Assembly: GCF_007004735.1 (NCBI RefSeq) | Contig: NZ_SSNL01000006.1 | Location: 1-64,000 of the forward strand | Source: Salinigranum halophilum | GTDB lineage: Archaea > Halobacteriota > Halobacteria > Halobacteriales > Haloferacaceae | Direction of reading: 5' to 3' | Length of the DNA: 64,000 nt | Shown here: positions 1-64,000 of the stretch, one piece after another | How the letters are laid out: each line of letters opens with the position of its first letter | Position numbering within the stretch: the stretch's first letter is position 1 | Program-made: the position numbers and the translations under genes | The notes under the pieces: generated by a model | Seen by the model: only the letters and a program-made list of their open reading frames with translations | Told to the model about the DNA's origin: nothing | Database searches by the model: none

Positions 1-119
1 TTCGTGAGATAAAACGACGAACTTCTTCGTTCTCAAATACGTTCTCAAACACACGACTGCCGACCGCGGAGTCGTGGCTCAACGCCTTCGCCGTCTGGTG
101 GAATCGATGCCAAAGTTAA
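1..119 (+). pseudogene. C-terminal end of an IS6-type haloarchaeal transposase (cut by the window edge)
   Basis: Reading frame 3 is open from the window edge to TAA at 117-119. It gives about 38 residues, including RRTSSFSNTFSN and TAESWLNAFAVWWNRC. This tail is typical of haloarchaeal IS6-family (ISH14/ISH15-like) transposases, and a decayed copy of it lies at 26.9-27.3 kb. The upstream part is outside the window, so intact and truncated copies cannot be distinguished. No terminal repeat was found just after the stop. Confidence 0.7.
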
Positions 120-146
120 CACGACCCGCCTTCTTCGACGTGCAAG

Positions 147-581
147 ATGTCAAGTGAGTCGCTCCGTGAGCGTCCCGATTCACGATGGTGGTACGGTGTC
201 GCGTTCTTCATCGGAGTTTTTCTAGTAGTGCAGGCATCGTACGGTCTCCTTCAGTTAGTGAGCGAACCACAGGCTGGGTCTCCTCCAAGCCTTGTCCCCG
301 CTAGTCCAGAGACTGGCTTGCTGTTCTTGTTCTCCCTCCTCACGGTGGCAGCGACGGTGCTCGTCGGGAGTCTGCTGGCTCCGCTGTACTCGGTGTGTCT
401 CTATCTCGATGTCCGTACGCTCCATCAAACCAACAGTAATTGGATACCCAGCCGAGTGCTGTGGGGCGTTGTTGCCGTCCTTCACTTGGGTTCGTTCGTG
501 TTTTCAGCCGTGCAACTGGTCACGATTCCGGCGGGTGTACTATATCTCTACAGGCGCCACAAGAAAATCGGGCTCCGATAA
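147..581 (+). CDS. Small multi-pass membrane protein, unknown function
   Basis: 144 residues. A polar N-terminus (MSSESLRERPD) is followed by about four hydrophobic segments near residues 15-37, 52-80, 103-125 and 122-138, ending in a basic tail (RRHKKIGLR). The pattern suggests an integral membrane protein with a cytoplasmic basic end. I do not recognise the family. It follows the IS6 transposase end closely and stands alone on its strand. The overlapping plus-strand frames look like shadows. Confidence 0.6.
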   Translation: MSSESLRERPDSRWWYGVAFFIGVFLVVQASYGLLQLVSEPQAGSPPSLVPASPETGLLFLFSLLTVAATVLVGSLLAPLYSVCLYLDVRTLHQTNSNWIPSRVLWGVVAVLHLGSFVFSAVQLVTIPAGVLYLYRRHKKIGLR

Positions 582-604
582 CCACACAACCTCGCCCTTC
601 TGCA

Positions 605-695
605 GTGACCGATTTACGATCCGTATGTAACATGGCCGCAGATACCGCCCCGAACGCGATCAGAGGGGGCGGACAGAATACAGAGGGTGCAGGCA
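605..695. repeat. Degenerate copy of the CTCTGTAT/ATACAGAG repeat
   Basis: The stretch opens with gaccgatttacgatccgtat, matching the opening of the better copies at 9655 and 10129, and ends with atacagagg. The middle is replaced by unrelated GC-rich sequence. It is therefore a decayed or rearranged member of that family. Confidence 0.35.
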
Positions 696-702
696 GTAGT
701 GG

Positions 703-897
703 TCACTTGCTATCCAACAGAGCAGGCTTCACGAGGTAGAATGTGAGCAGCACTCCAGCAACGCCACCAAGCCCAGTCATCACTCCCGCGATGAGTGATT
801 GGCCCAAAAAGACCGAAACAAGAGTCACAAGTGCTACTGAGAGGGCGAACAAGCCAATGGCCCAGTTGGGAGGTCTGTTCCGGGAGGAAGCTTTCAC
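703..897 (-). CDS. Two-helix small membrane protein
   Basis: 64 residues: a short basic N-terminus (MKASSRNRPPNW), two hydrophobic helices around residues 12-30 and 34-56, and a short polar C-terminus. Small two-helix proteins are common in haloarchaeal accessory DNA and usually have no assigned role. No family is recognised and no operon partner is near. The even hydrophobic pattern and start position support a real gene, but its size limits confidence. Confidence 0.5.
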   Translation of the reverse strand: MKASSRNRPPNWAIGLFALSVALVTLVSVFLGQSLIAGVMTGLGGVAGVLLTFYLVKPALLDSK

Positions 898-1199
898 CTG
901 AGTTTCTCCCGCTGTCTAGGTTATAAATACAAGAGGCCAGGCCGTGTTGACTATGCACTCTGTGTCTCATTCACCAACTACTCGAACCCTGTCAATTCCT
1001 ACGTGCGAGAGATAGAGGATGTATAGTAACGTTTGAAAGAAACTGCTCATGCTGTTTCTCAGGCCACCGTCGAAACCGGCTAGGATAGTCCGCGAGACGC
1101 ACTCGGTTACGAAGAGTTTCAAACGCTACCATATCTCTCATGGAGGCTCCCCGTTTGCTACATCTTGTCTGGATGAACAGCCCGCGAAGTAGCGCGTGC
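898..1199. other. Intergenic, no supported gene
   Basis: A 49-codon minus-strand frame starts near 1141 (MRDMVAFETL) but has no homology I recognise. The short inverted pair gtttgaaa (about 1031) and tttcaaac (about 1120) frames about 90 bp. Nothing else is visible. Confidence 0.4.
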
Positions 1200-1652
1200 C
1201 TATTGTCCGCGGAACAACCGGAATAGGAACATACCGGTTCCCAGGCAGGCACCGCCGAATAATAGTGATCCAGTGAGCTTGGAGGTGAAAGAACTGTTAA
1301 CTGAGAGTTGCCACAGTACGGCAACGACTGTTACAGATAGAATCACACCCCAGCCAACCAAGCTGAGGGAACCGTACCTCTCCACAGTATACGGCTCTGC
1401 TGCTGACGTTAAGACTGTTACGTACGTCAGCGTTATTGAGCGATTTGAGCCCGCCGTTCTAGGGATCGAAGGTGGCACCGAACGCCACGCGACGACGCCG
1501 GCGACGGTGACTGCTCCGAAGGGCGCCGCGACCGCGGCGAATCCGACGAAGGGTCCCGACGATCCGGTCCCGACGGTTACCGAGAAGAGAAGCGCGCCGA
1601 CGAATTGTACGACGAAGTAGAAGGCTGCGGCCCCCGCAGCCGCGGTTGCCAT
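1200..1652 (-). CDS. Multi-pass membrane protein, unknown function
   Basis: 150 residues with an alanine-rich hydrophobic start and about four membrane segments (near residues 1-25, 30-55, 95-115 and 125-145), separated by a polar stretch with SNRSITLTYV. It ends in a basic tail (FRLFRGQ). It resembles unassigned haloarchaeal integral membrane proteins. The start ATG at 1652 gives a protein beginning within the first helix. It stands alone, without operon partners. Confidence 0.55.
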   Translation of the reverse strand: MATAAAGAAAFYFVVQFVGALLFSVTVGTGSSGPFVGFAAVAAPFGAVTVAGVVAWRSVPPSIPRTAGSNRSITLTYVTVLTSAAEPYTVERYGSLSLVGWGVILSVTVVAVLWQLSVNSSFTSKLTGSLLFGGACLGTGMFLFRLFRGQ

Positions 1653-2020
1653 CGCGTGTTCGGCACCGATCTTACCGTCGTCGCCGCGGGGTAGCCGATG
1701 GAGGTTCTAATAGGGGGTCACGGCGGTTGGAGCGGGGAGACCCATACTGGAGACTCACAGTATTATCAATTCATTCTTTTGACGGCATCGACATGAGTCT
1801 AGACCCCTATCAGCCCGCAGAACACTCTCAACCGGGTCTACACGTTCACAACATTCACCCGGAGCAGACTGAAACCAGGTCGATTCGGGTAGTAACGCGA
1901 GGAAGGCGAGTGAGACGACCCCAGGAATCAGTGGAAACACCAGCAACGTCGGGCAGTCTGTCATACACCGTTCGCAAGCGCTACTGCAACCAGTCTGAAC
2001 AGTCAATACAGTACTGCATA
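1653..2020. other. Intergenic, no supported gene
   Basis: Open frames on both strands here have unnatural composition (many Cys, Arg and Ser) and no recognisable family. A short hydrophobic stretch on the minus strand around 1905-1950 could be a remnant of a membrane protein, but this is weak. Confidence 0.35.
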
Positions 2021-2530
2021 CTAATCGCCATTGAAATATGGGATTGCTATATGTATGAGAACGAACAGCGCTAATCCAGATAAGATAAAAACAAACCCAA
2101 TCACCGGTTGTTCTCCCCAGGGTAGTTCGAGTGGCGCCCTGTCAATCAGACCCACCCTATCTGGGTTACGTATTTGTCCCCAACTTAGTGCAGCGCCGAT
2201 TGTGACGAGTATCCACGGGCCGTATGTGCCGACTGTAGCTAGATATCCGGTAGTTTGAGTCGGGGCATGAGATGTGGCGTCTTCTGCAATCGTGTCTGAA
2301 TCGACGTCGAACCTGTATGTGGTATCATCCCCAGTCGTGTCTGATTCGGTGTCGAACCTGTCGTACCAACCGGCGTACAACAGCACCCCGCCGAGTGCAA
2401 ACAGGGCCGTCCCGAGCGTAGCTGTTTCGACGGGTAGTTCGACCCAGTTGGCTGGAAGGAAGTACAGTATCGCCCCACCAAGCATGAGTATTATCGGAAC
2501 GTATCCGAGTATTGTCTCGATAGTTCTCAT
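2021..2530 (-). CDS. Four-helix membrane protein with acidic loop
   Basis: 169 residues. Two N-terminal helices (residues 8-26 and 37-56) precede an Asp/Thr-rich loop of about 45 residues containing two related pieces (FDTESDTTGDDTTY and FDVDSDTIAEDATS), then two further helices (97-116 and 142-165). The repeated acidic segment looks like an internal duplication. The acidic loop is typical of halophilic surface or cytoplasmic loops. No family is recognised. It lies upstream, in transcription order, of no clear partner. Confidence 0.55.
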   Translation of the reverse strand: MRTIETILGYVPIILMLGGAILYFLPANWVELPVETATLGTALFALGGVLLYAGWYDRFDTESDTTGDDTTYRFDVDSDTIAEDATSHAPTQTTGYLATVGTYGPWILVTIGAALSWGQIRNPDRVGLIDRAPLELPWGEQPVIGFVFILSGLALFVLIHIAIPYFNGD

Positions 2531-2642
2531 GTCATGAACATTTTACCCGAAGCATTTCAATAACACGCAGTCGGGTTGTGTTTCAGGACGATGGGGCTCC
2601 AGATCATCATTCGGAGGCGGCGTTCGAGACGTGCGAATACCA

Positions 2643-2918
2643 TTACGAGTCCTCCCGTACGGACGGCGCTCCGGTTCCAGTTTCATCCCGCACGACGAAG
2701 TAGAGAACCCAGACGACGAAACCTCCCATCCCTCCGAAGAACACCCCGAGGAACGATCCGGCACCCCACGCGAATGCGTGAGGTTGACTTCGGCGCTTTG
2801 CGTCACGATATATCCACACAGCAACACCAATATTGACGAGAAACAGTACGACGGTAATTCCAAGCACGATGAGGAGTTCGATATTGACCGGACCTCCGGC
2901 TTGAAGAACGACCGACAT
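2643..2918 (-). CDS. Small two-helix membrane protein, PLDc_N-like
   Basis: 91 residues when started at the ATG at 2918. An upstream ATG at 3020 would run through the promoter, so the shorter start is preferred. Two helices (about 14-34 and 46-75) flank a basic turn with WIYRDAKRRS. This layout is common in haloarchaeal two-helix proteins related to phospholipase-D N-terminal-like domains. A TATA box lies about 28 nt upstream, implying a leaderless transcript. Two 14-bp palindromes sit just upstream of that TATA and recur at the regulator gene at 6.1 kb. Confidence 0.6.
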   Translation of the reverse strand: MSVVLQAGGPVNIELLIVLGITVVLFLVNIGVAVWIYRDAKRRSQPHAFAWGAGSFLGVFFGGMGGFVVWVLYFVVRDETGTGAPSVREDS

Positions 2919-2941
2919 GATTGTGTGTTGAGAGGGAGCCA

Positions 2942-2996
2942 CTATAAAAATGAACGTGGATTTCGCGGCCACGAACCGGTTATTCGCGGCCGTGAA
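2942..2996 (-). promoter_or_regulatory. TATA box plus two palindromic operators for the gene ending at 2643
   Basis: On the minus strand TTTTTATAGT (2942-2950) lies about 28 nt before the start at 2918. Upstream are TTCGCGGCCACGAA (2962-2975) and TTCGCGGCCGTGAA (2983-2996), near-palindromes spaced 21 bp, two helical turns. The same arrangement occurs at 6119-6172, so this is a likely transcription-factor site. Confidence 0.6.
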
Positions 2997-3151
2997 ACGG
3001 CTGAAGAGGCTCACAGGCAACGTCTACGACCTAGCAGCGCCCCGGTCGTATGATGCGACAGCAGCAAACGCGGCTCTGTTGAGCCCCTTGTCAGCCGATT
3101 CATGTTGCCTTTGTGGTGGTCAGTACAGGTGACTCACAGACCAGAGTGGGT

Positions 3152-3664
3152 TCACCGCTGGTCTTCAGTGATGTACCGCTCATAGCCGTACCCCACAAGC
3201 GCACCGAGTGGAACGATGATGGGGGCAGTAATGAGGCCACCGAATACAGCGATTAGAACGGTCAAAAACAGGAACTCGGAGATAGCACCAGCGGGCGCGC
3301 CAGCGGAAACCCGACTCAGCGAGAATATAAAACCTATCGAAGCCGCGAATACGACCAGCGTACCGAACGCTGAAGCGACGCCTGCTGCGGCGCCGTAGAG
3401 TGGGTTCGGCTCATCCGGCATCATCACGCGCCAGACGACAGTCCCGACGAACGCAGCGACAATCGGTGCGAAGATACCCCCGAGTAAGATGATCCCATTC
3501 ACTCCCCGTGAATACTCCGCTATACTGGCGGAGTCGAATCCTTGGGCCCTGAACGTCTGGAAGATGTTCCAGAGGTTAATCAGGACGGCACCAAGGAGGG
3601 CCGACCCGCCGGCAGCGAGGCCTGCCCCGACATCCCGCCGAGAGACACCCAGATAGTTGGTCAT
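3152..3664 (-). CDS. Four-helix membrane protein, possible passenger gene
   Basis: 170 residues starting MTNYLGVSRRDVGAG. Hydrophobic segments lie near residues 15-32, 55-78, 90-115 and 130-155, and the tail is charged (GYGYERYITEDQR). Gly and Ala content in the helices is high. No family is recognised. It sits between the left end of the TSD-flanked element and the nested TnpB element, so it probably moved with the larger element. It reads in the same direction as the small gene at 5143-5319, and the TnpB element may have split an original pair. Confidence 0.55.
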   Translation of the reverse strand: MTNYLGVSRRDVGAGLAAGGSALLGAVLINLWNIFQTFRAQGFDSASIAEYSRGVNGIILLGGIFAPIVAAFVGTVVWRVMMPDEPNPLYGAAAGVASAFGTLVVFAASIGFIFSLSRVSAGAPAGAISEFLFLTVLIAVFGGLITAPIIVPLGALVGYGYERYITEDQR

Positions 3665-3852
3665 GTTCTAATCGCTAAAGATTGTGACTGCTTACTGATA
3701 AAAGAGATGTGTCCCTATTACGGAGATTCAAGGAGAAAGCCCCGTGCTTTAGCGCGGGGATGAATCCGACACTACCTTTCACGAATCATTGCCGATAGCA
3801 CGGTCTGATATTCCAATAGTTTCTTAATATAGTAACTATTGTTACAAATGTA

Positions 3853-5140
<1,288 letters not shown>

Positions 5141-5142
5141 TG

Positions 5143-5319
5143 TCAATGACGTTTGTACACCAGCCAGTACGAGAGTGGGAGTGTAATCGTGAGGATCACG
5201 AACGTCCCGAGTAGCTGGCTATAGACGTCTGGAGGCGAGATCTGGGCGGCGATTGCGAATCCGAGGATAATAAGAAAAGACTCGTAGATGACGAACCGGG
5301 GAAGGCGTGATAAGTTCAT
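5143..5319 (-). CDS. 58-residue membrane protein ending at the TnpB element border
   Basis: ATG at 5319 to TGA at 5143-5145, with 58 residues: MNLSRLPRF, a helix with ESFLIILGFAIAAQI, a short loop, a second helix with LGTFVILTITLPLSYWLVY, and the tail KRH. The two clean helices support a real gene. The stop codon lies within the conserved right end of the TnpB element, so the insertion may have supplied the present stop and removed a native C-terminus. It lies inside the 3072-5428 element. Confidence 0.5.
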   Translation of the reverse strand: MNLSRLPRFVIYESFLIILGFAIAAQISPPDVYSQLLGTFVILTITLPLSYWLVYKRH

Positions 5320-5518
5320 AATCTTGACTCGTACTGCCCTACGAATAACTCCACCGACGACCTTGCAGACCTACCGAGCGGCTGTTGCACGGTCCGGTGT
5401 GTCTAAAGAAGAGAACTTCAACAGAGCCGCAAACGCTTATGTAGTTAGTTCGATCCGTGTCAGTTACCGGAGACCGACTGGGCACCGACCGTGTCACTGC
5501 CATCGGTCAATCCAGACC

Positions 5519-6091
5519 CTACCGCACAATGCGCTCGCCAGCGAACAGGAACAGTCCGGCGATCAGTAGCTGCAGTGCGGTGACGCCGACGAACAGCCCG
5601 CCAGTCGCCAGGACGGCAGCGAGAGGTTCAATGGGACCTCCAGTATTGTCCAACAGTCCGAGAACAACGAGGGTCGTGATGCTGCTGAGTACAACTATCA
5701 CCGACAACCCAGCGAGTACGAAGAGCCGGAGGCCTGCCGTGTCCGAAACTGTGAGGAAGCCGATGGAGAGCCGATCGTGCGGGGCTTCGGCGGCGAGGGC
5801 GTCTTTTCCTTCGGGAGATAGCGGCCAGTTCGACTCCTGGTAATTGATGTAGTACAGCGTGACCGAGTCGGGATACGTTTCGGCGGCCACGATATCGATT
5901 TCCTGCAGCTCGTTCAGTCGATTCCGAACCGTCGCTTTGCTCACGTCCGGCTTAACGAGCGCTTGGAGCTGACGAGCCGAAAAGAACGGCCGCTCGGAGT
6001 CGACCATCGTCTCGACGACGTGCTTCTGGGAGAGCGCGTCGTCGAGGTTCTGATCGAGCCGATTGTCGATCCAACTCGGAAGCTCGGACAC
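5519..6091 (-). CDS. Winged-helix regulator with C-terminal membrane anchor
   Basis: 190 residues. The first 110 look like a winged helix: ALSQKHVVETMV, FSARQLQALVKPDVSKATVRNRLNEL with a recognition helix, and a wing with TLYYINYQ. Two hydrophobic helices follow (about 125-147 and 155-180), and the tail is GERIVR. Membrane-tethered HTH proteins of this layout are frequent in haloarchaea and probably sense envelope signals. Its promoter carries the paired palindrome also found before the gene at 2643-2918, which suggests autoregulation and a small regulon. The start at 6091 fits the TATA about 31 nt upstream. Confidence 0.7.
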   Translation of the reverse strand: MSELPSWIDNRLDQNLDDALSQKHVVETMVDSERPFFSARQLQALVKPDVSKATVRNRLNELQEIDIVAAETYPDSVTLYYINYQESNWPLSPEGKDALAAEAPHDRLSIGFLTVSDTAGLRLFVLAGLSVIVVLSSITTLVVLGLLDNTGGPIEPLAAVLATGGLFVGVTALQLLIAGLFLFAGERIVR

Positions 6092-6118
6092 GGTGGTTCG
6101 GTTGAACAGCCGGGAGAG

Positions 6119-6172
6119 TATAAATACCGAACCGGATTTCGTGGCCGCAAACCGTGAATCAGCAGGTGTGAA
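6119..6172 (-). promoter_or_regulatory. TATA box and operator copy upstream of the membrane-anchored regulator
   Basis: TATAAATA occupies 6119-6126. TTCGTGGCCGCAAA (6138-6151) lies at the same distance from its TATA as the first palindrome at 2962 does. At the same 21-bp spacing a weaker second site ends in GTGAA (6159-6172). Flanking bases (GGATTTCG, CCGG/AACCG, GTGAAACG) are also conserved between the two promoters. Confidence 0.6.
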
Positions 6173-6231
6173 ACGACGGGGTACTGGCGATCGCAGCGAA
6201 TCGGTGTGGCGTATCGATTCGGCCTTCTCTT

Positions 6232-6529
6232 TCAGCGAGTGAAGAGTTCGGGTATGAAGACGATGTTCGCCAGCATACTCACCAGTACAGAGAGGGCCGT
6301 GAGCCGTAGGATACCCGCCGCCAGCTGTCGGGGCCTCGGGGGAGACTCAGCAATACCGGCGATGGCTATCACAGCGATCAGAAACTACGGCACTGACTGG
6401 TGTCGCACCTTCCACAACGACGTAGTACCCAAACGTGCCGGACAACACGAGTGCTCCACAGAGGTGGACCAGTGCAAGGGGACGACCGGAGGGCTCGCTA
6501 AACACGATTTCGGTGATGATGGAGGGCAT
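6232..6529 (-). pseudogene. Frameshifted small membrane protein of the FSEPSGR family
   Basis: The frame opens MPSIITEIVFSEPSGRP and runs to about 6390. The conserved second half (IAESPPRPRQLAAG, then LFTR-stop at 6232-6234) continues one frame over. The total of 298 nt is not a multiple of three. The protein aligns end to end with the gene at 17930-18232, which has its own in-frame stop. The family looks like a roughly 98-residue, four-helix haloarchaeal protein. Function unknown. Both copies in this window are broken. Confidence 0.65.
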
Positions 6530-6838
6530 CGCGTTAGCCATCTCCCGCGACGGACAAATGCTGACTGGATTGGCTTCCCTGCGATAGGTCCACTCATATC
6601 TGCGCCGAGCAAACAGCCCGATGGCTCTGACCGACGCGCGGTCTATCCAGAGTCTATCAGTAACAGCATGCTCGATAGAGAGTGTGTATGCAGCACTTCG
6701 GTTCTGCGTATGGTACCGGGCACACGGTGCATTCTTTGAAGTAGAGAACAACGGCTCTGTTGAAATCCTATTGTTGCGACACCTTTCTCGCTGAATCAGC
6801 CGTTAGATAGGACTGCGTATCCCGCAGTATTCGATCTG

Positions 6839-7378
6839 TTAGGATACCTCGTAGTGGTGTTCTACGATTCCGCTGCCGTGTGTAGTCGTGTCGACGAGGC
6901 TCAGTCTCTGACCGTCGTATTCACCCGAGAACAGCGGTATTCCCTCTCCTAAGAGAATCGGAATGAATGATAGTCGGATTACATCGATCTCTCGCCTCTG
7001 GAGAAATGACTGTGCGAGTTGTGCGCCACCGACCAACCATATGTGGTTGTATTGCTGTCTGATTTCAGGCACAAAATCTGCTATCTCGTCGTCAACGAAT
7101 TGTACTGCCTCGGTTGCGGGTGAGAGACTTCTGTGGGTGAACACGTACGTTGGCTTGTTCCCATAAGGCCACTCACCGAAGTCGATAACTTGTTCATAAG
7201 TCGCTGACCCCATTACGAGACAGTCTACTGTCTCGAAGAATTCCGAAAATCCTTCGACATCCTCATCGCCGTCCGACTCCGTTTGAAACTCTTCCAGCCA
7301 GTCAACGCCACCCTCCTCATCGGCAATGTATCCATCCACGCTCGCCGCGATGTAGAGTGTGATTTTATCTTCACTCAT
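6839..7378 (-). CDS. Dihydrofolate reductase-family (RibD C-terminal-like) protein carried by the IS
   Basis: 179 residues. KITLYIAASVDGYIADEEGG at the N-terminus, CLVMGSATYEQV near 55, and the nucleotide-binding type IWLVGGAQLAQSF near 114 are marks of the DHFR/RibD-C superfamily (YyaP/YwjB-like). Such proteins bind NADPH and reduce pteridine- or pyrimidine-like substrates. The exact substrate cannot be told from sequence. It lies inside the terminal repeats of the IS, on the same strand and 77 bp downstream of the transposase. Its AT-richer sequence suggests transfer with the element. Confidence 0.8.
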   Translation of the reverse strand: MSEDKITLYIAASVDGYIADEEGGVDWLEEFQTESDGDEDVEGFSEFFETVDCLVMGSATYEQVIDFGEWPYGNKPTYVFTHRSLSPATEAVQFVDDEIADFVPEIRQQYNHIWLVGGAQLAQSFLQRREIDVIRLSFIPILLGEGIPLFSGEYDGQRLSLVDTTTHGSGIVEHHYEVS

Positions 7379-7455
7379 ATGACCTCTTATCGACGCTGAT
7401 CGTCATTAGAGTTCGGAAGTACATCTTAGTGCTGACCATCCCCTATATCTAACGT

Positions 7456-8277
7456 TCAGAGTCCCTTGTCGATGTTGTGGGTGAGACAGCCAATAGCGAG
7501 TTCACGGAACTGCTTCCACCAGCGTCGTGAGCGGACGAATGCGCCGTATTTACGTTTGAGACGAGAATTCACCGTCTCGTTCTGACTCCGCTGCCCGTAG
7601 AGGTCAGCGTCAAGTCGGGAGTTCCACGCCTTGTGGAGTGGCGAAAATTCTCGGTGCTTGATGAGCGGTCGAACACCCGTTTCACGGGCTAACGCGCGAA
7701 TCTTCTGGTCATCGTACCCCTTGTCACCGAGGAGTATCGCTACTTCATCGGTATTCCGCTTGATGAGTGACGGTGCGATCTGTGAGTCGTGCTTTCTGGT
7801 CGTCGTCACGTGCAGATCAATAACCGCGTTTGACTTCGTGTCTACGAGAAGTGTGACTTTCAGCTGCTGAATCGTCAACTTCGTCCGCTTCGTATAGTGC
7901 TTCGAGGCGTGACTGCGATCAAAACCGGATGCATCGATACCGACGATACTGTTGGTTGGGAGAATAGTGACTGAGAGATTGAGAAGAACCCGCCAAACAG
8001 CCATATCAAGACGGTTGAACGCTTTACACAACGTCGAAGGAGATGGGATCTCCTCAAGATCGAGGGTACTCCGAATCCGAGGCATTTCAATAAGTTCGTC
8101 AAGAAGCGCCCGGTACGTCGTATTCTTCCGCACCTTGAGACAGAGGAGGACGATGTGTTGATGAAGTGTGTACCGCCGTTTCGAGAATTTCGACGAGTAA
8201 CGAGCGACTGCTCGCTGAGCCAACTGCATAGCTTGCTCAACGAACCGGAGTAACCGCGACTTCGGGAGGGTTTTCAT
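7456..8277 (-). CDS. IS5-family DDE transposase
   Basis: 273 residues, full length for haloarchaeal ISH1-like transposases. The DDE residues are visible as D115 (GIDASGFDRS), D185 (LLGDKGYDDQK) and E234 (SQNETVNSRLKRKYG). A helical N-terminal region with KFSKRRYTLHQH and PSPSTLCKAFNRL precedes the catalytic core. No frameshift or early stop is seen, so it is probably active. The start at 8277 lies 36 bp inside the terminal repeat at 8313-8329, as expected for a promoter formed by the element end. Confidence 0.92.
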   Translation of the reverse strand: MKTLPKSRLLRFVEQAMQLAQRAVARYSSKFSKRRYTLHQHIVLLCLKVRKNTTYRALLDELIEMPRIRSTLDLEEIPSPSTLCKAFNRLDMAVWRVLLNLSVTILPTNSIVGIDASGFDRSHASKHYTKRTKLTIQQLKVTLLVDTKSNAVIDLHVTTTRKHDSQIAPSLIKRNTDEVAILLGDKGYDDQKIRALARETGVRPLIKHREFSPLHKAWNSRLDADLYGQRSQNETVNSRLKRKYGAFVRSRRWWKQFRELAIGCLTHNIDKGL

Positions 8278-8350
8278 CCAGTCAGACTACTAAGCGAACG
8301 AGTAACCCTCTGAGGATTTCAACAGAGCCAGAACAACGTATATACCGAAC

Positions 8351-8905
8351 ATGGGGTTAGGTGGGGGAATCGCCGCCGTCTGTAAACAGTACGGCCCGGG
8401 CCGGCTTCCGTACGCACATCGGCGGGATGTCGGCGCAGGCTATGCGATGGCAACCGTCGCAACACTCACGACGACGGCGTTTATTCTGGTGACACAGCTC
8501 GTCGGTATCTCGACGATCATGTCCTCGTGGTATGCGGCGTACGATGGACCGCTGCTCGAGCAGGTCATCGGAATGGTCGCGACGGTTCCCGGAGGATTCC
8601 TCGTCTGGCGGGTCCCGAGACTTCGCGTGTGGCGTGGCGTTCCAGCCGGGCTCGCGGCGATGGTCTTGATGTACCCCGCGAGCACCCTGGTCGATTTCTT
8701 GGTCATATAGCCGCTTCAGCAGTTGGTTGCCGGCCCCCCCATGTCGCTGTCGGAGTTTCTCTGGCTGCCGATAGTGGCACCGATCTGGGCGGTGGGCTTC
8801 GCGTATGCCGCGTTCACGACGACGTTCTGGCTCTCCTTGCCGGCCGGTGCGCTCGGGGCGTACATCCACGAGTACGGTCGAACGCAGTCCACCGCATCGC
8901 AATAA
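8351..8905 (+). pseudogene. Membrane protein gene interrupted by an in-frame TAG
   Basis: One frame runs from ATG 8351 (or the likelier ATG 8447, MATVATLTTTAF) to TAG at 8708-8710. It continues in the same frame as LVAGPPMSLSEFLWLPIV to the stop at 8903-8905. Both halves are hydrophobic and read as one protein of about 150-185 residues with five or six helices. A single base change (for example CAG to TAG) explains the interruption. The second half has no good ATG before MSLSEFLW, so it may be untranslated. The IS5-type insertion lies about 20-115 bp upstream and may have removed its promoter. Confidence 0.5.
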
Positions 8906-8971
8906 CCCAACTGCTAGACGTTCGGTTAGTAGATGGCTCCCGATCCTGGGCGAGCACTGCGTCCGCGGTCG

Positions 8972-9067
8972 ATCTGACCCCCATCCTGCATTCGTGCCTG
9001 GTATGCAGTACTACCCTCTCTAACTCCTCAGTATGTGTCAGTACCGGTGTGCCCGATACAGAGGGTG
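8972..9067. repeat. Palindromic dispersed repeat, copy A
   Basis: Diverged copy with gtatgcag at 9001, ctcctcagtatgtgtcag in the middle, and gcccgatacagagg at the end. It lacks a good left CTCTGTAT arm. It sits between the interrupted gene and the small CDS at 9119. Confidence 0.45.
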
Positions 9068-9118
9068 TGTACATCACTTCAACGAAACGATTAGTACCGT
9101 TGCAAGTAGTCGGTGGAT

Positions 9119-9316
9119 ATGGATGACGGCACCTCGTTGATTGTAAGCAGCTTGGGTATGCTGATAGTTGGGAGTTATCAATTATACGCGTACACGGCTG
9201 GAGACTCCAGTACAGGGCGACTCTGGCTCGCAGGAGTAGCATTTCTGGTGATGCTGGGAGCAATCTATTCTGGAATGAAGATGAGGGCAAAACGAGATTC
9301 TAGAGAATCTTTCTGA
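9119..9316 (+). CDS. 65-residue two-helix membrane protein
   Basis: Starts at ATG 9119 (MDDGTSLIV); a GTG six bases upstream is possible. Helices lie near residues 6-26 and 36-54, followed by a basic tail (MKMRAKRDSRESF). This inside-positive layout supports a real membrane protein. No family is recognised. It is the first of three similar small membrane proteins on this strand (9119, 9497, 9820), each separated from the next by the palindromic repeat. Confidence 0.5.
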   Translation: MDDGTSLIVSSLGMLIVGSYQLYAYTAGDSSTGRLWLAGVAFLVMLGAIYSGMKMRAKRDSRESF

Positions 9317-9369
9317 CATGATGGCTAGAGCATTCGCGCTCTGAATTCAGCACGGGCCTGAAGAACTAC

Positions 9370-9420
9370 CAGCGTGCAGTCAGAACCGGCGTGACCGATA
9401 CAGAGGCTGAGTTCAGCAAA
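9370..9420. repeat. Palindromic dispersed repeat, copy B (partial)
   Basis: Only the right part is present: cagtcagaaccggcgtgacc, then gatacagagg and gttcagcaaa. It matches the right halves of copies C and D. Confidence 0.45.
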
Positions 9421-9496
9421 TCACCGATTGTGAATCAGGAGTGTATGCATTCTGTTCTACCAACAAACCTACAATCAAAACTGGAGTAGAGAGAAT

Positions 9497-9616
9497 ATGC
9501 TACCGAATACCTCCGTTAAGTTGGCTCTCCTTGGAATTGCTATCTTGGTGGCAGGCGTCGGTGCTGTGGTTTGGGCACGATATATTCTATCTTGGATACG
9601 CAATTCGAGGAGCTGA
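9497..9616 (+). CDS. 39-residue single-helix membrane protein
   Basis: ATG 9497 to TGA 9614-9616. The product is MLPNTSVKLA, a hydrophobic core with LGIAILVAGVGAVVWARYIL, and a basic end with SWIRNSRS. The clean helix with positive flank suggests a genuine small membrane protein, but an ORF this short can arise by chance. It precedes repeat copy C. Confidence 0.35.
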   Translation: MLPNTSVKLALLGIAILVAGVGAVVWARYILSWIRNSRS

Positions 9617-9654
9617 AACCTCCAATAATTGGCGAGGAGATGCCAGTTATGTTG

Positions 9655-9747
9655 ACCGACTTGCGCTCTGTATGCAGCATAGCTCGTTTGAGTTTCTCAG
9701 TATCTGTCAGGAACGGTGTGACCGATACAGAGGACGAGTTCAGCAAG
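9655..9747. repeat. Palindromic dispersed repeat, copy C
   Basis: Full copy. GCTCTGTATGCAGCA starts at 9664 and ACCGATACAGAGG ends near 9733, so CTCTGTAT and ATACAGAG form an inverted pair about 50 bp apart. Copy D is nearly identical, with about six differences over 70 bases. It is followed by a shared gttcagcaa-like tail. Confidence 0.6.
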
Positions 9748-9819
9748 GCGAGGGTGATGAATAGCAGCACAAATGAGGTAGTCGTCATTTTATTGTTGTC
9801 AGCCACGTCATGCGTCATT

Positions 9820-10074
9820 ATGGAGCCCTCCGACAAACTCAATGAAGAAAACGTTCGTGCCATCGTACGTGACGAGCTTATTGGTACAAGTCGCACACTG
9901 ATTGGAACGATATTCTGGACAATCCTCTCTGTATTTACTGTTCTCGTAGGTCTTCAACTGTTCCAGCTTGCATTTTCCACCTCGTCAGTTCTCGGTTTAG
10001 TCGGGGTTCTTCTCGCGGGAGTGCTCGTTCTCGGAGCAAGTCTCTACCTCCTCTATCTCCTCCACTGGAAGTAG
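9820..10074 (+). CDS. Small membrane protein with charged N-terminus
   Basis: 84 residues from ATG 9820 (MEPSDKLNEENVRAIVRDEL). A longer frame would run through repeat copy C and is rejected. A charged amphipathic stretch of about 28 residues is followed by two helices (29-50 and 55-80) ending LLHWK. The charged helix could interact with partners or pack as a coiled coil. Family unknown. Confidence 0.5.
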   Translation: MEPSDKLNEENVRAIVRDELIGTSRTLIGTIFWTILSVFTVLVGLQLFQLAFSTSSVLGLVGVLLAGVLVLGASLYLLYLLHWK

Positions 10075-10128
10075 CAAGAATTGTTTGAGGCGACCCTTCC
10101 AATCTTCGAATTATGGTTGTTTCGAAGT

Positions 10129-10222
10129 GACCGACCCGCGCTCTGTATGCAGCACAGTTCGTTTGAGCTTCTCAGTATCTGTCTGGAATGGTGTGACCGA
10201 TACAGAGCGCATAGTCAGCAAG
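10129..10222. repeat. Palindromic dispersed repeat, copy D
   Basis: Full copy with GCTCTGTATGCAGCACAG from 10139 and GTGACCGATACAGAGC near 10193-10208, then a tail with gtcagcaagac. The arms CTCTGTAT and ATACAGAG are intact. Confidence 0.6.
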
Positions 10223-10357
10223 ACGCTGCCACCCAAGACTCCCCCTGACGTGAATCAAGGTTACAGGCCGGAGTACTCCTATACTGAGAGCTGAGCAGGT
10301 AGTGTCGATCCAATATAGTCCACATGTTCGAAGTCACTGGGGACAGAGGCGGTATAC

Positions 10358-10531
10358 ATGAATCGTTCCAACTCGCCCGAAGCAGGGTTCATCGACCCGA
10401 GTGGCGATAACGCCGAAGCCGTCCAGAACCTCGCCAAGGACGTCGTTGATCAGCTCCTCGGACAGCTTACAGGGACACAAGACCGGTCGCCGTTGCCAGA
10501 CGATTCCACCATCCCCGAGGTCAGCATAATT
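10358..10531 (+). pseudogene. N-terminal fragment of a PLP-dependent decarboxylase (probably L-2,4-diaminobutyrate decarboxylase)
   Basis: About 58 residues starting MNRSNSPEAGFIDPSGDN, followed by AEAVQNLAKDVVDQLL and DRSPLPDD, which is the usual opening of haloarchaeal group-II PLP decarboxylases. It loses homology just before the left-end hairpin of the TnpB element. A second fragment of the same family follows the element at 12011. The piece between them (roughly 80 residues of the family) and the catalytic C-terminal part are missing. The assignment is from sequence feel, not a search. Confidence 0.6.
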
Positions 10532-10680
10532 CGAGGTGGAGCCTCCGGCCTCAAGGAGCGACCGGAGCGTAGCGGAGAGAGCGAGTAGGCCGGAGAGGAA
10601 ACCGACATAGTACGACACAACCGGCATACCCGACCGGCAGACTCCCAAGCGTATAACCACCGCCGCACCTTCTCTGAAGT

Positions 10681-11931
10681 ATGGACGTGCGTCGAACCGC
10701 TGTCGTGAAACTCGCCGTTTCCGATGAGCAACGCGACGCACTCCACCGAACCGCCGAGCAATACCTGTACTGCGCGAATCGAACCGCCGACTACTGTTGG
10801 GCCGACGCCTCCTACACCGAGTGCAAGACCAACAAGCGGCAGGTTCGTGACGCGCTCTACGCCGAACTTCGAGAGGAGACGGACCTACAGGCACAACTCG
10901 TCCAAGCCGCCATCAAACGCGCCGTCGAAGCCGTCAAAGCGTGTGTCGAACGCTGGAAGAAGAGACAGCGCGTCTCTTGTCCGACGTTCACCGCCGAAAC
11001 GATGGACTACGACGCCCGGAGCGCGACCATCTACCGCAACAAGGTGTCGCTGGCAACTGTTGAGGGTCGAATCGAACCCACGTTCAGTCTCCCGGCAGAC
11101 AGCCCGACGCCCTACGAGCGGTACGTTCTCTCCGGGGATTATGAGTTCCGTGAGAGTACGCTCCGGTACGACGCGGCAACCGACGAGTTCTACCTCAACA
11201 TCTCGACTCGGCGGATTGACAGCGACGACACAGAGGTTCCAGCAGATACCGGGCACCCCGACCAAACGGTCCTCGGTATCGACCTCGGTGTCAACAGTCT
11301 CGCCGTCTCCTCGACCGGCACGTTCTGGCAGGGAGACGACTACGACCACTGGTGCCACGAGTTCGAGAAGCGGCGTGGTGAAATGCAACAGCGCGGCACG
11401 CAGGCCGCGCACAACGCACTCCTTCGCCTCGGCAAGCGTGAAGAAGCGTGGCGGAAACAGTACATCCACACCGTCGCTAACGAACTTGTCACAGAAGCCG
11501 TCGAACACGACTGTGACGTTATCGTGTTCGAGGACTTGACAGACATTCGAGAGCGACTACCGCACGCGAAGTGGCACCACGTATGGGCGTTCCGACGCCT
11601 GTACGAGTACGTCTCCTACAAAGCACCCGAGCGCGGTGTCTCCGTGGAGCAAGTCGCACCGAACCACACGTCCCAACGCTGTTCGCGGACGGACTGTGGA
11701 TTCACGCATGAGGATAACCGCCACGGAGAACACTTCAAGTGCCAGAAGTGTGGGTACGAGGTGAACGCGGACTACAACGGTGCGAAGAATATTGGGCTAC
11801 GGTACGCTCGCAAGCGGACACACAGACTCCGTTCCTCGCCCAAGTCGGGGGGCGGAGACGTAGAAGTAGACCTACGTGTGAATGGTGGGACGTTGAGCGG
11901 CGAGAGTCACCAGCCTATTGCTGGCGACTGA
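10681..11931 (+). CDS. tnpB: TnpB, RNA-guided endonuclease (second copy)
   Basis: 416 residues. The RuvC-like catalytic residues are D201 (LGIDLGVNSLA), E284 (VFEDLTDIRERL) and D364 (VNADYNGAKNIG). The zinc ribbon is C334, C339, C354 and C357. It is a different lineage from the copy at 3853, with about 65 more residues and a longer N-terminal domain. It has a 35-residue C-terminal extension rich in Gly and Ser beyond the RuvC core. All key residues are present. It should act with a guide RNA from the adjacent right end. Confidence 0.88.
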   Translation: MDVRRTAVVKLAVSDEQRDALHRTAEQYLYCANRTADYCWADASYTECKTNKRQVRDALYAELREETDLQAQLVQAAIKRAVEAVKACVERWKKRQRVSCPTFTAETMDYDARSATIYRNKVSLATVEGRIEPTFSLPADSPTPYERYVLSGDYEFRESTLRYDAATDEFYLNISTRRIDSDDTEVPADTGHPDQTVLGIDLGVNSLAVSSTGTFWQGDDYDHWCHEFEKRRGEMQQRGTQAAHNALLRLGKREEAWRKQYIHTVANELVTEAVEHDCDVIVFEDLTDIRERLPHAKWHHVWAFRRLYEYVSYKAPERGVSVEQVAPNHTSQRCSRTDCGFTHEDNRHGEHFKCQKCGYEVNADYNGAKNIGLRYARKRTHRLRSSPKSGGGDVEVDLRVNGGTLSGESHQPIAGD

Positions 11932-12005
11932 TTGCCGGGAGTCCACATCAAAGCCCCACCCTCAAGGACCGAGGCGCGGAGCGCCGAGGGAGTAGGGTGG
12001 GGTAG
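11932..12005 (+). ncRNA. Probable guide-RNA 3' scaffold and right-end stem-loop of the second TnpB element
   Basis: The short stretch after the tnpB stop contains a strong two-tier stem-loop at 11954-12002. By analogy with other TnpB elements the guide would be read from the flank just beyond, starting near 12006. The transcript probably begins within tnpB. Confidence 0.45.
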
Positions 12006-12010
12006 TTTAC

Positions 12011-12148
12011 TTGACCGAGACTATCGCCAGGGAGTTCGGCCTCGGGCCCGACGCTGGCGGAGTCCTCACTAGTGGCGGTTCGCTTGCGAACCTTCACGCC
12101 CTGTCAGTCGCCCGGAACAACGCGTTCGACGTTCACGAGAGGGGCTCA
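12011..12148 (+). pseudogene. Internal fragment of the PLP-dependent decarboxylase
   Basis: The frame reads [17 protein letters not shown], then [13 protein letters not shown] and FDVHERG. This is the conserved cofactor-phosphate region of haloarchaeal diaminobutyrate/glutamate-type decarboxylases. Homology stops near 12148. The PLP-lysine motif and everything after it are absent, so no enzyme can be made. Confidence 0.65.
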
Positions 12149-12187
12149 CCGGGCTGGATTGCGAGCCGAAAGTTCAATAGATTCACA

Positions 12188-12766
12188 CTACAGCAGCAGC
12201 GACAGCGAGTAACCGATTGGAATCGTAATCACGAGTCCCGCGACGAGACGGGCGCGTCTAACGCCGAGGTCGCGTGCGTCCTGAATCGCGTACGTGAGGA
12301 GATAGCCGATCCAGAGATACCCAACAAGACCGGTGAGTGCATTGAACGCGACGAGCCAGAAGGGCATCGTCCCGGGAGCGGTAATCGCCGGCAACCCACC
12401 GAACAAGTAGAGAACCAACACGGTCGCAGTGGAAACGCTGTTCGCGATGAGGAGCGGCAGGGCGGCCCACCCGATGTTCGCAGCCGTTCGCGTGACCGAC
12501 CCTGAGCCACCAGCGGCCTGCGACAAGAGGTAGACGAGAACGGTCGAACCCATCCAGATTCCGGCCGCGCCGATCCCCCCACCGATGAGCACCGCGACGA
12601 GAATCACCGCCAGTGGGAGTTCGAAGCCGCTCGCCTGGTTGACGAACGGAGCGCCACTTGTGACGGCGACGACTCCCGTCAGGTAGAAGATGGCAGCAGC
12701 ACCGATCAGCGAGGGCGTTCGTTGGGCGAAGAACTGACGTGGGGCGAACAGCGGCGTGGAGGGCAT
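12188..12766 (-). CDS. Yip1-family integral membrane protein
   Basis: 192 residues starting [16 protein letters not shown], an N-terminal amphipathic stretch typical of haloarchaeal Yip1-domain proteins. Five or six membrane segments follow (about 18-40, 50-80, 92-120, 130-150, 155-190). Family members are membrane proteins of uncertain role in prokaryotes. Its 3' end lies 40 bp from the decayed decarboxylase fragment, so the disturbed DNA ends here. No operon partners. Confidence 0.65.
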
Positions 12767-12885
12767 CGCTCAGACGAAAACACCACGAGATAACTGATAA
12801 ACCCGTTGGCCAGCCCGAGACACTCCCGTTCGTCGGTGGTCTCGAACTACACGGCGTGCTAGGCTTTTTGAAATCCCCGTTGTCA

Positions 12886-13142
12886 ATCGGCCCGGACGGG
12901 AGCTTCCTGCTCCTGTTGACGGTCGGTGTCGTCGTCCCGACTCTCTCCGATGAGTACTGGTCGCCGTACGACCGAGCGTGGAAGGCAGTCGGCTGGGTGG
13001 TCGGTGCCTCAGTAATCGCGTCGGGGTGTTCGTGAGTCTGTACTGGGTCGGAAGCGAACTGGTCGGGTTGTCCCCGCTCCTGGCCAGTGCCGGTGCGTTC
13101 CTCGTCACAACGATTGGCGGTATCGCCATCCTCCGCCGGTAA
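12886..13142 (+). pseudogene. Truncated, frameshifted paralogue of the gene at 52517-52903
   Basis: IGPDGSFLLLLTVGVVVPTL, then DEYWSPYDRAWKAVGWVV match the intact protein. After about 13030 the match continues one frame over (SLYWVGSELVGLSPL, ASAGAF, GGIAILRR-stop at 13140-13142). The first 40 or so codons with the start are deleted. The upstream GTGCTAG and CTTTTTG stretch that precedes the intact gene (about 52478) is still present at 12857-12870. Confidence 0.7.
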
Positions 13143-13185
13143 GTCTCAAGCGGTTCTTCGGGATACGCCTGAAAACCGACAGTGG

Positions 13186-13302
13186 GTCACATCGTCGCTC
13201 AAATCCTCGTCGAAGCCTTCGCTGGATTGTTTGTTCCGCCGCCCACCGTGTTCAGTGCCGACGTTTCCTGTCGGCATGAGCTCCTGCCCACTGCGTGACG
13301 GG
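13186..13302 (+). repeat. Hairpin-containing repeat shared with 49571-49690
   Basis: Shared blocks are gccttcgctgg, then tgccgacgtttcctgtcggca (a stem-loop of TGCCGAC with GTCGGCA), and agctcctgcccact. The second copy is on the opposite strand at 49.6 kb. It could be a structured RNA or a small transposable repeat. No protein start or typical coding pattern is present. Confidence 0.4.
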
Positions 13303-13398
13303 ATATGCTCTGTCTCGTCACCCCCACCACCCGTTTTCAGTCACTGGACAAACCACGGCGGCGACCCAGTTTCGCCGTGGAGCAGCCCACAGGAACAG

Positions 13399-13776
13399 TC
13401 ACGGGTGGGGGTTCGCCCACTCACGATACAGTCCTCGATACGCCACGATCGCCCCGACAATGAGTAACGCGAACGGGACAGCAGACAGGGGGCTCTCGGG
13501 GTTCGTATAGGCAATACAGAGCAGCGATAGCAGCCCGAACGCGAGACAGGCCACAGCCCGTACCCGCCACCGTTCCACCGTCTCTCGGTCGGGGAGAAGC
13601 TGGTAGTACACGCCGACGAGAGCGAGAAGAGTGACCCCATACTCGGCGCCGTCCGGCCAGAACGACGTGTCGAGAAGGTCGTCGGCGAGCGCCAGACACC
13701 CAAAGACCACGCAGACGGCGAGACAACAGTACAGACACAGCCGGAGCGTTCGAGACGAGACAGTGTGGAGGGCCAT
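13399..13776 (-). CDS. Four-helix membrane protein, partner of a duplicated convergent pair
   Basis: 125 residues when started at ATG 13776 (MALHTVSSRTLRL). CTATTTACC about 27 nt upstream fits a leaderless promoter, so the longer frame to 13815 is not used. Helices lie near residues 10-32, 44-60, 70-88 and 95-115, and the end is YREWANPHP. The C-terminal half matches a remnant at 52.9-53.1 kb. Both loci have the same convergent layout with the GPDGSFLLLL family. Function unknown. Confidence 0.6.
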   Translation of the reverse strand: MALHTVSSRTLRLCLYCCLAVCVVFGCLALADDLLDTSFWPDGAEYGVTLLALVGVYYQLLPDRETVERWRVRAVACLAFGLLSLLCIAYTNPESPLSAVPFALLIVGAIVAYRGLYREWANPHP

Positions 13777-13850
13777 CGTCTCGGGCACGAGAGCCCAGAG
13801 GTAAATAGCTATCAAGTCCAGGCCCGTTGCTCGGTACGACAGGAACTCCG

Positions 13851-13985
13851 ATGCCCGACGAACACGACACGCCGGCGGACGGTGAACGAGTGGTCGCGGC
13901 GCTCGACGCGGTCGACCGCGAAGCGCTGTCGGAACTGCTCACCGAACTGCTCGTGGAGGCGGTCGACGCGGAACGAGAGGAATGA
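13851..13985 (+). CDS. 44-residue acidic small protein
   Basis: ATG 13851 to TGA 13983. MPDEHDTPADGERVV leads into an amphipathic helix (DREALSELLTELLVEAVD) and an acidic end. High Asp/Glu content and helix-forming repeats suit a soluble haloarchaeal protein, perhaps a protein-binding helix. It lies 79 bp upstream of the membrane protein at 14065 on the same strand and may be cotranscribed. Confidence 0.45.
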   Translation: MPDEHDTPADGERVVAALDAVDREALSELLTELLVEAVDAEREE

Positions 13986-14064
13986 CACGGGAAGGAACTC
14001 ATCGACACGACGCCGCCGACACGCCTGTCGAACCGAATCGCGCGGTGGGAGGCGCAACCGAGTG

Positions 14065-14523
14065 ATGAGTTCGGATTACGACAGACCAGCGCCGCTGGTG
14101 GACCTTCTGGAAACAGTCGGCCTGCTCGTCCTCCCCGCAGTGGTGGTGGGTCTCTCCGTGAGTGCTCTCAGCGGACCCGAGAATTTCGTCGCCGGTGTCG
14201 CCATCGGTGGACTGTTCGGGGCTATCTTGGCAGGGCTCAGACGGGGGTTCGTTGCCGTTCACACGAGCGACGGAGTCGAACGGAGGCAGCGACCGACCCC
14301 GGACGATACCGCGTGGGCACGCCTCGCAGACGTGGAGTACGACCCGCGGTACGACCGCGTTCTCACGGTCGTCCTCTTCGGAATCGCTGTCGTCGCGTTC
14401 GGAGCGATTCCGTTCGTCGACCCACAGAACGATTCATTGAGCCTGCGGCTCGTACTCGTCGGGTTCTTCGGACTGGTGAGTGCGCTCGTGAGCCTCGGAG
14501 CTTCGGGTGCCACGGACAGGTAG
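14065..14523 (+). CDS. Four-helix membrane protein, unknown function
   Basis: 152 residues from ATG 14065 (MSSDYDRPAPLVDLLETVG). Helices occupy about 17-38, 42-65, 105-122 and 130-148. A polar loop with DGVERRQRPTPDDTAWARL lies between the pairs. The larger frame starting at 13765 is low-complexity Arg/Ser and is rejected. It follows the 44-residue acidic protein. Confidence 0.6.
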   Translation: MSSDYDRPAPLVDLLETVGLLVLPAVVVGLSVSALSGPENFVAGVAIGGLFGAILAGLRRGFVAVHTSDGVERRQRPTPDDTAWARLADVEYDPRYDRVLTVVLFGIAVVAFGAIPFVDPQNDSLSLRLVLVGFFGLVSALVSLGASGATDR

Positions 14524-14716
14524 GTGCGGATTCGGGGAGAGGCGCATCAACGACGCCTGAGCGGGCGTGACCACCTCCACACATACATCCCCGTCAGGGG
14601 AGGGTCCACTGAATGCGCTAATCCCCGCTCGCACGCGAAGAGTCGATGAAATGAGATGAGATGAGGCATGCTTCGGACGTTGCGATGAGGGGAGCCGCTT
14701 GATTTCGGGCGCGCGA

Positions 14717-15067
14717 CTACTCGTGTCGTTCGGTTCGCTCCAGCGCGACACCCGCGTACACACCACCGAGCCATACGCCGCCGAGAAGCAGGACTAACGG
14801 AAGCCCATCGGCGGGCGACAACAGCGAACTGTACTGTGGGGTGAACATCACGACGGGTGCAAGCACGCCGACGAGAGAGTACCAGAACCGAGCGTGTGAC
14901 CCGGACCTCCCCCGATGTTCGGGAAACGCGAAGAGACCGTACGCCGTAATCGTCCAGACAGCCGTGAGCACAGCGCCGAGTACCATATCACCACGCTGTA
15001 TCCCGAACAGATAGCCAATCGAGAGGCCGACTGCCGCTCCGGCTAACCACGAGTAGCGAGCGTCCAT
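14717..15067 (-). CDS. Four-helix membrane protein, unknown function
   Basis: 116 residues from ATG 15067 (MDARYSWLAGAAVGL); an upstream in-frame ATG at 15079 is possible. Four helices with a His- and Arg-rich loop (FPEHRGRSGSHARFW) in the middle. The end is charged (ALERTERHE). It lies in a row of small minus-strand membrane genes (14717, 15152, 15457), but the gaps are too large for clear cotranscription. Confidence 0.6.
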   Translation of the reverse strand: MDARYSWLAGAAVGLSIGYLFGIQRGDMVLGAVLTAVWTITAYGLFAFPEHRGRSGSHARFWYSLVGVLAPVVMFTPQYSSLLSPADGLPLVLLLGGVWLGGVYAGVALERTERHE

Positions 15068-15151
15068 GTCGGTGTGCACTCACCGATTCAGTGTAACCGT
15101 TCTGTTCGCACCGGCAGAGACGCGAGCAACGAGTAGAGACGAGTATTGCCG

Positions 15152-15409
15152 TCAGAAGAGCCCAGTCGTGGTCGACCGCGAACGGCCGTTTTTGATCGTG
15201 AGAACTCCCATTGCGGCCAGTGTAAGCCCACAGACGCACAGCACGACGACGAGGAGCATTCGGAACGGGTCGGGAAGCACGCTGGCACTGACGCTGTCGA
15301 GAAACAGTAGAGATTGCCCTCGCCCGACGAGGAACAGGCCTGTCGGGAGGGTACCCAGAACAATCATAATCGTACCCGAGACCAGGTCCTCAATCCGGTC
15401 CATTTCCAT
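15152..15409 (-). CDS. Two-helix small membrane protein
   Basis: 85 residues from ATG 15409 (MEMDRIEDLVSGTIMIVLG). Helices lie near 10-28 and 50-72, and the end is basic (KNGRSRSTTTGLF). The neighbouring gene at 15457-15624 has a similar plan, a short amphipathic start with two helices. They are probably read together on the minus strand with a gap of 47 bp. Confidence 0.55.
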   Translation of the reverse strand: MEMDRIEDLVSGTIMIVLGTLPTGLFLVGRGQSLLFLDSVSASVLPDPFRMLLVVVLCVCGLTLAAMGVLTIKNGRSRSTTTGLF

Positions 15410-15456
15410 CGATGTACCCACTCCCCACACCCACTTCGTTCTTGTCCCCACCGCAA

Positions 15457-15624
15457 TCACCCACGCCCCGCGACGAACCCCCCGATGGTGAGAACCGTTC
15501 CGACGAGAAGGAGAAGACCGTTGACCTCCTCGGGCGCGAGTCGCAAGTCCTGAAAAACGTAGCCGAGCAACGTCAGCTGGACACCCAACAGCATCTCTCT
15601 GATACCACCGAGGACTGTCTCCAT
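15457..15624 (-). CDS. 55-residue two-helix membrane protein
   Basis: Starts at ATG 15624 (METVLGGIREMLLGVQLTLL). Upstream codons in the longer frame are low-quality. Two hydrophobic helices are joined by QDLRLAPEEVNG. The start lies about 25 nt from a TATA box on the minus strand at about 15646-15654, which also serves the divergent gene at 15681. Confidence 0.5.
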   Translation of the reverse strand: METVLGGIREMLLGVQLTLLGYVFQDLRLAPEEVNGLLLLVGTVLTIGGFVAGRG

Positions 15625-15642
15625 ACCGGTGTCTCTGTGGAC

Positions 15643-15655
15643 CTGATATAAGTAT
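15643..15655. promoter_or_regulatory. Shared divergent TATA region
   Basis: GATATAAGTAT can be read as a TATA box on both strands. It lies about 27-30 nt from both the minus start at 15624 and the plus start at 15681, as expected for two leaderless transcripts. Confidence 0.5.
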
Positions 15656-15680
15656 CCTCCAACACGTGTTCTACACGACC

Positions 15681-16544
15681 ATGGCCTCCGACCGGAACGT
15701 GGTGGTGAGCCTGTCAATCGGGCTCGTCCACGCAGCCGCCCTCCTCCTCGTCGCCACTCAACTCGGCTATGCAGTCGGTCCCAGCGACTACTCGCTCGTC
15801 GGGATGGGGTGGCGGTACGGTGGTCTCATCGTCGTCGCTGCAGTGCCAGTGTGGCTCGCCCTGCGGTACACACTGGTTACACCGCTGTGTGCACTCGTCT
15901 TGACGACCGGCTACGTTCTCGGGATGGAACTGTCCCCACCCGGACCGACGTTCCGGGACATCGCAGAACTCGAGCGACTCTCCGAGCCGACCGGCATCAT
16001 CGTCGTCGAGAACGGCCTCTACATCGTCCGGTACATGCTCAACGCGTCCGTCTGGACGGTCGGGTTCGTCTTTCTCGGTCTCGTCGAATACGTGAGTCGA
16101 CTGGACTGGGACTGGCTTCCGTCGGTTCCAACTCCACTGCAGTGGGTGCCGATACCCGCCTCGCGGCGACGGGCAGCGACTCTCGCGACTGCTGGCGGTG
16201 TCCTCCACGCCGGCGTGATGGTGTGGTTCGCCGTTCGGCTCGGTGTGACCGCGACCGGTGGCTTCGAGTTCCTGTTGTACCTGTTCAGTACCGTAGGAAT
16301 GTGGCTGCTCGCCGCCGTTCCGCTGTACCTCCTCGTGCGCCACCGGCTCGTCTCTCCTGGGACTCTCCTCGCGGTGTTCGTGCTGAATGACGCCAGAACG
16401 GAGTTCGTCGCCACTGTCGACGACCCGCACGCCTTGTACTTCGGGGCCTGGTTCGTCTTCTTAGGGGTCATCCTGGTCGCTGCAGGCGTCGAGCTCGGAG
16501 GACGGCGACTCGCGCTCCTCGAGCGTGTTCCGTCGTTGGAGTAG
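15681..16544 (+). CDS. Eight-helix membrane protein, unknown function
   Basis: 287 residues from ATG 15681 (MASDRNVVVSLSIGLVHAA). About eight helices form two similar halves: each begins with a His-containing helix (IGLVHAAALLLVA and GVLHAGVMVWFAV), then a Tyr-rich segment and PLYLLVRHRLVSP or PVWLALRYTLVTP. This points to an internal duplication. No known transporter motif is seen. The promoter is shared with the divergent small gene. The C-terminus converges on the M48-like gene, 4 bp away. Confidence 0.6.
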   Translation: MASDRNVVVSLSIGLVHAAALLLVATQLGYAVGPSDYSLVGMGWRYGGLIVVAAVPVWLALRYTLVTPLCALVLTTGYVLGMELSPPGPTFRDIAELERLSEPTGIIVVENGLYIVRYMLNASVWTVGFVFLGLVEYVSRLDWDWLPSVPTPLQWVPIPASRRRAATLATAGGVLHAGVMVWFAVRLGVTATGGFEFLLYLFSTVGMWLLAAVPLYLLVRHRLVSPGTLLAVFVLNDARTEFVATVDDPHALYFGAWFVFLGVILVAAGVELGGRRLALLERVPSLE

Positions 16545-16548
16545 CGGT

Positions 16549-17649
16549 TCACGCTCGCAGACGGTCGATTCGGTCGCCCAACGCGACGTTCACCGAGAGC
16601 GGATTCGGGACTTGACGTCGGGACGGCTCCATCGAGTGGACCGCCGCGTACCGTTCGAACGCGTCGACGACGGTCGAAGCGCCGACCCGGGCGGCGGCGT
16701 ACTCGTCGGCCGCCCGGACGCCGCGGCGCGTGAGCCAGAACCCGACGAGTACGACTCCGACGGCTGCTACGACGAGGAGCCACCGGGCATCGGACCCCGT
16801 CACAGCCGCGACTAGCAAGACGCCAGCGACGATGACGGTCCCTGCACGCCGCGCGAGCAGCCGTGTGCGAACACGCCCCGCCTGAACCGCGAGCAGGGCA
16901 GCCGCCGTGTCGTCGTCGAACCGTTCGAGGAACGTGCTCGTGACGAATAAGCGCCGGTAGCGGGGAGGGCCACGAACGAGGGCGTTCGCCGTCTCCTCGG
17001 CTTCAGTGTCGAGGATGCGGACGTCTCTGACCTCGAGTCCAGCACGCGTTTGCAGGGCGTTGAGGCGGTCCACGGTCTCTCCGGTGGGTTTCGTCGTACT
17101 TCGGAGCACCGTAATAATCCATGGCGACCCAGCCAGGGAGCCGACGACGACCACCGCGAGACCGAGCAAAAGTCCGATGGGTGACGCGAGAGTGCCCCAG
17201 AGGCGAAGCGGCAGGAGGGCCACGGCAAGAACGACGCTGACACCGAGAACGTATCGCGCCATTCGGGCCACGGCGGTTCGAGTCGACAGGTCGATGTCAC
17301 GGGCCGAGCGAATCCCGCGAAGGGTCGGTGTGTAGGCTGCGAGGCCGACGAGTCCGGCAGCCAAGAAGCCGAAGAAGTCGGCGACGAGTGTGCTGACCGG
17401 TCCGGCTGTCGGGACAGGGAGCTTCGCGGCGAGCGCGGGGCCGAACGCCAGGAGGGCAAGGACACCGTACGAGAGGAGGGTGAACGGAAGCAGCATACCG
17501 AGGTAGAACAGTCGGTACTTGCCAACCGGATTCGACAACCGGCGAACGACGGCGCTCCCAGCCGCCCCCAGGATGAACCCACCGACGGTCAGTACAGCCA
17601 ACATCGCCGCTGGAGGGGCGAGAGCGGGAGGGGTCGCTTGCAGGACCAT
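16549..17649 (-). CDS. M48 peptidase-like membrane protein lacking the zinc motif
   Basis: 366 residues from ATG 17649 (MVLQATPPALAPP). Four N-terminal helices (to about 180) and a domain laid out like haloarchaeal M48/HtpX proteins: RDVRILDTEAEETANALVRG, then RLFVTSTFLERFDDDTAAAL. Where active members have an HExxH helix, this protein reads AVQAGRVR, with V255, Q256 and R259 in place of His, Glu and His. It should not bind zinc or cut peptides. Two more helices follow at about 268-310. It may act as a scaffold or chaperone-like pseudoenzyme. Confidence 0.65.
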   Translation of the reverse strand: MVLQATPPALAPPAAMLAVLTVGGFILGAAGSAVVRRLSNPVGKYRLFYLGMLLPFTLLSYGVLALLAFGPALAAKLPVPTAGPVSTLVADFFGFLAAGLVGLAAYTPTLRGIRSARDIDLSTRTAVARMARYVLGVSVVLAVALLPLRLWGTLASPIGLLLGLAVVVVGSLAGSPWIITVLRSTTKPTGETVDRLNALQTRAGLEVRDVRILDTEAEETANALVRGPPRYRRLFVTSTFLERFDDDTAAALLAVQAGRVRTRLLARRAGTVIVAGVLLVAAVTGSDARWLLVVAAVGVVLVGFWLTRRGVRAADEYAAARVGASTVVDAFERYAAVHSMEPSRRQVPNPLSVNVALGDRIDRLRA

Positions 17650-17929
17650 CACAGGACGAACGCGATGTCGCTTCGGCAAAAATCGTATCGACTTCTGTTC
17701 GTCTCTCCCCACGGCGACGTGGAGGCCGAGACGAGTTTCCGACACTGCGACACTCCCGTCCTGTGACACAGCGAGCATGGGGTATCGAACACAGCGACGC
17801 TCGACATCCTCCCCACCTCTCTGCTCCTTTCAGGGTCCGTATGTCTGGTTCGACACGGCGGAAAGAGTACGGCTGGATAACATTTGTCATCCTACACTTA
17901 TTTACAGTGTCGCGAGAACGACCTGTTCC

Positions 17930-18232
17930 ATGCTCTCCAAAATCAGAGAAATCGTCTTCAGTGAGCCCTCTGGGAGAATCCATGCGTTCGTAATGGTTGC
18001 TGGCTCGCTCGTCATGTTGAGTATCTACATCTACTAGGATATTCTACGCGGCGGTTCCTCCATCAGTTCGCTTATCATGGCGGTTGGATTCGCGCTGTCT
18101 GGACTCGCCGAGTCCCTTCCGACGGAACACCGACAGATGGCTGGTGGATTGCGTGTCACTGCGATTCTGTTGTTGACCGGTCTACTCAGTCTCACGCTCT
18201 TCACTCCCGACGTTGTTCTCGGGCCATCGTAG
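17930..18232 (+). pseudogene. FSEPSGR-family small membrane protein with in-frame TAG
   Basis: MLSKIREIVFSEPSGRIHAF opens the frame at 17930. TAG occurs at 18035-18037 in a helix (SIYIY-stop-DILRGG). The same frame continues through GFALSGLAESLPTEHRQMAG to the real stop at 18230-18232, giving 101 codons in all. It aligns along its full length with the frameshifted copy at 6232-6529. Either a nonsense mutation or readthrough is possible. TAG ends other genes in this window, so general recoding is unlikely. Confidence 0.6.
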
Positions 18233-18343
18233 GAGAGCCCCGTTCAATTCGCACACAGACGTACCAGCTGTTTCAGTCGGAGTCGTGTCGAATCAGTAGC
18301 CCTTCGCAGGGTCGATGCGGTGTACCCCGTCTCCTTCCGAGAG

Positions 18344-18700
18344 CTACTCCGGAAACCCGCCCAGCACACCCCATCGAAGGCGGTAGGCGACGGTTCCCAG
18401 ACACTGGCCGAGGGCGAATCCGTACCCTCCAGTGACTGACGGGGGCCGAAGCCAGACTCGAACGATGTTGATGACCACGACGAACGCGACCCGACGGAGA
18501 CGAGAACGCCGAATACCAGCGAAGTCGTAATCGTGAGCAGCATGGTACGAGACCGCGTAGACGACTCCCGCTCCAAGCAGAAGCACTGGGGGACGCCGTG
18601 AGTCGAGGCCAGACTGACGTCTCGCGACGACGACCAGGACGAGGATCCAAACCGCGTTGGCGACAACCTGGAAGCGTGCGCGGGTTCGACGAGCAAGCAC
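18344..18700 (-). CDS. Possible membrane protein with GTG start
   Basis: 118 residues if started at GTG 18700. VVANAVWILVLVVVARRQ, a helix with VLLLGAGVVYAVSYHAAHD, and VAFVVVINIVRVW give three probable helices. Longer frames on the same strand start with low-quality sequence. A clear ATG is missing and there is no recognised family, so the start and the gene itself are uncertain. It is divergent from the DUF6159-like gene. Confidence 0.35.
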   Translation of the reverse strand: MLARRTRARFQVVANAVWILVLVVVARRQSGLDSRRPPVLLLGAGVVYAVSYHAAHDYDFAGIRRSRLRRVAFVVVINIVRVWLRPPSVTGGYGFALGQCLGTVAYRLRWGVLGGFPE

Positions 18701-18942
18701 GATTCGACAAGAACAGACCGGATAATAACCTTTGCTTCGGAGGGATGATGCGGTCCTACCATCCGGCCAACAGCTGGGGGATGACAGTGGAACAATCAGT
18801 CCGCGTGGGACCAAACACGCCAAGCACATCGAGCGGTTTTCAGCTCCTCGATCGGGGGCTGATCTGGTGCGTTGAGCGACGGTCTCGGGTATCTCCTACG
18901 TTCTCCCCGAGATTTATTTCATCGGAGGGGGTACCACCGGCT

Positions 18943-19770
18943 ATGCCCTCCAAGTACAGACGAGGTCTCGACATCACGTCCGAGAGCCTCGATATGTTCA
19001 GACAGAACGCGACGCTCGCGGTGCTCCCCGCGTTGAGTCTGCTCGCCGTCGGGAGCGCATTTGCCGTCCTCGCTGCGCTCGCGTTCCGGCTCGGAATCGT
19101 CGACTCCCTGTTCACCAACGACCGCTACAGGTACGGAGCGTTGTTCTGTGCAGTCGCGGTCTCTTCGAGCGTGGCGACGTTCTTCAACGCAGCCGTGGTG
19201 CACTGCGCTGCGCGGATGTTCGACGGCGAGGAGACCTCGGTCCGAGACGGCCTCGCCGCTGCATGGCGCGTCCGTCGGCAGGTCGCGACGTGGGGAGTGG
19301 TGGCCGCGACGCTCGGGACACTCATGTACGTCCTCGACGAGAAGTTCGGTGCCATCGGGAGCCTCGCGAGACTCGTGTTCGACCTCGCGTGGGTCCTCCT
19401 GACGTACTTCATCGTCCCGGTCATCGTCCTCGATAGCGAGACGGGGATTCGACGACAACTCCGCCGAAGCGGGTCGCTCTTTCGGGAGACGTGGGGCGAG
19501 AGCGTTTCCGCGACTATCGGCGTCAGCGTCGTGTTCTTCGTCGCCGCGATTCCGGGACTCGTGCTGTTGGGCGTGGGATACTTCCTGCTCGACGGCCTTC
19601 TCGGGACAGCGGCGCTCGTCGCTGGTGGGGGTATCGTCGTCGCTTGTCTCGTCTGCTCCCAGACCGTCCAGGCGATCGTCCGAACGGCGCTGTACCGGTA
19701 CGCGACGACGGGTGAACGGGTCGGCCCGTTCGCATTCCGAGATCCGGCGGGCGTGTTCCCCGAGAAGTGA
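18943..19770 (+). CDS. DUF6159-like multi-pass membrane protein
   Basis: 275 residues from ATG 18943 (MPSKYRRGLDITSESLDMFR). An N-terminal amphipathic segment with SLDMFRQNATLAVLPALSLL, then six helices, fits the haloarchaeal DUF6159-type plan. GLAAAWRVRRQVATWG and TYFIVPVIVLDSE are typical of the family. Function unknown. The same gross fold (amphipathic start with DSIKRSAW- or DAFRRSWE-like signatures) occurs in the genes at 22182 and 27379. Confidence 0.65.
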   Translation: MPSKYRRGLDITSESLDMFRQNATLAVLPALSLLAVGSAFAVLAALAFRLGIVDSLFTNDRYRYGALFCAVAVSSSVATFFNAAVVHCAARMFDGEETSVRDGLAAAWRVRRQVATWGVVAATLGTLMYVLDEKFGAIGSLARLVFDLAWVLLTYFIVPVIVLDSETGIRRQLRRSGSLFRETWGESVSATIGVSVVFFVAAIPGLVLLGVGYFLLDGLLGTAALVAGGGIVVACLVCSQTVQAIVRTALYRYATTGERVGPFAFRDPAGVFPEK

Positions 19771-19840
19771 CGGCGTCGGTGCTGAACTGGAAGCCATCAT
19801 ACGAGCACGGCATCGATACATCGTGCGACGACGTCGGCGT

Positions 19841-20044
19841 TCAGTCGAGAAGCGCCATCAGCGTGAACCCACCGTAGAAGCCGAGCGCGTGTAGGACGAC
19901 TTCGGTCACGAACTCGGTCGGTGTCGTGATGTCGAACGTGTGAATGAACAACACGTCGGTGGTCACGACGACTGACGTGATGCAGAGACAGACGACCACG
20001 CGGCGACCGCTGAGTACCGGACCTGACCAGATGGTATCACTCAC
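19841..20044 (-). CDS. 67-residue two-helix membrane protein
   Basis: MSDTIWSGPVLSGRRVVV, then a helix with VCLCITSVVVTTDVLFIH, a loop, and a second helix with VVLHALGFYGGFTLMALL. On the minus strand TATTAAAAT lies about 40 nt upstream of the start, a plausible promoter. No family is recognised. Confidence 0.5.
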   Translation of the reverse strand: MSDTIWSGPVLSGRRVVVCLCITSVVVTTDVLFIHTFDITTPTEFVTEVVLHALGFYGGFTLMALLD

Positions 20045-20161
20045 GAGTGTACTTCTCGTTCGACTGTCGAGATTTTAATACCTGCTATCGCCGGGAGTAG
20101 ACGAATCGAGCGCGGGCGGACGAACAAGCACCTGTACTGGGACATCTAGGGGTGATTCTGA

Positions 20162-21001
20162 TTACTGGATGTCAGCGCGTTCGAACCGGAGATACCCGAG
20201 AACGAGCGGCAGAGCTGCCCAGACAGCGAGGATGACGAAGCCGACCCAGTCGTCGAGGTAGAACGCACTCCCTTGGGGATAGAACGTGATCGCACTGTAC
20301 TCGGGGATGACCGCTCTGACGGCGTGCATGAACGCGGTCGAGGGGTTCAACAGGCCGATGAACTTGAACCAGTCCGGCAGTCCCGTCTCGGGGATGTTCT
20401 GCCCGTAGATTGCCAACTGCAGCACCAACAGAAGCACGTCCCAGCCGACGAGGAACAGCGAGTACAGCGCTCCGGCACCGACGAACGCCTGCTGGCGTGA
20501 CTGCATCGCCGCCGAGAACCCCGTGGCGAAGGCGATGTAGACCGCGCCATAGAGCACCGTGAGGAGCGTGTAGCGGCTGAACACGACGAAATCGAACGAC
20601 TCGTACGTTGCCAGGGCGATGACACCAGCGACAGTGTAGCCGACGAGTATCGAGACGGTGATGACGCCCGTGCGACCGATGAACTTCCCGAAGACGACTT
20701 CCAATCTCGAGTTCGGAAGACCCAGCAGGAGTCGGAGGCTCCCGCGGTCCTGCTCGCGGATGATCGTGTCGTACGCGAGGACGAAGCCGATGAGCGGAAC
20801 CATGAACACAGTCGGTTGTCGCATACTGTTCAGGAGGGCCAGCGTGCTCGCGTCCACGGCGCTGTCCCGGTACATGACGGGAATCCACTGGATGGCGGCG
20901 AGACCGGTTGCGAAGACGACGAACAACAACGTCGTCGACAGGAGTGAGAACGACCGAATGGAGTCTTCGAAGTCCTTCCGGATGACGGCCGAGAGACTCA
21001 T
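20162..21001 (-). CDS. ABC-2 type transporter permease without adjacent ATPase
   Basis: 279 residues from ATG 21001 (MSLSAVIRKDFEDSIRS); longer starts are out of pattern. It has the ABC-2 plan: an N-terminal cytoplasmic helix (VIRKDFEDSIRSFSL), a first helix, a large loop ending with REQDRGSLRLLLGLPNSR, and five further helices. It matches haloarchaeal copper- or NosY-like ABC-2 permeases. The partner ATPase, normally directly upstream, is absent here; a doubtful frame occupies that place. It would need an ATPase made elsewhere. Confidence 0.75.
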   Translation of the reverse strand: MSLSAVIRKDFEDSIRSFSLLSTTLLFVVFATGLAAIQWIPVMYRDSAVDASTLALLNSMRQPTVFMVPLIGFVLAYDTIIREQDRGSLRLLLGLPNSRLEVVFGKFIGRTGVITVSILVGYTVAGVIALATYESFDFVVFSRYTLLTVLYGAVYIAFATGFSAAMQSRQQAFVGAGALYSLFLVGWDVLLLVLQLAIYGQNIPETGLPDWFKFIGLLNPSTAFMHAVRAVIPEYSAITFYPQGSAFYLDDWVGFVILAVWAALPLVLGYLRFERADIQ

Positions 21002-21079
21002 GTACGGCTGTCCACACTGGAGCCACATCGATATTGGGGTGTGAGTCGCGCCGTTCAAACCCGGTTGTGGAGTGGGGAA

Positions 21080-21470
21080 CTACCATCCCGATACCTGGAT
21101 GTCGTGCTGGCGGACGAACACGTCGTCGAAGGGTGCGTCGAGTGCGGTGGCTGCTTCAGCGACGAGGTCCCACAGGCGGTACAGGCCGGGGGATTCGGCA
21201 GCTTCACCGAGAGAAAAGCGAGTCGTCGGCGCGACGACGGATTCCCCCATCCGGCCCTTCGTTGCCGGCCGCGACGCCGGTCTCCCCGCAGTCGTCGATA
21301 TCGAAGCGAGCCCACCCAGAGACGTCGTGCAGGGCTTCGTCGGCGTCTCCCTGTCTTGATTCGGGGGCGACCGGTGCCTCAGACGTCTCGTCACCGAGGA
21401 GTCGCACAAGGGCGTCTCGGGAATCGGTCCGTGATGGCGGGGCTTTTTTATCGGGGTGACCAAACGTCAA
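21080..21470 (-). pseudogene. Possible frameshifted soluble protein
   Basis: Two minus frames each look coding over part of this stretch. One starts MTFGHPDKKAPPSR and includes DALVRLLGDETSEAP and SGWARFDIDDCGETG (to about 21240). The other ends SLGEAAESPGLYRLWDLV, then DAPFDDVFVRQHDIQVSGW (to 21080). Together they could be one acidic protein of about 130 residues broken by a frameshift near 21215-21240. No family is recognised. Confidence 0.3.
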
Positions 21471-21479
21471 TCACCCTGT

Positions 21480-21950
21480 ATGTCACGCGACGATGTGCCC
21501 CGCTCACTTCGCAACCTGCTTGTCGGACCCGGGGACACTCGCTTCAGACGGAATCTCACTCTCCTGTCCGCAGTCGTACTCGCCGTGTCGACGTGTCTCG
21601 CGTACGCAGTCGACCTGTTCACCGTCGCAGGAGGAATCCTCATCATCCCGGGAGACGCGACCGTAGTGGGTCTCGTCGTCGCGACGGGTGTCGGGTACCG
21701 GAGTGGGGGCTTGGTTTTCGCGTGGATGCTCTTTTTCGCGGCCTATCTCGGGTTCCACGCTGACTGGGCATTCTTTGGACTCTCGGGAAGAAGCCTCTCT
21801 GGAGAACTGGCGTTCTTTTTCGACCCGGTCAGTCTCGCCGTGTTCGGCACCGCAGCTGTACTCCTCGGAACACTCGCCTACGGTGCTGGGTCACTCACTC
21901 GCCGGTCCCTCGGCCGCCTCCGTCAATCAGCGACACGAGGTGACCCCTGA
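21480..21950 (+). CDS. Four-helix membrane protein with remnant paralogue at 54.3 kb
   Basis: 156 residues from ATG 21480 (MSRDDVPRSLRNLLVGPGD). Helices lie near 26-48, 52-72, 76-98 and 122-145. IIPGDATVVGLVVATGVG and LAYGAGSLTRRSLG recur in a decayed copy at about 54330-54441. A similar 20-bp palindrome follows each copy by about 80 bp. Function unknown. Confidence 0.55.
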   Translation: MSRDDVPRSLRNLLVGPGDTRFRRNLTLLSAVVLAVSTCLAYAVDLFTVAGGILIIPGDATVVGLVVATGVGYRSGGLVFAWMLFFAAYLGFHADWAFFGLSGRSLSGELAFFFDPVSLAVFGTAAVLLGTLAYGAGSLTRRSLGRLRQSATRGDP

Positions 21951-22030
21951 ACGTGTGCTACAGTGGTGACCGCGCTCACACGTGTACAGGTAAATCACTC
22001 GTGATTGACGTATCCCATTACAAGATAAAA

Positions 22031-22050
22031 TTACAGTTATAGCTATGTAA
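22031..22050. promoter_or_regulatory. 20-bp imperfect palindrome TTACAGTTATAGCTATGTAA
   Basis: It lies 81 bp after the gene ending at 21950 and about 130 bp before the gene at 22182. A 16-of-20 match occurs at 54517-54536, again just after the related remnant. It could be an operator or a terminator-like structure. Confidence 0.4.
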
Positions 22051-22181
22051 GGCTGTCCTCGAAGTGAGTCACTGTATCACGCTCTCTGGGGGTTGAAAAG
22101 CGCGCTCCGCGGCAGCACCCGAACGGCCCTATCTGGCAACGAATCAGTATCTCTTTACACCGCGTTCGAGCTAGTGCAGGT

Positions 22182-23057
22182 ATGGCAGTCCTCCAAGCGC
22201 TCCAGACAGCTATCGGTGCGGCGAGACGCAACCCACTGGTGTTCGTCATCGCTGCGGCGTTCAGCCTGTTTCAGGTTCCCAGTGTGCTCGCACAGTCGCT
22301 CCATCCCCTCGTCGGGAGCGTCGTCTCACTGGGGGTCAGTGGACTCACGATCTTCGTCGTGCCGTTCTTCTTCGGTGGAATCATCGGGATGGCGAACGAG
22401 GCCATCGACGGTCGAACCTCCTTCGAGACGTTCGTTCGCGAAGGCAAGACGCACTACGTGTCGATTCTGGTGGTCTATCTCGGCCTGTTCGCGATAAACC
22501 TCGTCCTGGGATTCGTCATCACGTTCGCGGCAATCCTCGGTGGCATCTTCTTCCTCGGAAGTGCCGGCCAGCCGAGTCTCGTCCCACTCGTGATTCTCGC
22601 CATCATCGGCGGAATCGCGCTCCTCGGATACCTCCTCATCGCGTTCGTCGTCCAGTTCTTCGGTCACGCGGTCGTCGTTGACGACCTCGAGGCGGTCGAC
22701 AGTATCAAACGGAGCGCGTGGTGCGTCCGACACAACCTGGTGGCCGTCTTCGGCTACACCGTGCTGGCGGCCGTCGGCGGTGCCGTGTTCGGCGTGTTCG
22801 GTGTGCTGTTCTCGCTTCTCACGTCGCCGCCGTTCTCACAGGGGGAGGGTGTGGACCCTGTCGGACCGGCCGCGGGTCCTCTCCCGGTCGACCTCCCGTC
22901 TGTGGGCCTCGCTGGCACCGCCGTGCTGGTGGTCCTCATCGTGATACTCACCGGTCTCTTCGCCGGCCTCTTCGCTACCTTCTCGACCGCGTTCTACCGG
23001 ACGATCCGACCGGTCGATGAGCACACGACTGAGGACGGGACCGAAGTGAGCGGGTGA
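22182..23057 (+). CDS. DUF7847-like multi-pass membrane protein
   Basis: 291 residues. It opens MAVLQALQTAIGAARRNPLV, the amphipathic start typical of this haloarchaeal membrane family. About six helices follow. HAVVVDDLEAVDSIKRSAW is the family signature before the second half, and a Pro/Gly-rich loop (residues 220-245) precedes the last helix. Role unknown. It is similar in plan to the gene at 27379. A GTG four bases before its stop opens an 81-codon hydrophilic frame that I do not accept as a gene. Confidence 0.65.
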   Translation: MAVLQALQTAIGAARRNPLVFVIAAAFSLFQVPSVLAQSLHPLVGSVVSLGVSGLTIFVVPFFFGGIIGMANEAIDGRTSFETFVREGKTHYVSILVVYLGLFAINLVLGFVITFAAILGGIFFLGSAGQPSLVPLVILAIIGGIALLGYLLIAFVVQFFGHAVVVDDLEAVDSIKRSAWCVRHNLVAVFGYTVLAAVGGAVFGVFGVLFSLLTSPPFSQGEGVDPVGPAAGPLPVDLPSVGLAGTAVLVVLIVILTGLFAGLFATFSTAFYRTIRPVDEHTTEDGTEVSG

Positions 23058-23345
23058 GCAACGTGAGATCGGTCGCGGCCACCACAAGCGTTGACCGTGC
23101 TGCCCGTCCGACCTCCGACGACGAGAAACGGTCAGCTTCGGATTCCTCGGACTCGTCCTCATCGAACCCGGGCAGAGGCGGCGAGCAAATCATCGGAGAA
23201 TTCGAGAGACGAGTCGTCTCCGGTTCGTTCGCCCACAGTGGAGACGCAACCAGCCAACTGGAGCGCACGTCCAACAGAGCGGGTCGAGGGCGTTCTTGAT
23301 TCGTGGGGATGACACCCTAGGTACATATCGTGTGCATCTGAAGAT

Positions 23346-24104
23346 GTGGCGTACAACCTGGCTGACAAGACTGCCATCGTGACTGGTGCGGCATCGGGAA
23401 TCGGAGAACAGACTGCAGAGCGGTTCGCCCAGGAGGGGGCGAACGTCGTCGTCGCGGACGTAGTCGCCGAGGAGGGGCAGAACGTCGTCGACGAGCTCGA
23501 ATCCGCAGGGGGCACAGCGACGTTCGTCGAGACGGACGTCAGTGACCCTGCCGACGTCGAAGCGCTGGTACAGACGGCTGTCGAGACATACGGGAGCGCC
23601 GACATCGCCGTCAACAACGCAGGCATCGAGGGCAGAGATGCCCCGCTCGCAGAACTGACGATGGACGACTGGAATCGAGTGATCGACATCAACCTGAAGG
23701 GCGTGTGGCTGTGTATGAAGCACGAACTTCGGGAGATGGTCGAGAACGGTGGCGGTGCGATCGTCAACACCTCGTCGATCGCCGGGCTCGTCGCCGCTGG
23801 TGGGCCACCGTACGTCGCGAGTAAACACGGCGTGCTCGGGCTGACGAAAGTCGCTGCGACGCAGTACGCACAGGAGGACGTCCGCGTGAACGCGGTCTGT
23901 CCAGGGGTCATCGACACGGAGATGGTTCAGCGCGCTGCCGACGAGGACCCCGACTCGATCGAACAGTTCGTCCAGATGCAACCGCTCGGCCGGATGGGGA
24001 CGCCGGAAGAAATCGCCAACGCGGTCGTCTGGCTCTGCTCTGACGAGGCCTCGTTCGTCACCGGCAACGCCTATCCCGTCGATGGCGGTTACATGGCGCT
24101 CTGA
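23346..24104 (+). CDS. Short-chain dehydrogenase/reductase (SDR), classical type
   Basis: 252 residues. A Rossmann nucleotide-binding motif TGAASGIG (13-20), NNAG (90-93), a catalytic Ser in NTSSIAG (about 143), and Y156-K160 (YVASK) are all present. The C-terminal WLCSDEASFVTGNAYPVDGG matches glucose/3-oxoacyl-type SDRs. D38 after the third strand (VVVADVV) suggests a preference for NAD over NADP. It oxidises or reduces an alcohol/ketone pair; the substrate is not predictable. The start is GTG at 23346; the ATG two bases earlier is out of frame. It stands alone. Confidence 0.88.
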   Translation: MAYNLADKTAIVTGAASGIGEQTAERFAQEGANVVVADVVAEEGQNVVDELESAGGTATFVETDVSDPADVEALVQTAVETYGSADIAVNNAGIEGRDAPLAELTMDDWNRVIDINLKGVWLCMKHELREMVENGGGAIVNTSSIAGLVAAGGPPYVASKHGVLGLTKVAATQYAQEDVRVNAVCPGVIDTEMVQRAADEDPDSIEQFVQMQPLGRMGTPEEIANAVVWLCSDEASFVTGNAYPVDGGYMAL

Positions 24105-24511
24105 GTGCCCCGGGCCGGCGGAATTTTTGGTCCGATGATGAAAGAAGAGCCCCCATACCCTCCGAATGACAGTCAGCCCACGGCAACCGCGAAATCCTCA
24201 CTGTCGCCTCAATGAGCCGGGTTTCATCCTGGCTGGAGGTCGCACGACATCGAGCCGGGTATCCAGCAGACGAGGACCGAGTTGGCGTCGGTCCACGCTG
24301 AGAGAACGCTACGTCTGCACGGGAAATCTCTCACCCGTCCTGTGACGACGTACCCGTGGTGTCGGCGAACGACCCGCCAGTTCACCGGATTCTCTCGAAA
24401 CCGAACACGCTACCCCTCGTACCGAGCACGCAGCTTACGACACTCGCCGCCCTCTTCTCCCGTGGAATGCCGACAAGCTCCACCGAACGAACGACCAGGA
24501 CCGACACGAGA
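24105..24511. other. Intergenic, no supported gene
   Basis: About 400 bp between the SDR and the MDR oxidoreductase. Frames here are Arg/Thr-rich and unlike haloarchaeal proteins. No clear promoter, hairpin or repeat was seen. Confidence 0.5.
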
Positions 24512-25483
24512 ATGAAGGCCGTCGCGGCCACAGCGTACGGCGGCCCGGAGGTCCTCGGGCTCTACTCGGCGCCGAAGCCCACCGCGGAGCCCGACGAGGT
24601 CCTGATCCGCGTTCGGGTGTCCACCGTCGGCCCGGCCAACTCGGCCATGCGCGAAGGACGGCCGTTCCCCGTCCGCTTCTTCAGCGGCCTCCGACGTCCC
24701 ACGTCCATCCCGGGCGACGCGTTCGCCGGTGAGGTCGCGGCCGTCGGCAAGAGCGTCACGCGCTTCGCCATCGGCGACCGGGTGTTCGGGACAATCGCGC
24801 CAGAGTCGGGCGCGCACGCCGAGTACGTCTGCGTCCCCGAGGACGGTACGGTCGAACTGACACCCGCAGGTGTGAGTGACGCCGAGGCCGCCGCCGTCGC
24901 CGATAACGGCCTCACAGCGATGCTGTTCCTCCGTGACGTGGCCGACCTCCAGCCCGGCCAGTCCATCCTCATAAACGGTGCTTCGGGCGGTATCGGGACG
25001 TTCGCCGTCCAGCTCGCCACCCACGTGGGGTGTGAGGTCACCGGCGTCTGCAGCACTAGGAACGTCGACCTCGTGCGCTCGCTCGGTGCCGACAGGGTCG
25101 TCGATTACACGACCACCGACGTTACCGAGACGGATGAGACGTACGACGTAATCTTCGACGCCGTGGGCAAGGGGTCGTTCGCGGGGTTCGCGGACGCGCT
25201 GAACCCGGGCGGGCTGTACATGACGACCGTCCCATCAGTAGGGGTTCTCCTCGCCATGGCCCGGACGAGGCTGGTCGGCGACAGGCGGGCCGTCTTCGCG
25301 GCCACGGGGATGAAGCCAGTTGGCGTGCGGAGACGATACCTCGGGGAGCTACGAACGCTCCTCGACTCCGGGGAGATCCGCTCGGTAATCGGGCGACGGT
25401 ATCCGGTCAGGGAAGTCGTCGAGGCGCACCGCTACGTCGACACCGGGCACAAGCGCGGAACGGCCGTGGTGACGATCGATTGA
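24512..25483 (+). CDS. Quinone-oxidoreductase-like MDR (zinc-free alcohol dehydrogenase superfamily)
   Basis: 323 residues from ATG 24512 (MKAVAATAYGGPEVLGLY). GroES-like N-terminal domain with PGDAFAGEVAAVGKSVTRF, then a Rossmann domain with ILINGASGGIGTFAVQLA (about 153-170) and the C-terminal VVEAHRYVDTGHKRGTAVVT. Zinc-binding Cys and His residues are absent, as in QOR/NADPH:quinone reductases. The longer frame from 24356 has a poor leader. Likely NADPH-dependent reduction of a quinone or enone. The neighbour is an SDR, but 400 bp apart. Confidence 0.85.
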   Translation: MKAVAATAYGGPEVLGLYSAPKPTAEPDEVLIRVRVSTVGPANSAMREGRPFPVRFFSGLRRPTSIPGDAFAGEVAAVGKSVTRFAIGDRVFGTIAPESGAHAEYVCVPEDGTVELTPAGVSDAEAAAVADNGLTAMLFLRDVADLQPGQSILINGASGGIGTFAVQLATHVGCEVTGVCSTRNVDLVRSLGADRVVDYTTTDVTETDETYDVIFDAVGKGSFAGFADALNPGGLYMTTVPSVGVLLAMARTRLVGDRRAVFAATGMKPVGVRRRYLGELRTLLDSGEIRSVIGRRYPVREVVEAHRYVDTGHKRGTAVVTID

Positions 25484-25766
25484 CCGGCCACCCCGCAGAC
25501 GAGTCGAGGCAGACACGGTCGTGGGGGCGGCGGCAGAGGTCCGGTCGCTCCCTCGGATGCGGCGCGGAGGTGGCCGTCCCCGTCTCGGCCGTGGCCGTCG
25601 TCTCCCGGTCCGGGTGATGATGGCACCGTGAACGAAGAGTCACGAGCGGTGCCCACGAGTCAGCCTCCAGCTGTCCTGCATGGCCGCGACGAAGTTCTCG
25701 TCCTCGACGGCGACGGAGACGGATCAACCCGGACGAGAAACCGTTCCAAGGCGAAAACAGCGTAGC

Positions 25767-26663
25767 TTACCCACGGGAGGTATCGCTTTGCAGGGGTGGA
25801 TGGGGCACGTCGCCGGTCTTTCGCAGCGTCTTCGCCCCCCAGATCACCGTGATGAGGACTGCAGTCAGGACCCAGGCCGGGTAGTAGTACTCGTCTGCGA
25901 CCTCGACGGTATCGGACACGAAGTTCACCCATCCGTGCAGGAGGATGATGCCGAGGATGCTACGCGAGGTATGGTTGTAGACCCAGGTGAAAATGACTGA
26001 CAGTGCGACGATACCGATCATGAACAGCCAGAAGCCGCTCGTCGCGAATCCGACGAACTCGCGTTGAAACGACCCTTCGACGAAGAACAGCGGGAGGTGC
26101 CAGACGGCCCAGACGACGCCCAACAGTAAACTTGCACCGAGTGCCGATCGGTCCAGCTGAAGTCGGTCTAATGCGTACCCGCGCCATCCGAACTCTTCGA
26201 GAATCGGCGGGAGCGTCGCGAAGAACAGCGTCGGGAGAATCGCCAGTGGATTGCGACTCAGTTCTCGAACGGCCTCACCCCAGACAACGCCTGAGCCGCC
26301 CAGCAGTGACGCACCCACCGCGGCCACGACCGTCACTCCGACCGGGGTCAGCAGGATGACCAGGAACCACCGTACGCCGATACGGCGGGGTTGTTTGATT
26401 CGATTCCAGAAGTCAGCCCGCCCCCGGTCGTCGTAGACGAGATAGATGAATCCGATACCGGCAGCCCCCGGGCCGAGAAGTGCCAGCAACTGCAACACTA
26501 CCCCTTCGACGCTCTGAAAACTCACGTCCAGAACTATCGCCAGCAGCAAGAAACTCCACGTAACGGTGTAGGTCACACCGAAGAATATCCACGGATTCCC
26601 GAGAGAGGTCGACATCCCACCGAGTGAAATCCGTCTCGGTTCTTGCATGCCGAGAGAACACAT
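25767..26663 (-). CDS. CPBP (CAAX/bacteriocin-processing-like) intramembrane metalloprotease
   Basis: 298 residues from 26663; ATG at 26648 or 26615 (MSTSLGNPWIFF) may be the true start. EEFGWRGY (E156, E157, R161), WAVWHLP (H189) and LLHGWVNF (H243) are the three conserved CPBP motifs, all intact. About eight helices. Family members cleave prenylated or other membrane substrates, and some act in self-immunity or regulation. Substrate unknown. It stands alone on its strand. Confidence 0.85.
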   Translation of the reverse strand: MCSLGMQEPRRISLGGMSTSLGNPWIFFGVTYTVTWSFLLLAIVLDVSFQSVEGVVLQLLALLGPGAAGIGFIYLVYDDRGRADFWNRIKQPRRIGVRWFLVILLTPVGVTVVAAVGASLLGGSGVVWGEAVRELSRNPLAILPTLFFATLPPILEEFGWRGYALDRLQLDRSALGASLLLGVVWAVWHLPLFFVEGSFQREFVGFATSGFWLFMIGIVALSVIFTWVYNHTSRSILGIILLHGWVNFVSDTVEVADEYYYPAWVLTAVLITVIWGAKTLRKTGDVPHPPLQSDTSRG

Positions 26664-26873
26664 GTTATCTATTTAATATTTTCGCGGGGGTGTCACCGGT
26701 CGTAAGAGGTGAGGAATGAGGCGATTGATGTTCGAATGCACTCTGTCCGAATTCGACCACCTCAGCCGAAGTGCCGAGTAGATTGACGCGGGATGTGTGG
26801 AGCGACAGTGGACACCCCGAGGTCGCGATTCAGGTGTGTATTCAGTTCCGTCTTGCAGAATTATCTATTCTAA

Positions 26874-27260
26874 ATACAAAATAGCAGCTTTATATTTTGG
26901 CTTCGATTGGGTTCCGACCGTGACCCACAACTGGGTTCAGAAGGCAGACGTACAGCCCGACATCGATGTCGAATCGAAGCGGATTGTGGTTGACGGAAGT
27001 GACAAACAGCACGTGAACGACGTCACGTTTCTGATCGACGAGACGGCTCATCTCGAAGCTGCACTCGACTGACTCGGCCTCCGACATCGCGTGAGTCGGC
27101 ATGAGAATCGAAACGGTGTCGAACGTATCCATTTTGGATAAGGTCGAAGTACTTGTTATCTTTCAAATATGTTTACGAACGCTCGGCTCCCGACCGTGGA
27201 CTCGTGGCTGGACTCTTCGCCGGCTGGTAGAATCGGTCGTGAAGTTGACACGACCAGTTG
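26874..27260 (+). pseudogene. Decayed IS6-type transposase
   Basis: Recognisable pieces occur in order: VTHNWVQKADVQPD, VNDVTFLIDETAHLEAALD, then in-line RLGLRHRVSRHENRNGVERI past a stop, and in another frame NARLPTVDSWLD. These match the middle and the C-terminal end (compare 1-119) of haloarchaeal IS6 transposases. The central catalytic part between the first two pieces is deleted. The terminal repeats are not identified. Confidence 0.65.
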
Positions 27261-27378
27261 GCACGGCCCGGAGTCCAGCTTCGTGACCTGTCCAGCGGAT
27301 TCCAACCCCAGCGAATATAGATTCAACAGCAGTTGAAGCGTTCCCCGGATTCATGTACGGCAGTCGTGAAGCAGAGGT

Positions 27379-28146
27379 ATGGCCCTCCAACTCGGCCGTG
27401 CGTTGAGCCGCGGTGTTCGACGCAGTGTGTCAGTCAGTGGTCTCGTCGTCCTGGGGTTGACCGTGCTGTATCAGGTCGCGCTCGTCACGTCGCTGAACAC
27501 CCTCATCCTCAATCAACTCCCGGACCGGATTCAACCACGCGAGGCGGGACTGAGTAGTCTCACACTCCCGCTCTCCACGGACGCAGCGATCGTCGTCACG
27601 GTCGTGTCGCTCCTCATCGGATTCGGGGTGTTCCTCGTTGCAGCGCGATTACTCAGCCGGGACCCCGCAGAACTCTCGACGCTGCCTGCCGAGGTGTTTA
27701 CCCGTCGTATCGGGCGAGCGTTCCTGTCAGCGGCCGCGGTCAGCCTCGTTCTCGGGGTGGTGCTTCCGCTCGGCTTCGCGCTGTTTCTCGTCCCGGGCCT
27801 CTTCTTGGCCATCAGTTTCCAGTTCGCCATCTTCGCGGTCGCCGTCGAAGACGAAGGCCCACTAGATGCCTTCCGTCGGAGCTGGGAACTCGCGAGAGGG
27901 AATCGATGGCGACTTCTCGGACTGGTCGTCCTCCTCGGAGTGGTTGGCGGGATAGCTGGAGCCGCAGGGTCGTTGTTCTCCCTGGCCAGCCCGCTAGTCG
28001 GCCAACTCGTTTCGCTCGCGACGAATTCCGTCTTCCTCGTGCTGACGTATGGGATTCTCGCCGACGCGTTCCTCCAACTGCGTGAAGAGCCACTTCTCGG
28101 GAGCGGTGGTGGTCACTCTGGTACGCCCGACGTCGAAGCGCTCTAA
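27379..28146 (+). CDS. DUF7847-like multi-pass membrane protein
   Basis: 255 residues from ATG 27379 (MALQLGRALSRGVRRSVSV). About six helices. LVPGLFLAISFQFAIFAVAV followed by DAFRRSWELARGNRWRLLGL is the signature shared with the DUF7847/DUF6159-like membrane proteins at 22182 and 18943. Role unknown. The three genes may be distant paralogues. Confidence 0.6.
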   Translation: MALQLGRALSRGVRRSVSVSGLVVLGLTVLYQVALVTSLNTLILNQLPDRIQPREAGLSSLTLPLSTDAAIVVTVVSLLIGFGVFLVAARLLSRDPAELSTLPAEVFTRRIGRAFLSAAAVSLVLGVVLPLGFALFLVPGLFLAISFQFAIFAVAVEDEGPLDAFRRSWELARGNRWRLLGLVVLLGVVGGIAGAAGSLFSLASPLVGQLVSLATNSVFLVLTYGILADAFLQLREEPLLGSGGGHSGTPDVEAL

Positions 28147-28602
28147 CGGTAGAGGAAACAGCACGTATCGGCCACAGGAACGGACACCCCTCTATCGATC
28201 TGTCCGACGTGTTCTCGTCCGTCCCGAATCGTGTCCGCCTACCAACGAGGTGCGAGCCAGTCTACCCACCTCCCGTTCCCCGAGAGAAAACACCGAGTCG
28301 GATGGTTTCGGCCCGCTCGTCGTCGATATGCCCCCGTGAACTCTCTGGTGACTTCCGGTCGACTCGATTGGTCCGTTCCTGAACAGTTCGAACGGATCGA
28401 TAGAGGGGTCGGCGGACACTTCGAGCCGACCGTGTCTAAGGCCAGACCAGGGTCATCGAGTCCAGTGAGGTACCAGAACAGGAGGGTGCCAGTTCACACA
28501 CCTCGTTAGACTCCTGCGATGGCAAGTCCGTCCACCGACTGAGCCCTCAGGGATTCGGAAGCGGCACCTCACTTTTTTATCAACACGAGTACAATACTGC
28601 CT
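28147..28602. other. Intergenic, no supported gene; promoter for 28603 at its end
   Basis: 455 bp without a credible ORF. Near the end CACTTTTTTATC (about 28569-28580) makes a TATA box for the gene starting at 28603. The rest shows nothing notable. Confidence 0.5.
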
Positions 28603-29016
28603 ATGGCTGCAGATTCGACCGCGGTGACAGGCACAGACTCGCTCGTCAACGTTCCATCCCATCCAGTCGCGTACGTCGCGATTCTCGCAGCGGTTGTTAC
28701 GGCCATCATCCATCTGCTCCTCGGGCCTCGTGTCATGGGATTCAGTCAGCTGCTCGGGATTCTGTTTATCCTGAACGGTCTGGGGTTCCTTGGTGGGCTC
28801 GTCCTCTACGTGAGTCGGTACTGGCGACGCGAACTGTACCTCGTTGCTGCTGGGTATTCCCTGGTGACGATTCTGGCGTTTTTCGCCTTCCAGGGCTTCG
28901 GCGTGGACGCGTTCTTCAGGAGTGGGAGCCTCAATCAGCTGGCGGTCGGAGCGAAAGCAGCTGAACTCGTGCTCGCCGTGTGTGTAGGGTATCTGTACAC
29001 GAACACGTCGCGGTAG
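28603..29016 (+). CDS. DUF7475-like membrane protein
   Basis: 137 residues. A polar N-terminus to about 20, then HPVAYVAILAAVVTAIIHLL, LLGPRVMGFSQLLGILFILN, SRYWRRELYLVAAGYSLVTI and a last helix ending YLYTNTSR. This matches my memory of the small haloarchaeal DUF7475-type family. Four or five helices. Role unknown. A leaderless promoter lies upstream. Confidence 0.65.
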   Translation: MAADSTAVTGTDSLVNVPSHPVAYVAILAAVVTAIIHLLLGPRVMGFSQLLGILFILNGLGFLGGLVLYVSRYWRRELYLVAAGYSLVTILAFFAFQGFGVDAFFRSGSLNQLAVGAKAAELVLAVCVGYLYTNTSR

Positions 29017-29101
29017 GTCCGTCGAGCCTCTTTCGGCCGGTCTGCCGGGTCGCAACTTTCTTTTATTTATCATGTGACGTTGGTTCGAACTGAATCGACC
29101 G

Positions 29102-30538
29102 ATGAGACTCTCTCCACTTCGCTCCCTGCGCTGGGCCACGCGTACCGCTCTGGCACTCGTGGTGCTTGTCTTGGTCATCGAAGCGACCACAGCGACGCTT
29201 GTGTACGACCCACCCGAGATCCAGACCGGCAACGTCGAGTCGTCTGCGACCGGGGCGACGCTCGTCGCGGTGCAGGGGTGGCACGTCGACGGACGTGGGA
29301 ACGAAAACAAACCGGCACGACTCGTCTCGTTCGATTCCTCCGGGAACGTCTCGTGGGTGCACGACGGTCCAGAACGCAGTGTCGGCTGGTTTTACGACGC
29401 CGATCCTCTGCCGGGCGGTGACGTCCTCGTGGTGAACACCATCCGGGAGGGTGGCGTCGGCAAGACGCTCGTATACAGACTCGATCCGGAGACCGGAGAC
29501 CGCGTCTGGCAGACAAAATTCAACATCACAGATACCCACGACGCAGACCTGATCAACGGCGATCAACTCCTCGTGGCCAACATGCGCGAGTGGGATGCGG
29601 AGAACTCGACCAGCAACGACCGGCTGTTCATCTACGACCTCACCGAGGAGCGGATCGTCTGGGAGTGGTACTTCAAGAACCACTACCCAGAATCGATGGA
29701 CGGAGGAGTGAATCCGGACTGGACCCACGTGAACGACGTCGACAAGATCGGACCGGGGCGGTATGTGGCCTCGCCTCGAAACTTCGACCAGGTGATCGCG
29801 GTCGACCGAGAAAGCAAGAACATCACCTTCCAACTCGGTGCGGATGACGACCACGACGTCTTGTACGAACAACACAACCCGACGTATCTCGAAACCGACG
29901 ACGGCCGGCCGGTCGTCCTCGTCGCCGACTCCGAGAACGACCGCGTCGTGGAGTACACCTGCACCGAGCGCGTCAATCAGAGTTGCACGTGGGAACGCAC
30001 CTGGACGGTCGGCGCGGGCCAACTCGACTGGCCGCGTGACGCGAACCGGCTTCCGAACGGGAACACGCTAATCACCGATTCGAGGAACCACCGTATCATC
30101 GAGGTGACACCGAAAGGCCGCATCGTCTGGGAGGCCTACGTCCCCTGGGGGCCGTTCAGCGCCGAACGAGTCGCCCACGGGAACGACGGCGTCAGGTCAC
30201 CGACGATGCACGACCTGGGATACCGGGGCTCTTACAATCTGACCGGAACCGCGGGGCTCACACCCGGCACCGAGGAGGATGGCCGCCTGTTCCCCGGGTG
30301 GCTTCGTGCGAACTTCGGGGGGCTCCCGGTCGTGGGTGACCCTGCCCGCGCACTCGCCGACCGCTGGCAGGCTGGAGCACAGTGGGTCCGCCCCGTCTGG
30401 ATGGCTCCCTGGTCGTTCGTCTATCTCGTGTTCGGTGCACTCAGTACACTCATCTGGGCACTCGCGGAGGGACTCTATCAACGCCGTCGGCTCGTCAGTG
30501 CGATCAGAACGATTACGGACCGGGTACGGGCCTGGTAG
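29102..30538 (+). CDS. Arylsulfotransferase-like (ASST-family) membrane-anchored protein
   Basis: 478 residues. An N-terminal helix (14-33), then a large extracytoplasmic beta-propeller-like domain with repeated strands (LDPETGDRVWQTKFN, NDRLFIYDLTEERIVWEW, TLITDSRNHRIIEVTPKGRI), and a C-terminal helix (about 435-458). Conserved His/Asn/Arg positions include TDTHDADLINGD, NPDWTHVNDVD and EQHNPTYLE, with RDANRLPNGNTL. In the family these transfer sulfate between phenols, but many archaeal members are untested. TATA at about 29065 fits a leaderless start. Confidence 0.75.
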   Translation: MRLSPLRSLRWATRTALALVVLVLVIEATTATLVYDPPEIQTGNVESSATGATLVAVQGWHVDGRGNENKPARLVSFDSSGNVSWVHDGPERSVGWFYDADPLPGGDVLVVNTIREGGVGKTLVYRLDPETGDRVWQTKFNITDTHDADLINGDQLLVANMREWDAENSTSNDRLFIYDLTEERIVWEWYFKNHYPESMDGGVNPDWTHVNDVDKIGPGRYVASPRNFDQVIAVDRESKNITFQLGADDDHDVLYEQHNPTYLETDDGRPVVLVADSENDRVVEYTCTERVNQSCTWERTWTVGAGQLDWPRDANRLPNGNTLITDSRNHRIIEVTPKGRIVWEAYVPWGPFSAERVAHGNDGVRSPTMHDLGYRGSYNLTGTAGLTPGTEEDGRLFPGWLRANFGGLPVVGDPARALADRWQAGAQWVRPVWMAPWSFVYLVFGALSTLIWALAEGLYQRRRLVSAIRTITDRVRAW

Positions 30539-30721
30539 TGGACAGTGCTCGTCAGTGCCGGCCGGTGAACCGGACCGGCGTTGTCACAACGACTCATCCG
30601 TCGGACGACCCGCCAATAACTTTCTCGTGTAGGCGGTATCCGGAGCGCCGCGGTCCGGTCGGCGAACTCGTGGGAACCACGAGACATATGCCGTTGGTGC
30701 CACCAAACCTACAGAGAGACG

Positions 30722-31453
30722 ATGGTCCCCCTCACCCGCCGCCGCCTCCTCCACGGAACCGTCGGTCTGGTCGCCGGTGTAGCCGGCTGTAACGGACTCC
30801 AAGGGAACGGTTCGGCACGAACGTCCTCCCCGACTGCCAGTGAAGATAGCTCTGACACATCCACCGACTCGACGACGAGTCCCGAAACCGCCCGTGTTCG
30901 AGTGGCTGACGGCCGTCCACCGATCTGGCTCACAGGTCCCGACCGAAACGACGGCCGTCCCGCTCCGGACGCCCACTCTCGTCACATCTCGTCCCTCATT
31001 GTCGACAGTCAATCCCGGGCCGAACGTGTCGAAATCGTCGATGTTCCGGCGGCCGAGCGCGCGCGGTCGTTCATCGCGAGTACATCGTTCGACCGCGAGA
31101 CGGTCTACATCCAGAACCATCGGGTCAGAGAGTGTTTCCGGCTCGACCTCTGTCACGTCTCGTGGCACTCCACGACAGTCGAAACCGACTACGCGCGGAT
31201 ACTGCTGCCGTACGACGAGCGGTGCGCGGCAGACACGTGGGCCGCCGAAAGCTGGCTCGTCCGCATCCCCGCCGCGCTCTCAGAAGACGAGGTGAGCGGC
31301 TACAGCACCTCCGTCGGATCCGCTGCCTGTGACCGTACAGCGGGTCCTGGCGGAGCCACCGGAGAACGTGGCAGCGCCGACACCGCCGACGGTGTCGCCC
31401 CTCCATCTCGCGTGCCTCTCTCGGAGAACGCCGACCCGGACGGTGAGCGATGA
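30722..31453 (+). CDS. Tat-exported lipoprotein, unknown function
   Basis: 243 residues. TRRRLLHGTVGLVAGVAGC gives a twin-arginine motif and lipobox Cys (about residue 22). A Ser/Thr/Asp-rich linker (30-55) follows, then a domain of about 150 residues with FIASTSFDRETVYIQNHRV and ECFRLDLCHVSWHSTTVETD, seen in other haloarchaeal lipoproteins. A low-complexity end follows. It overlaps the next lipoprotein gene by 4 bp, so the two are coupled. Confidence 0.7.
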   Translation: MVPLTRRRLLHGTVGLVAGVAGCNGLQGNGSARTSSPTASEDSSDTSTDSTTSPETARVRVADGRPPIWLTGPDRNDGRPAPDAHSRHISSLIVDSQSRAERVEIVDVPAAERARSFIASTSFDRETVYIQNHRVRECFRLDLCHVSWHSTTVETDYARILLPYDERCAADTWAAESWLVRIPAALSEDEVSGYSTSVGSAACDRTAGPGGATGERGSADTADGVAPPSRVPLSENADPDGER

Positions 31454-32745
31454 TGCCCGCACGAGGGTCTGTCACCCGACGTGGGCTGCTCGCGCTCGTC
31501 GGGACGAGCGCGATGGCCGGCTGTAGTGGGCTCGGAGGCCTGGCTGGCGGACGACGGGAGACGATCAGGGCGTACGATCTGCCCGACATCGACGAGGACT
31601 CGGCGCTCGACCCGCCAGTCCAACCGTCCGTCCCGGTCGAAATCGAGGCGTCACATCTCGACGCTGCCCGGAGTCGGACGACCTCACTCCTCGCGAGACT
31701 CCCGCTTCCGTTGGGACCCGACGACATCCCGAACGGCCACGTCCGCCGCGAGCTCACGGATGCGGCCGACGATGCGACCGATCGACTCGACGAAGCCCTC
31801 GAGGCAGACACCCGATTCGCGGCACTCCGAGCGCTCCGGCACGCCCGCGACCAAGCGCGCTCCGCCGCGGCCGGCTGGGCGGTCGTCGAGGACGGACTCA
31901 CGGTCGAACGCGTCCGCCGAGAACACCGACAGTCGGTCGCCGACGCGCGGTCGTTCCGTGAGGACCACGAGTACCTCGGGAGGGATCCAGTCCGAGCAGC
32001 ACTGGTGCACGCCCGGATCGAGACGGCGCTCGAACGGGCCGTAGGTGAGACTCGCGTCCACCCCTCACACGAAGGGTCCGACCTTCTAGCAGTGGCTGCA
32101 TGGGGTGAAGAAGCCGAATCCGTCCGCGCGCTCGTCGCCGATGTGCGACAACTCGACGCGCAGTTCACCGCGTCGCTCCCGAACGATGTCGGGACGGTCG
32201 GGGCGACGATTCGTGGTGCTGCCGAGCGGCTGTTGTCGGATGTCCGCTCGCGCCGGCCCGACCTGCCGCCCGAACCGACCGCCGAGGAGTGGGGGGTCGA
32301 AGAGCGGCTCGTTTCAGACCTCCGTCGAGCGGCGTCGAGGGGGCCCAAGCGAATCGCGGAGGCGCTTGGGCCTGCCACTGCGGTGGTCGACGCGAACCGA
32401 CGACTCGCGTACATCCGGGCGTTACAACGGGTACACTCGCGCCTCGACGAGGACGGCGGGTACCAGATCGAGAGCGCAGCGGACATCAGGTCACTCCGGA
32501 CCGAGGCCTACGACGCATTGCAGACCGCGCTCGAAGCGAGTCCTGTCCCCGACCTGGCCCGCACCGTCGTGACGGACGCCGGCGGTCGGATTGCGAGTGC
32601 CGACTGGGAACTCTCGCGAATCCAGGGTGAGGCACGCCTGTCACAGTTCGACGACGTAATCGGTGGGTACCTCGCCGGGAGGGCGCTGGCTCGCGCGACT
32701 CCGGAGGCGTGTCGACAAACTATTGATACACTCGGCACCGGCTAG
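31450..32745 (+). CDS. Tat-exported helical lipoprotein, unknown function
   Basis: 431 residues. TRRGLLALVGTSAMAGCSG gives a Tat motif and lipobox Cys at about 24. The rest is almost entirely charged amphipathic helix (for example VRRELTDAADDATDRLDEAL and ERVRREHRQSVADARSF), so a long helical bundle or coiled coil on the outer face is expected. Its start overlaps the stop of the previous lipoprotein. The pair is probably a complex at the cell surface. Confidence 0.7.
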   Translation: MMPARGSVTRRGLLALVGTSAMAGCSGLGGLAGGRRETIRAYDLPDIDEDSALDPPVQPSVPVEIEASHLDAARSRTTSLLARLPLPLGPDDIPNGHVRRELTDAADDATDRLDEALEADTRFAALRALRHARDQARSAAAGWAVVEDGLTVERVRREHRQSVADARSFREDHEYLGRDPVRAALVHARIETALERAVGETRVHPSHEGSDLLAVAAWGEEAESVRALVADVRQLDAQFTASLPNDVGTVGATIRGAAERLLSDVRSRRPDLPPEPTAEEWGVEERLVSDLRRAASRGPKRIAEALGPATAVVDANRRLAYIRALQRVHSRLDEDGGYQIESAADIRSLRTEAYDALQTALEASPVPDLARTVVTDAGGRIASADWELSRIQGEARLSQFDDVIGGYLAGRALARATPEACRQTIDTLGTG

Positions 32746-32941
32746 ATCAAACCGTCCACGTCTGTCGTCTGTGACTCCTGTACCGGTCACGCGATTCTGA
32801 CAGAAAACGGGGAGGCCGCTCAGCAACCACTGGAGACATCGCATCTCGATCACGGAGAACCGTGACCGAGGATGGTTCAACGACCGCTTCAGTCTGACAA
32901 ACTATTATCACGCGGCTCCATCAAACGGTGATTGAGTCACG

Positions 32942-33397
32942 ATGTCAGACGTTGGTCCCCCTCCCCAGCACGGAACGACACCGTGGAAGTACGCCCTCAT
33001 CGGTGGGATGGCTTCCCTCCCGTTCACCACCCTCAGCTACTGGCAGACGGGGTCGGAACTCTCGCTTGGAGCAGTGTTGTTCGGTGGTATCCTCGCCGGC
33101 TATCTGGCCAGGCGCGCGGGCGGTGAGACCAGCGGGGTCGGGACCCGAGTCGGAATCGTCGGTGGGCTCCCGGTGCTCTGGGTCGTTTTCGACGTAATCG
33201 CGGCCACGAGTGGGTTGGCCGGGCCAGCGTGGTTCGTGACGAGCGCGACGCTGCTCACGGTTGGCTTTACTGTTGTGGTTGCAGTCATCGGATTCGGAAT
33301 CTCCGCGCTCGTCGGTGAAGTCGGGACCCGAATCGGGAGTTGGGTGGCCGGCAATCGCCCAGACGAACCGACCTCGTCGCCACGAGCAGAGTCGTGA
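32942..33397 (+). CDS. DUF5518-family membrane protein
   Basis: 151 residues. W-K-Y-A-L-I-G-G (residues 15-22), then LGAVLFGGILAGYLARRAG, two helices, and a long last helix (GFTVVVAVIGFGISALVGEVG) match the haloarchaeal DUF5518 plan of four helices. Role unknown. TATA (actattatc) lies about 35 nt upstream. It overlaps the following paralogue by 4 bp. Confidence 0.7.
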   Translation: MSDVGPPPQHGTTPWKYALIGGMASLPFTTLSYWQTGSELSLGAVLFGGILAGYLARRAGGETSGVGTRVGIVGGLPVLWVVFDVIAATSGLAGPAWFVTSATLLTVGFTVVVAVIGFGISALVGEVGTRIGSWVAGNRPDEPTSSPRAES

Positions 33398-33846
33398 CAC
33401 AGTCCCTCCGGTCAACGCTTCGTAGGAGTGCCGTTTCGGCACCGTGGCGATATGCACTCGTGGGCGCACTGTGCTCGCTGCCCGTCGGTGCCCTCCTCGA
33501 CCGATTGCCGAACTCTTCGGCGACGGTCGGCGGCAGCATCATGCTCCTCGGAGCGTTTCTCGCGGGAGTCATCGCCGTACTCCGCTCGACGGACCCGGCT
33601 GCGTCCGGACTCCGCGCTGGTTTCATCGGTGGGGCAGTCGCCGTATGCACGCTGGCGATGAGGGTAATCAGTATGGCGGCCAGTGACATGGCGGCATGGC
33701 CGCTCTCCAGAGTCGCGTTCTGGGTCGTCGCCAGTGGGTTTGTGCTGTGTGTCGCCCCCCTCTTCGGTCTCGTGTGCGGTCGCATCGGCGGAGGGCTGAC
33801 GAACACCGTTTTCTCCCGATTGGTGAGCGGGACAACCGAGTCGTGA
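33394..33846 (+). CDS. DUF5518-family membrane protein (second copy)
   Basis: 150 residues from GTG 33394. WRYALVGALCSLPVGALL, then SIMLLGAFLAGVIAVLRS and GLRAGFIGGAVAVCTLAM repeat the plan of the gene before it, and PLFGLVCGRIGGGLTNTVF is the typical end. The GTGA overlap with the upstream stop argues for the GTG start over the in-frame ATG at 33340. Probably arose by tandem duplication. Confidence 0.65.
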   Translation: MTQSLRSTLRRSAVSAPWRYALVGALCSLPVGALLDRLPNSSATVGGSIMLLGAFLAGVIAVLRSTDPAASGLRAGFIGGAVAVCTLAMRVISMAASDMAAWPLSRVAFWVVASGFVLCVAPLFGLVCGRIGGGLTNTVFSRLVSGTTES

Positions 33847-34178
33847 CCGTCTCTACGGAGGCGTAAAGCGGGTGCCTCCGAGTCGTACGGAAATCGGAGA
33901 GATCAGTGCGGACGAGAGACTTCGCCTCTCGGACCAGTTGACCCCGAGGCGGTTCACCTCGCTTGAACGTTCCTCGTGACAGCCAGGATTCACATCCCGG
34001 TGAACGAGCGCATCGCTACTGGTCACCGACGTCGCCACGTCACGGTGGAGTTCCGGTCGGCATCGTCCGGACGGCCGCTCACGTCTCCTCGAGAGCGGGC
34101 AGTCGGGGCTCGGTGGGCGCGCGGCACTGACCGTCGAACGCGTGTACACGAGCCTGAAATCCGGAAACCTTTTTCATC
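33847..34178. other. Intergenic, no supported gene
   Basis: Frames here are Arg/Ser-rich shadows. The end is AT-rich (acctttttcatc, about 34167-34178) and probably contains the promoter for the iron-box transcript. Confidence 0.45.
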
Positions 34179-34195
34179 TTTAGGCGAGCCTAAAA
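34179..34195 (+). promoter_or_regulatory. DtxR/IdeR-type iron box
   Basis: TTTAGGCGAGCCTAAAA is a near-perfect palindrome (TTAGGC, two bases, GCCTAA) like the binding sites of DtxR-family metal regulators, which haloarchaea use (Idr, SirR, DtxR types) to repress iron uptake. It ends 2 bp before an ATG at 34198, so a bound repressor would cover the transcription start of a leaderless mRNA. Confidence 0.65.
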
Positions 34196-34197
34196 CT

Positions 34198-34374
34198 ATG
34201 CGGAGAGAGACGCGTCGTGGCGGGGCGTCGGTCCGACGTCAGCATTCGCAGCGGGGACCAGTCGTCCTCGTCGCTGGCCGTGCTGGTGGGTCGACAGCTG
34301 AACCGACACGGACGGAACCGGACGAGACGGAACCAGTCGTCGGTGTCGAGAGTCCGCCGGAAGTGAGGCGGTAG
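34198..34374 (+). CDS. 58-residue basic-then-acidic small protein under the iron box
   Basis: ATG 34198 directly follows the iron box. MRRETRRGGASVRRQHSQ is strongly basic, followed by GPVVLVAGRAGGS, then an acidic tail with EPDETEPVVGVE. The size and the position at the first ATG suggest a small leader gene of an iron-regulated unit. No family is recognised, and a noncoding leader for the next gene is an alternative. Confidence 0.4.
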   Translation: MRRETRRGGASVRRQHSQRGPVVLVAGRAGGSTAEPTRTEPDETEPVVGVESPPEVRR

Positions 34375-34424
34375 CCCGGTGAGACGATGAACCGCACGGC
34401 TGCCACTGGTGGAGCGGACCGGGC

Positions 34425-35444
34425 GTGGAGACGATGGACGGCCCCTGGCGGGACGGGGTGGCCCCCAGCGCGCGGTTCGAGGACGGTCGCCTGTCGGCCA
34501 AGGGAAGGGAAGACGGAGACACCATGATCGGGACAACGCTCGTCGACATCCGCGAGTACATCGAGGGACTCGCCGACCCCGCTGGGGAGTACTACCTCGT
34601 CTGTGGACGGACAGGCCACCGTCCGGTGCCGGCTGTCGGGCATCGGTTCGAACGACGGACCGCCGCACAGAGTGCGGCCCGGGCGACCGAACAGTACCGT
34701 GCGGCGCTGCGTCGATACGACCCACAGTTGCCGCACTACGACGTGATCGTCTGTCAGGACAGCGGTCCGGTTGCGCCGGCCGGACAGACGGCGGGACGAC
34801 CACGGAGTCGACCCCGAGCGGCCGCTGGCCCGTCGGCGGAAGACGGGATGGGTTCGTCGGAGCACCAGACGCTCGTCGAGTTCTGTCACCGTGTGGCAGC
34901 CGCCATCTTCGAGACGCTGTCGGGTCGGGAGTTCGACGCCGTCGAGACCGCCGTCATGGACTCGTACTTCGAACTCGCCGAGCGGGTCGGCGACCTGGAC
35001 AACCTCTGTCTGTGCCTGCTGGAGAGCACGGCGGCCGAACTCTCGACTCGATTGACCCCTGTCGAGCAGGCCGACGTCCTTTCGGAAGCGGCGACCCGAC
35101 TGACCGCGAACGAACCGACGGCGCGACCGGTCTCGGCGACGTTTTCGCTGCTCCAGACGCGTGGGCTGCTCGGGGCGTACACGCAGTCGGCGTCGTCGGT
35201 CGACCTCGACGAGGGAGTCCAGTCGACCGTCGTCCAGGTGGCGGAGTACGCGCTCTCCCCGCAGGAGGGGCGGCTTCCCACGGTTCCGATCGTCCTCGAC
35301 CTGTACCGCCGCCAACCCGACTGGCTCCCGTCGTCGGTCCGCGCCGCCGAGGCCGACGATGGCTGGCGTCTCACCTTCGAACTCGCGAGAGAGCCCGAAC
35401 TGACCGGGCTCGCGAGTGCGCCGATCGACAGCGAGGTGACGTAG
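34425..35444 (+). CDS. DUF7551-like haloarchaeal protein, probably iron-regulated
   Basis: 339 residues from GTG 34425; ATG at 34434 or 34524 (MIGTTLVDIREYIE) are alternatives, and the last fits the conserved domain best. TLVDIREYIEGLADPAG, EYYLVCGRTGHRPVPAVG and YDPQLPHYDVIVCQD form the first conserved domain. After a linker (115-145), VEFCHRVAAAIFETLSGREF opens a second helical domain to the end. It is soluble. The iron box 230 bp upstream suggests control by a DtxR-type repressor. Function unknown. Confidence 0.6.
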   Translation: METMDGPWRDGVAPSARFEDGRLSAKGREDGDTMIGTTLVDIREYIEGLADPAGEYYLVCGRTGHRPVPAVGHRFERRTAAQSAARATEQYRAALRRYDPQLPHYDVIVCQDSGPVAPAGQTAGRPRSRPRAAAGPSAEDGMGSSEHQTLVEFCHRVAAAIFETLSGREFDAVETAVMDSYFELAERVGDLDNLCLCLLESTAAELSTRLTPVEQADVLSEAATRLTANEPTARPVSATFSLLQTRGLLGAYTQSASSVDLDEGVQSTVVQVAEYALSPQEGRLPTVPIVLDLYRRQPDWLPSSVRAAEADDGWRLTFELAREPELTGLASAPIDSEVT

Positions 35445-35750
35445 CCCACTGCACGTCCAACACAGCTCGTGTGGTCGCGACGTCGCTCACGCGTCTGGCC
35501 TCGACCGCCGAGTCGACCACCACTCCGTGCGTACGAGCCAGGCCGAGTCGACGAGCGCCTCGGAGAACTCGACCACCACCGACGGGGGACGCTCACCACG
35601 AACCCGCTCTGATTCGCGCCACAGTGTCCGTCCGCGGGCGACGGCGCACCAGCGCGCCGACGACGGACGACGGTGACCGTCCGTGCAGTCCGGTAGCGAA
35701 GTCGCGACGGCTTCTTGTGGTGGAGACGCGAACGAGTAGCCGAACGCGCG
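35445..35750. other. Intergenic, no supported gene
   Basis: 306 bp with only Arg/Ser-rich shadow frames. No repeat or strong hairpin seen. Confidence 0.5.
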
Positions 35751-35990
35751 ATGCTGGAACTCTACCGCCTCCCGGGCTGTCCGTACTGTGCGAAAGTGGA
35801 GCGGAAACTCGACGAACTCGGCCTCGAGTACGAACGGCACACCGTCCTCCCGTTTCGCTTCCTCCGTTTCGAGGTGAAGTCGGTCAGCGGGCAAGCAGGC
35901 GTCCCCGTCCTCGTCGACCCGGACCACGGTATCGACGGGCTGGCAGAGAGTGACGACATCGTCGCGTACCTCGAAGAGACGTATGGCTGA
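35751..35990 (+). CDS. Glutaredoxin/GST N-terminal-like protein
   Basis: 79 residues from ATG 35751 (MLELYRLPGCPYCAKVERKL). The CPYC redox motif occupies residues 10-13, then HTVLPFRF and the cis-proline segment AGVPVLVDPDHG, and ESDDIVAYLEETYG. It is a complete thioredoxin-fold domain. In haloarchaea, which lack glutathione, such proteins may use gamma-glutamylcysteine or pass electrons in other thiol systems. Confidence 0.85.
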   Translation: MLELYRLPGCPYCAKVERKLDELGLEYERHTVLPFRFLRFEVKSVSGQAGVPVLVDPDHGIDGLAESDDIVAYLEETYG

Positions 35991-36482
35991 CGTGCCCCGA
36001 CCGGGACGGTGGTGGGTGACCGCGTCTCGTAGGATGACTGGCGGTTCAGTCGTCGGCCGCGAGTCATCCCCGTCGAACCGACGGTGAAACCTATTTCAGT
36101 TACGTCGCCACGGGCTGGCTCGGGCGGCCGAGTCGTATTGTGAACTCACCCCACACAGTGTCACTACTGTTCGGTGGACATCTCACCGAAGGCACGCCCT
36201 GTACTGGGTGGACCGAACGGAACCCATTCGAATATCGCTAACGTGTCCTCCGTATTGGGTCGTGTCACGCCCGAGACCATATTATTATCAAATATGATTT
36301 TCAACGCACAACAGTTACCACCGAAGCGGCGAAACCACGAGAGCAATGGGATCCAGAGCGCTTCGAATCGGTGCCCTCCCACGACCTCTGGGCCTGTCGC
36401 TCCCGGTCCGTCCGTGGCCGTGCCCGGTGTCGTCGGACACCGGTTCGGGCTCGACCGCGCACCCGCAGTGGCGGTGGTGTGC
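35991..36482. other. Intergenic region upstream of the pilin-like operon
   Basis: 492 bp without a supported gene. An AT-rich stretch at 36279-36299 (catattattatcaaatatg) is the best promoter candidate for the operon starting at 36483, which would give a leader of about 150 nt. Confidence 0.4.
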
Positions 36483-36923
36483 ATGAGTGACCGTGCGCAG
36501 ACGACACACGACTACGCGGTCGGCATCAGCGTGTTCCTCCTCACCGTCGCGTTCGTCTTCGCGTACGTTCCGTCCGCACTCGGTGCGGTCGGCGACGGAA
36601 CCACGGGGGCGGACGCCGCGACAGCCGACCGCCTCGCGACGGAACTGGTCGCCGAGTTGTCCGTCGACGACTATCCGAACCGACTCAACGACTCGTCGGT
36701 GTCGACCTTCTTCGCCTCGGGGTCGATGGCGACAGTGCGCACCGACTACGACCTCCGGGAGTCGACGTACGCGAACGTCACCCTCGAGTACGCGAACGGG
36801 AGCGTCGTGACGGGACGAGACGTCCACGCGGGTGCGTCCTACGCGGACCAGCGGGCCGCGACGATGACGCGGATGGTCGTCGTCGACGACGTTCGCTACC
36901 GGCTGGTGGTGAGGGTATGGTGA
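36483..36923 (+). CDS. DUF7287-like pilin-related protein
   Basis: 146 residues from ATG 36483 (MSDRAQTTHDYAVGISVFLL). A short polar N-terminus followed by one helix (12-32) is the type IV pilin-like plan: anchored N-terminal helix, external C-terminal domain. VSTFFASGSMATVRTD and TMTRMVVVDDVRYRLVVRVW are typical family ends. First gene of an operon; it overlaps the next gene by 7 bp (ATGGTGA). Probably part of an archaeal Tad/type IV pilus-like assembly. Confidence 0.7.
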   Translation: MSDRAQTTHDYAVGISVFLLTVAFVFAYVPSALGAVGDGTTGADAATADRLATELVAELSVDDYPNRLNDSSVSTFFASGSMATVRTDYDLRESTYANVTLEYANGSVVTGRDVHAGASYADQRAATMTRMVVVDDVRYRLVVRVW

Positions 36924-37564
36924 CCACCGACGACCGCGGACAGGCGTTCACCCTGGAGGGCTTCGTCGCCTCGATCGTGCTGCTGTCTGCGGTCCTCTTC
37001 GCACTGCAGGCGACTGTCATCACCCCGACGTCCGGCGGGCAGGTCTCGGAGTCGACGCGTGGACAGCTGTCGACCGAGGCGAGCGACCTCATGGACGCCC
37101 TCGCCGACGACCCCGAGACGAACTTCGCGAACGCCATCCGACGCTGGGATGCGACCGGACAGGTGTTCGACGGTGCCGTCGACGACTCGTCCGGATACGG
37201 CTCCGAGGGACCCCCACCGGAGCTGTTCGACGAGGCGTTCGAGGAGACGTTCACCGAACGTGGCTACACGTACAACCTCGTCTTCCACTACCGCGGCGGG
37301 AACGTCTCGGACCTGAACGACGGCGGAGGAACGCTCGCACTGGTGTACCGTGGCCCTCCCGCACCGGACGCCGTCTCGGTGAGTCAGACGGTCACGCTGT
37401 TCGATAACACCACGCTCGACCAGGAGGTCAACAACGACGACCGACAGCTCTGGGAGTACGACACCGACCCGTCCGACGGCGACGACGGCTACTTCCCGAT
37501 TCCGGATGCCGCCCCGCGGAGCCGGCTGTACAACGTGGTGGAGGTGCGTCTGACCGTATGGTGA
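36917..37564 (+). CDS. DUF7288-like pilin-related protein
   Basis: 215 residues. DDRGQAFTLEGFVASIVLLS, then an N-terminal helix to about 38, and an external domain with TRGQLSTEASDLMDALAD and GYTYNLVFHYRGG. GQAFTLEGFVAS resembles the prepilin cleavage region (G then F/E at +5). It overlaps both neighbours by 7 bp with the same ATGGTGA arrangement, so translation is coupled. Confidence 0.7.
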   Translation: MVTTDDRGQAFTLEGFVASIVLLSAVLFALQATVITPTSGGQVSESTRGQLSTEASDLMDALADDPETNFANAIRRWDATGQVFDGAVDDSSGYGSEGPPPELFDEAFEETFTERGYTYNLVFHYRGGNVSDLNDGGGTLALVYRGPPAPDAVSVSQTVTLFDNTTLDQEVNNDDRQLWEYDTDPSDGDDGYFPIPDAAPRSRLYNVVEVRLTVW

Positions 37565-38523
37565 CCGTGCTCGACGACGACGCCGGACAGCTCATCCTCG
37601 TCGGGGGAATCGCGCTCGCGTTCGTCGTCATCGCGCTCGCGCTGGCGTTCAACGGCGCACTCTTCGCCGACTCGCTCGCGGACTCGACGGCCAGAGCCGA
37701 CCTCGACGTGTCGGAACAGGTCGACCGACAGGCCGCTCGCGACGCTCCCCGGTTGCTCCTGTATCTCAACCACCGAACCCCGTACGCGGACGTCGGAACG
37801 CTCGACGAGGCGGTGACGGCCAACGTCTCGACGTACACCCGGTTGACCACCGAGACCCGACTGCAGTCCAGACCGGGCGTGGTGAACGTGACGCTCGTCA
37901 ACCGGACGTACGGCACGCGCGTGCTGCAGTCCACCGACGGCCCGTTCACCGAGGACGGCTCGGTCGGCGGTGACCCGAGTTGGCAGCCCGTCGACGACCG
38001 ACGGGCGGTCGGGTGGGCCGTCCTCAACCTCGACGCCGCGAACGTGACGGACGCAGACGGCGCGGACCGGTTCACGATCGAACTCCGAGACGGCGTCGGG
38101 AACTCGGCGACGCTGTACCTCTCGCGGAACACGACGACGGGCGACGACTCGCGAACGGTCGACGTGGAGACGGTGCTCTCGAGCGGGAACGGAACGGCAC
38201 CGACGCCGTGTGCGCCGTCACAGGGACGACTGCTGCTCGACCTGCGGGACGGGTCGAGCTACGGCGGCGGGTGCACGTTCAATCTGACCGGACCGCTCGA
38301 TGGCCCGTACGAGGTCCGATTCACGAACGGGGACGCCGCGACCGGCACGTACGCGTTCGTCACGTCCGGGTCGCCACCCAACACGCTCGCGGCGGGGTCG
38401 TACGCGTGCCCCCTGCCGAAACCGTGTAACGCGCCCGTCGTCTGGGAGGCGACGGTCGTGACGTCGTACGAGACGGGGACGGCGACGACCACGAACAACC
38501 GGACCGTCGAGGTGTACTCGTGA
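37558..38523 (+). CDS. DUF7261-like pilin-related protein
   Basis: 321 residues. MVTVLDDDAGQLILVGGIAL and a helix to about 38 are followed by a long extracellular beta-rich domain with many NxT/S sites (NVSTYT, NVTLVNRT, NLTGP). DAGQLILVGG is the usual opening of this haloarchaeal family. It overlaps the next gene start (GTG 38520) by 4 bp. Confidence 0.7.
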   Translation: MVTVLDDDAGQLILVGGIALAFVVIALALAFNGALFADSLADSTARADLDVSEQVDRQAARDAPRLLLYLNHRTPYADVGTLDEAVTANVSTYTRLTTETRLQSRPGVVNVTLVNRTYGTRVLQSTDGPFTEDGSVGGDPSWQPVDDRRAVGWAVLNLDAANVTDADGADRFTIELRDGVGNSATLYLSRNTTTGDDSRTVDVETVLSSGNGTAPTPCAPSQGRLLLDLRDGSSYGGGCTFNLTGPLDGPYEVRFTNGDAATGTYAFVTSGSPPNTLAAGSYACPLPKPCNAPVVWEATVVTSYETGTATTTNNRTVEVYS

Positions 38524-40538
38524 GTCGCGCCGACGTGTTCTGGACGGCGGACCGTGGGGTCGCGACGACCGTCAACTACGTCCTCGCGATCGCGATCACG
38601 ACCGTCCTCATCAGCAGCCTCCTCGTCGCGGCCGCGGGGTACGTCGACGACCGCCGAGAGCGGGCGGCCCGGGCGGAACTGGAGACGGTCGGGAGTTCGC
38701 TGGCCGCCGATATCGCCGAGGCGGACCGCCTCAGCCGACAGGGGATGGACGTGACCCTCCGCGCGCGTCAGCCCGAACTCTCAGCGGCCGACAGCTACAC
38801 GGCCACCCTCACCACCGACTGCCCCGCCGGACAGGACGCCTGTCTCGAGCTGCAGAGTTCGGGCCCGACGGTGACCGTCGTCGTTCCCGTCACTAACGAG
38901 ACGCCGCTCTCGCTCGGCTCGATGGCCGGTGGCTGGCAGGTGTCTTCAGCCGGGACCGGCGCGGCGGTCGCCCCGCCCCGAACGAGTACGGTCGGGCCCA
39001 ACATCGGTATCGGCCGGGGCGTCTCCGGGCGTCCCTCGGCCCGCGACATCGTCGACCCGACGAACCGGGCACCGATTCCCGGGTTCGCCTACGACCCGTA
39101 CATCCCGTTCCCGAACGAGACGGTCCTGTTCGTCAACGACACGGCGGACCTCGACGGCAACCTGGATTCGTTCACCTGGGACTTCGGCGATGGGTCCCCG
39201 AAGACGAGCGGGGGCGTCGTCACTCACTCGTACGCGGAACCGGGGCGTTACACGGTGACGCTGACGGCGACAGACTCGGAGGGAGCGACCGACAACATCT
39301 CCAAACAGGTCGTCGTCTCCGGGCTCGTCTACCAGAAGGACGCACTCGCGTTCGACGAGGACGGCGACGGCTATCAGGGCGGGGTGAGTTTCGGTGTCCG
39401 CAACGACTTCGACGACCCGGTCTACATCGAGGACGTCCTCGTCGACCCGACGGCCGACGTCGCGACGGTGGGGTCGTTGAGCGACCGTGACGACCGGGAA
39501 CTGACGAGCGACGGCGTCGCCCGCGAGAGCGTCGAGGTGTACGTGGGTGCCAACGACCCCGGCTGGGTCGACTACGGCCAGGACGGCGACACGGACACGA
39601 CCGCCGGGATGACACTCGCCTCGGGCGGCCAGCTCGTCTCGCTGAGCGACGACCAGTCGTCGCCGCAGGTCGAATCCGGCGACGACCGGGCGCGGCTCAC
39701 CCAGAACTCGGTCGCCACCATCGAGTTCACCGAGTTCCGTGAGGACGTCAGCATGGTCGGGCGGAACATCACCGTCGGCTTGCGGTACACGGTGAACGGA
39801 ACCTACTACGCCTCGCGCTTCGTCATCGAGCCGATCAGCGGGCCGAGCGCCGAGTTCGGCTTCGCCCCGTCGGACCCGACGGTCGGCAACCCCGTGACGC
39901 TCAACGCTGCGGGCTCGGACGACCCCCAGGGGGCCATCACCGCCTACGAGTGGCGCTTCGGCGACGGGTCGACCGGTACCGGTGAGACGGTCACGCACGA
40001 CTACGCCGACCCGGGCCTCTACATCGTCACCCTGACCGTCACGGACGACGACGGGTATCAGGACTCGACGACGCGGCTCGTGTTCGTCGAGGACAGCGAC
40101 GTCGTCTGGGCGGAGAACGTCAACGGCGACGAGTACACGTCCCAGGACGGCGTCCGCTACGAGGACGACGCCGCCGGGTACAACGGCTGGTCGACGACGG
40201 AGCCAGTGGCGGACACGCAGGACGACTTCGTCTACCAGACGGGGGCGTACTACTGGAACGACGTCGTGTACGCTCAGAACGTCCCGAACGGCGAGTACGA
40301 GGTGACGCTCAAGCTCAACGACCCCGGCGACTTCGGGCGGATGGACGTCGAGATGGAGGGACAGCTCGCCGTCTCCAACCTCGACATCGACGAGGAGGCC
40401 GGTGGGTCCGACACGGCGCTCGACGTGACGCGAACCGTCGAGGTGACCGACGGACGACTCGAGATCCGGTTCGACCCCGACGACGGGGAGTACGCCCTCG
40501 TCTCCGGCATCGTGGTCAGGGAGGCCGACAATGCGTGA
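38520..40538 (+). CDS. DUF7266-like pilin fused to two PKD domains and a malectin-like domain
   Basis: 672 residues from GTG 38520. DRGVATTVNYVLAIAITTVL (15-35) and a helix form the pilin-like anchor with a coiled linker to about 75. A first PKD domain lies near 190-265 (FTWDFGDGSPK, HSYAEPGRYTVTL) and a second near 440-520 (YEWRFGDGSTG, HDYADPGLYIVTLTV). The last 140 residues look like a malectin-type carbohydrate-binding fold (VWAENVNGDEYTSQDG, GEYEVTLKLNDP). A region of about 170 residues between the PKD domains is family-specific. Likely a pilus tip or adhesin subunit. Confidence 0.7.
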   Translation: MSRADVFWTADRGVATTVNYVLAIAITTVLISSLLVAAAGYVDDRRERAARAELETVGSSLAADIAEADRLSRQGMDVTLRARQPELSAADSYTATLTTDCPAGQDACLELQSSGPTVTVVVPVTNETPLSLGSMAGGWQVSSAGTGAAVAPPRTSTVGPNIGIGRGVSGRPSARDIVDPTNRAPIPGFAYDPYIPFPNETVLFVNDTADLDGNLDSFTWDFGDGSPKTSGGVVTHSYAEPGRYTVTLTATDSEGATDNISKQVVVSGLVYQKDALAFDEDGDGYQGGVSFGVRNDFDDPVYIEDVLVDPTADVATVGSLSDRDDRELTSDGVARESVEVYVGANDPGWVDYGQDGDTDTTAGMTLASGGQLVSLSDDQSSPQVESGDDRARLTQNSVATIEFTEFREDVSMVGRNITVGLRYTVNGTYYASRFVIEPISGPSAEFGFAPSDPTVGNPVTLNAAGSDDPQGAITAYEWRFGDGSTGTGETVTHDYADPGLYIVTLTVTDDDGYQDSTTRLVFVEDSDVVWAENVNGDEYTSQDGVRYEDDAAGYNGWSTTEPVADTQDDFVYQTGAYYWNDVVYAQNVPNGEYEVTLKLNDPGDFGRMDVEMEGQLAVSNLDIDEEAGGSDTALDVTRTVEVTDGRLEIRFDPDDGEYALVSGIVVREADNA

Positions 40539-40623
40539 CGGACGGGATGCGTGGGGCCGCTCCCTGCCGAGCGACTGCGCCGCTCGGCGTCGCTGCACCG
40601 ACACCGGAGGTGTGACACGGTGA
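40531..40623 (+). CDS. 30-codon coupled micro-ORF between two pilin genes
   Basis: ATG 40531 overlaps the end of the DUF7266-like gene, and its TGA (40621-40623) overlaps the GTG start at 40620. The product starts MRDGRDAWGRSLPSD and has a Cys-rich, basic end. It could keep ribosomes moving from one gene to the next. A chance ORF cannot be excluded. Confidence 0.25.
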   Translation: MRDGRDAWGRSLPSDCAARRRCTDTGGVTR

Positions 40624-41354
40624 CGCTCGGACGACGGCTCGCCGGCGGGGACGACCGTGCGGTCAGCGACACCATCTCGTTCGTCCTCGTCTTCGGACTG
40701 GTCATCACCGGCGTCGGGCTCGTCTCCGTGTTCGGCATGTCGGCACTGACGGACGCGAAGGACGGGGTGAGTGCGGAGGCGGCCGAACGGGGGTTCGTCA
40801 CGCTCGCGACGGACATCGACGACCTGGAGACAGCACAGAGCCCGGTCCGCACGAGCGAGCTCTCACTGACCGACGCGGAGATGGCGGTGACGGGCGGGCC
40901 CACCGTCGACGTCGCCGTCGGGAACACCTCGTTCGCGGAGACGCTCCAACTGGGCGCACTGGAGTACCGGACCGCGGCCACGACAGTGTCGTACGCGGGC
41001 GGAGGCGTGTTTCGGACCCAGGCCGGGGGGACCGTGGTCGTCTCTCCGCCGTCGGTCCGTTGCACGCCGGCGTACGCCACACTCTCGCTCGTCCGCCTGA
41101 CCGTCGACGGCTCGAACGCCGTCGGTGGAGGGACGACTGCCGTCGCGGTCACGCGGTCGGAGACGACGCTCGTGTTCCCCGAGACGCGCACGGCCCAGCA
41201 CGTGACGAACGTCTCCGTCACGACGTCCGACCCGCGGTGGCGGCAGTACTTCGCGTCACAGTCGGGGTGGGCCAGCACGGGCCCCGACACGAGCACGTGT
41301 ACGACCGACCGCGTCTACGTGCGAACGACGACCGTGTCGGTCGACCTGGAGTGA
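40620..41354 (+). CDS. DUF7289-like pilin-related protein
   Basis: 244 residues from GTG 40620, preceded by GGAGGTG about 10 nt upstream, a Shine-Dalgarno that decides the start. DDRAVSDTISFVLVFGLVIT is the classic haloarchaeal pilin-like opening, with a helix to about 40. The external domain has repeated short strands with YAGGGVFRTQAGGTVVV. The same YxGGGxFR strand occurs in the vWA protein next to it. Member of the same operon. Confidence 0.7.
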   Translation: MTLGRRLAGGDDRAVSDTISFVLVFGLVITGVGLVSVFGMSALTDAKDGVSAEAAERGFVTLATDIDDLETAQSPVRTSELSLTDAEMAVTGGPTVDVAVGNTSFAETLQLGALEYRTAATTVSYAGGGVFRTQAGGTVVVSPPSVRCTPAYATLSLVRLTVDGSNAVGGGTTAVAVTRSETTLVFPETRTAQHVTNVSVTTSDPRWRQYFASQSGWASTGPDTSTCTTDRVYVRTTTVSVDLE

Positions 41355-41360
41355 GTCCTC

Positions 41361-43640
41361 ATGAACGACCAATCAGCTTCGACGAACGCGGACGAGTCGG
41401 CCGAGACGACGCTTTCCGAGCGGTTCCCAGCGGCGAGGGGGAGCGAATGGCGTCGAGAGACGAGGGCGGCGAGTGAGACGGTCGGAACCGCCCTCCTGAT
41501 CGGCATGGTGTTGACCAGTGTCGTCATCATCTCGGTCGCCGGTGCGGGCGTGCTCCAGTCGCTACAGACCGATATCGACCAGGAGGAGACCGAGGTCGGA
41601 GTCAGAGAGGTCGACAGCCGGCTCTCGTCGCTCGCAGGGGGTGGGGCGACGTCGGCGGAGCTCTCGTTCTCACAGAAGTCGGTCCAGTCGGTCACGGTGA
41701 AGAACGGGTCCGCGGGCGGGGCGGTCCACGTCTCTCTCAACGGGGGGACCTGCAACGTCACCCTCCCGATGAGTTCGATTCGATACGACGAACGCGGGCA
41801 GACGACCGTGTACGAGGGCGGCGGGATATTCAGGGTCTCCGACGACGGTCTCGGTGTCGCGGTCGTCTCACCGCCCGACATCACGGTCGAGGAGGGAACG
41901 GTCGACATCACGACGCTGAACCTCACGAGCGGGGTCGGGAGCGACCGCGCGACGGTCACCAAACGCGGGGCGTTCTCGGCCACCCAGAGTGCGGAGTTCG
42001 AGTACGAGTTGTTCAACAGCGCGGACGAGTGCCGCCGCCCGGACAACGCGACGGTCGCCGTCACCAGCGACTACTACCGCGGCTGGGCGAAGTATCTCGA
42101 ACAGGAGACCGGGACGACGGCGACGGTCGACCCGGCCACCTCGACGGCCGAAGTAACGCTGTCGAGTGCAGCCCTCCCCGAGAGCACCAACGACAGCCTC
42201 AACGCGGTGGTCAACCTCTCGGACCCGTCGATAGCCACCGTCGACAGAGCCCAGGGGACGATCAAGGTGGACAAGAACGTCTCGAACCAGTACACGGCAA
42301 CGGCCCGTCCGCTCGCGGAGGGCATCCAGGTGAGTTCGGTCAAGAAGTTCGAGACGAACGTCGCCTACCGGCGACCAATCACGGTCGTGTTCGTCTTCGA
42401 CGAGTCGGGGTCGATGAACTACGACGACGACCGCGGGCGGTACTGTACGGAGTCGTACCTCAACCCAATCAACGGGCCCGGGAACCGGTGGGGACAGACC
42501 AACGACCCGGCGTGTACGACCCGGATGGACCGCGCGCAAGACGCCGCGAAGGCGTTCGTGAGTCTCATGAACGAATCCCGAGACCGCGGCGGCGTCGTCG
42601 GCTTCTCGAGCAGCGAGTACACGCGCTACGTGACCACGCCGAACGGGCAGTACGTCACCGACGAGTTCGGCGCGACGGGACTCAACGGCAGTATCGACCA
42701 GCTGGTGACCGGCGGCGGGACCGAAAGCGCAACCGGCCTTCGCCGCGCGAACGTCGTTCACGACCTCAAAGGCGAGAGTGCCGGCCAGCGCATCGTGATC
42801 TTGCTGAGCGACGGGCAGGACGACACCACCGCACCGGACCCGCTCGACGAGGCCGAAATCGCGGCCGAGAACGACATCACGATTCACACGGTCGGCTTCG
42901 GCGACGGGGCCGACAACGCCACGCTCGAATCGATCGCCGACGAGACGGGGGGGACGTACTCCTACGCGGCGACGGACGACGACCTCGACGACGTCTTCAC
43001 CGAGGTGTTCGCGACGATCGCGGAGACGGACGTCATCGTGAACGAACCGGTGGCGCTGGACGCCGGTGTCGGCGGGAAGGTGTTCAGGCCGTCTCTCGGG
43101 GGGAACGCGGACTACGTCGCAACGGCCGGCGGGAACGTGAACGTGAACGACCCGACCGCACCGGCGTTTCGGTTCTCGATGACCGCCGACGACGGTAACG
43201 TCGTCGAAATGAACGCGACCACGTACGACTGTGAGGAGTACGAGGTGACTAGTATCGTCCAGGAGAACGGGACGAGCGAAGACCTCGTGGAGTTACGCTG
43301 TGCGGAGATCGACGAATCGTCGGCCACCACGATTCCCCCCTCGAACGTGAGTGTCTACCTCGACGGCGACGACGCCGGTCCCGTCATCAACGAGTCGAGC
43401 GCGTGGTGGGACGGCGATATCCGGAACGACACGTTCGCACAGGGCGACAGCGACGCACTGGTCGACGCGACCGATACGTTCACACTCGCGAGTAACCAGG
43501 CAGTCGTCGTCTTCGAGTTCGGAGCCAACGACCGGGCACCGAAGCGGCTCGTCATGCTGTACGAGATCGGCATCTCCGAGGACACCGCCACCGCGAACGT
43601 CGTCAACATCGACGTGACGACCGCCGACGTCGACGAGTGA
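41361..43640 (+). CDS. Pilin-like protein with von Willebrand factor A domain
   Basis: 759 residues. An N-terminal region to 35, then ASETVGTALLIGMVLTSVVI (pilin-like helix) and a DUF7289-like domain with YEGGGIFRVSDDG. The vWA domain begins VVFVFDESGSMN (about 343-354), the DxSxS metal-binding motif, and includes VGFSSSEYTRYV and IVILLSDGQDDTT. An insert with many Cys and Tyr (RGRYCTESYLNP) lies after the MIDAS motif. The last 200 residues are beta-rich. Likely the adhesive or major surface subunit. Last gene of the operon. Confidence 0.8.
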   Translation: MNDQSASTNADESAETTLSERFPAARGSEWRRETRAASETVGTALLIGMVLTSVVIISVAGAGVLQSLQTDIDQEETEVGVREVDSRLSSLAGGGATSAELSFSQKSVQSVTVKNGSAGGAVHVSLNGGTCNVTLPMSSIRYDERGQTTVYEGGGIFRVSDDGLGVAVVSPPDITVEEGTVDITTLNLTSGVGSDRATVTKRGAFSATQSAEFEYELFNSADECRRPDNATVAVTSDYYRGWAKYLEQETGTTATVDPATSTAEVTLSSAALPESTNDSLNAVVNLSDPSIATVDRAQGTIKVDKNVSNQYTATARPLAEGIQVSSVKKFETNVAYRRPITVVFVFDESGSMNYDDDRGRYCTESYLNPINGPGNRWGQTNDPACTTRMDRAQDAAKAFVSLMNESRDRGGVVGFSSSEYTRYVTTPNGQYVTDEFGATGLNGSIDQLVTGGGTESATGLRRANVVHDLKGESAGQRIVILLSDGQDDTTAPDPLDEAEIAAENDITIHTVGFGDGADNATLESIADETGGTYSYAATDDDLDDVFTEVFATIAETDVIVNEPVALDAGVGGKVFRPSLGGNADYVATAGGNVNVNDPTAPAFRFSMTADDGNVVEMNATTYDCEEYEVTSIVQENGTSEDLVELRCAEIDESSATTIPPSNVSVYLDGDDAGPVINESSAWWDGDIRNDTFAQGDSDALVDATDTFTLASNQAVVVFEFGANDRAPKRLVMLYEIGISEDTATANVVNIDVTTADVDE

Positions 43641-43661
43641 GGGCCCGGCGGTCGCCGGCGC

Positions 43662-44834
43662 TCAGCTCCGAAGCGCGTCCACGGGCCGCTCGCTCGCCGC
43701 TCGCCACGCCGGGTACGCGCCGGCGAGCAGGCTCGTCCCGACCCCGAACGCGACCGCACCGAGCAGGTATAGCATCGCCGTGCGACTGAACGCCAGCGGG
43801 TCGCCGAGGAACACCGCGTTCGCGACCATCGTGGCGGCGAGGGCGATGACGAATCCACCGCCCGCACCGATGGCACCCAGGAGTGCCGCCTCCGCCAGCA
43901 GGATGCGGACGATATCGCCCTTGGTGTAGCCGACAGAGCGCAGGACGCCGATCTCCTCGCGACGCTTGATGACGGCCATGAGCATCGTGTTCGCGATGGA
44001 GACACCGGCCACCAGGAGCGAGATGCCGCCCAGCCCCACGAGGAAGAGGTTGATGCCGTTCACGATGGTCTGAAACAGCCGAACGAGCGACGTGAGTTCG
44101 AACACCAGCAGGCGGTCCTCCCGGTCGTTGAACCGCTCGCGGAGCGCCGTCGCGACGCGCTCGGCCCGCTCGACGGAGGTCGTCGTGATGCGCACCTGAC
44201 TGTACTGTCGGTTCTGCGCCTCTTCGATGGGGAGGAACACCTCGCTCACGCCGAACGACTGCGTGGGCTCGAGCACCGCGACCACCCGGTAGGCGCGTTC
44301 GGTCTCGGTCGCGTTCGCCCCCTCGCCGGACGACTGGACCAGTTTGACGCGGTCGCCGGGCTGGACGCCGTGCTCGGTCGCGAACGCCGCCGAGACGACC
44401 GCTCGCTGGCGCCAGTTCGCCGGGAACTCGCCCGCACCGATGTCGTACTGGACCCGCGGGTCGTCGAGATAGGTGACCGATACCTGTTCGCGTCTGCCCG
44501 CGCGCTCGACGTACTCCATCGACTGCTCTTTCGTCGCGACGATGCCGGCCGGGCCGACCACCTCCTCGATACTGACGAGGTCTTCGCGGTCGAAGTACTG
44601 CTGTTCCTTGTCGGGGCCCGGCGAGAGGAAGACGTTCGTCGCGCCCTGGCTCTGGATGCTGTCGAGTTGGCTCTGCTTGAACGCCGCCCCGCCAGCGCCG
44701 ATGGTGCCGATGGCGACGACCCCAATGAGGATTGCCGCCGCGGCGAGGATCGACCGGACCTTCGCCCGCGAGACGTTCCGCCGTGCGATGACGAGTCGCG
44801 GGAAGCGGCCGGCGAGCCGAGAGAGCCAGTTCAC
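43662..44834 (-). CDS. MacB/FtsX-type ABC transporter permease (second)
   Basis: 390 residues from GTG 44834. N-terminal basic segment and helix (19-48), a large extracytoplasmic MacB-PCD-like domain (50-265), then three C-terminal helices (about 270-300, 320-345, 350-375) of the FtsX fold. RREEIGVLRSVGYTKGDIVR is the coupling-helix signature and PAWRAASERPVDALRS the typical end. Its start overlaps the stop of a 39-codon ORF. Works with the other permease and the ATPase as a mechanotransmission-type transporter. Confidence 0.82.
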   Translation of the reverse strand: MNWLSRLAGRFPRLVIARRNVSRAKVRSILAAAAILIGVVAIGTIGAGGAAFKQSQLDSIQSQGATNVFLSPGPDKEQQYFDREDLVSIEEVVGPAGIVATKEQSMEYVERAGRREQVSVTYLDDPRVQYDIGAGEFPANWRQRAVVSAAFATEHGVQPGDRVKLVQSSGEGANATETERAYRVVAVLEPTQSFGVSEVFLPIEEAQNRQYSQVRITTTSVERAERVATALRERFNDREDRLLVFELTSLVRLFQTIVNGINLFLVGLGGISLLVAGVSIANTMLMAVIKRREEIGVLRSVGYTKGDIVRILLAEAALLGAIGAGGGFVIALAATMVANAVFLGDPLAFSRTAMLYLLGAVAFGVGTSLLAGAYPAWRAASERPVDALRS

Positions 44835-44950
44835 GCGGCACCACCCCCAACGTCGCGTCCACGGACGGCGGGTCCCGCTCGCACGGGAGCCACCGTCTGC
44901 GCCGGTTCGGCCGCCACCACAGCCGACCGGGTCGTCCGTTCGTCAGACAT
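44831..44950 (-). CDS. 39-residue coupled small ORF between the two permeases
   Basis: ATG 44950 overlaps the upstream permease stop (TGATG). Its TGA (44831-44833) overlaps the next GTG start. The product begins MSDERTTRSAVVAAEP and is Ala/Val/Gly-rich. The overlaps at both ends suggest translational coupling. It may be a spacer rather than a functional peptide. Confidence 0.3.
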   Translation of the reverse strand: MSDERTTRSAVVAAEPAQTVAPVRAGPAVRGRDVGGGAA

Positions 44951-46128
44951 CAGTCCAGCGCCTCCACGGGTCGCTTGTTCGCCGCTTTCCACGCGGGGTA
45001 CAGGCCGGCGACGAGCGCCGTCACGACGCCGAACGCCATCCCGAGACCGACGTAGCGAATCCCCTCGGGCGTGAACGCCAAGGGGTCACCGACGAGTAGT
45101 TGGTTGGCGACCAGTCCGATGCCCAGCGCGAGCGGTGCACCGATCGATGCGCCGATCACACCGAGGATGGTCGCCTCGGCGAGGAGCAACCGCACGACGG
45201 CCGTCTTCGGGTAGCCCACCGCGCGGAAGACGCCGATTTCCCCCTCCCGCTCGATGGTCGACATCAACATCGTGTTCGCGATGGTGACGGCCGCCACGAG
45301 CAAGGAGATGCCGCCGACGCCGATGAGGAACTGGTTGATGGTCTCGAGCGACTGCTCGACCTGGTCGCGCTGTTCCTGCACGGGGTTGACGAAGACGCGA
45401 CGTTCGCGCGCGTTGAACTCGGCTTCGAGTTGCTGTTCGACCGTGTCGATGCTCCGGGACTGGGCGTCCACGCGGACGATGGCCTCGTCGTACGCGTCGG
45501 TCTCGAACTGCGAGAGGGGAACGAAGACGGTCTGGTCGGCCGCCAGGGGGTCGGTGAACCCCTGTGGTTCGAGGACGGCCACCACCCTGAACGACCGGTC
45601 GAACTCGCCCGCGACGCGGACCGAGACGCGGTCGCCGACCTGGATGTCGTGTTCGTTCGCGAGCCGCGAGCCGACCACGACGGTCCGGTCCCAGTTGTCC
45701 GGCAGTTGGCCCGACGCCGGGTCGTAGAACGCTCCGGGGTCTTCGACACCGGTGACGCGTGCGGTCGGGATGGCCTCGCCCGCCCCCGTCCGGACGGTCG
45801 GGGTGTACTCCTGGACGATGGGGAGGACGACCGCCCCGCGCGTCACCCGTCGCATCCGGTCGAGTTCCTGTTCGGAGAAGGTGCGGTCGGTCGGGTCGGC
45901 GTCGGCGTAGACGACGGGCGAGACCGTCGCGGTGCCGCCGAACCCCTCGTACGCCTCGAGCTGGTCCTGTTTGAACGCCTCGCCCCCGATGCCGATGCCG
46001 CCGACGGCGACGACACCGATCACGATGGCCGCGACGGCGAGTATCGACCGGGCGGAGGCCCGAGAGAGGTTCCGCCGGGCCAACACCAAGAGGGGGAACA
46101 GCGAGGCGAGTCGACGGAGCGCGTTCAC
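44950..46128 (-). CDS. MacB/FtsX-type ABC transporter permease (first)
   Basis: 392 residues from GTG 46128. Same plan as the following permease: basic start with ARRNLSRASARSILAVAAIV, extracytoplasmic domain (about 48-262), three C-terminal helices, EREGEIGVFRAVGYPKTAVV and PAWKAANKRPVEALD. About half the residues match its partner, so the two arose by duplication and probably form a heterodimer. It follows the ATPase by 31 bp. Confidence 0.82.
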   Translation of the reverse strand: MNALRRLASLFPLLVLARRNLSRASARSILAVAAIVIGVVAVGGIGIGGEAFKQDQLEAYEGFGGTATVSPVVYADADPTDRTFSEQELDRMRRVTRGAVVLPIVQEYTPTVRTGAGEAIPTARVTGVEDPGAFYDPASGQLPDNWDRTVVVGSRLANEHDIQVGDRVSVRVAGEFDRSFRVVAVLEPQGFTDPLAADQTVFVPLSQFETDAYDEAIVRVDAQSRSIDTVEQQLEAEFNARERRVFVNPVQEQRDQVEQSLETINQFLIGVGGISLLVAAVTIANTMLMSTIEREGEIGVFRAVGYPKTAVVRLLLAEATILGVIGASIGAPLALGIGLVANQLLVGDPLAFTPEGIRYVGLGMAFGVVTALVAGLYPAWKAANKRPVEALD

Positions 46129-46159
46129 CCCGACCCACCCCGCAGAGACGGCTGTCGGT

Positions 46160-46948
46160 TCATCGTTCGACGTCCTCCGCGTCGGGGGACACTTCGCCGT
46201 CGATGAGTTCGACTACCCGGTCGGCGGAGTCGGCGACGTACTGGTCGTGGGTGACCGTGACCACGGCGACGTCCTCGTCCGCCCGGAGCCTGTCGAAGAG
46301 GGCGAGAATCTGGTCGCCGGTGTCGCGGTCGAGGTTCCCCGTCGGCTCGTCCGCGAGCACGACGGCGGGATCGTTGATGAGCGCGCGGGCGATGGCCACC
46401 CGCTGTTTCTGTCCCCCCGAGAGTTCGTCGGGGTAGTGGTCCAGCCGGTCGCCGAGGCCGACCTGTTCGAGCAGGTCGGTCGCGCGGTCGCGTGTCGCCT
46501 TCGGTTGCCGTTCGAGCATCCGTGGCATCTCGACGTTCTCCAGCGCGGTCAGCGTCGGGATGAGGTAGAAGCTCTGGAACACGAAGCCGATCAACTGCTT
46601 GCGTTTCTGCGTGCGCTGGCCGTCCGAGAACGTCTCGACGGGGGCGCCACGGATTCGAACCGCGCCGCGGGTCGGGACGTCGAGCAAGCCGAGCAGGTTG
46701 AGGAGCGTCGACTTCCCACTCCCGGAGGGCCCGACGACCGCGACGGAGTCCGACGGTTCGATACGGAAGTCCAGCCCTTTCAACGCCTGGACGACCTGTC
46801 CGCCGGTCTCGTACTCCTTGACGACCCCGTCGCCGCGGATGATGGGGGGGCGGGTGTCGTCGGTGGGCGGTGCGTCGACCGTCGAGTGCTCGCTGTCGTC
46901 GCGGGAACGGCTCGCGGCGACGTCGCCGGAGCGTCGGTCTGCACCCAT
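46160..46948 (-). CDS. ABC transporter ATP-binding protein (LolD/MacB type)
   Basis: 262 residues from ATG 46948, with GGAGGTG just upstream. An acidic N-terminal tail of about 35 residues, Walker A GPSGSGKST, signature LSGGQKQRVAIARAL, Walker B VVLADEPTGNLD and the H-loop VTHD are intact. DEPTGNLDR is characteristic of the MacB/LolD class. Its start overlaps the stop of the CARDB-type gene before it. It powers the two permeases downstream. Confidence 0.9.
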   Translation of the reverse strand: MGADRRSGDVAASRSRDDSEHSTVDAPPTDDTRPPIIRGDGVVKEYETGGQVVQALKGLDFRIEPSDSVAVVGPSGSGKSTLLNLLGLLDVPTRGAVRIRGAPVETFSDGQRTQKRKQLIGFVFQSFYLIPTLTALENVEMPRMLERQPKATRDRATDLLEQVGLGDRLDHYPDELSGGQKQRVAIARALINDPAVVLADEPTGNLDRDTGDQILALFDRLRADEDVAVVTVTHDQYVADSADRVVELIDGEVSPDAEDVER

Positions 46949-46952
46949 CGGC

Positions 46953-48116
46953 TCACCTCCGCCAGCGGTACACGACGCCCGCGAGGACGAGGACACCGAC
47001 GGCCGCACCGACCGGCAGGAGGGGCGGGCCACTGGGCTGTGGTTCGGGCTGTCGGGTGCGCGCCTGTTCGACGGGAATCTCTACGGTGTGGGTCTTTTCG
47101 ACGCCGTCGACGAGATACCTGACTTCGACCGGGACCGAGGAGACGTTGCCCGCGACGCTCGTGGTCAGCGTGAACGAACTGAAGTCGCTCCCTTCGACGC
47201 TGCCGACGAAGTAGTTCGCGCCGGCGACCGCGTCGGTGTCGTCGATGGCGACGACGACGCCCTCGACTTCGGTCGTTCCGACGTTACTCGCCGTCGACGA
47301 TATCTCGAGGGTTCCACCGCGGGCGACGGCTTCCGTCCCGGTCAGCATGATCTCACCGGGGTTCGACGGCGCGCGGAAGTCCGCGCGGAACGTGCGATTG
47401 AGCGACCGGCGGTCGCCGTCGTCCGTGTACTCGAGTTGGACGTCGACGGGGTACCGACCCGCTTCGGACACGGTCGCGGGGAAGCGGAACGTCGTCGTGT
47501 TCTGCGCGCCGACCTGCGCCTGCACGCGCCGCTGGACCTCGAAGTCCGCCTCCGGAGAGGAGACGGTGACCGCGACCTGGTCCAGCGCACGCGGCCGACC
47601 GTTCCCGACGGTGACGTTCACCGAGCGGCTGGCACCGGGGACGGCCCGCTGGGTGGAGAGTTCGATCTGCGGCCGCGTCTCGTCGACGACCTGCACCGTC
47701 ACGGGGTACTGAATCACGACCGGCACGTCGGAGGGGTTCACGCCTCTGACGTTGACCGTGAACGTGTGTCGTCCCGGTTCGTCGAGCGTCACCGGGACCG
47801 ACACCGGCATCGACGAGCCCGCCGGGAGGCTTCCGAGGTCGTCGGCGACGTACGTGTCGGCACCCTGGCCGCTCACGTACACCTCGTTGATCTTGAACGG
47901 GCCGCCGTTGCCGGCGTGGTTCCTGATGGTCACTTCGACTTCGAACGACTCACCGGGTGTCGGCGTCTCCGGCGTGTGCGTGACGTTCGTCACCGAGACG
48001 TACGACGCGTCCGACTGCGCGGCGACTGGCGCGCCCGACAGGCCGACGGCGACCAGCGGGAGGCAGACGACTGCGACGAGGAGGAGGGCACTCGTGGAGG
48101 GTCGAGCTGGGGACAT
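46953..48116 (-). CDS. Secreted CARDB-like protein with C-terminal anchor, first gene of the ABC operon
   Basis: 387 residues. Signal peptide to about residue 33 (ALLLVAVVCLPLVAVGLSGA, VAAQ), then three Ig-like repeats with TPGESFEVEVTIRNHAG, VPGASRSVNVTVGNG and ARGGTLEISSTASNVGTT (CARDB/NEW3-type adhesion folds). A Pro/Gln linker and a C-terminal helix (PLLPVGAAVGVLVLAGVVY) with RWRR follow. It takes the place of the MacA-like adaptor in bacterial systems. It may bind substrate or the S-layer. It is divergent from the halocyanin. Confidence 0.7.
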   Translation of the reverse strand: MSPARPSTSALLLVAVVCLPLVAVGLSGAPVAAQSDASYVSVTNVTHTPETPTPGESFEVEVTIRNHAGNGGPFKINEVYVSGQGADTYVADDLGSLPAGSSMPVSVPVTLDEPGRHTFTVNVRGVNPSDVPVVIQYPVTVQVVDETRPQIELSTQRAVPGASRSVNVTVGNGRPRALDQVAVTVSSPEADFEVQRRVQAQVGAQNTTTFRFPATVSEAGRYPVDVQLEYTDDGDRRSLNRTFRADFRAPSNPGEIMLTGTEAVARGGTLEISSTASNVGTTEVEGVVVAIDDTDAVAGANYFVGSVEGSDFSSFTLTTSVAGNVSSVPVEVRYLVDGVEKTHTVEIPVEQARTRQPEPQPSGPPLLPVGAAVGVLVLAGVVYRWRR

Positions 48117-48358
48117 CAGCCGGAAGAAACCACGGCCGCCGTATAGTGTTTATGCTCGGTCAGGTTCGGTAGCGTGTCACAGACAGCCACGCCTCTCGGC
48201 ACGCGCGAGACTAGCGAACGCGTCGCCCCCACAGTGGGCGACCGACCCTGCGGCTGCGTCGACGGACAGCGACGAGCCCGCGGCGAGCGTTAAACCGCTC
48301 TTTGACTCTCCACAACACATAGTCGGGCGGGGGGCGAAGCGGCGACCGGTGAGATTCG

Positions 48359-49267
48359 ATGGACACACCACCTGAGTGGTCCCGACGGACGGTGCTCTCC
48401 ACGGCGGCACTCGCGAGCCTCGGCTCGGTGACCGGCTGTCTCGGCTCCGCGGCCGACGTGCCCGGAGTTGCTCGCCCGGCCGACGCCACCGACGAGGAGG
48501 CGGCCGAGACACCGGCGGCCGACGCGCGGTGTCTGACCGACTTCCTCGCGGGGGCCAACGGCTACGACGGCCACACGAAGCGGTATGGCCCCGAGGCCGA
48601 ACCAACGGTCATCGTGGGGGCGAGTCCCGACGGCCGCGACACACACGACGCGTTCGACCCGGTCGTCGTCCGCGTCGTGCCCGGGACGACCGTCTCCTGG
48701 CGGTGGACCGGGTACGGCGGGCCGCACAGCGTCGTCGCCCGCGATGGGTCGTTCGACAGCGGTGCGCCGGTCGAGACCAACGGGACGCACGTCACGCACA
48801 CGTTCGCCGAACTCGGCACGTACCGGTACGTCTCGGAGGCGGACGGCGACCGGGGGATGCGCGGCGTCGTCGAAGTCGCGGAACCACCCACCGGGGAGTA
48901 CCCGGCCGTCGACGAGTGGCTCGCTACCGTCGAAGGGTACGACGGGACGATTCCGGACCGCCGCGAGCAGCCCGCCGTGACCGTCACCGTCGGGTCGGCG
49001 GCCGGCCCCGACGCGTTCGACTTCGCGCCGCCGGCGGTCAAAATCTCCCCCGGGACGACGGTCACGTGGGTCTGGAGCGGCGACGGCGGTCCGCACAACG
49101 TCGCCTTCGAAGACCACGACGTCCGGTTCGACTCGTTCGAGCCTGAACCGGGCGTCCACTTCGAGCACACGTTCGACGAGACCGGGGTGTACCGGTACGC
49201 CTGTGAGCCTCACGAGAGCCTCGGCCAGCGGGGCGCGCTCGTCGTCGAGGAACCGTCACAGGACTGA
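48359..49267 (+). CDS. Two-domain halocyanin lipoprotein
   Basis: 302 residues. SRRTVLSTAALASLGSVTGC is a Tat signal with lipobox Cys near 27. Two plastocyanin-like domains follow. Domain 2 (about 200-297) has H246 (GPHNVAF), C282 and H285 (YACEPH) as copper ligands, but the usual Met is Gln (Q290, GQRGALVV), as in stellacyanins. Domain 1 (about 75-175) keeps H123 and M167 but has Ser159 and Asp162 where Cys and His should be, so it probably binds no copper. A periplasmic-side electron carrier; partner unknown. Confidence 0.8.
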   Translation: MDTPPEWSRRTVLSTAALASLGSVTGCLGSAADVPGVARPADATDEEAAETPAADARCLTDFLAGANGYDGHTKRYGPEAEPTVIVGASPDGRDTHDAFDPVVVRVVPGTTVSWRWTGYGGPHSVVARDGSFDSGAPVETNGTHVTHTFAELGTYRYVSEADGDRGMRGVVEVAEPPTGEYPAVDEWLATVEGYDGTIPDRREQPAVTVTVGSAAGPDAFDFAPPAVKISPGTTVTWVWSGDGGPHNVAFEDHDVRFDSFEPEPGVHFEHTFDETGVYRYACEPHESLGQRGALVVEEPSQD

Positions 49268-49570
49268 GCCGCACTCGTTCTTCGCGCGGAGCGACCAGCC
49301 GCGCCCGAAGCCGGATGGCTCGACGGGCGGGTCCGACCGCTCGGCGGTCCGCACGAGCGCCCGACGGTCGGCGCGCTCGACACCGAGAACGGGAACGGTT
49401 GAGCACCGCGCACGCGACACGACCCGCTCACGGTCAGGTGACGGGTCGACCACGGCCGTCGGCTACCGACCCTTCGACGCGACGTCTCGAGAGACGCCGC
49501 TCGGGTGTGTTATCGGCCGGCGAGAAGAAAGAGAAGACGGCACGCGATGGGATGGGATGACGGGACGGGG

Positions 49571-49690
49571 GGGCGTCCCGAAGTGGGCAGGAGCTTGTGC
49601 CGACACGGAACGTCGGCAACAGGGACGACGGGCGGGAGGGAAAAAGAGCCAGCGAAGGCCACGACGCTCGTTTGTGTGACGAGTTCACAC
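49571..49690 (-). repeat. Hairpin-containing repeat, second copy of 13186-13302
   Basis: Read on the minus strand: gccttcgctgg, tgccgacgttccgtgtcggca and agctcctgcccact match the 13.2-kb copy, with unrelated or diverged bases between. The TGCCGAC stem and its loop are kept with different loop bases, which is a hint of selection on structure. Confidence 0.4.
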
Positions 49691-50053
49691 AGTGTTGGGG
49701 GATGCGTCGACGGACGAACTGGCGGCCGGCCGTCGGAGCGCCCAAAGACTCGTGTCCGCTCCGCATCTGCCGGGACGCATGGACGAGCAGGACGAAGCCG
49801 AGGAGGGCGACGAGGGCGAGAGACACTCGACCGTCGTGACGACGAGGCGGTCACCGAGTTCGAGAACGAGGGGGGCGAGAACACGGTCGGCGGGTCGACC
49901 GAGAGCCAGCCGCTTCACACTCGCCGGGACGCCGCCGCCGACGAGCACGGCAGTCACAGACGAGAGACGTCGTGATGGCTCTACAGGCAGGTGGTCGGAG
50001 GACCGACCGTACGCCGTATCCGGACACTGGTTCGGCCGCATCGACAGAGCTGG

Positions 50054-50064
50054 TGATTTATAAG
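50054..50064 (+). promoter_or_regulatory. TATA box of the GH3 beta-glucosidase gene
   Basis: GATTTATAAGC lies about 25 nt before ATG 50087, the usual spacing for a leaderless haloarchaeal mRNA. Confidence 0.6.
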
Positions 50065-50086
50065 CGCACGGAGTCGCCTACCGCGT

Positions 50087-52315
50087 ATGGAAACACAGAC
50101 GCGGTCGCTGCTCGACCACCTCTCGCCCGAGCGGCGGGCGGCTATCGAGGAGCACGTCGAGACGCTGCTCTCGGAGTTGACCCTCGAACAGAAGGTGGGG
50201 CAGTTGAACCAGGTGAACGCCGACTTCGCGACGGGGACTGCCGTCGCCGACATGGACCTCGAGGAGGGAATCCGCGACGGCGACATCGGGTCGGTGCTCA
50301 ACTTCGCCGACCTCGACGAGGCCCGGCGGTTCCAGGAACTCGCCGTCGAGGAGTCCGACCACGGCATCCCGCTCGTGCTGGCGCTCGACGTCATCCACGG
50401 CTACCGGACGATCTTTCCGATCCCGCTCGGCGAGGCGGCGTCGTGGAATCCGGAGATGGCAGCGCTGTCGGCGCGTGTCGCCGCGACCGAGGCGGCTGCC
50501 GATGGGGTACACTGGACGTTCGCCCCGTCGGTCGACGTCGGTCGTGACCCCCGCTGGGGCCGCGTGATGGAGGCCGCGGGTGAGGACCCGTACCTCACCG
50601 CCGAAACCTCGAAGGCACGCGTCCGTGGCTTCCAGGGCGACGACCTCGCTGCGGACGACACCGTCCTCGCCTGTGCGAAGCACTACGTCGGCTACGGTGC
50701 CTCCGAGGCCGGCCGCGAGTACAACATCGTCGACATCTCCGAGACGACCCTCCGTGAGGTCCACCTCCCGCCGTTCGAGGCCTGTCTGGAAGCGGGTGTC
50801 GGCAGCGTGATGAACGCCTTCAATCTGCACGAGCGAATCCCGGCCAGCAGTAACGATGAACTCGTCGAGGGAATCTTGCGCGGCGAACTCGACTTCGAGG
50901 ATCTGGTCGTGTCCGACTGGAACTCGTTCGGTGAACTCATCGAGCACGGCGTCGCCGGTGACCTGCGCGATGCGGCTCGGGCGTGCATCGAGGCTGGCTC
51001 CGACGTCGACATGGTCAGTGGAGCCTACGCGACCGAACTGGTCGGGCTGGTCGAAGACGGTGTCGTCGACGAAGCACTCGTCGACGACGCGGTCCGCCGT
51101 CTCTTGACCGTCAAAGGCGTTCTCGGGCTGTTCGACGACCCTTACCGGTACTTCGACGAGGAGCGTCGGTCCCAGCGGATTCTCACCGACGACCACCGCG
51201 CGGCCGCCCGCGAGGTAGCCCGTGAGTCGCTGGTCCTGTTGAAGAACGAAGCGGACCTGTTGCCAGTGGACGAGCGCGACGACGTCGCACTCGTCGGCGG
51301 GCTCGCGGACAGTGCCACCGACATGCTCGGTGCCTGGCGCGCCGAGGGCGACCCGGACGACGTGACGACGCTCAGGACGACACTCACTGACCGCGTCGAG
51401 AGCCTGACGTACGTCGAGGGCTGTGACAGAGACGGCGCTGTCGGCGACGAGCAACTGGAGCGAGCAGTGGAGGCGGTCACGTCCGCGGACGTCGCGATCG
51501 TCGCCGTCGGCGAGCGCTACAGCCAGAGCGGTGAGGCGGCGAGTCGCGCCCACCTCGACCTGCCCGGCGACCAGCGGGCGCTGCTCGAAGCACTCGTCGA
51601 GACAGGGACGCCCGTCGCCGCCGTGCTGTTCAGCGGCCGACCCCTGGCTATCGACTGGGAGGCCGACCACGTCCCCGCACTCCTCGAGGCCTGGTTCCCC
51701 GGTGTCGAAGCCGGTCCCGCCATCGCCGACGTCCTCCTGGGCGAGGACGACCCGTCGGGGCGGCTGCCGATGAGTTTCCCCATCACCGAAGGACAGATCC
51801 CCCTCTACTACAACCGGCTGAGAACCGGGCGGCCCGCTGAAGACGGCGAGGTGGACCTGACGGTCGCCCCAGAGAACCACGCGGAGAAGTACCTCTCACG
51901 GTATCTCGACGTCCCGAACGAACCGCTGTACGCCTTCGGTCACGGGGAGAGTTACACGGAGTTCGCGTACACCGACCTCACCCTGGGGACGGATGCGGTC
52001 ACAGCCGAGGAGACGCTCTCGGTCGAGGTGACCGTCGAGAACACGGGCGACCGCGCCGGGACCGAGGTCGTTCAGCTGTACGTCAGTGACCCGGTCGGCA
52101 GTCGCGCACGGCCGGTCAGAGAGCTCGTCCGCTTCGACAAGGTCGACATCGACGCCGGCGACTCGGCGACGGTCTCGTTCGAGTTGACGGCCGCTGACCT
52201 CGCGTTCTGGACGGCTGACGAGACGTACGCGGCAGAGCCCGGCGCGTTCGAGGTGCAGGTCGGCCACGCGTCCGACGACATCACCGCTGTCGAGCGGTTC
52301 GAACTGGTCGAGTAA
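50087..52315 (+). CDS. bglX: GH3-family beta-glucosidase
   Basis: 742 residues, full length for this family. The N-terminal barrel has KVGQLNQVNADF, GIPLVLALDVIHGY (residues 93-106), APSVDVGRDPRWGR and KHYVGYGASEAGREYN. The nucleophile is D277 in VVSDWNSFGE. The second domain (about 350-600) has a likely acid/base region with VGERYSQSGEA. The fibronectin-III-like end has VENTGDRAGTEVVQLYVSDP. No signal peptide, so it is probably cytoplasmic and acts on imported beta-glucosides or xylosides. It stands alone. Confidence 0.92.
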   Translation: METQTRSLLDHLSPERRAAIEEHVETLLSELTLEQKVGQLNQVNADFATGTAVADMDLEEGIRDGDIGSVLNFADLDEARRFQELAVEESDHGIPLVLALDVIHGYRTIFPIPLGEAASWNPEMAALSARVAATEAAADGVHWTFAPSVDVGRDPRWGRVMEAAGEDPYLTAETSKARVRGFQGDDLAADDTVLACAKHYVGYGASEAGREYNIVDISETTLREVHLPPFEACLEAGVGSVMNAFNLHERIPASSNDELVEGILRGELDFEDLVVSDWNSFGELIEHGVAGDLRDAARACIEAGSDVDMVSGAYATELVGLVEDGVVDEALVDDAVRRLLTVKGVLGLFDDPYRYFDEERRSQRILTDDHRAAAREVARESLVLLKNEADLLPVDERDDVALVGGLADSATDMLGAWRAEGDPDDVTTLRTTLTDRVESLTYVEGCDRDGAVGDEQLERAVEAVTSADVAIVAVGERYSQSGEAASRAHLDLPGDQRALLEALVETGTPVAAVLFSGRPLAIDWEADHVPALLEAWFPGVEAGPAIADVLLGEDDPSGRLPMSFPITEGQIPLYYNRLRTGRPAEDGEVDLTVAPENHAEKYLSRYLDVPNEPLYAFGHGESYTEFAYTDLTLGTDAVTAEETLSVEVTVENTGDRAGTEVVQLYVSDPVGSRARPVRELVRFDKVDIDAGDSATVSFELTAADLAFWTADETYAAEPGAFEVQVGHASDDITAVERFELVE

Positions 52316-52516
52316 GGCACCCAGAGCTCTCCACGTTCGCTTCGACACGGCTCGTCGTTGCGACCGTGACCGTACGTGCTTGCTTCGTGCGCACGCGTCT
52401 CCGACATCACGACGGCCGTGAGAGAGCCGGTGAGTGGACGAGAGACACACCACGGGAGCCGTCCCGGAGTCGCCGTGGTGCTAGCTTTTTGGACCACGCG
52501 CCCCCAAGCGAGTACT

Positions 52517-52903
52517 ATGCCCTCCACAGACGTCGTCACACGGATACGTGAGCGGCTCTGGACGCAGCGGAACCTGACCGTCGTCGTCGCGATCTCGCTC
52601 GGGCTCGCGCTTACCCACGGATTCAGCGTCGTGTTCGGCCCCGACGGGAGCTTCCTCCTCCTGTTGGCGGTCGGGGTCGTCGTCCCGACACTCTACGACG
52701 AGTACTGGCCGCGGTACGACCGAACGTGGAAGGCCGTCGGCTGGATCGGCGTGGCGGCGGGAGTCGTGGCAGCCGCGTTCGCCGGCCTCTACTGGGTCGG
52801 CACCGAGGGACTCGCGCTGGCTGAGCTTCCCGCCAGCGCGGGCGCGTTCGTTCTCATCACCGTCGGCGGCATCGTGACGCTCGGTCGGTGGAGCCACCGG
52901 TAG
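52517..52903 (+). CDS. Small membrane protein of a duplicated pair (intact copy)
   Basis: 128 residues from ATG 52517 (MPSTDVVTRIRERLWTQRNL). Helices lie near 22-40, 48-63, 78-98 and 105-122. FGPDGSFLLLLAVGVVVPTL is the conserved core and YDEYWPRYDRTWKAVGW follows. The copy at 12886 is truncated and frameshifted. The shared GTGCTAG plus CTTTTTG upstream probably holds the promoter. Function unknown. Confidence 0.65.
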   Translation: MPSTDVVTRIRERLWTQRNLTVVVAISLGLALTHGFSVVFGPDGSFLLLLAVGVVVPTLYDEYWPRYDRTWKAVGWIGVAAGVVAAAFAGLYWVGTEGLALAELPASAGAFVLITVGGIVTLGRWSHR

Positions 52904-52924
52904 GGTCGCTGTCGCCCGAGACGT

Positions 52925-53095
52925 GCACCGGTGGGGACTCGCCCACGTCCGGTGTAGTCCCCTGGACGCCACGAGTGCCCCAGTCACGAGCAGGACGACT
53001 GCGACGGCCGTCAGGGGACTCTCGGGGAGCGTGTACACGAGGACGAGAGCTGACTCGGCGTCTCCCGTTCCTGCCGAGACGGAGAGCGTCGGGCT
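52925..53095 (-). pseudogene. Remnant of the partner membrane protein (intact copy at 13399-13776)
   Basis: The minus frame VYTLPESPLTAVAVVLLVTG and RGLHRTWASPHR matches YTNPESPLSAVPFALLIVG and RGLYREWANPHP of the intact protein. No stop occurs at the matching end, and nothing before the match is alignable. The first two thirds are lost. It converges on the intact gene at 52517, as in the 13-kb locus. Confidence 0.6.
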
Positions 53096-53147
53096 GTGCG
53101 GCCGTCACCTCCGTCAAAAATAAATCGCCGTCACGTCCATCGCGTGT

Positions 53148-53558
53148 ATGGCCTACCGAAGGCAGCGGCAGGTGGTCGGTGCCGTCGGGCTCGCGCTCGT
53201 GGCGTTCGTGGCCGCCGTCCTGGTCGCCGCCGGCCCGCCGCACTCGCTCCTCGTCGCCGTCCAGCTCGCCGCGCTCGGACTCGGAGGCGCGTGTGACCTC
53301 GTGTCAGCCGTCGACAGCCCGCTCACGCGCCGCGTACCCTGGTACAAGTGGAGCGGTGCGGGGAGCATCCTGCTGGGTATCTCGATCCCGCTGGGGGTGG
53401 TCCCGACAGGGAGCCAGGAGGGCGACGCACTCTTTCTGTTCGGGATGACCGTCCTCGCGAGCCTCTCGATCACGGCGATTGGAGTCGAGTTGCTCCTCTT
53501 CGACGGCGTCCACCTCTTCGACGACCCGCCGGACGGTGCGTCGGCGAGCACTCACTGA
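53148..53558 (+). CDS. Four-helix membrane protein, unknown function
   Basis: 136 residues (MAYRRQRQVVGAVGLALVAF). Helices lie near 8-30, 33-50, 68-85 and 95-120. A loop with TRRVPWYKWSG is conserved in style with transport-related small membrane proteins but not recognised. The end is acidic (FDDPPDGASASTH). It may be read with the SHOCT protein 134 bp downstream. Confidence 0.6.
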   Translation: MAYRRQRQVVGAVGLALVAFVAAVLVAAGPPHSLLVAVQLAALGLGGACDLVSAVDSPLTRRVPWYKWSGAGSILLGISIPLGVVPTGSQEGDALFLFGMTVLASLSITAIGVELLLFDGVHLFDDPPDGASASTH

Positions 53559-53692
53559 GCGGTCGCTTCGGGCGGAGCGAGGTTCTTCAACGCGGCCGTC
53601 GTCCCCGGCACCGGGGGGTCCTCGAAGGGAAGGAGTGGTTTTGTCCGTCCCGGGTCACCGCCACCGCGAAGCTGCGGCGGCGCGACCGATGG

Positions 53693-54169
53693 ATGCGGCT
53701 CCGCCGACGGACACGACAGCGTGCGAACAGAACGGCCAAGTGGGGCCAGTTCCGAGGTGTCGACGTGACACGGTCTGAACCACGCGTCGTCACCGGCCTC
53801 ATGCTGGGCGCCTTCCTCGCGTTCGGCATCGACACGCTGGTAATCGTCGCCGGGCTCTGGTACGTCGACCGGCTCTCGGCCGCGGCGGCCAGGTGGGTCA
53901 GCGTCGCCGTGCTGGCCTTCTTCGCGCTCTGGGTCGGGGGCCGGTGGGCCCGCCTCCGGTTGCGCAACGGTGCAGGGGACGGCGGCGACACGGGCGACGA
54001 CAACACCCACCAGCGCGACCCGCTCGAGAAGCTGAAACAGCGGTACGCCGACGGTGAGCTCTCGGACGCGGAGTTCGAGGAGCGACTCGACACGCTCCTC
54101 GACGCCGACCGGCGGGCCGAATCGACGGGCGAGACGGCCCGGCTCGAACTGTCCCGCGACTCCGAGTGA
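53693..54169 (+). CDS. SHOCT-domain membrane protein
   Basis: 158 residues from ATG 53693; GTG 53765 (beginning VTRSEPRVVTGLMLG) would give 134. Two helices (about 35-58 and 66-82) precede a charged C-terminal domain, DPLEKLKQRYADGELSDAEF, EERLDTLLDADR, the SHOCT motif (short C-terminal helix pair found at the ends of many membrane proteins). Typical role: oligomerisation or assembly of a membrane complex. It stands alone, with an acidic end as usual in this family. Confidence 0.75.
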   Translation: MRLRRRTRQRANRTAKWGQFRGVDVTRSEPRVVTGLMLGAFLAFGIDTLVIVAGLWYVDRLSAAAARWVSVAVLAFFALWVGGRWARLRLRNGAGDGGDTGDDNTHQRDPLEKLKQRYADGELSDAEFEERLDTLLDADRRAESTGETARLELSRDSE

Positions 54170-54193
54170 CGACCCCCGGAACCGGCAGGACCA

Positions 54194-54441
54194 GTGTGGA
54201 CCGCTCGGTTCGCGCCCTGCTCCTCGGCGGCACCGAAAGCCGTGTCGAGCGGAACTGCAGGCACCTCTCGGTCGTTGCGCTGGCCGGTGCGCGGTTGGGG
54301 CGTACGCCGTCGGGCTGTTCGGCGTCGCCGAACCGTGCTCGTCGTCTCGGGCGACGCGACATTCGTCGGCCTCGTCGTCGCGCTCGCGTTCGGTGTCGGT
54401 GCGCTCACACGGGGGGTGGTCAGTGTGGTCGGAGACGCCTG
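54194..54441 (+). pseudogene. Remnant of the membrane protein family at 21480-21950
   Basis: Only VSGDATFVGLVVALAFGVG and a short end (LTRGVVSVVGDA) match the family core and the last helix, with the middle helix missing. The first part of the frame is low-complexity. The following palindrome at 54517 mirrors the intact locus. No function is expected. Confidence 0.4.
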
Positions 54442-54516
54442 ATTCTCGCACGGGTGCGAGCGACGATTGTGTTCGACCCGGTCACTCGTGAGGGTATCGT
54501 CCGTTCCGAGACTCGA

Positions 54517-54536
54517 TTACACAGATAGCTGTGTAA
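54517..54536. promoter_or_regulatory. 20-bp palindrome TTACACAGATAGCTGTGTAA
   Basis: It matches the 22031 palindrome at 16 of 20 positions and lies 76 bp after the related remnant. It is also upstream of no plus-strand gene here, so a terminator or duplicated relic is likelier than an active operator. Confidence 0.4.
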
Positions 54537-54755
54537 CGTTATGACGCGCGTGACCGGTGCGCTCACGCGTCGTCAGTCGAGACTATAGTCGTGCTGCTGC
54601 CGGTTTGTCGGCGCTGTCACACAGCAGGTTGGCTCTGACTCTCGTGTCGTGAGAGGGGCTGAGCAACCTCGTCAGCGTGCACACGCCCTCAGCCGGCCGT
54701 GGCGTCGTGTGCTCACCGAGAGCGACGCCGAGCGCGTCCCCGAGCAGTCAGGTCA

Positions 54756-55643
54756 TCACTCCTGTCGCGCGTTGACGGAGACGACGGGCATCTCCGCCCC
54801 GCGAAGCACCCGGCCGGTCGTACTCCCTAAGACGAGTCGACTGAGTCCCGCCCGGCCACGCGTGCCCATCACGACGAGGTCGATGTCGTGTTCGTCCGCG
54901 TAGTCGAGGAGGGCCGCGGCGGGGGCTCCCTCGAGAACGGTCGTCAGCGCGTCGACCCCGCGCGTTCGGGCCTGTTCGGCGAGCGCCCGCGCCGCCGCTG
55001 CGCCGCGGGAGTCGGGGGTCGTGTCCGGTTCGTTCCCGGCCGCGGCGGCGGCCCGTTCTGCGCGGTCGGCCGCGGCGGCGACGTACACGGCGTGGACGCG
55101 GGCCCCGGTGTGTGCGGCAATCTCGAGGCCGTGGTCGACCGCTGCGGCCGCCGGCTCGCTCCCGTCCGTCGGCACGAGCACGTCGTCGTACCCGTCCGCG
55201 ACGCGACTGCGGTCGAGCGAGCGGACGGTGAGCACCGGGGCCTCGGCCAGGCGGACGACGCGTTCTGTCACACTCCCGGCGACGAGTCGGCGGAGCCCGC
55301 TCCGTCCGTGCGTCCCCATCGCGAGCAGGTCGACGTCGTGGTCGTCCGCGTAGTCGAGAATCTCCTCGGCCGGCTCGCCCTTTCGGACGGCCGTCTGCAC
55401 CGACGCCGAGCCGTCCTGCGTGTCGACGACAGCCTCGACGGTGGCGTCCGCCTCCGCTTCGAGGCGGTCGATGAACGCCTTGTCGACGCCGCCGGCGCTG
55501 AACGGGCCGGCCGCCTGCTGTAGGTCGATGACGGCGAGGACGTGGACCGTCGCGTCGAACGCGTCGGCGAGATACCGGCCGTGTTCGGCCGCCCGCAGGG
55601 CGTGGTCGCTGCCGTCGGTCGGAACGAGGATACGTTCGTACAT
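54756..55643 (-). CDS. Tandem universal stress protein (two UspA domains)
   Basis: 295 residues from ATG 55643 (MYERILVPTDGSDHALRAAE). Two UspA folds: 1-145 with GTHGRSGLRRLVAGSVTERV, and 155-295 with DDVLVPTDGSEPAAAA and GTRGRAGLSRLVLGSTTGRV. The G-2x-G-9x-G(S/T) ATP-binding pattern is present in both. Tandem UspA proteins bind ATP and AMP and respond to stress. It lies alone, divergent from the lipoprotein at 55762, with a short promoter gap of 118 bp. Confidence 0.9.
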   Translation of the reverse strand: MYERILVPTDGSDHALRAAEHGRYLADAFDATVHVLAVIDLQQAAGPFSAGGVDKAFIDRLEAEADATVEAVVDTQDGSASVQTAVRKGEPAEEILDYADDHDVDLLAMGTHGRSGLRRLVAGSVTERVVRLAEAPVLTVRSLDRSRVADGYDDVLVPTDGSEPAAAAVDHGLEIAAHTGARVHAVYVAAAADRAERAAAAAGNEPDTTPDSRGAAAARALAEQARTRGVDALTTVLEGAPAAALLDYADEHDIDLVVMGTRGRAGLSRLVLGSTTGRVLRGAEMPVVSVNARQE

Positions 55644-55761
55644 CACTCGGTGGGCAGATGCGCGTGGCGGGTACATAAAAGGCGGCCGACGAGGCCGGCG
55701 CTCGGGGGACGCGCCGACGCCCACGACAAGACACTTATCGACTGCCCGTGACCGACCGTCG

Positions 55762-56142
55762 ATGCCCGACCAGGCTGTCGTTCGCTGGCTGCTCGTCGCC
55801 CTCGCGCTCTGTGCGGGGTGTGCGAGTCCGAGCGCGCCGCAACCGTCGACGCCGACTGACGCGGTGCCGCCGTCCACGACCGACACGGCGGCCACGACGA
55901 GGGGCGCGACGACCGACTGTCCGCCCACCCTGCAGGTGACCGTCGCGACAGACAGCCAGCGCTCGCGAACGGACCGACGGGTCGAGTTCGCCGCCCTGGC
56001 TCCGGCGAGACAGCGCGAGTTCGAGGCGGCGCTCGCGAACGGTACCGTCGAACTGGACGACGCCCTCCCGGAGCCGTGGTCGGCACCACTGCTCGTCGAC
56101 TACCGGGGTGAGCAGTACTACGCAGTCGCGCAGGTGTGTTGA
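55762..56142 (+). CDS. Small lipoprotein, DUF7979-like
   Basis: 126 residues from ATG 55762. WLLVALALCAGC gives a lipobox Cys near 19, followed by a Ser/Thr/Pro-rich linker to 52 and a compact domain, VEFAALAPARQREFEAALANG, then DYRGEQYYAVAQVC. The last domain matches haloarchaeal DUF7979-type proteins as I recall them. Probably on the outer face of the membrane. The two Cys (about 53 and 126) may form a disulfide. Confidence 0.65.
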   Translation: MPDQAVVRWLLVALALCAGCASPSAPQPSTPTDAVPPSTTDTAATTRGATTDCPPTLQVTVATDSQRSRTDRRVEFAALAPARQREFEAALANGTVELDDALPEPWSAPLLVDYRGEQYYAVAQVC

Positions 56143-56756
56143 GTCGGGGACCTCGTCTAGCCGCGAACGCGTCCAACTCGATCCGTCGAGCCAGCGCGTC
56201 ACAGGCGTCGGCGAGCGGCCCGACGCACTCGGGACACTGGTGCGTTTTTTGTCGGTTTTCTATTAGGATTGGCCGGTGAACCGCGAATCAGAACGCGCGC
56301 TCGTCGGCACACTGGTCGCCGAACTCGGCGCGCTCACGCTGGACGACCTGCTTGCTCGTAGTCGGCCTGTTCGGAGGTAGGGCGTTCCTCAAGGAACGTC
56401 ACAGTCGCTGCGCATCGTCGCGCGCTGCTTCGTCGACATCGGGCTGGTGATTCCCCACTGGGTGGCCCGCGACGTCCGGCAGCAGATGGCCGACCCGGCG
56501 TGCATCTGGATGCACGTCGCCGCAATTTTGGTGATTGATCTCGTTGGACATGCGGTGTCTCTCGCGGAACGTTCGAGATGGCGTGGACGGCGGCAGTCGC
56601 CCCCCGCAAAGGAGAGTTGCGGGTCACCTCCCGTACTCCGATGAGGCGGCCCGTTCGACCACTCGCCGAGATGGTGAGAACGGACGGAACGGTCCCGCCG
56701 AGTCAACACTTGTCGGGACGGGTGGAGTCAAGACGCTGTGAGTCGTCTGATGGGGT
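56143..56756. other. No supported gene; possible remnants
   Basis: A GTG frame at about 56278 gives NRESERALVGTLVAELGAL and DDLLARS, then a stop. Another frame after 56400 reads IVARCFVDIGLVIPHWVARD. They look like pieces of a gene broken more than once, but the family is unknown. CGTTTTTTGTC at about 56242-56252 is AT-rich. Confidence 0.35.
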
Positions 56757-57035
56757 ATGCCTGAAGAGACGATATTCGAGTTCGAACGGAGCATGGGGAC
56801 GGCCGAAGTCGCGGAGTACCTCCGGACGGTCGCGGACCGCCTCGAGTCTGGCGAGGAGTTCACCCTCGAGTCGGGTGGGGAGTCGGTCACGCTCCGTCCG
56901 CCGGGACGCATGGAGTTCGAGGTGGAGGTCGAGCGGGAGACGTCGAAGTCGGGCGGGCCCGCCGAGATCGAGGTCGAGTTCGAACTCGAGTGGGACGAAG
57001 CCGACGACGACGACGGGTCGCTCACGATCGAGTGA
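56757..57035 (+). CDS. amphi-Trp domain protein
   Basis: 92 residues. MPEETIFEFERSMGTAEVAE, YLRTVADRLESGEEFTLESG and VTLRPPGRMEFEVEVERET form the haloarchaeal amphi-Trp domain. The very acidic end (EWDEADDDDGS) is typical. In this copy the usual Trp near the end is in LEWDEAD. Soluble; role unknown. It overlaps by 14 bp with the minus-strand frame at 57022. Confidence 0.8.
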   Translation: MPEETIFEFERSMGTAEVAEYLRTVADRLESGEEFTLESGGESVTLRPPGRMEFEVEVERETSKSGGPAEIEVEFELEWDEADDDDGSLTIE

Positions 57036-57345
57036 GCGGGCCGCCGGGCTTCCGACCCCCCGCGCTTCCGAGCTCGCGACTGCCAGCGTGCGGTGCGGCC
57101 CGGCCACCGGCCGTACTGGTCTCGGGGGCGCTCGCGCCGCGGCTCGGCATCTCGACGGTGACGTCGGCGACCGCCGCGAAGCGCTCGCTGTCCATCGCCG
57201 GGAGTTGTGAGCGGTCGGTCACCCCGGCTTCGACGAGCGACCGCGCGCGGACGTCGCCGCTGCCAGTGATGTCGTCGAGGACGCCCGTTCGAGCCGGCGC
57301 TCGAAACGGTCGAGCGGTCGGGACAGGCGACTGGCGCGTCCACAC
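57022..57345 (-). CDS. Possible helix-hairpin-helix protein (short or decayed)
   Basis: 107 codons. LDDITGSGDVRARSLVEAGV, then DRSQLPAMDSERFAAVADV fit a helix-hairpin-helix pair as in Rad51-like or UvrC-like DNA-binding domains. The N- and C-terminal parts are Arg/Gly/Pro-rich and unlike real domains. It converges on and overlaps the amphi-Trp gene. It may be a remnant of a DNA-binding protein. Confidence 0.35.
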   Translation of the reverse strand: MWTRQSPVPTARPFRAPARTGVLDDITGSGDVRARSLVEAGVTDRSQLPAMDSERFAAVADVTVEMPSRGASAPETSTAGGRAAPHAGSRELGSAGGRKPGGPLTRS

Positions 57346-57629
57346 CGTGGTGGCGGAACGGCGAGCACGGGCCGACGTTCATGACTCCTCGGGGCGCTGA
57401 CGACGACCAGTAAATGAAATTATACCGATACGTAGGGGACGGTCGTCCGCCTTCGGCGACGTCGAGAGCCGGCAAATGAGTCGAGTTCCCGACCACCAGA
57501 CACGGCCGTTCGGCGGGTTTCACTCCAGTCAGTCCGGGTTTCAGGGTCTTCCGGGCTCGCGGACATACCGCGACAGCGCAATCACACTTATTTCTTGTCA
57601 GGTCGATTGTATAGGAGCGAGGAACACTC

Positions 57630-58682
57630 ATGAAAGACGCAGAACGGCAGGCGAAGCTGGCGAAGTTCCGGAGGGAGGTCGAGGACCTGGACAACGTCGT
57701 CGGGACGGCGATCGACCCCAAGACGGGGAAGATCGTCGCGCTCGTCACCGAGAAAAAACCAGAGCAAGACCTGCCCGATAACCAGCTGGTCGCGAACAAC
57801 ACGTCGCTCTCGAAGGACGAACACGGCGTCGTCGAGGTGGGTGAGCTCCGGGCACACTCCGTCCCGCTCGCGGCGGAGTCGTCGGCGGTCGTGCGGCCGG
57901 TCGAAGCGGGTGCCGAAGAGCAGCCGAAGAATCGCGACTGGGTCGGGACCGCGAGCTTCCTGGCGCGCGTGGTCGACACCTCGAAAGGGGAGTGGAGCAC
58001 CGGCGTCTCGACGGGCAGCGTGGTCCGCCTGTCGAACTGGCACGTGTACGTCGGGGACGAGTTCGTGCCGCACCGCCCCATCAACCAGCCGTTCAAGGGC
58101 GGCAAGGTCGGCGAACTCGTCGGTGAGGTCCCCATCACCGACGGGGTGAAGGTCGACGTCGCCGCCCGTTCCGTCTCCATCGAGGACGGCTGGGGGACCA
58201 TCGGTCTCGAGACGGCCGAGAACGGTGAGGAGTACGGCCGACGGGTCGTCTACGACATCACGGACGAACACGGCGGCAAGACGGTGACGAAGTCGGGGCG
58301 GACGACGGACGTGACCACGGCGGAGATCGTGCTGGTGGACGTCTCCGTCGACATCGACTACGGCGAGCCCGGCCACCCGAACCTCGTCCGGGTCGACGAC
58401 TGCGTCATCACGACCGACCTCGGCGCGCCCGGTGACTCGGGCTCCCCGGTGTTTCTCACCGAGGACGGCGCGCTGTGTGGGCTGTACTTCGCCGGCTCCG
58501 CCGTCTCGGGCGTCTTCAGCCAGATCGGGAACGTCCGGGACGCACTCGGCGTCGAGCCCATCACCGACTGGGACGAGGACACACCGCCGACGGACTACGT
58601 CGTCGACAGGCCGACCGACGACGACCTCGAACAGTTCAAGCGCGACCTGGTCGAGTTCGTCGAGAACTGGCACCCGTCGTAG
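57630..58682 (+). CDS. Cytoplasmic trypsin-like serine protease
   Basis: 350 residues from ATG 57630, with AGGAGCG about 15 nt upstream. No signal peptide. An N-terminal regulatory-like domain (1-100) precedes a chymotrypsin-fold domain: H138 in LSNWHVYV, D176 in VKVDVAAR and S270 in GAPGDSGSPV form the triad. KSGRTTDVTTAEIV and LCGLYFAGSAVSGVF are diagnostic of this archaeal/bacterial S1-like subfamily. The charged end (DDLEQFKRDLVEFVENW) could bind a partner. A target or activating signal is not evident from its neighbours. Confidence 0.85.
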   Translation: MKDAERQAKLAKFRREVEDLDNVVGTAIDPKTGKIVALVTEKKPEQDLPDNQLVANNTSLSKDEHGVVEVGELRAHSVPLAAESSAVVRPVEAGAEEQPKNRDWVGTASFLARVVDTSKGEWSTGVSTGSVVRLSNWHVYVGDEFVPHRPINQPFKGGKVGELVGEVPITDGVKVDVAARSVSIEDGWGTIGLETAENGEEYGRRVVYDITDEHGGKTVTKSGRTTDVTTAEIVLVDVSVDIDYGEPGHPNLVRVDDCVITTDLGAPGDSGSPVFLTEDGALCGLYFAGSAVSGVFSQIGNVRDALGVEPITDWDEDTPPTDYVVDRPTDDDLEQFKRDLVEFVENWHPS

Positions 58683-58806
58683 CCCGCTCGCCCGGCCGGG
58701 GCGACCACGGAGGGCCGTGTCCGCGCCCGCGACGGCGGGTCGCCCGCGCCACCGCGAGGCGTCCGGGAGACAGCGTCATACGCCGTGAGCGACTCCAAAG
58801 AGACAG

Positions 58807-60708
58807 ATGGACGACTCACAGACCGAAGCGGGATGGCGTTCCGACCCGATCTGGCAGCTGTACGCCGCCTACGGGCGAGCGCACGTCGCCTACGCCGGCC
58901 TGGGCGTCGTTTCGACGGTCCTCGGTCGACTCTTCGGACTCGTCCCCGCGTTCGTCATCGGGCTGGCGGTCGACGCCATCTTCCTGCGCGAGCGCCCCTT
59001 CGGCCTGCCGTTCGTGCCCGCGGCGTGGCTGCCGACGAGTCCGGTCGACCAGCTGACCCTCGCCATCACCGTGTTGGTCGTGGCGACGGTCGGCGGAGCC
59101 GTCGCCTCCTGGCTCGAAGACTGGGGGTGGAGCGTGTTCGCCCAGCGCATCCAGCACGCGCTTCGGGTCGACGCGTACGACCGCCTCCAGCGCTTCGACC
59201 TCGCGTACTTCACGAACCGGCGGACGGGTGACCTGATGAGCGTGCTCAACAACGACGTGAACGCCCTCGAGACGTTCCTCGAAGACGGCCTCAGCGCGAT
59301 TATCTGGATCGGGGCGACGGTCGTCGGGATTGGGGCGATACTGCTCACGCTCAACGTCCCGCTGACGCTCGTCACCCTGCTTCCCATCCCGGCGCTCGTC
59401 GCGTTCACGCTCTTTTTCACGCGCGTCATCGAACCGAAGTACCTCGCCATCAGGGGGAAGATCGGCGACCTCAACTCCCGGCTGGAGAACAACGTCAGCG
59501 GGATCGAAGTCATCAAGACCGAGGGGGCGGAGGCGTACGAGCGCGACCGCGTCGAGTCCACCTCGCGGTCGTACCTCACCGCGAACCTCACGGCCATCCG
59601 GACGCAGACGACCTATTACCCCGGGCTGACCGTCATCTCCGGCGTCGGCTTCGCCGTGACCTTCCTCGTCGGCGGCCTGTGGATTCTGACCGGCGCGCCG
59701 TTCGGCCTGTCGGCGACGCTCTCACCCGGCGAGTTCGTCACGTTCGTCATCTACGCCCAGCAGTTCGTCTGGCCCGTCCTCCGTTTCGGGACCGTCGTCG
59801 ACGACTACGAGCGGGCGAAGGCCGCGGCCGTCCGCGTCGCCGACGTGATGGCGCGCGAGAGCCGCATCGCAGCCGCGCCGGATGCGACCGACCTCGACGT
59901 CCGTACCGGCGCGGTCGAGTTCGACCACGTCTCGTTCGGCTACGACACCGACCGCGGCCGGCGCGTTATCACCGACGTGTCACTCGACGTCGCCGGCGGC
60001 GAGACCATCGGCGTGGTCGGCCCGACGGGCGCGGGCAAGTCGACGCTCCTCAAACTCGTCCCCCGGCTGTACGACGCAGACGAGGGCGCGGTCCGCATCG
60101 ACGGTCGGGACGTCCGCGACGTGACGCTCACGAGCCTCCGACGGGCCGTCGGCTACGTCAGCCAGGAGCCGTTCTTGTTCTTCGGGACGATTCGCGAGAA
60201 CATCCGCTACGGGACGTTCGACGCGACGGACGAGGACGTCGAACGCGCCGCGAAGCGAGCACAGGCGCACGCGTTCGTCCAGAACCTCCCCGACGGGTAC
60301 GAGACGCGCGTGGGCGAACGCGGCGTGAAACTCTCCGGTGGGCAGCGACAGCGCATCGCCCTCGCACGGACCATCCTCAAAGACCCCGCGATTCTCGTCC
60401 TCGACGAGGCGACCGCCAGCGTCGACACCGAGACGGAGGCGCTCATCCAGCGGAGCATCGCCGAGTTCGCTCGCGACCGGACGACGTTCGTCATCGCCCA
60501 CCGGCTGTCGACCGTCCGCAACGCGGACCGCATCGTGGTCGTCGACGACGGCCGAATCACGGAACGGGGGACTCACACCGAACTCCTCGCTCGCGACGGC
60601 CTCTACGCCAACTTCTGGCGCGTCCAGGCGGGCGAGGTCGACGCGCTCCCCCCGGAGTTCCTCGAACGGGCGATGGCGCGGGGTGCCGAACGCCACGACA
60701 GGGGCTGA
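58807..60708 (+). CDS. ABC exporter, MsbA-like half transporter
   Basis: 633 residues. Six helices (to about 345) of the type I exporter fold, with ENNVSGIEVIKTEGAE as the intracellular loop. The nucleotide-binding domain has Walker A GPTGAGKST, Q-loop GYVSQEPFLFFGTI, signature LSGGQRQRIALARTI, Walker B ILVLDEATASVD and H-loop AHRLST. Fused to one polypeptide, it should work as a homodimer moving lipids, drugs or peptides out. It follows the protease by 124 bp, but an operon is not certain. Confidence 0.92.
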   Translation: MDDSQTEAGWRSDPIWQLYAAYGRAHVAYAGLGVVSTVLGRLFGLVPAFVIGLAVDAIFLRERPFGLPFVPAAWLPTSPVDQLTLAITVLVVATVGGAVASWLEDWGWSVFAQRIQHALRVDAYDRLQRFDLAYFTNRRTGDLMSVLNNDVNALETFLEDGLSAIIWIGATVVGIGAILLTLNVPLTLVTLLPIPALVAFTLFFTRVIEPKYLAIRGKIGDLNSRLENNVSGIEVIKTEGAEAYERDRVESTSRSYLTANLTAIRTQTTYYPGLTVISGVGFAVTFLVGGLWILTGAPFGLSATLSPGEFVTFVIYAQQFVWPVLRFGTVVDDYERAKAAAVRVADVMARESRIAAAPDATDLDVRTGAVEFDHVSFGYDTDRGRRVITDVSLDVAGGETIGVVGPTGAGKSTLLKLVPRLYDADEGAVRIDGRDVRDVTLTSLRRAVGYVSQEPFLFFGTIRENIRYGTFDATDEDVERAAKRAQAHAFVQNLPDGYETRVGERGVKLSGGQRQRIALARTILKDPAILVLDEATASVDTETEALIQRSIAEFARDRTTFVIAHRLSTVRNADRIVVVDDGRITERGTHTELLARDGLYANFWRVQAGEVDALPPEFLERAMARGAERHDRG

Positions 60709-60767
60709 GCGGGGCGTGTCGCCTGGCCGGACGCAGCCGTCCGGAACTCGGACGTATTCACCGAGAG

Positions 60768-60807
60768 TGTTCAGTGTTCGTGTTCACTAGTGGTGTTCAC
60801 TGGTGAA
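60768..60807. repeat. Tandem GTGTTCA repeats in the convergent gap
   Basis: GTGTTCACTAGTG (60780-60792) is followed directly by GTGTTCACTGGTG (60793-60805), with two more GTGTTC units just before. It lies between two convergent 3' ends, so it is not a promoter. A terminator or a slippage tract is possible. Confidence 0.4.
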
Positions 60808-60997
60808 TTCGTCAGACGGCGCATCCGTCTCGGTCGGGGCCTACGCGTGTGCCGCAGGGGGTCGAGACGGTGGTCTCGCTCTCGGACGCCATCGTGTGAC
60901 ACCGATGCGTTCGGTGTGTTCGCGGGCGTCCTGGGCCGCGGCGTTGCTCACAGGGTGGAGTGACGGTGAGAGTGACGGTGTCGGACACCGCCGGGCG

Positions 60998-61510
60998 TCA
61001 CTCCGCGTCGAGCTTCGCCTTCGTGTACGCCTTCAGCCCACCCTGTGAGACGAGCTCTTGCAGGAATGGCGGGAGGGGCTCGGCGTCGTACGTCTCGTCT
61101 TTCGTGTGGTTGCGGACGACACCCGCGTCGAGGGCCATCGACACCTCGTCCCCGTCGTCGATACCGCCCGCGCCCGGACAGATGAGCACCGGCAGTCCCA
61201 GATTGATGGCGTTGCGGAAGAAGATGCGCGCGAACGACTCCGCGACGACGCCCGCGACGCCCGCACCGAGGAGGGCGAGCGGTGCCTGTTCACGCGACGA
61301 CCCGCTCCCGAAGTTCGTCCCCGCGACGACGAAGTCGCCCGGCTGGACCGTCTCGGAGAACGCCGGCCGGAGGTCGTTGAAGGCGTGCTGGGCGAGTTCG
61401 TCCGGGTCCGAGGAGACGATGAACCGAGACGGGGTTATCTGGTCTGTGTCGATGTCGTCGCCGAAGCACCACGCGCGACCCGGGTCCGCCGGGTCCGGTC
61501 GGGCGCTCAC
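60998..61510 (-). CDS. LeuD-like small subunit of an aconitase-family hydro-lyase
   Basis: 170 residues from GTG 61510, overlapping the stop of the large subunit (GTGA). WCFGDDIDTDQITPSRF, then GTNFGSGSSREQAPLAL is the swivelling domain active-site loop. The end is FLQELVSQGGLKAYTKAKLD. With LeuC-like 61507-62853 it hydrates or isomerises a dicarboxylic acid. The company of a CoA-transferase and a lyase suggests a catabolic substrate rather than leucine synthesis. Confidence 0.88.
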   Translation of the reverse strand: MSARPDPADPGRAWCFGDDIDTDQITPSRFIVSSDPDELAQHAFNDLRPAFSETVQPGDFVVAGTNFGSGSSREQAPLALLGAGVAGVVAESFARIFFRNAINLGLPVLICPGAGGIDDGDEVSMALDAGVVRNHTKDETYDAEPLPPFLQELVSQGGLKAYTKAKLDAE

Positions 61511-62853
61511 GACTCCGCCCCTCCGGCGGTCGTCGACGAGGAGACGACGTGGTCGTCGTACCGGTTCGTCGCGTGGGTCCGCGGGTCGGTGATCTCGCCG
61601 TACAGCGCGGAGACGCCGACGGTCGCGGGGCTGGCGAGGTAGACCCGCGACTCCATCGACCCCTCGCGCCCGGGGAAGTTCCGGTTCGCGGTGGCGAGAC
61701 AGACGTCGCCGTCCCCGAGGACGCCCTGGTGGTAGCCCGCACACGGGCCGCAGCCGGCGGCCTGGACAATCGCGCCGGCGTCGACGAGCGTCTCCGTGAC
61801 CCCCGTCGCGAGCATCTCCCGGTAGACCGCCCCCGAGGCAGGGACGACGACCATCCGGACGCCCGGTGCGAGTTCCTCCCCCGCGAGGATGTCCGCGACG
61901 AGTCTGATGTCCTCGTACCGCCCGTTGGTGCAGGTCCCGACGAACAGCTGGTCGAGCGGGGTCCCTTCGACGTCGGTGACGTCCACGGCGTTCTCGGGGT
62001 TCGACGGCTTCGAAACCTGTGGGGCGATGGCCGACCCGTCGTAGGAGTAGACGGCCTCGTACTCGGCCGACTCACCCGCGTGGGCGTACGCGGGAATCTC
62101 GACCGTGTCCCCGGTCTGGGCTTCGAGGAACCGCACCGTTCGGTCGTCGGCCTCGACGATTCCCGCCTTGCCGCCCATCTCGATGGCCATGTTCGCGAGG
62201 ACCAGCCGTTCGTAGATGGGCAGCGACTCGACGGTCGACCCCGCGTACTCGGCGGCCCGGTACGTACAGCCGTCGAAGCCGACGTCGCCGATGAACCGCA
62301 AGATGAGGTCCTTCGCGTACACGCCGTCCGCGAGGTCGCCGTCGACCTCGAACCGGAGGGTCGTCGGGACGCGGAACCACAGCTCGCCGGTGGCGAGTGC
62401 CGTCCCCAGGTCCGAGGAGCCGACGCCGGTCCCGAAGCCCCCGAGTCCGCCGTAGGTCGTCGAGTGTGAGTCCGCGCCGATGACCAGGTCACCGGGTCCG
62501 ACGAACCCCTCCTCGACGAGCACCTGGTGACAGATGCCGTCGCCGACGTCGTACTGCGCCGCCCCGTGTTCGGCCGCGAACTCCCGGAGCCGGTTGTGGT
62601 TGTTCGCGGCCTGCACGCCGTCGGCGGGCGCGTGGTGGTCGATGGTGAACACGGTCCGCTCGGGGGCGAACAGCGTCCCGTCCCCGCCGGTCACCTCCTC
62701 GAAGGTGTCGAACGCGAGGGGGCCGGTGATGTCGTGAGCCATCGCGACGTCGATGTGCGCTTCGACGTACTCGCCCGCACGGACGTCCGCGCCCGATTTC
62801 GCGGAGAGGAGGTTCTCCGCGAACGTCTTGGTCTCGTCGCGGTCGCGCATCAC
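61507..62853 (-). CDS. LeuC-like large subunit (3-isopropylmalate dehydratase/homoaconitase family)
   Basis: 448 residues. HHAPADGVQAANNHNRLREF, GADSHSTTYGGLGGFGTGVG and the three [4Fe-4S] Cys motifs (FVGTCTNGR, then AAGCGPCAGYHQG) are intact. It therefore should hold an iron-sulfur cluster. Its start (62853) overlaps the stop of the lyase gene and its stop overlaps the LeuD-like start. Longer than most LeuC proteins by about 30 residues, with an extended C-terminal end (YDDHVVSSSTTAGGAES). Confidence 0.88.
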   Translation of the reverse strand: MMRDRDETKTFAENLLSAKSGADVRAGEYVEAHIDVAMAHDITGPLAFDTFEEVTGGDGTLFAPERTVFTIDHHAPADGVQAANNHNRLREFAAEHGAAQYDVGDGICHQVLVEEGFVGPGDLVIGADSHSTTYGGLGGFGTGVGSSDLGTALATGELWFRVPTTLRFEVDGDLADGVYAKDLILRFIGDVGFDGCTYRAAEYAGSTVESLPIYERLVLANMAIEMGGKAGIVEADDRTVRFLEAQTGDTVEIPAYAHAGESAEYEAVYSYDGSAIAPQVSKPSNPENAVDVTDVEGTPLDQLFVGTCTNGRYEDIRLVADILAGEELAPGVRMVVVPASGAVYREMLATGVTETLVDAGAIVQAAGCGPCAGYHQGVLGDGDVCLATANRNFPGREGSMESRVYLASPATVGVSALYGEITDPRTHATNRYDDHVVSSSTTAGGAES

Positions 62854-63845
62854 TGCTCGCCTCCCATATCACCCATGTTACCCTCGCGAGAGCCGGTGGC
62901 GGCCGACGAGACCGTCTCCAGCACCCGCTCGACGGTCCCGCCCATGAGAACGTGGCTCGTCGCGCCGAGGCCGAGTCGGTCGGACACCTCGCGGGCGACC
63001 GCCTCCACTCGCGCGACGTCCGCCGAGACGTCGACGTCCATCCCGTCGAGCATCCGGACCAGGTCCTCCGTCGGGGTGTTGCCGACGCCTCGCAGCCCGC
63101 CCGGGAGGACGACGCCGCCGCCGAGTCCGCACACCGAGGAGTCGAAGCGGTCGACGCCACACTGCATCGCGACGAGCGTGTTCGCGAGGCTCATCCCGTT
63201 CGTGTCGTGCAGGTGGAGCCCGACGTCCAGGTCGGGGTGCCGCTCGAACACCGCGGTGAACAGCTCGTACACCTCACGCGGGTTCGCGAGCCCCATCGTC
63301 GTCGCCAGCGTCACCTCGTCGACGCCCGCCTCGACGACCCGGTCGACGACGGTCAGCGTCGCCTCCATCGGGATGCGCCCCTCGTAGGGGCAGTAGAAGC
63401 TCGTCCCCATCCCGGCTTCGACCGCGATGCCGTGGTCGTGTGCGAGGTCGACCGTCGCCTCGATCTCGTCCAGTGTCTCTGCGACCGTCATCGACTGGTT
63501 CTTCGCGCTATAGCTCTCTGAGACCGTCACGAGCGCGTTCACCTTGTCGACCTCGGCCGCGACGGCACGTTCGGTGCCGATTCGATTGGGGACGAGCGCG
63601 CGATAGGTCACCTCGGGGTTGCGGTCGATCCGTCTCGCGACCTCGTCGGCGTCTCGCAGCGTGGGGACCGCCTTCGGGTGCGTGAAGGAGGTGAACTCGA
63701 TCTCGTCGACGCCGGTGGTCGACAGCGCGTCGATGAGTTCGACCTTCTCGGCCGTCGGGACGAACTCGTCCAGTCGCTGAAAGCCGTCTCGCGGGAGCAT
63801 CTCGACCAGGTGGGCTTCGTCGGGGAGCGAAAGCGAGAAGGTCAT
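62850..63845 (-). CDS. HMG-CoA lyase-like protein (HMGL family)
   Basis: 331 residues. EMLPRDGFQRLDEFV (R19, D20), HLHDTNGMSLANTLVA (metal ligands H211 and H213) and GNTPTEDLV place it with HMG-CoA lyases. The signature loop GLGGCPYA, whose Cys takes part in catalysis, reads GLGGGVVLPGG here, so Cys is replaced by Gly244. The enzyme may act on another 3-hydroxyacyl-CoA such as citramalyl-CoA. Both ends overlap neighbours by 4 bp. It ends with an acidic tail (GNMGDMGGEQ). Confidence 0.82.
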   Translation of the reverse strand: MTFSLSLPDEAHLVEMLPRDGFQRLDEFVPTAEKVELIDALSTTGVDEIEFTSFTHPKAVPTLRDADEVARRIDRNPEVTYRALVPNRIGTERAVAAEVDKVNALVTVSESYSAKNQSMTVAETLDEIEATVDLAHDHGIAVEAGMGTSFYCPYEGRIPMEATLTVVDRVVEAGVDEVTLATTMGLANPREVYELFTAVFERHPDLDVGLHLHDTNGMSLANTLVAMQCGVDRFDSSVCGLGGGVVLPGGLRGVGNTPTEDLVRMLDGMDVDVSADVARVEAVAREVSDRLGLGATSHVLMGGTVERVLETVSSAATGSREGNMGDMGGEQ

Positions 63846-64000
63846 ATCACACCCTCCGCGTCGAGTTCGACGAGCGTCTCCGCGTCGTACCCCAGGATGT
63901 CGCCGTACACCCGGTCGTTGTGCGCGCCGAGGGCGGGACCGAGAAAGTCGATGCCGCCGGGCGTCTCGCTGAAACGAGGAAAGGTGTTCTGGACGCGAAC
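63842..64000 (-). CDS. CaiB/BaiF-type CoA-transferase, C-terminal end (cut by the window edge)
   Basis: 52 residues in frame from the window edge to TGA at 63842. NTFPRFSETPGGIDFLGPAL, GAHNDRVYGDILGYDAET and LVELDAEGVI are the usual C-terminus of CaiB-type (family III) CoA-transferases. It overlaps the lyase start by 4 bp. It would make the CoA thioester used by the lyase. Confidence 0.75.
   Translation of the reverse strand, partial: VRVQNTFPRFSETPGGIDFLGPALGAHNDRVYGDILGYDAETLVELDAEGVI

Follow-up and report, generated by a model that had tools for sequence, protein, structure and literature searches.

The window, a stretch of 64,000 nucleotides from Salinigranum halophilum, contains two elements with IS-like ends and target-site duplications, 1.3 kb apart. 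The original prediction described the one at 6745-8337; its neighbor, a transposase-less mobile insertion cassette (MIC), was absent from it. The features of the two elements are as follows:

3072-5428, no strand: MIC, flanked by the duplication GCAAACGC at 3064-3071 and 5429-5436
3152-3664, minus strand: hydrophobic 170-aa ORF inside the MIC, no match in Pfam
3853-4902, plus strand: TnpB-like protein (Cas12f1-like TNB domain) inside the MIC
6745-6752, no strand: left copy of the target-site duplication, AGAACAAC, an exact 8-bp repeat
6753-6769, plus strand: left terminal inverted repeat, 17 bp, GGCTCTGTTGAAATCCT
6753-6819, plus strand: conserved left end of ~67 bp, common to relatives with other cargo
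6820-7437, no strand: variable cargo slot, from comparison with relatives
6839-7378, minus strand: cargo gene, 179-aa RibD_C / DHFR-like protein (Pfam PF01872)
7438-7455, no strand: conserved slot border on the transposase side, ~18 nt past the stop
7456-8277, minus strand: 273-aa transposase of IS5 type, in whose sequence the Y(2)R(3)E(6)K signature (YGQRSQNETVNSRLK) can be read
8313-8329, minus strand: right terminal inverted repeat, perfect reverse complement of GGCTCTGTTGAAATCCT
8330-8337, no strand: right copy of the target-site duplication, AGAACAAC

The element at 6745-8337 is a unit of 1,577 bp whose inverted ends match in 17 of 17 bp and whose flanking duplication matches in 8 of 8, just as predicted. 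By arithmetic, the chance of a perfect 17-bp inverted pair within 1.6 kb is ~1e-4 and that of an 8-bp repeat adjoining the ends ~1.5e-5. In a profile search the transposase scored 218.7 bits against the IS5 model NF033579 (cut-off 140), and the DDE transposase of IS5 type, the terminal inverted repeats and the short target duplication together place the element among the IS5 insertions. The cargo gene is codirectional with the transposase and lies between the transposase stop and the left end. As both genes lie between one pair of ends with a duplication, the earlier claim that they form one transposable unit holds. A passenger unrelated to transposition inside one end pair is the hallmark of a transporter IS (tIS), and movement as a unit is indicated for the window element by its duplication and for its relatives by the occurrence of the same element at different sites. 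The element is present once in its own genome; no empty target site was found among 167 genomes, and both flanks occurred together in no relative.

The neighboring element at 3072-5428 has ends of the same type as the IS at 6745-8337, a perfect duplication and other coding capacity but no cognate transposase, which makes it a MIC; its TnpB-like gene is possibly a nested IS200/IS605-type insertion. The hydrophobic protein within it and another encoded beside the IS, at 8351-8710, share a similar RRDVGAG start and look like paralogues.

The cargo protein matches PF01872 positions 2-196 with its residues 5-172 (E 9e-16), and a match spanning most of the protein identifies it as a RibD_C / DHFR-like reductase. 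The nearest solved structures are 2xw7 (E 1.5e-24) and 3jtw, and the NCBIfam model ribD_Cterm scores it at 20.6 bits, far under the cut-off of 150. Compared with a homologue in Halobellus captivus (76% aa identity), it has a dN/dS of 0.18. The start of that homologue lies 117 bp inward of a related IS end, and its orientation is opposite; no transposase was found near it, nor a second copy of the 8 bp flanking the related end. Among the genomes searched, a RibD_C gene occurs as cargo inside an IS in the window element only, and the other homologues (L131-L158) have neither a transposase nor an end close by, so we rejected the idea that the gene is a fixed part of the IS. A DHFR-like gene is likewise not a constant feature between the ends, as the slots of relatives hold other cargo. 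The gene is probably one exchangeable cargo under purifying selection. Its product would be an ordinary NAD(P)H-dependent reductase that originated in haloarchaea, probably without a part in transposition.

We searched for relatives at the DNA level in 170 genomes of the same family as the window genome and later fetched loci across the class, delineating 155 loci by transposase, inverted repeats and 8-bp duplication; a duplication was accepted when 7 or 8 of 8 bases matched. Relatives match the window element in two blocks. One is the left end (query ~6-77), the other spans the transposase and the right end (query ~694-1585); in the first loci read the blocks were separated by ~250-1,230 bp of unrelated DNA. 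In a sample defined by hits to the window transposase, and thus not a census, we found 131 ISHla2-like elements with both ends in Halobacteria, 73 with a duplication and 58 without a matching one; a further 17 loci lacked a far end in the DNA examined and 7 were weak. The 73 elements with duplications measure 1,176-4,019 bp. The slot borders are sharp, at ~60-70 bp from the left end and ~18 nt past the transposase stop. The conserved borders alone would give ~90 bp between transposase stop and left end, but the distance is at least 306 bp in all 73. Ordinary elements had been expected to carry the transposase alone and a passenger to be unusual, which is wrong here: the slot is filled in 73 of 73 cases, with content that differs almost every time, and a filled slot is the rule in the ISHla2-like group. 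No copy among the 73 ends near the equivalent of position 7440 with neither passenger nor 6753 end, in agreement with the original prediction. One transposase-only element, L065 (994 bp), is among the 58 without a matching duplication. In L042/L050 and L023 the left end of one lineage is joined to the transposase side of another.

L045 and L058, both from the genome G072, carry an IS110-like element with 1,376 bp of identical sequence, inserted in each case after GGCTCTG within the left terminal repeat; the position is the same while cargo and duplications differ, as if the insertion targeted the repeat. A 4,353-bp element of Natrinema zhouii (NZ_CP084882; L263:7793-12145, duplication ACCGAGAT) has a broken transposase, and its slot encodes an MFS transporter together with three hypothetical proteins.

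The main ORFs of the 73 elements fall into 65 clusters, membrane proteins among them. Over the 131 elements, Pfam matches of the cargo include phosphatidylserine decarboxylase, SnoaL, TrmO, alpha/beta hydrolase and PLP enzyme; aminoglycoside 3-N-acetyltransferase (partial) and GNAT acetyltransferases; a pilin with PKD, a periplasmic binding protein with an FAD enzyme and GST with glyoxalase; the regulators and sensors TrmB, AsnC, HTH_10 and PAS histidine kinases; a formate/nitrite transporter with TrkA_C and PHO4 with Usp; and the redox proteins thioredoxin and redoxin (peroxiredoxin). A few slots contain other transposases (IS66, IS240-type, IS5 and, by inspection, IS110), which are probably nested insertions. 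Slots can be as long as 3.1 kb and encode intact enzymes and transporters; in those under 460 bp the ORFs are mostly no longer than expected by chance. For 12 homologous cargo pairs dN/dS was 0.12-0.59, mostly below 0.3; a thirteenth, L113/L118, was saturated, and the formate/nitrite transporter of L193 and L222 differs by four changes only, too few for an informative ratio. The purifying selection indicated by these ratios supports a function of some kind. A search for donor loci of the L119, L041 and L186 cargo led to plasmid relatives at 66-87% identity, mostly within annotated gene neighborhoods. One small cargo family, with a DUF7344 match in L123, recurs in five elements (L073, L123, L177, L208 and L218) and is perhaps regulatory, and HTH_10 proteins of the bacterio-opsin-activator type occur in four (L044, L186, L200 and L208). 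Two proposed biases of the cargo were rejected. A transmembrane window was predicted in 35 of 60 clusters against 55% of window ORFs, which is no enrichment, and for known defense genes PADLOC, run on 10 proteins, gave only modest PDC-S70 matches, those of the L238 PIN-like protein.

Cassettes bounded by the same type of ends but lacking a transposase were found beyond the window, in the same genome and in two other species:

C4:139785-140918 (L238:1501-2634), own genome: MIC with the duplication GGTCGAAA, encoding a PIN-like protein and an upstream antitoxin-like ORF by our own reading
L033:7425-8327, H. captivus: MIC with the duplication GCCTTGTA
L265:47566-49929, Halomicrobium urmianum: MIC with the duplication GGGAAAAG, encoding a gene of the pyridoxamine 5'-phosphate oxidase family

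Searches with 20 permuted end sequences recovered zero elements with a duplication in ~270 kb (the window and four plasmid stretches). The own genome also has a solo perfect left end at C5:498292-498308, perhaps a partner for capture, perhaps a relic; the 11 kb around it contained no transposase and no matching partner end.

In four pairs (L174/L175, L010/L017, L014/L128 and L073/L218) the two elements share their cargo but sit at different sites and are flanked by different duplications. With duplicates removed, and with pairs that are not independent of each other, the same cargo was found in 7 of 8 pairs whose transposase modules are at least 99% identical, in 1 of 3 at 97-99%, in 4 of 48 at 95-97% and in 2 of 259 at 90-95%. 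Cargo turnover is thus fast, sharing falling steeply with transposase divergence.

The clearest case of replacement involves L029 and L193, both with duplications, which are 99.8% identical in the transposase and right end and fully identical over the first 60 bp and the ~69 bp adjoining the transposase. L029 carries a gene for a 156-aa lipoprotein-like protein, L193 a formate/nitrite transporter with a TrkA_C protein. The cargo of L193 recurs at 98% identity in L222/L223, a 2,442-bp element with similar ends and the duplication ACCAGGCC but without a transposase. L193 looks like a recombinant, with a left end like L029, an interior like L222 and a transposase side like L029. Its switch points are at the GCGC at the inner edge of GTGCTGAATACAG[C/A]GCGC and at CACCCTCT adjoining [G/A]TATTCAGCA, and their position in these motifs suggests that the exchange occurred inside short inverted subterminal motifs. 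This is the one clear swap trio, and the motif does not flank cargo generally: inverted TGCTGAATACAG at both cargo borders, considered as a general rule and rejected, is exact only in L029, L193 and the MIC L222, with one other close case.

With a probability of about 0.78, we interpret 6745-8337 as a single insertion, that of a passenger-carrying IS5 element (tIS type) belonging to the ISHla2-like group. In this group the contents of the slot are replaced but both flanking parts, the left end (~60-70 bp) and the transposase plus right end, are retained, and ends of the same type also bound MICs. The interpretation draws on what can be read from sequence, namely the unit structure, the variable slot, the same cargo and transposase at different sites, the MICs with the same ends and the single recombinant trio. 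The transposase would act on any DNA between two compatible ends, from which we infer that MICs may be moved in trans. An IS could gain new cargo through recombination at short conserved subterminal stretches, its partner being a MIC or another copy, and such exchange may be the main source of new IS cargo; alternatively, cargo could enter when the right end of an IS pairs with a neighboring left end. The cargo may also benefit its host or, as the original prediction suggested, have a role in element control. Weighing against the interpretation are the single swap trio, the 58 of 131 elements without a matching duplication and the 17 loci without a far end, the mostly chance-like ORFs in slots below 460 bp and the lack of an empty site.

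It is also possible, if somewhat unlikely, that cargo is acquired by composite capture only, a gene being flanked by two IS copies or by an IS and a solo left end and internal deletion removing the inner parts, with no exchange with MICs. The solo end at C5:498292, the second left end located further out in L051, L066, L070 and L086, and the nested IS5 in L015 are all consistent with such a route. However, L029 and L193 differ in cargo alone and share exact borders, and the cargo of L193 exists as a MIC, which a single exchange fits better than capture followed by deletions. More doubtful is the proposal of a cassette-exchange system built on the IS5 transposase, in which the cargo of IS and MICs is swapped at subterminal sites by a dedicated reaction, either transposase-assisted or microhomology-directed; if true, Halobacteria would have a pool of single-gene cassettes like that of integrons, yet no integrase would be involved. 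We consider it still less probable that the slot is filled for spacing, a size constraint of the ends or the transposase gene making its genes incidental filler: elements with duplications have no slot under 306 bp and in the smallest slots ORF length is close to that expected by chance, but the larger slots hold intact enzymes and transporters and cargo pairs mostly have dN/dS well below 1. Finally, the view that RibD_C is unique, a resistance or metabolic gene recently gained by an IS that otherwise has only its transposase, is almost certainly wrong, since, for all that the gene is inside an IS only here, the class-wide survey found different cargo in every other member with duplications and the H. 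captivus homologue adjoins a related end.

Halobacteria are known for heavy gene exchange. If the slot-exchange reading is true, a class-wide family of tiny transposons regularly carries single genes among them, including sensors, transporters and genes for redox proteins, tRNA modification and acetyltransferases. Of more interest than the single element is this generalization, a class-wide IS5 group whose slot is filled and changes fast, together with a pool of cassettes that lack a transposase. L029 and L193, nearly identical IS with different cargo, and their MIC partner make the question of how passengers are gained and swapped directly testable.

The closest named element, ISHla2 of Halorubrum lacusprofundi (IS5, NC_012030), has a transposase of the same group (81% aa) and the same ends; it is 1,193 bp long, its slot holds a very small and different cargo, a 57-aa ORF, and it is annotated as a transposase and a separate hypothetical protein. 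In the records we examined, the transposase was annotated and the linked gene not recognized as part of the element. One gene, Hlac_3088, has been described as the "passenger gene of a transposon" expressed during infection, as a single case and not as a family (PMC10544981). In its genome an ISHla2-like transposase (79% aa) is followed by a PGF-type surface protein and an intact far end, giving 1,804 bp flanked by sequences that do not form a matching duplication; judged by this content, Hlac_3088 very probably belongs to an ISHla2-like member. The literature searched, a scope that excluded subscription papers and ISfinder, contained no description of a passenger-slot pattern for IS5 or archaea. 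By analogy only, the exchangeable single-gene cargo resembles integron gene cassettes; unlike those, it lies inside transposon ends, and no integrase or attC site was noticed. The tIS, reported initially in the IS1595 family (PMC3129680, citing Siguier 2009), are likewise IS with passengers unrelated to transposition; ours belong to another family, and the rapid passenger turnover and the MIC partner are their new points. Most similar is the IS231/MIC231 system of the Bacillus cereus group, in which diverse passengers lie between the left end and the transposase gene and transposase-less MICs also occur (PMC2266710, PMC1196294). Those elements belong to the IS4 family of bacteria and carry passengers in a "significant fraction" of cases, whereas the elements described here belong to IS5, occur in archaea and are class-wide, with passengers in 73 of the 73 that have duplications.
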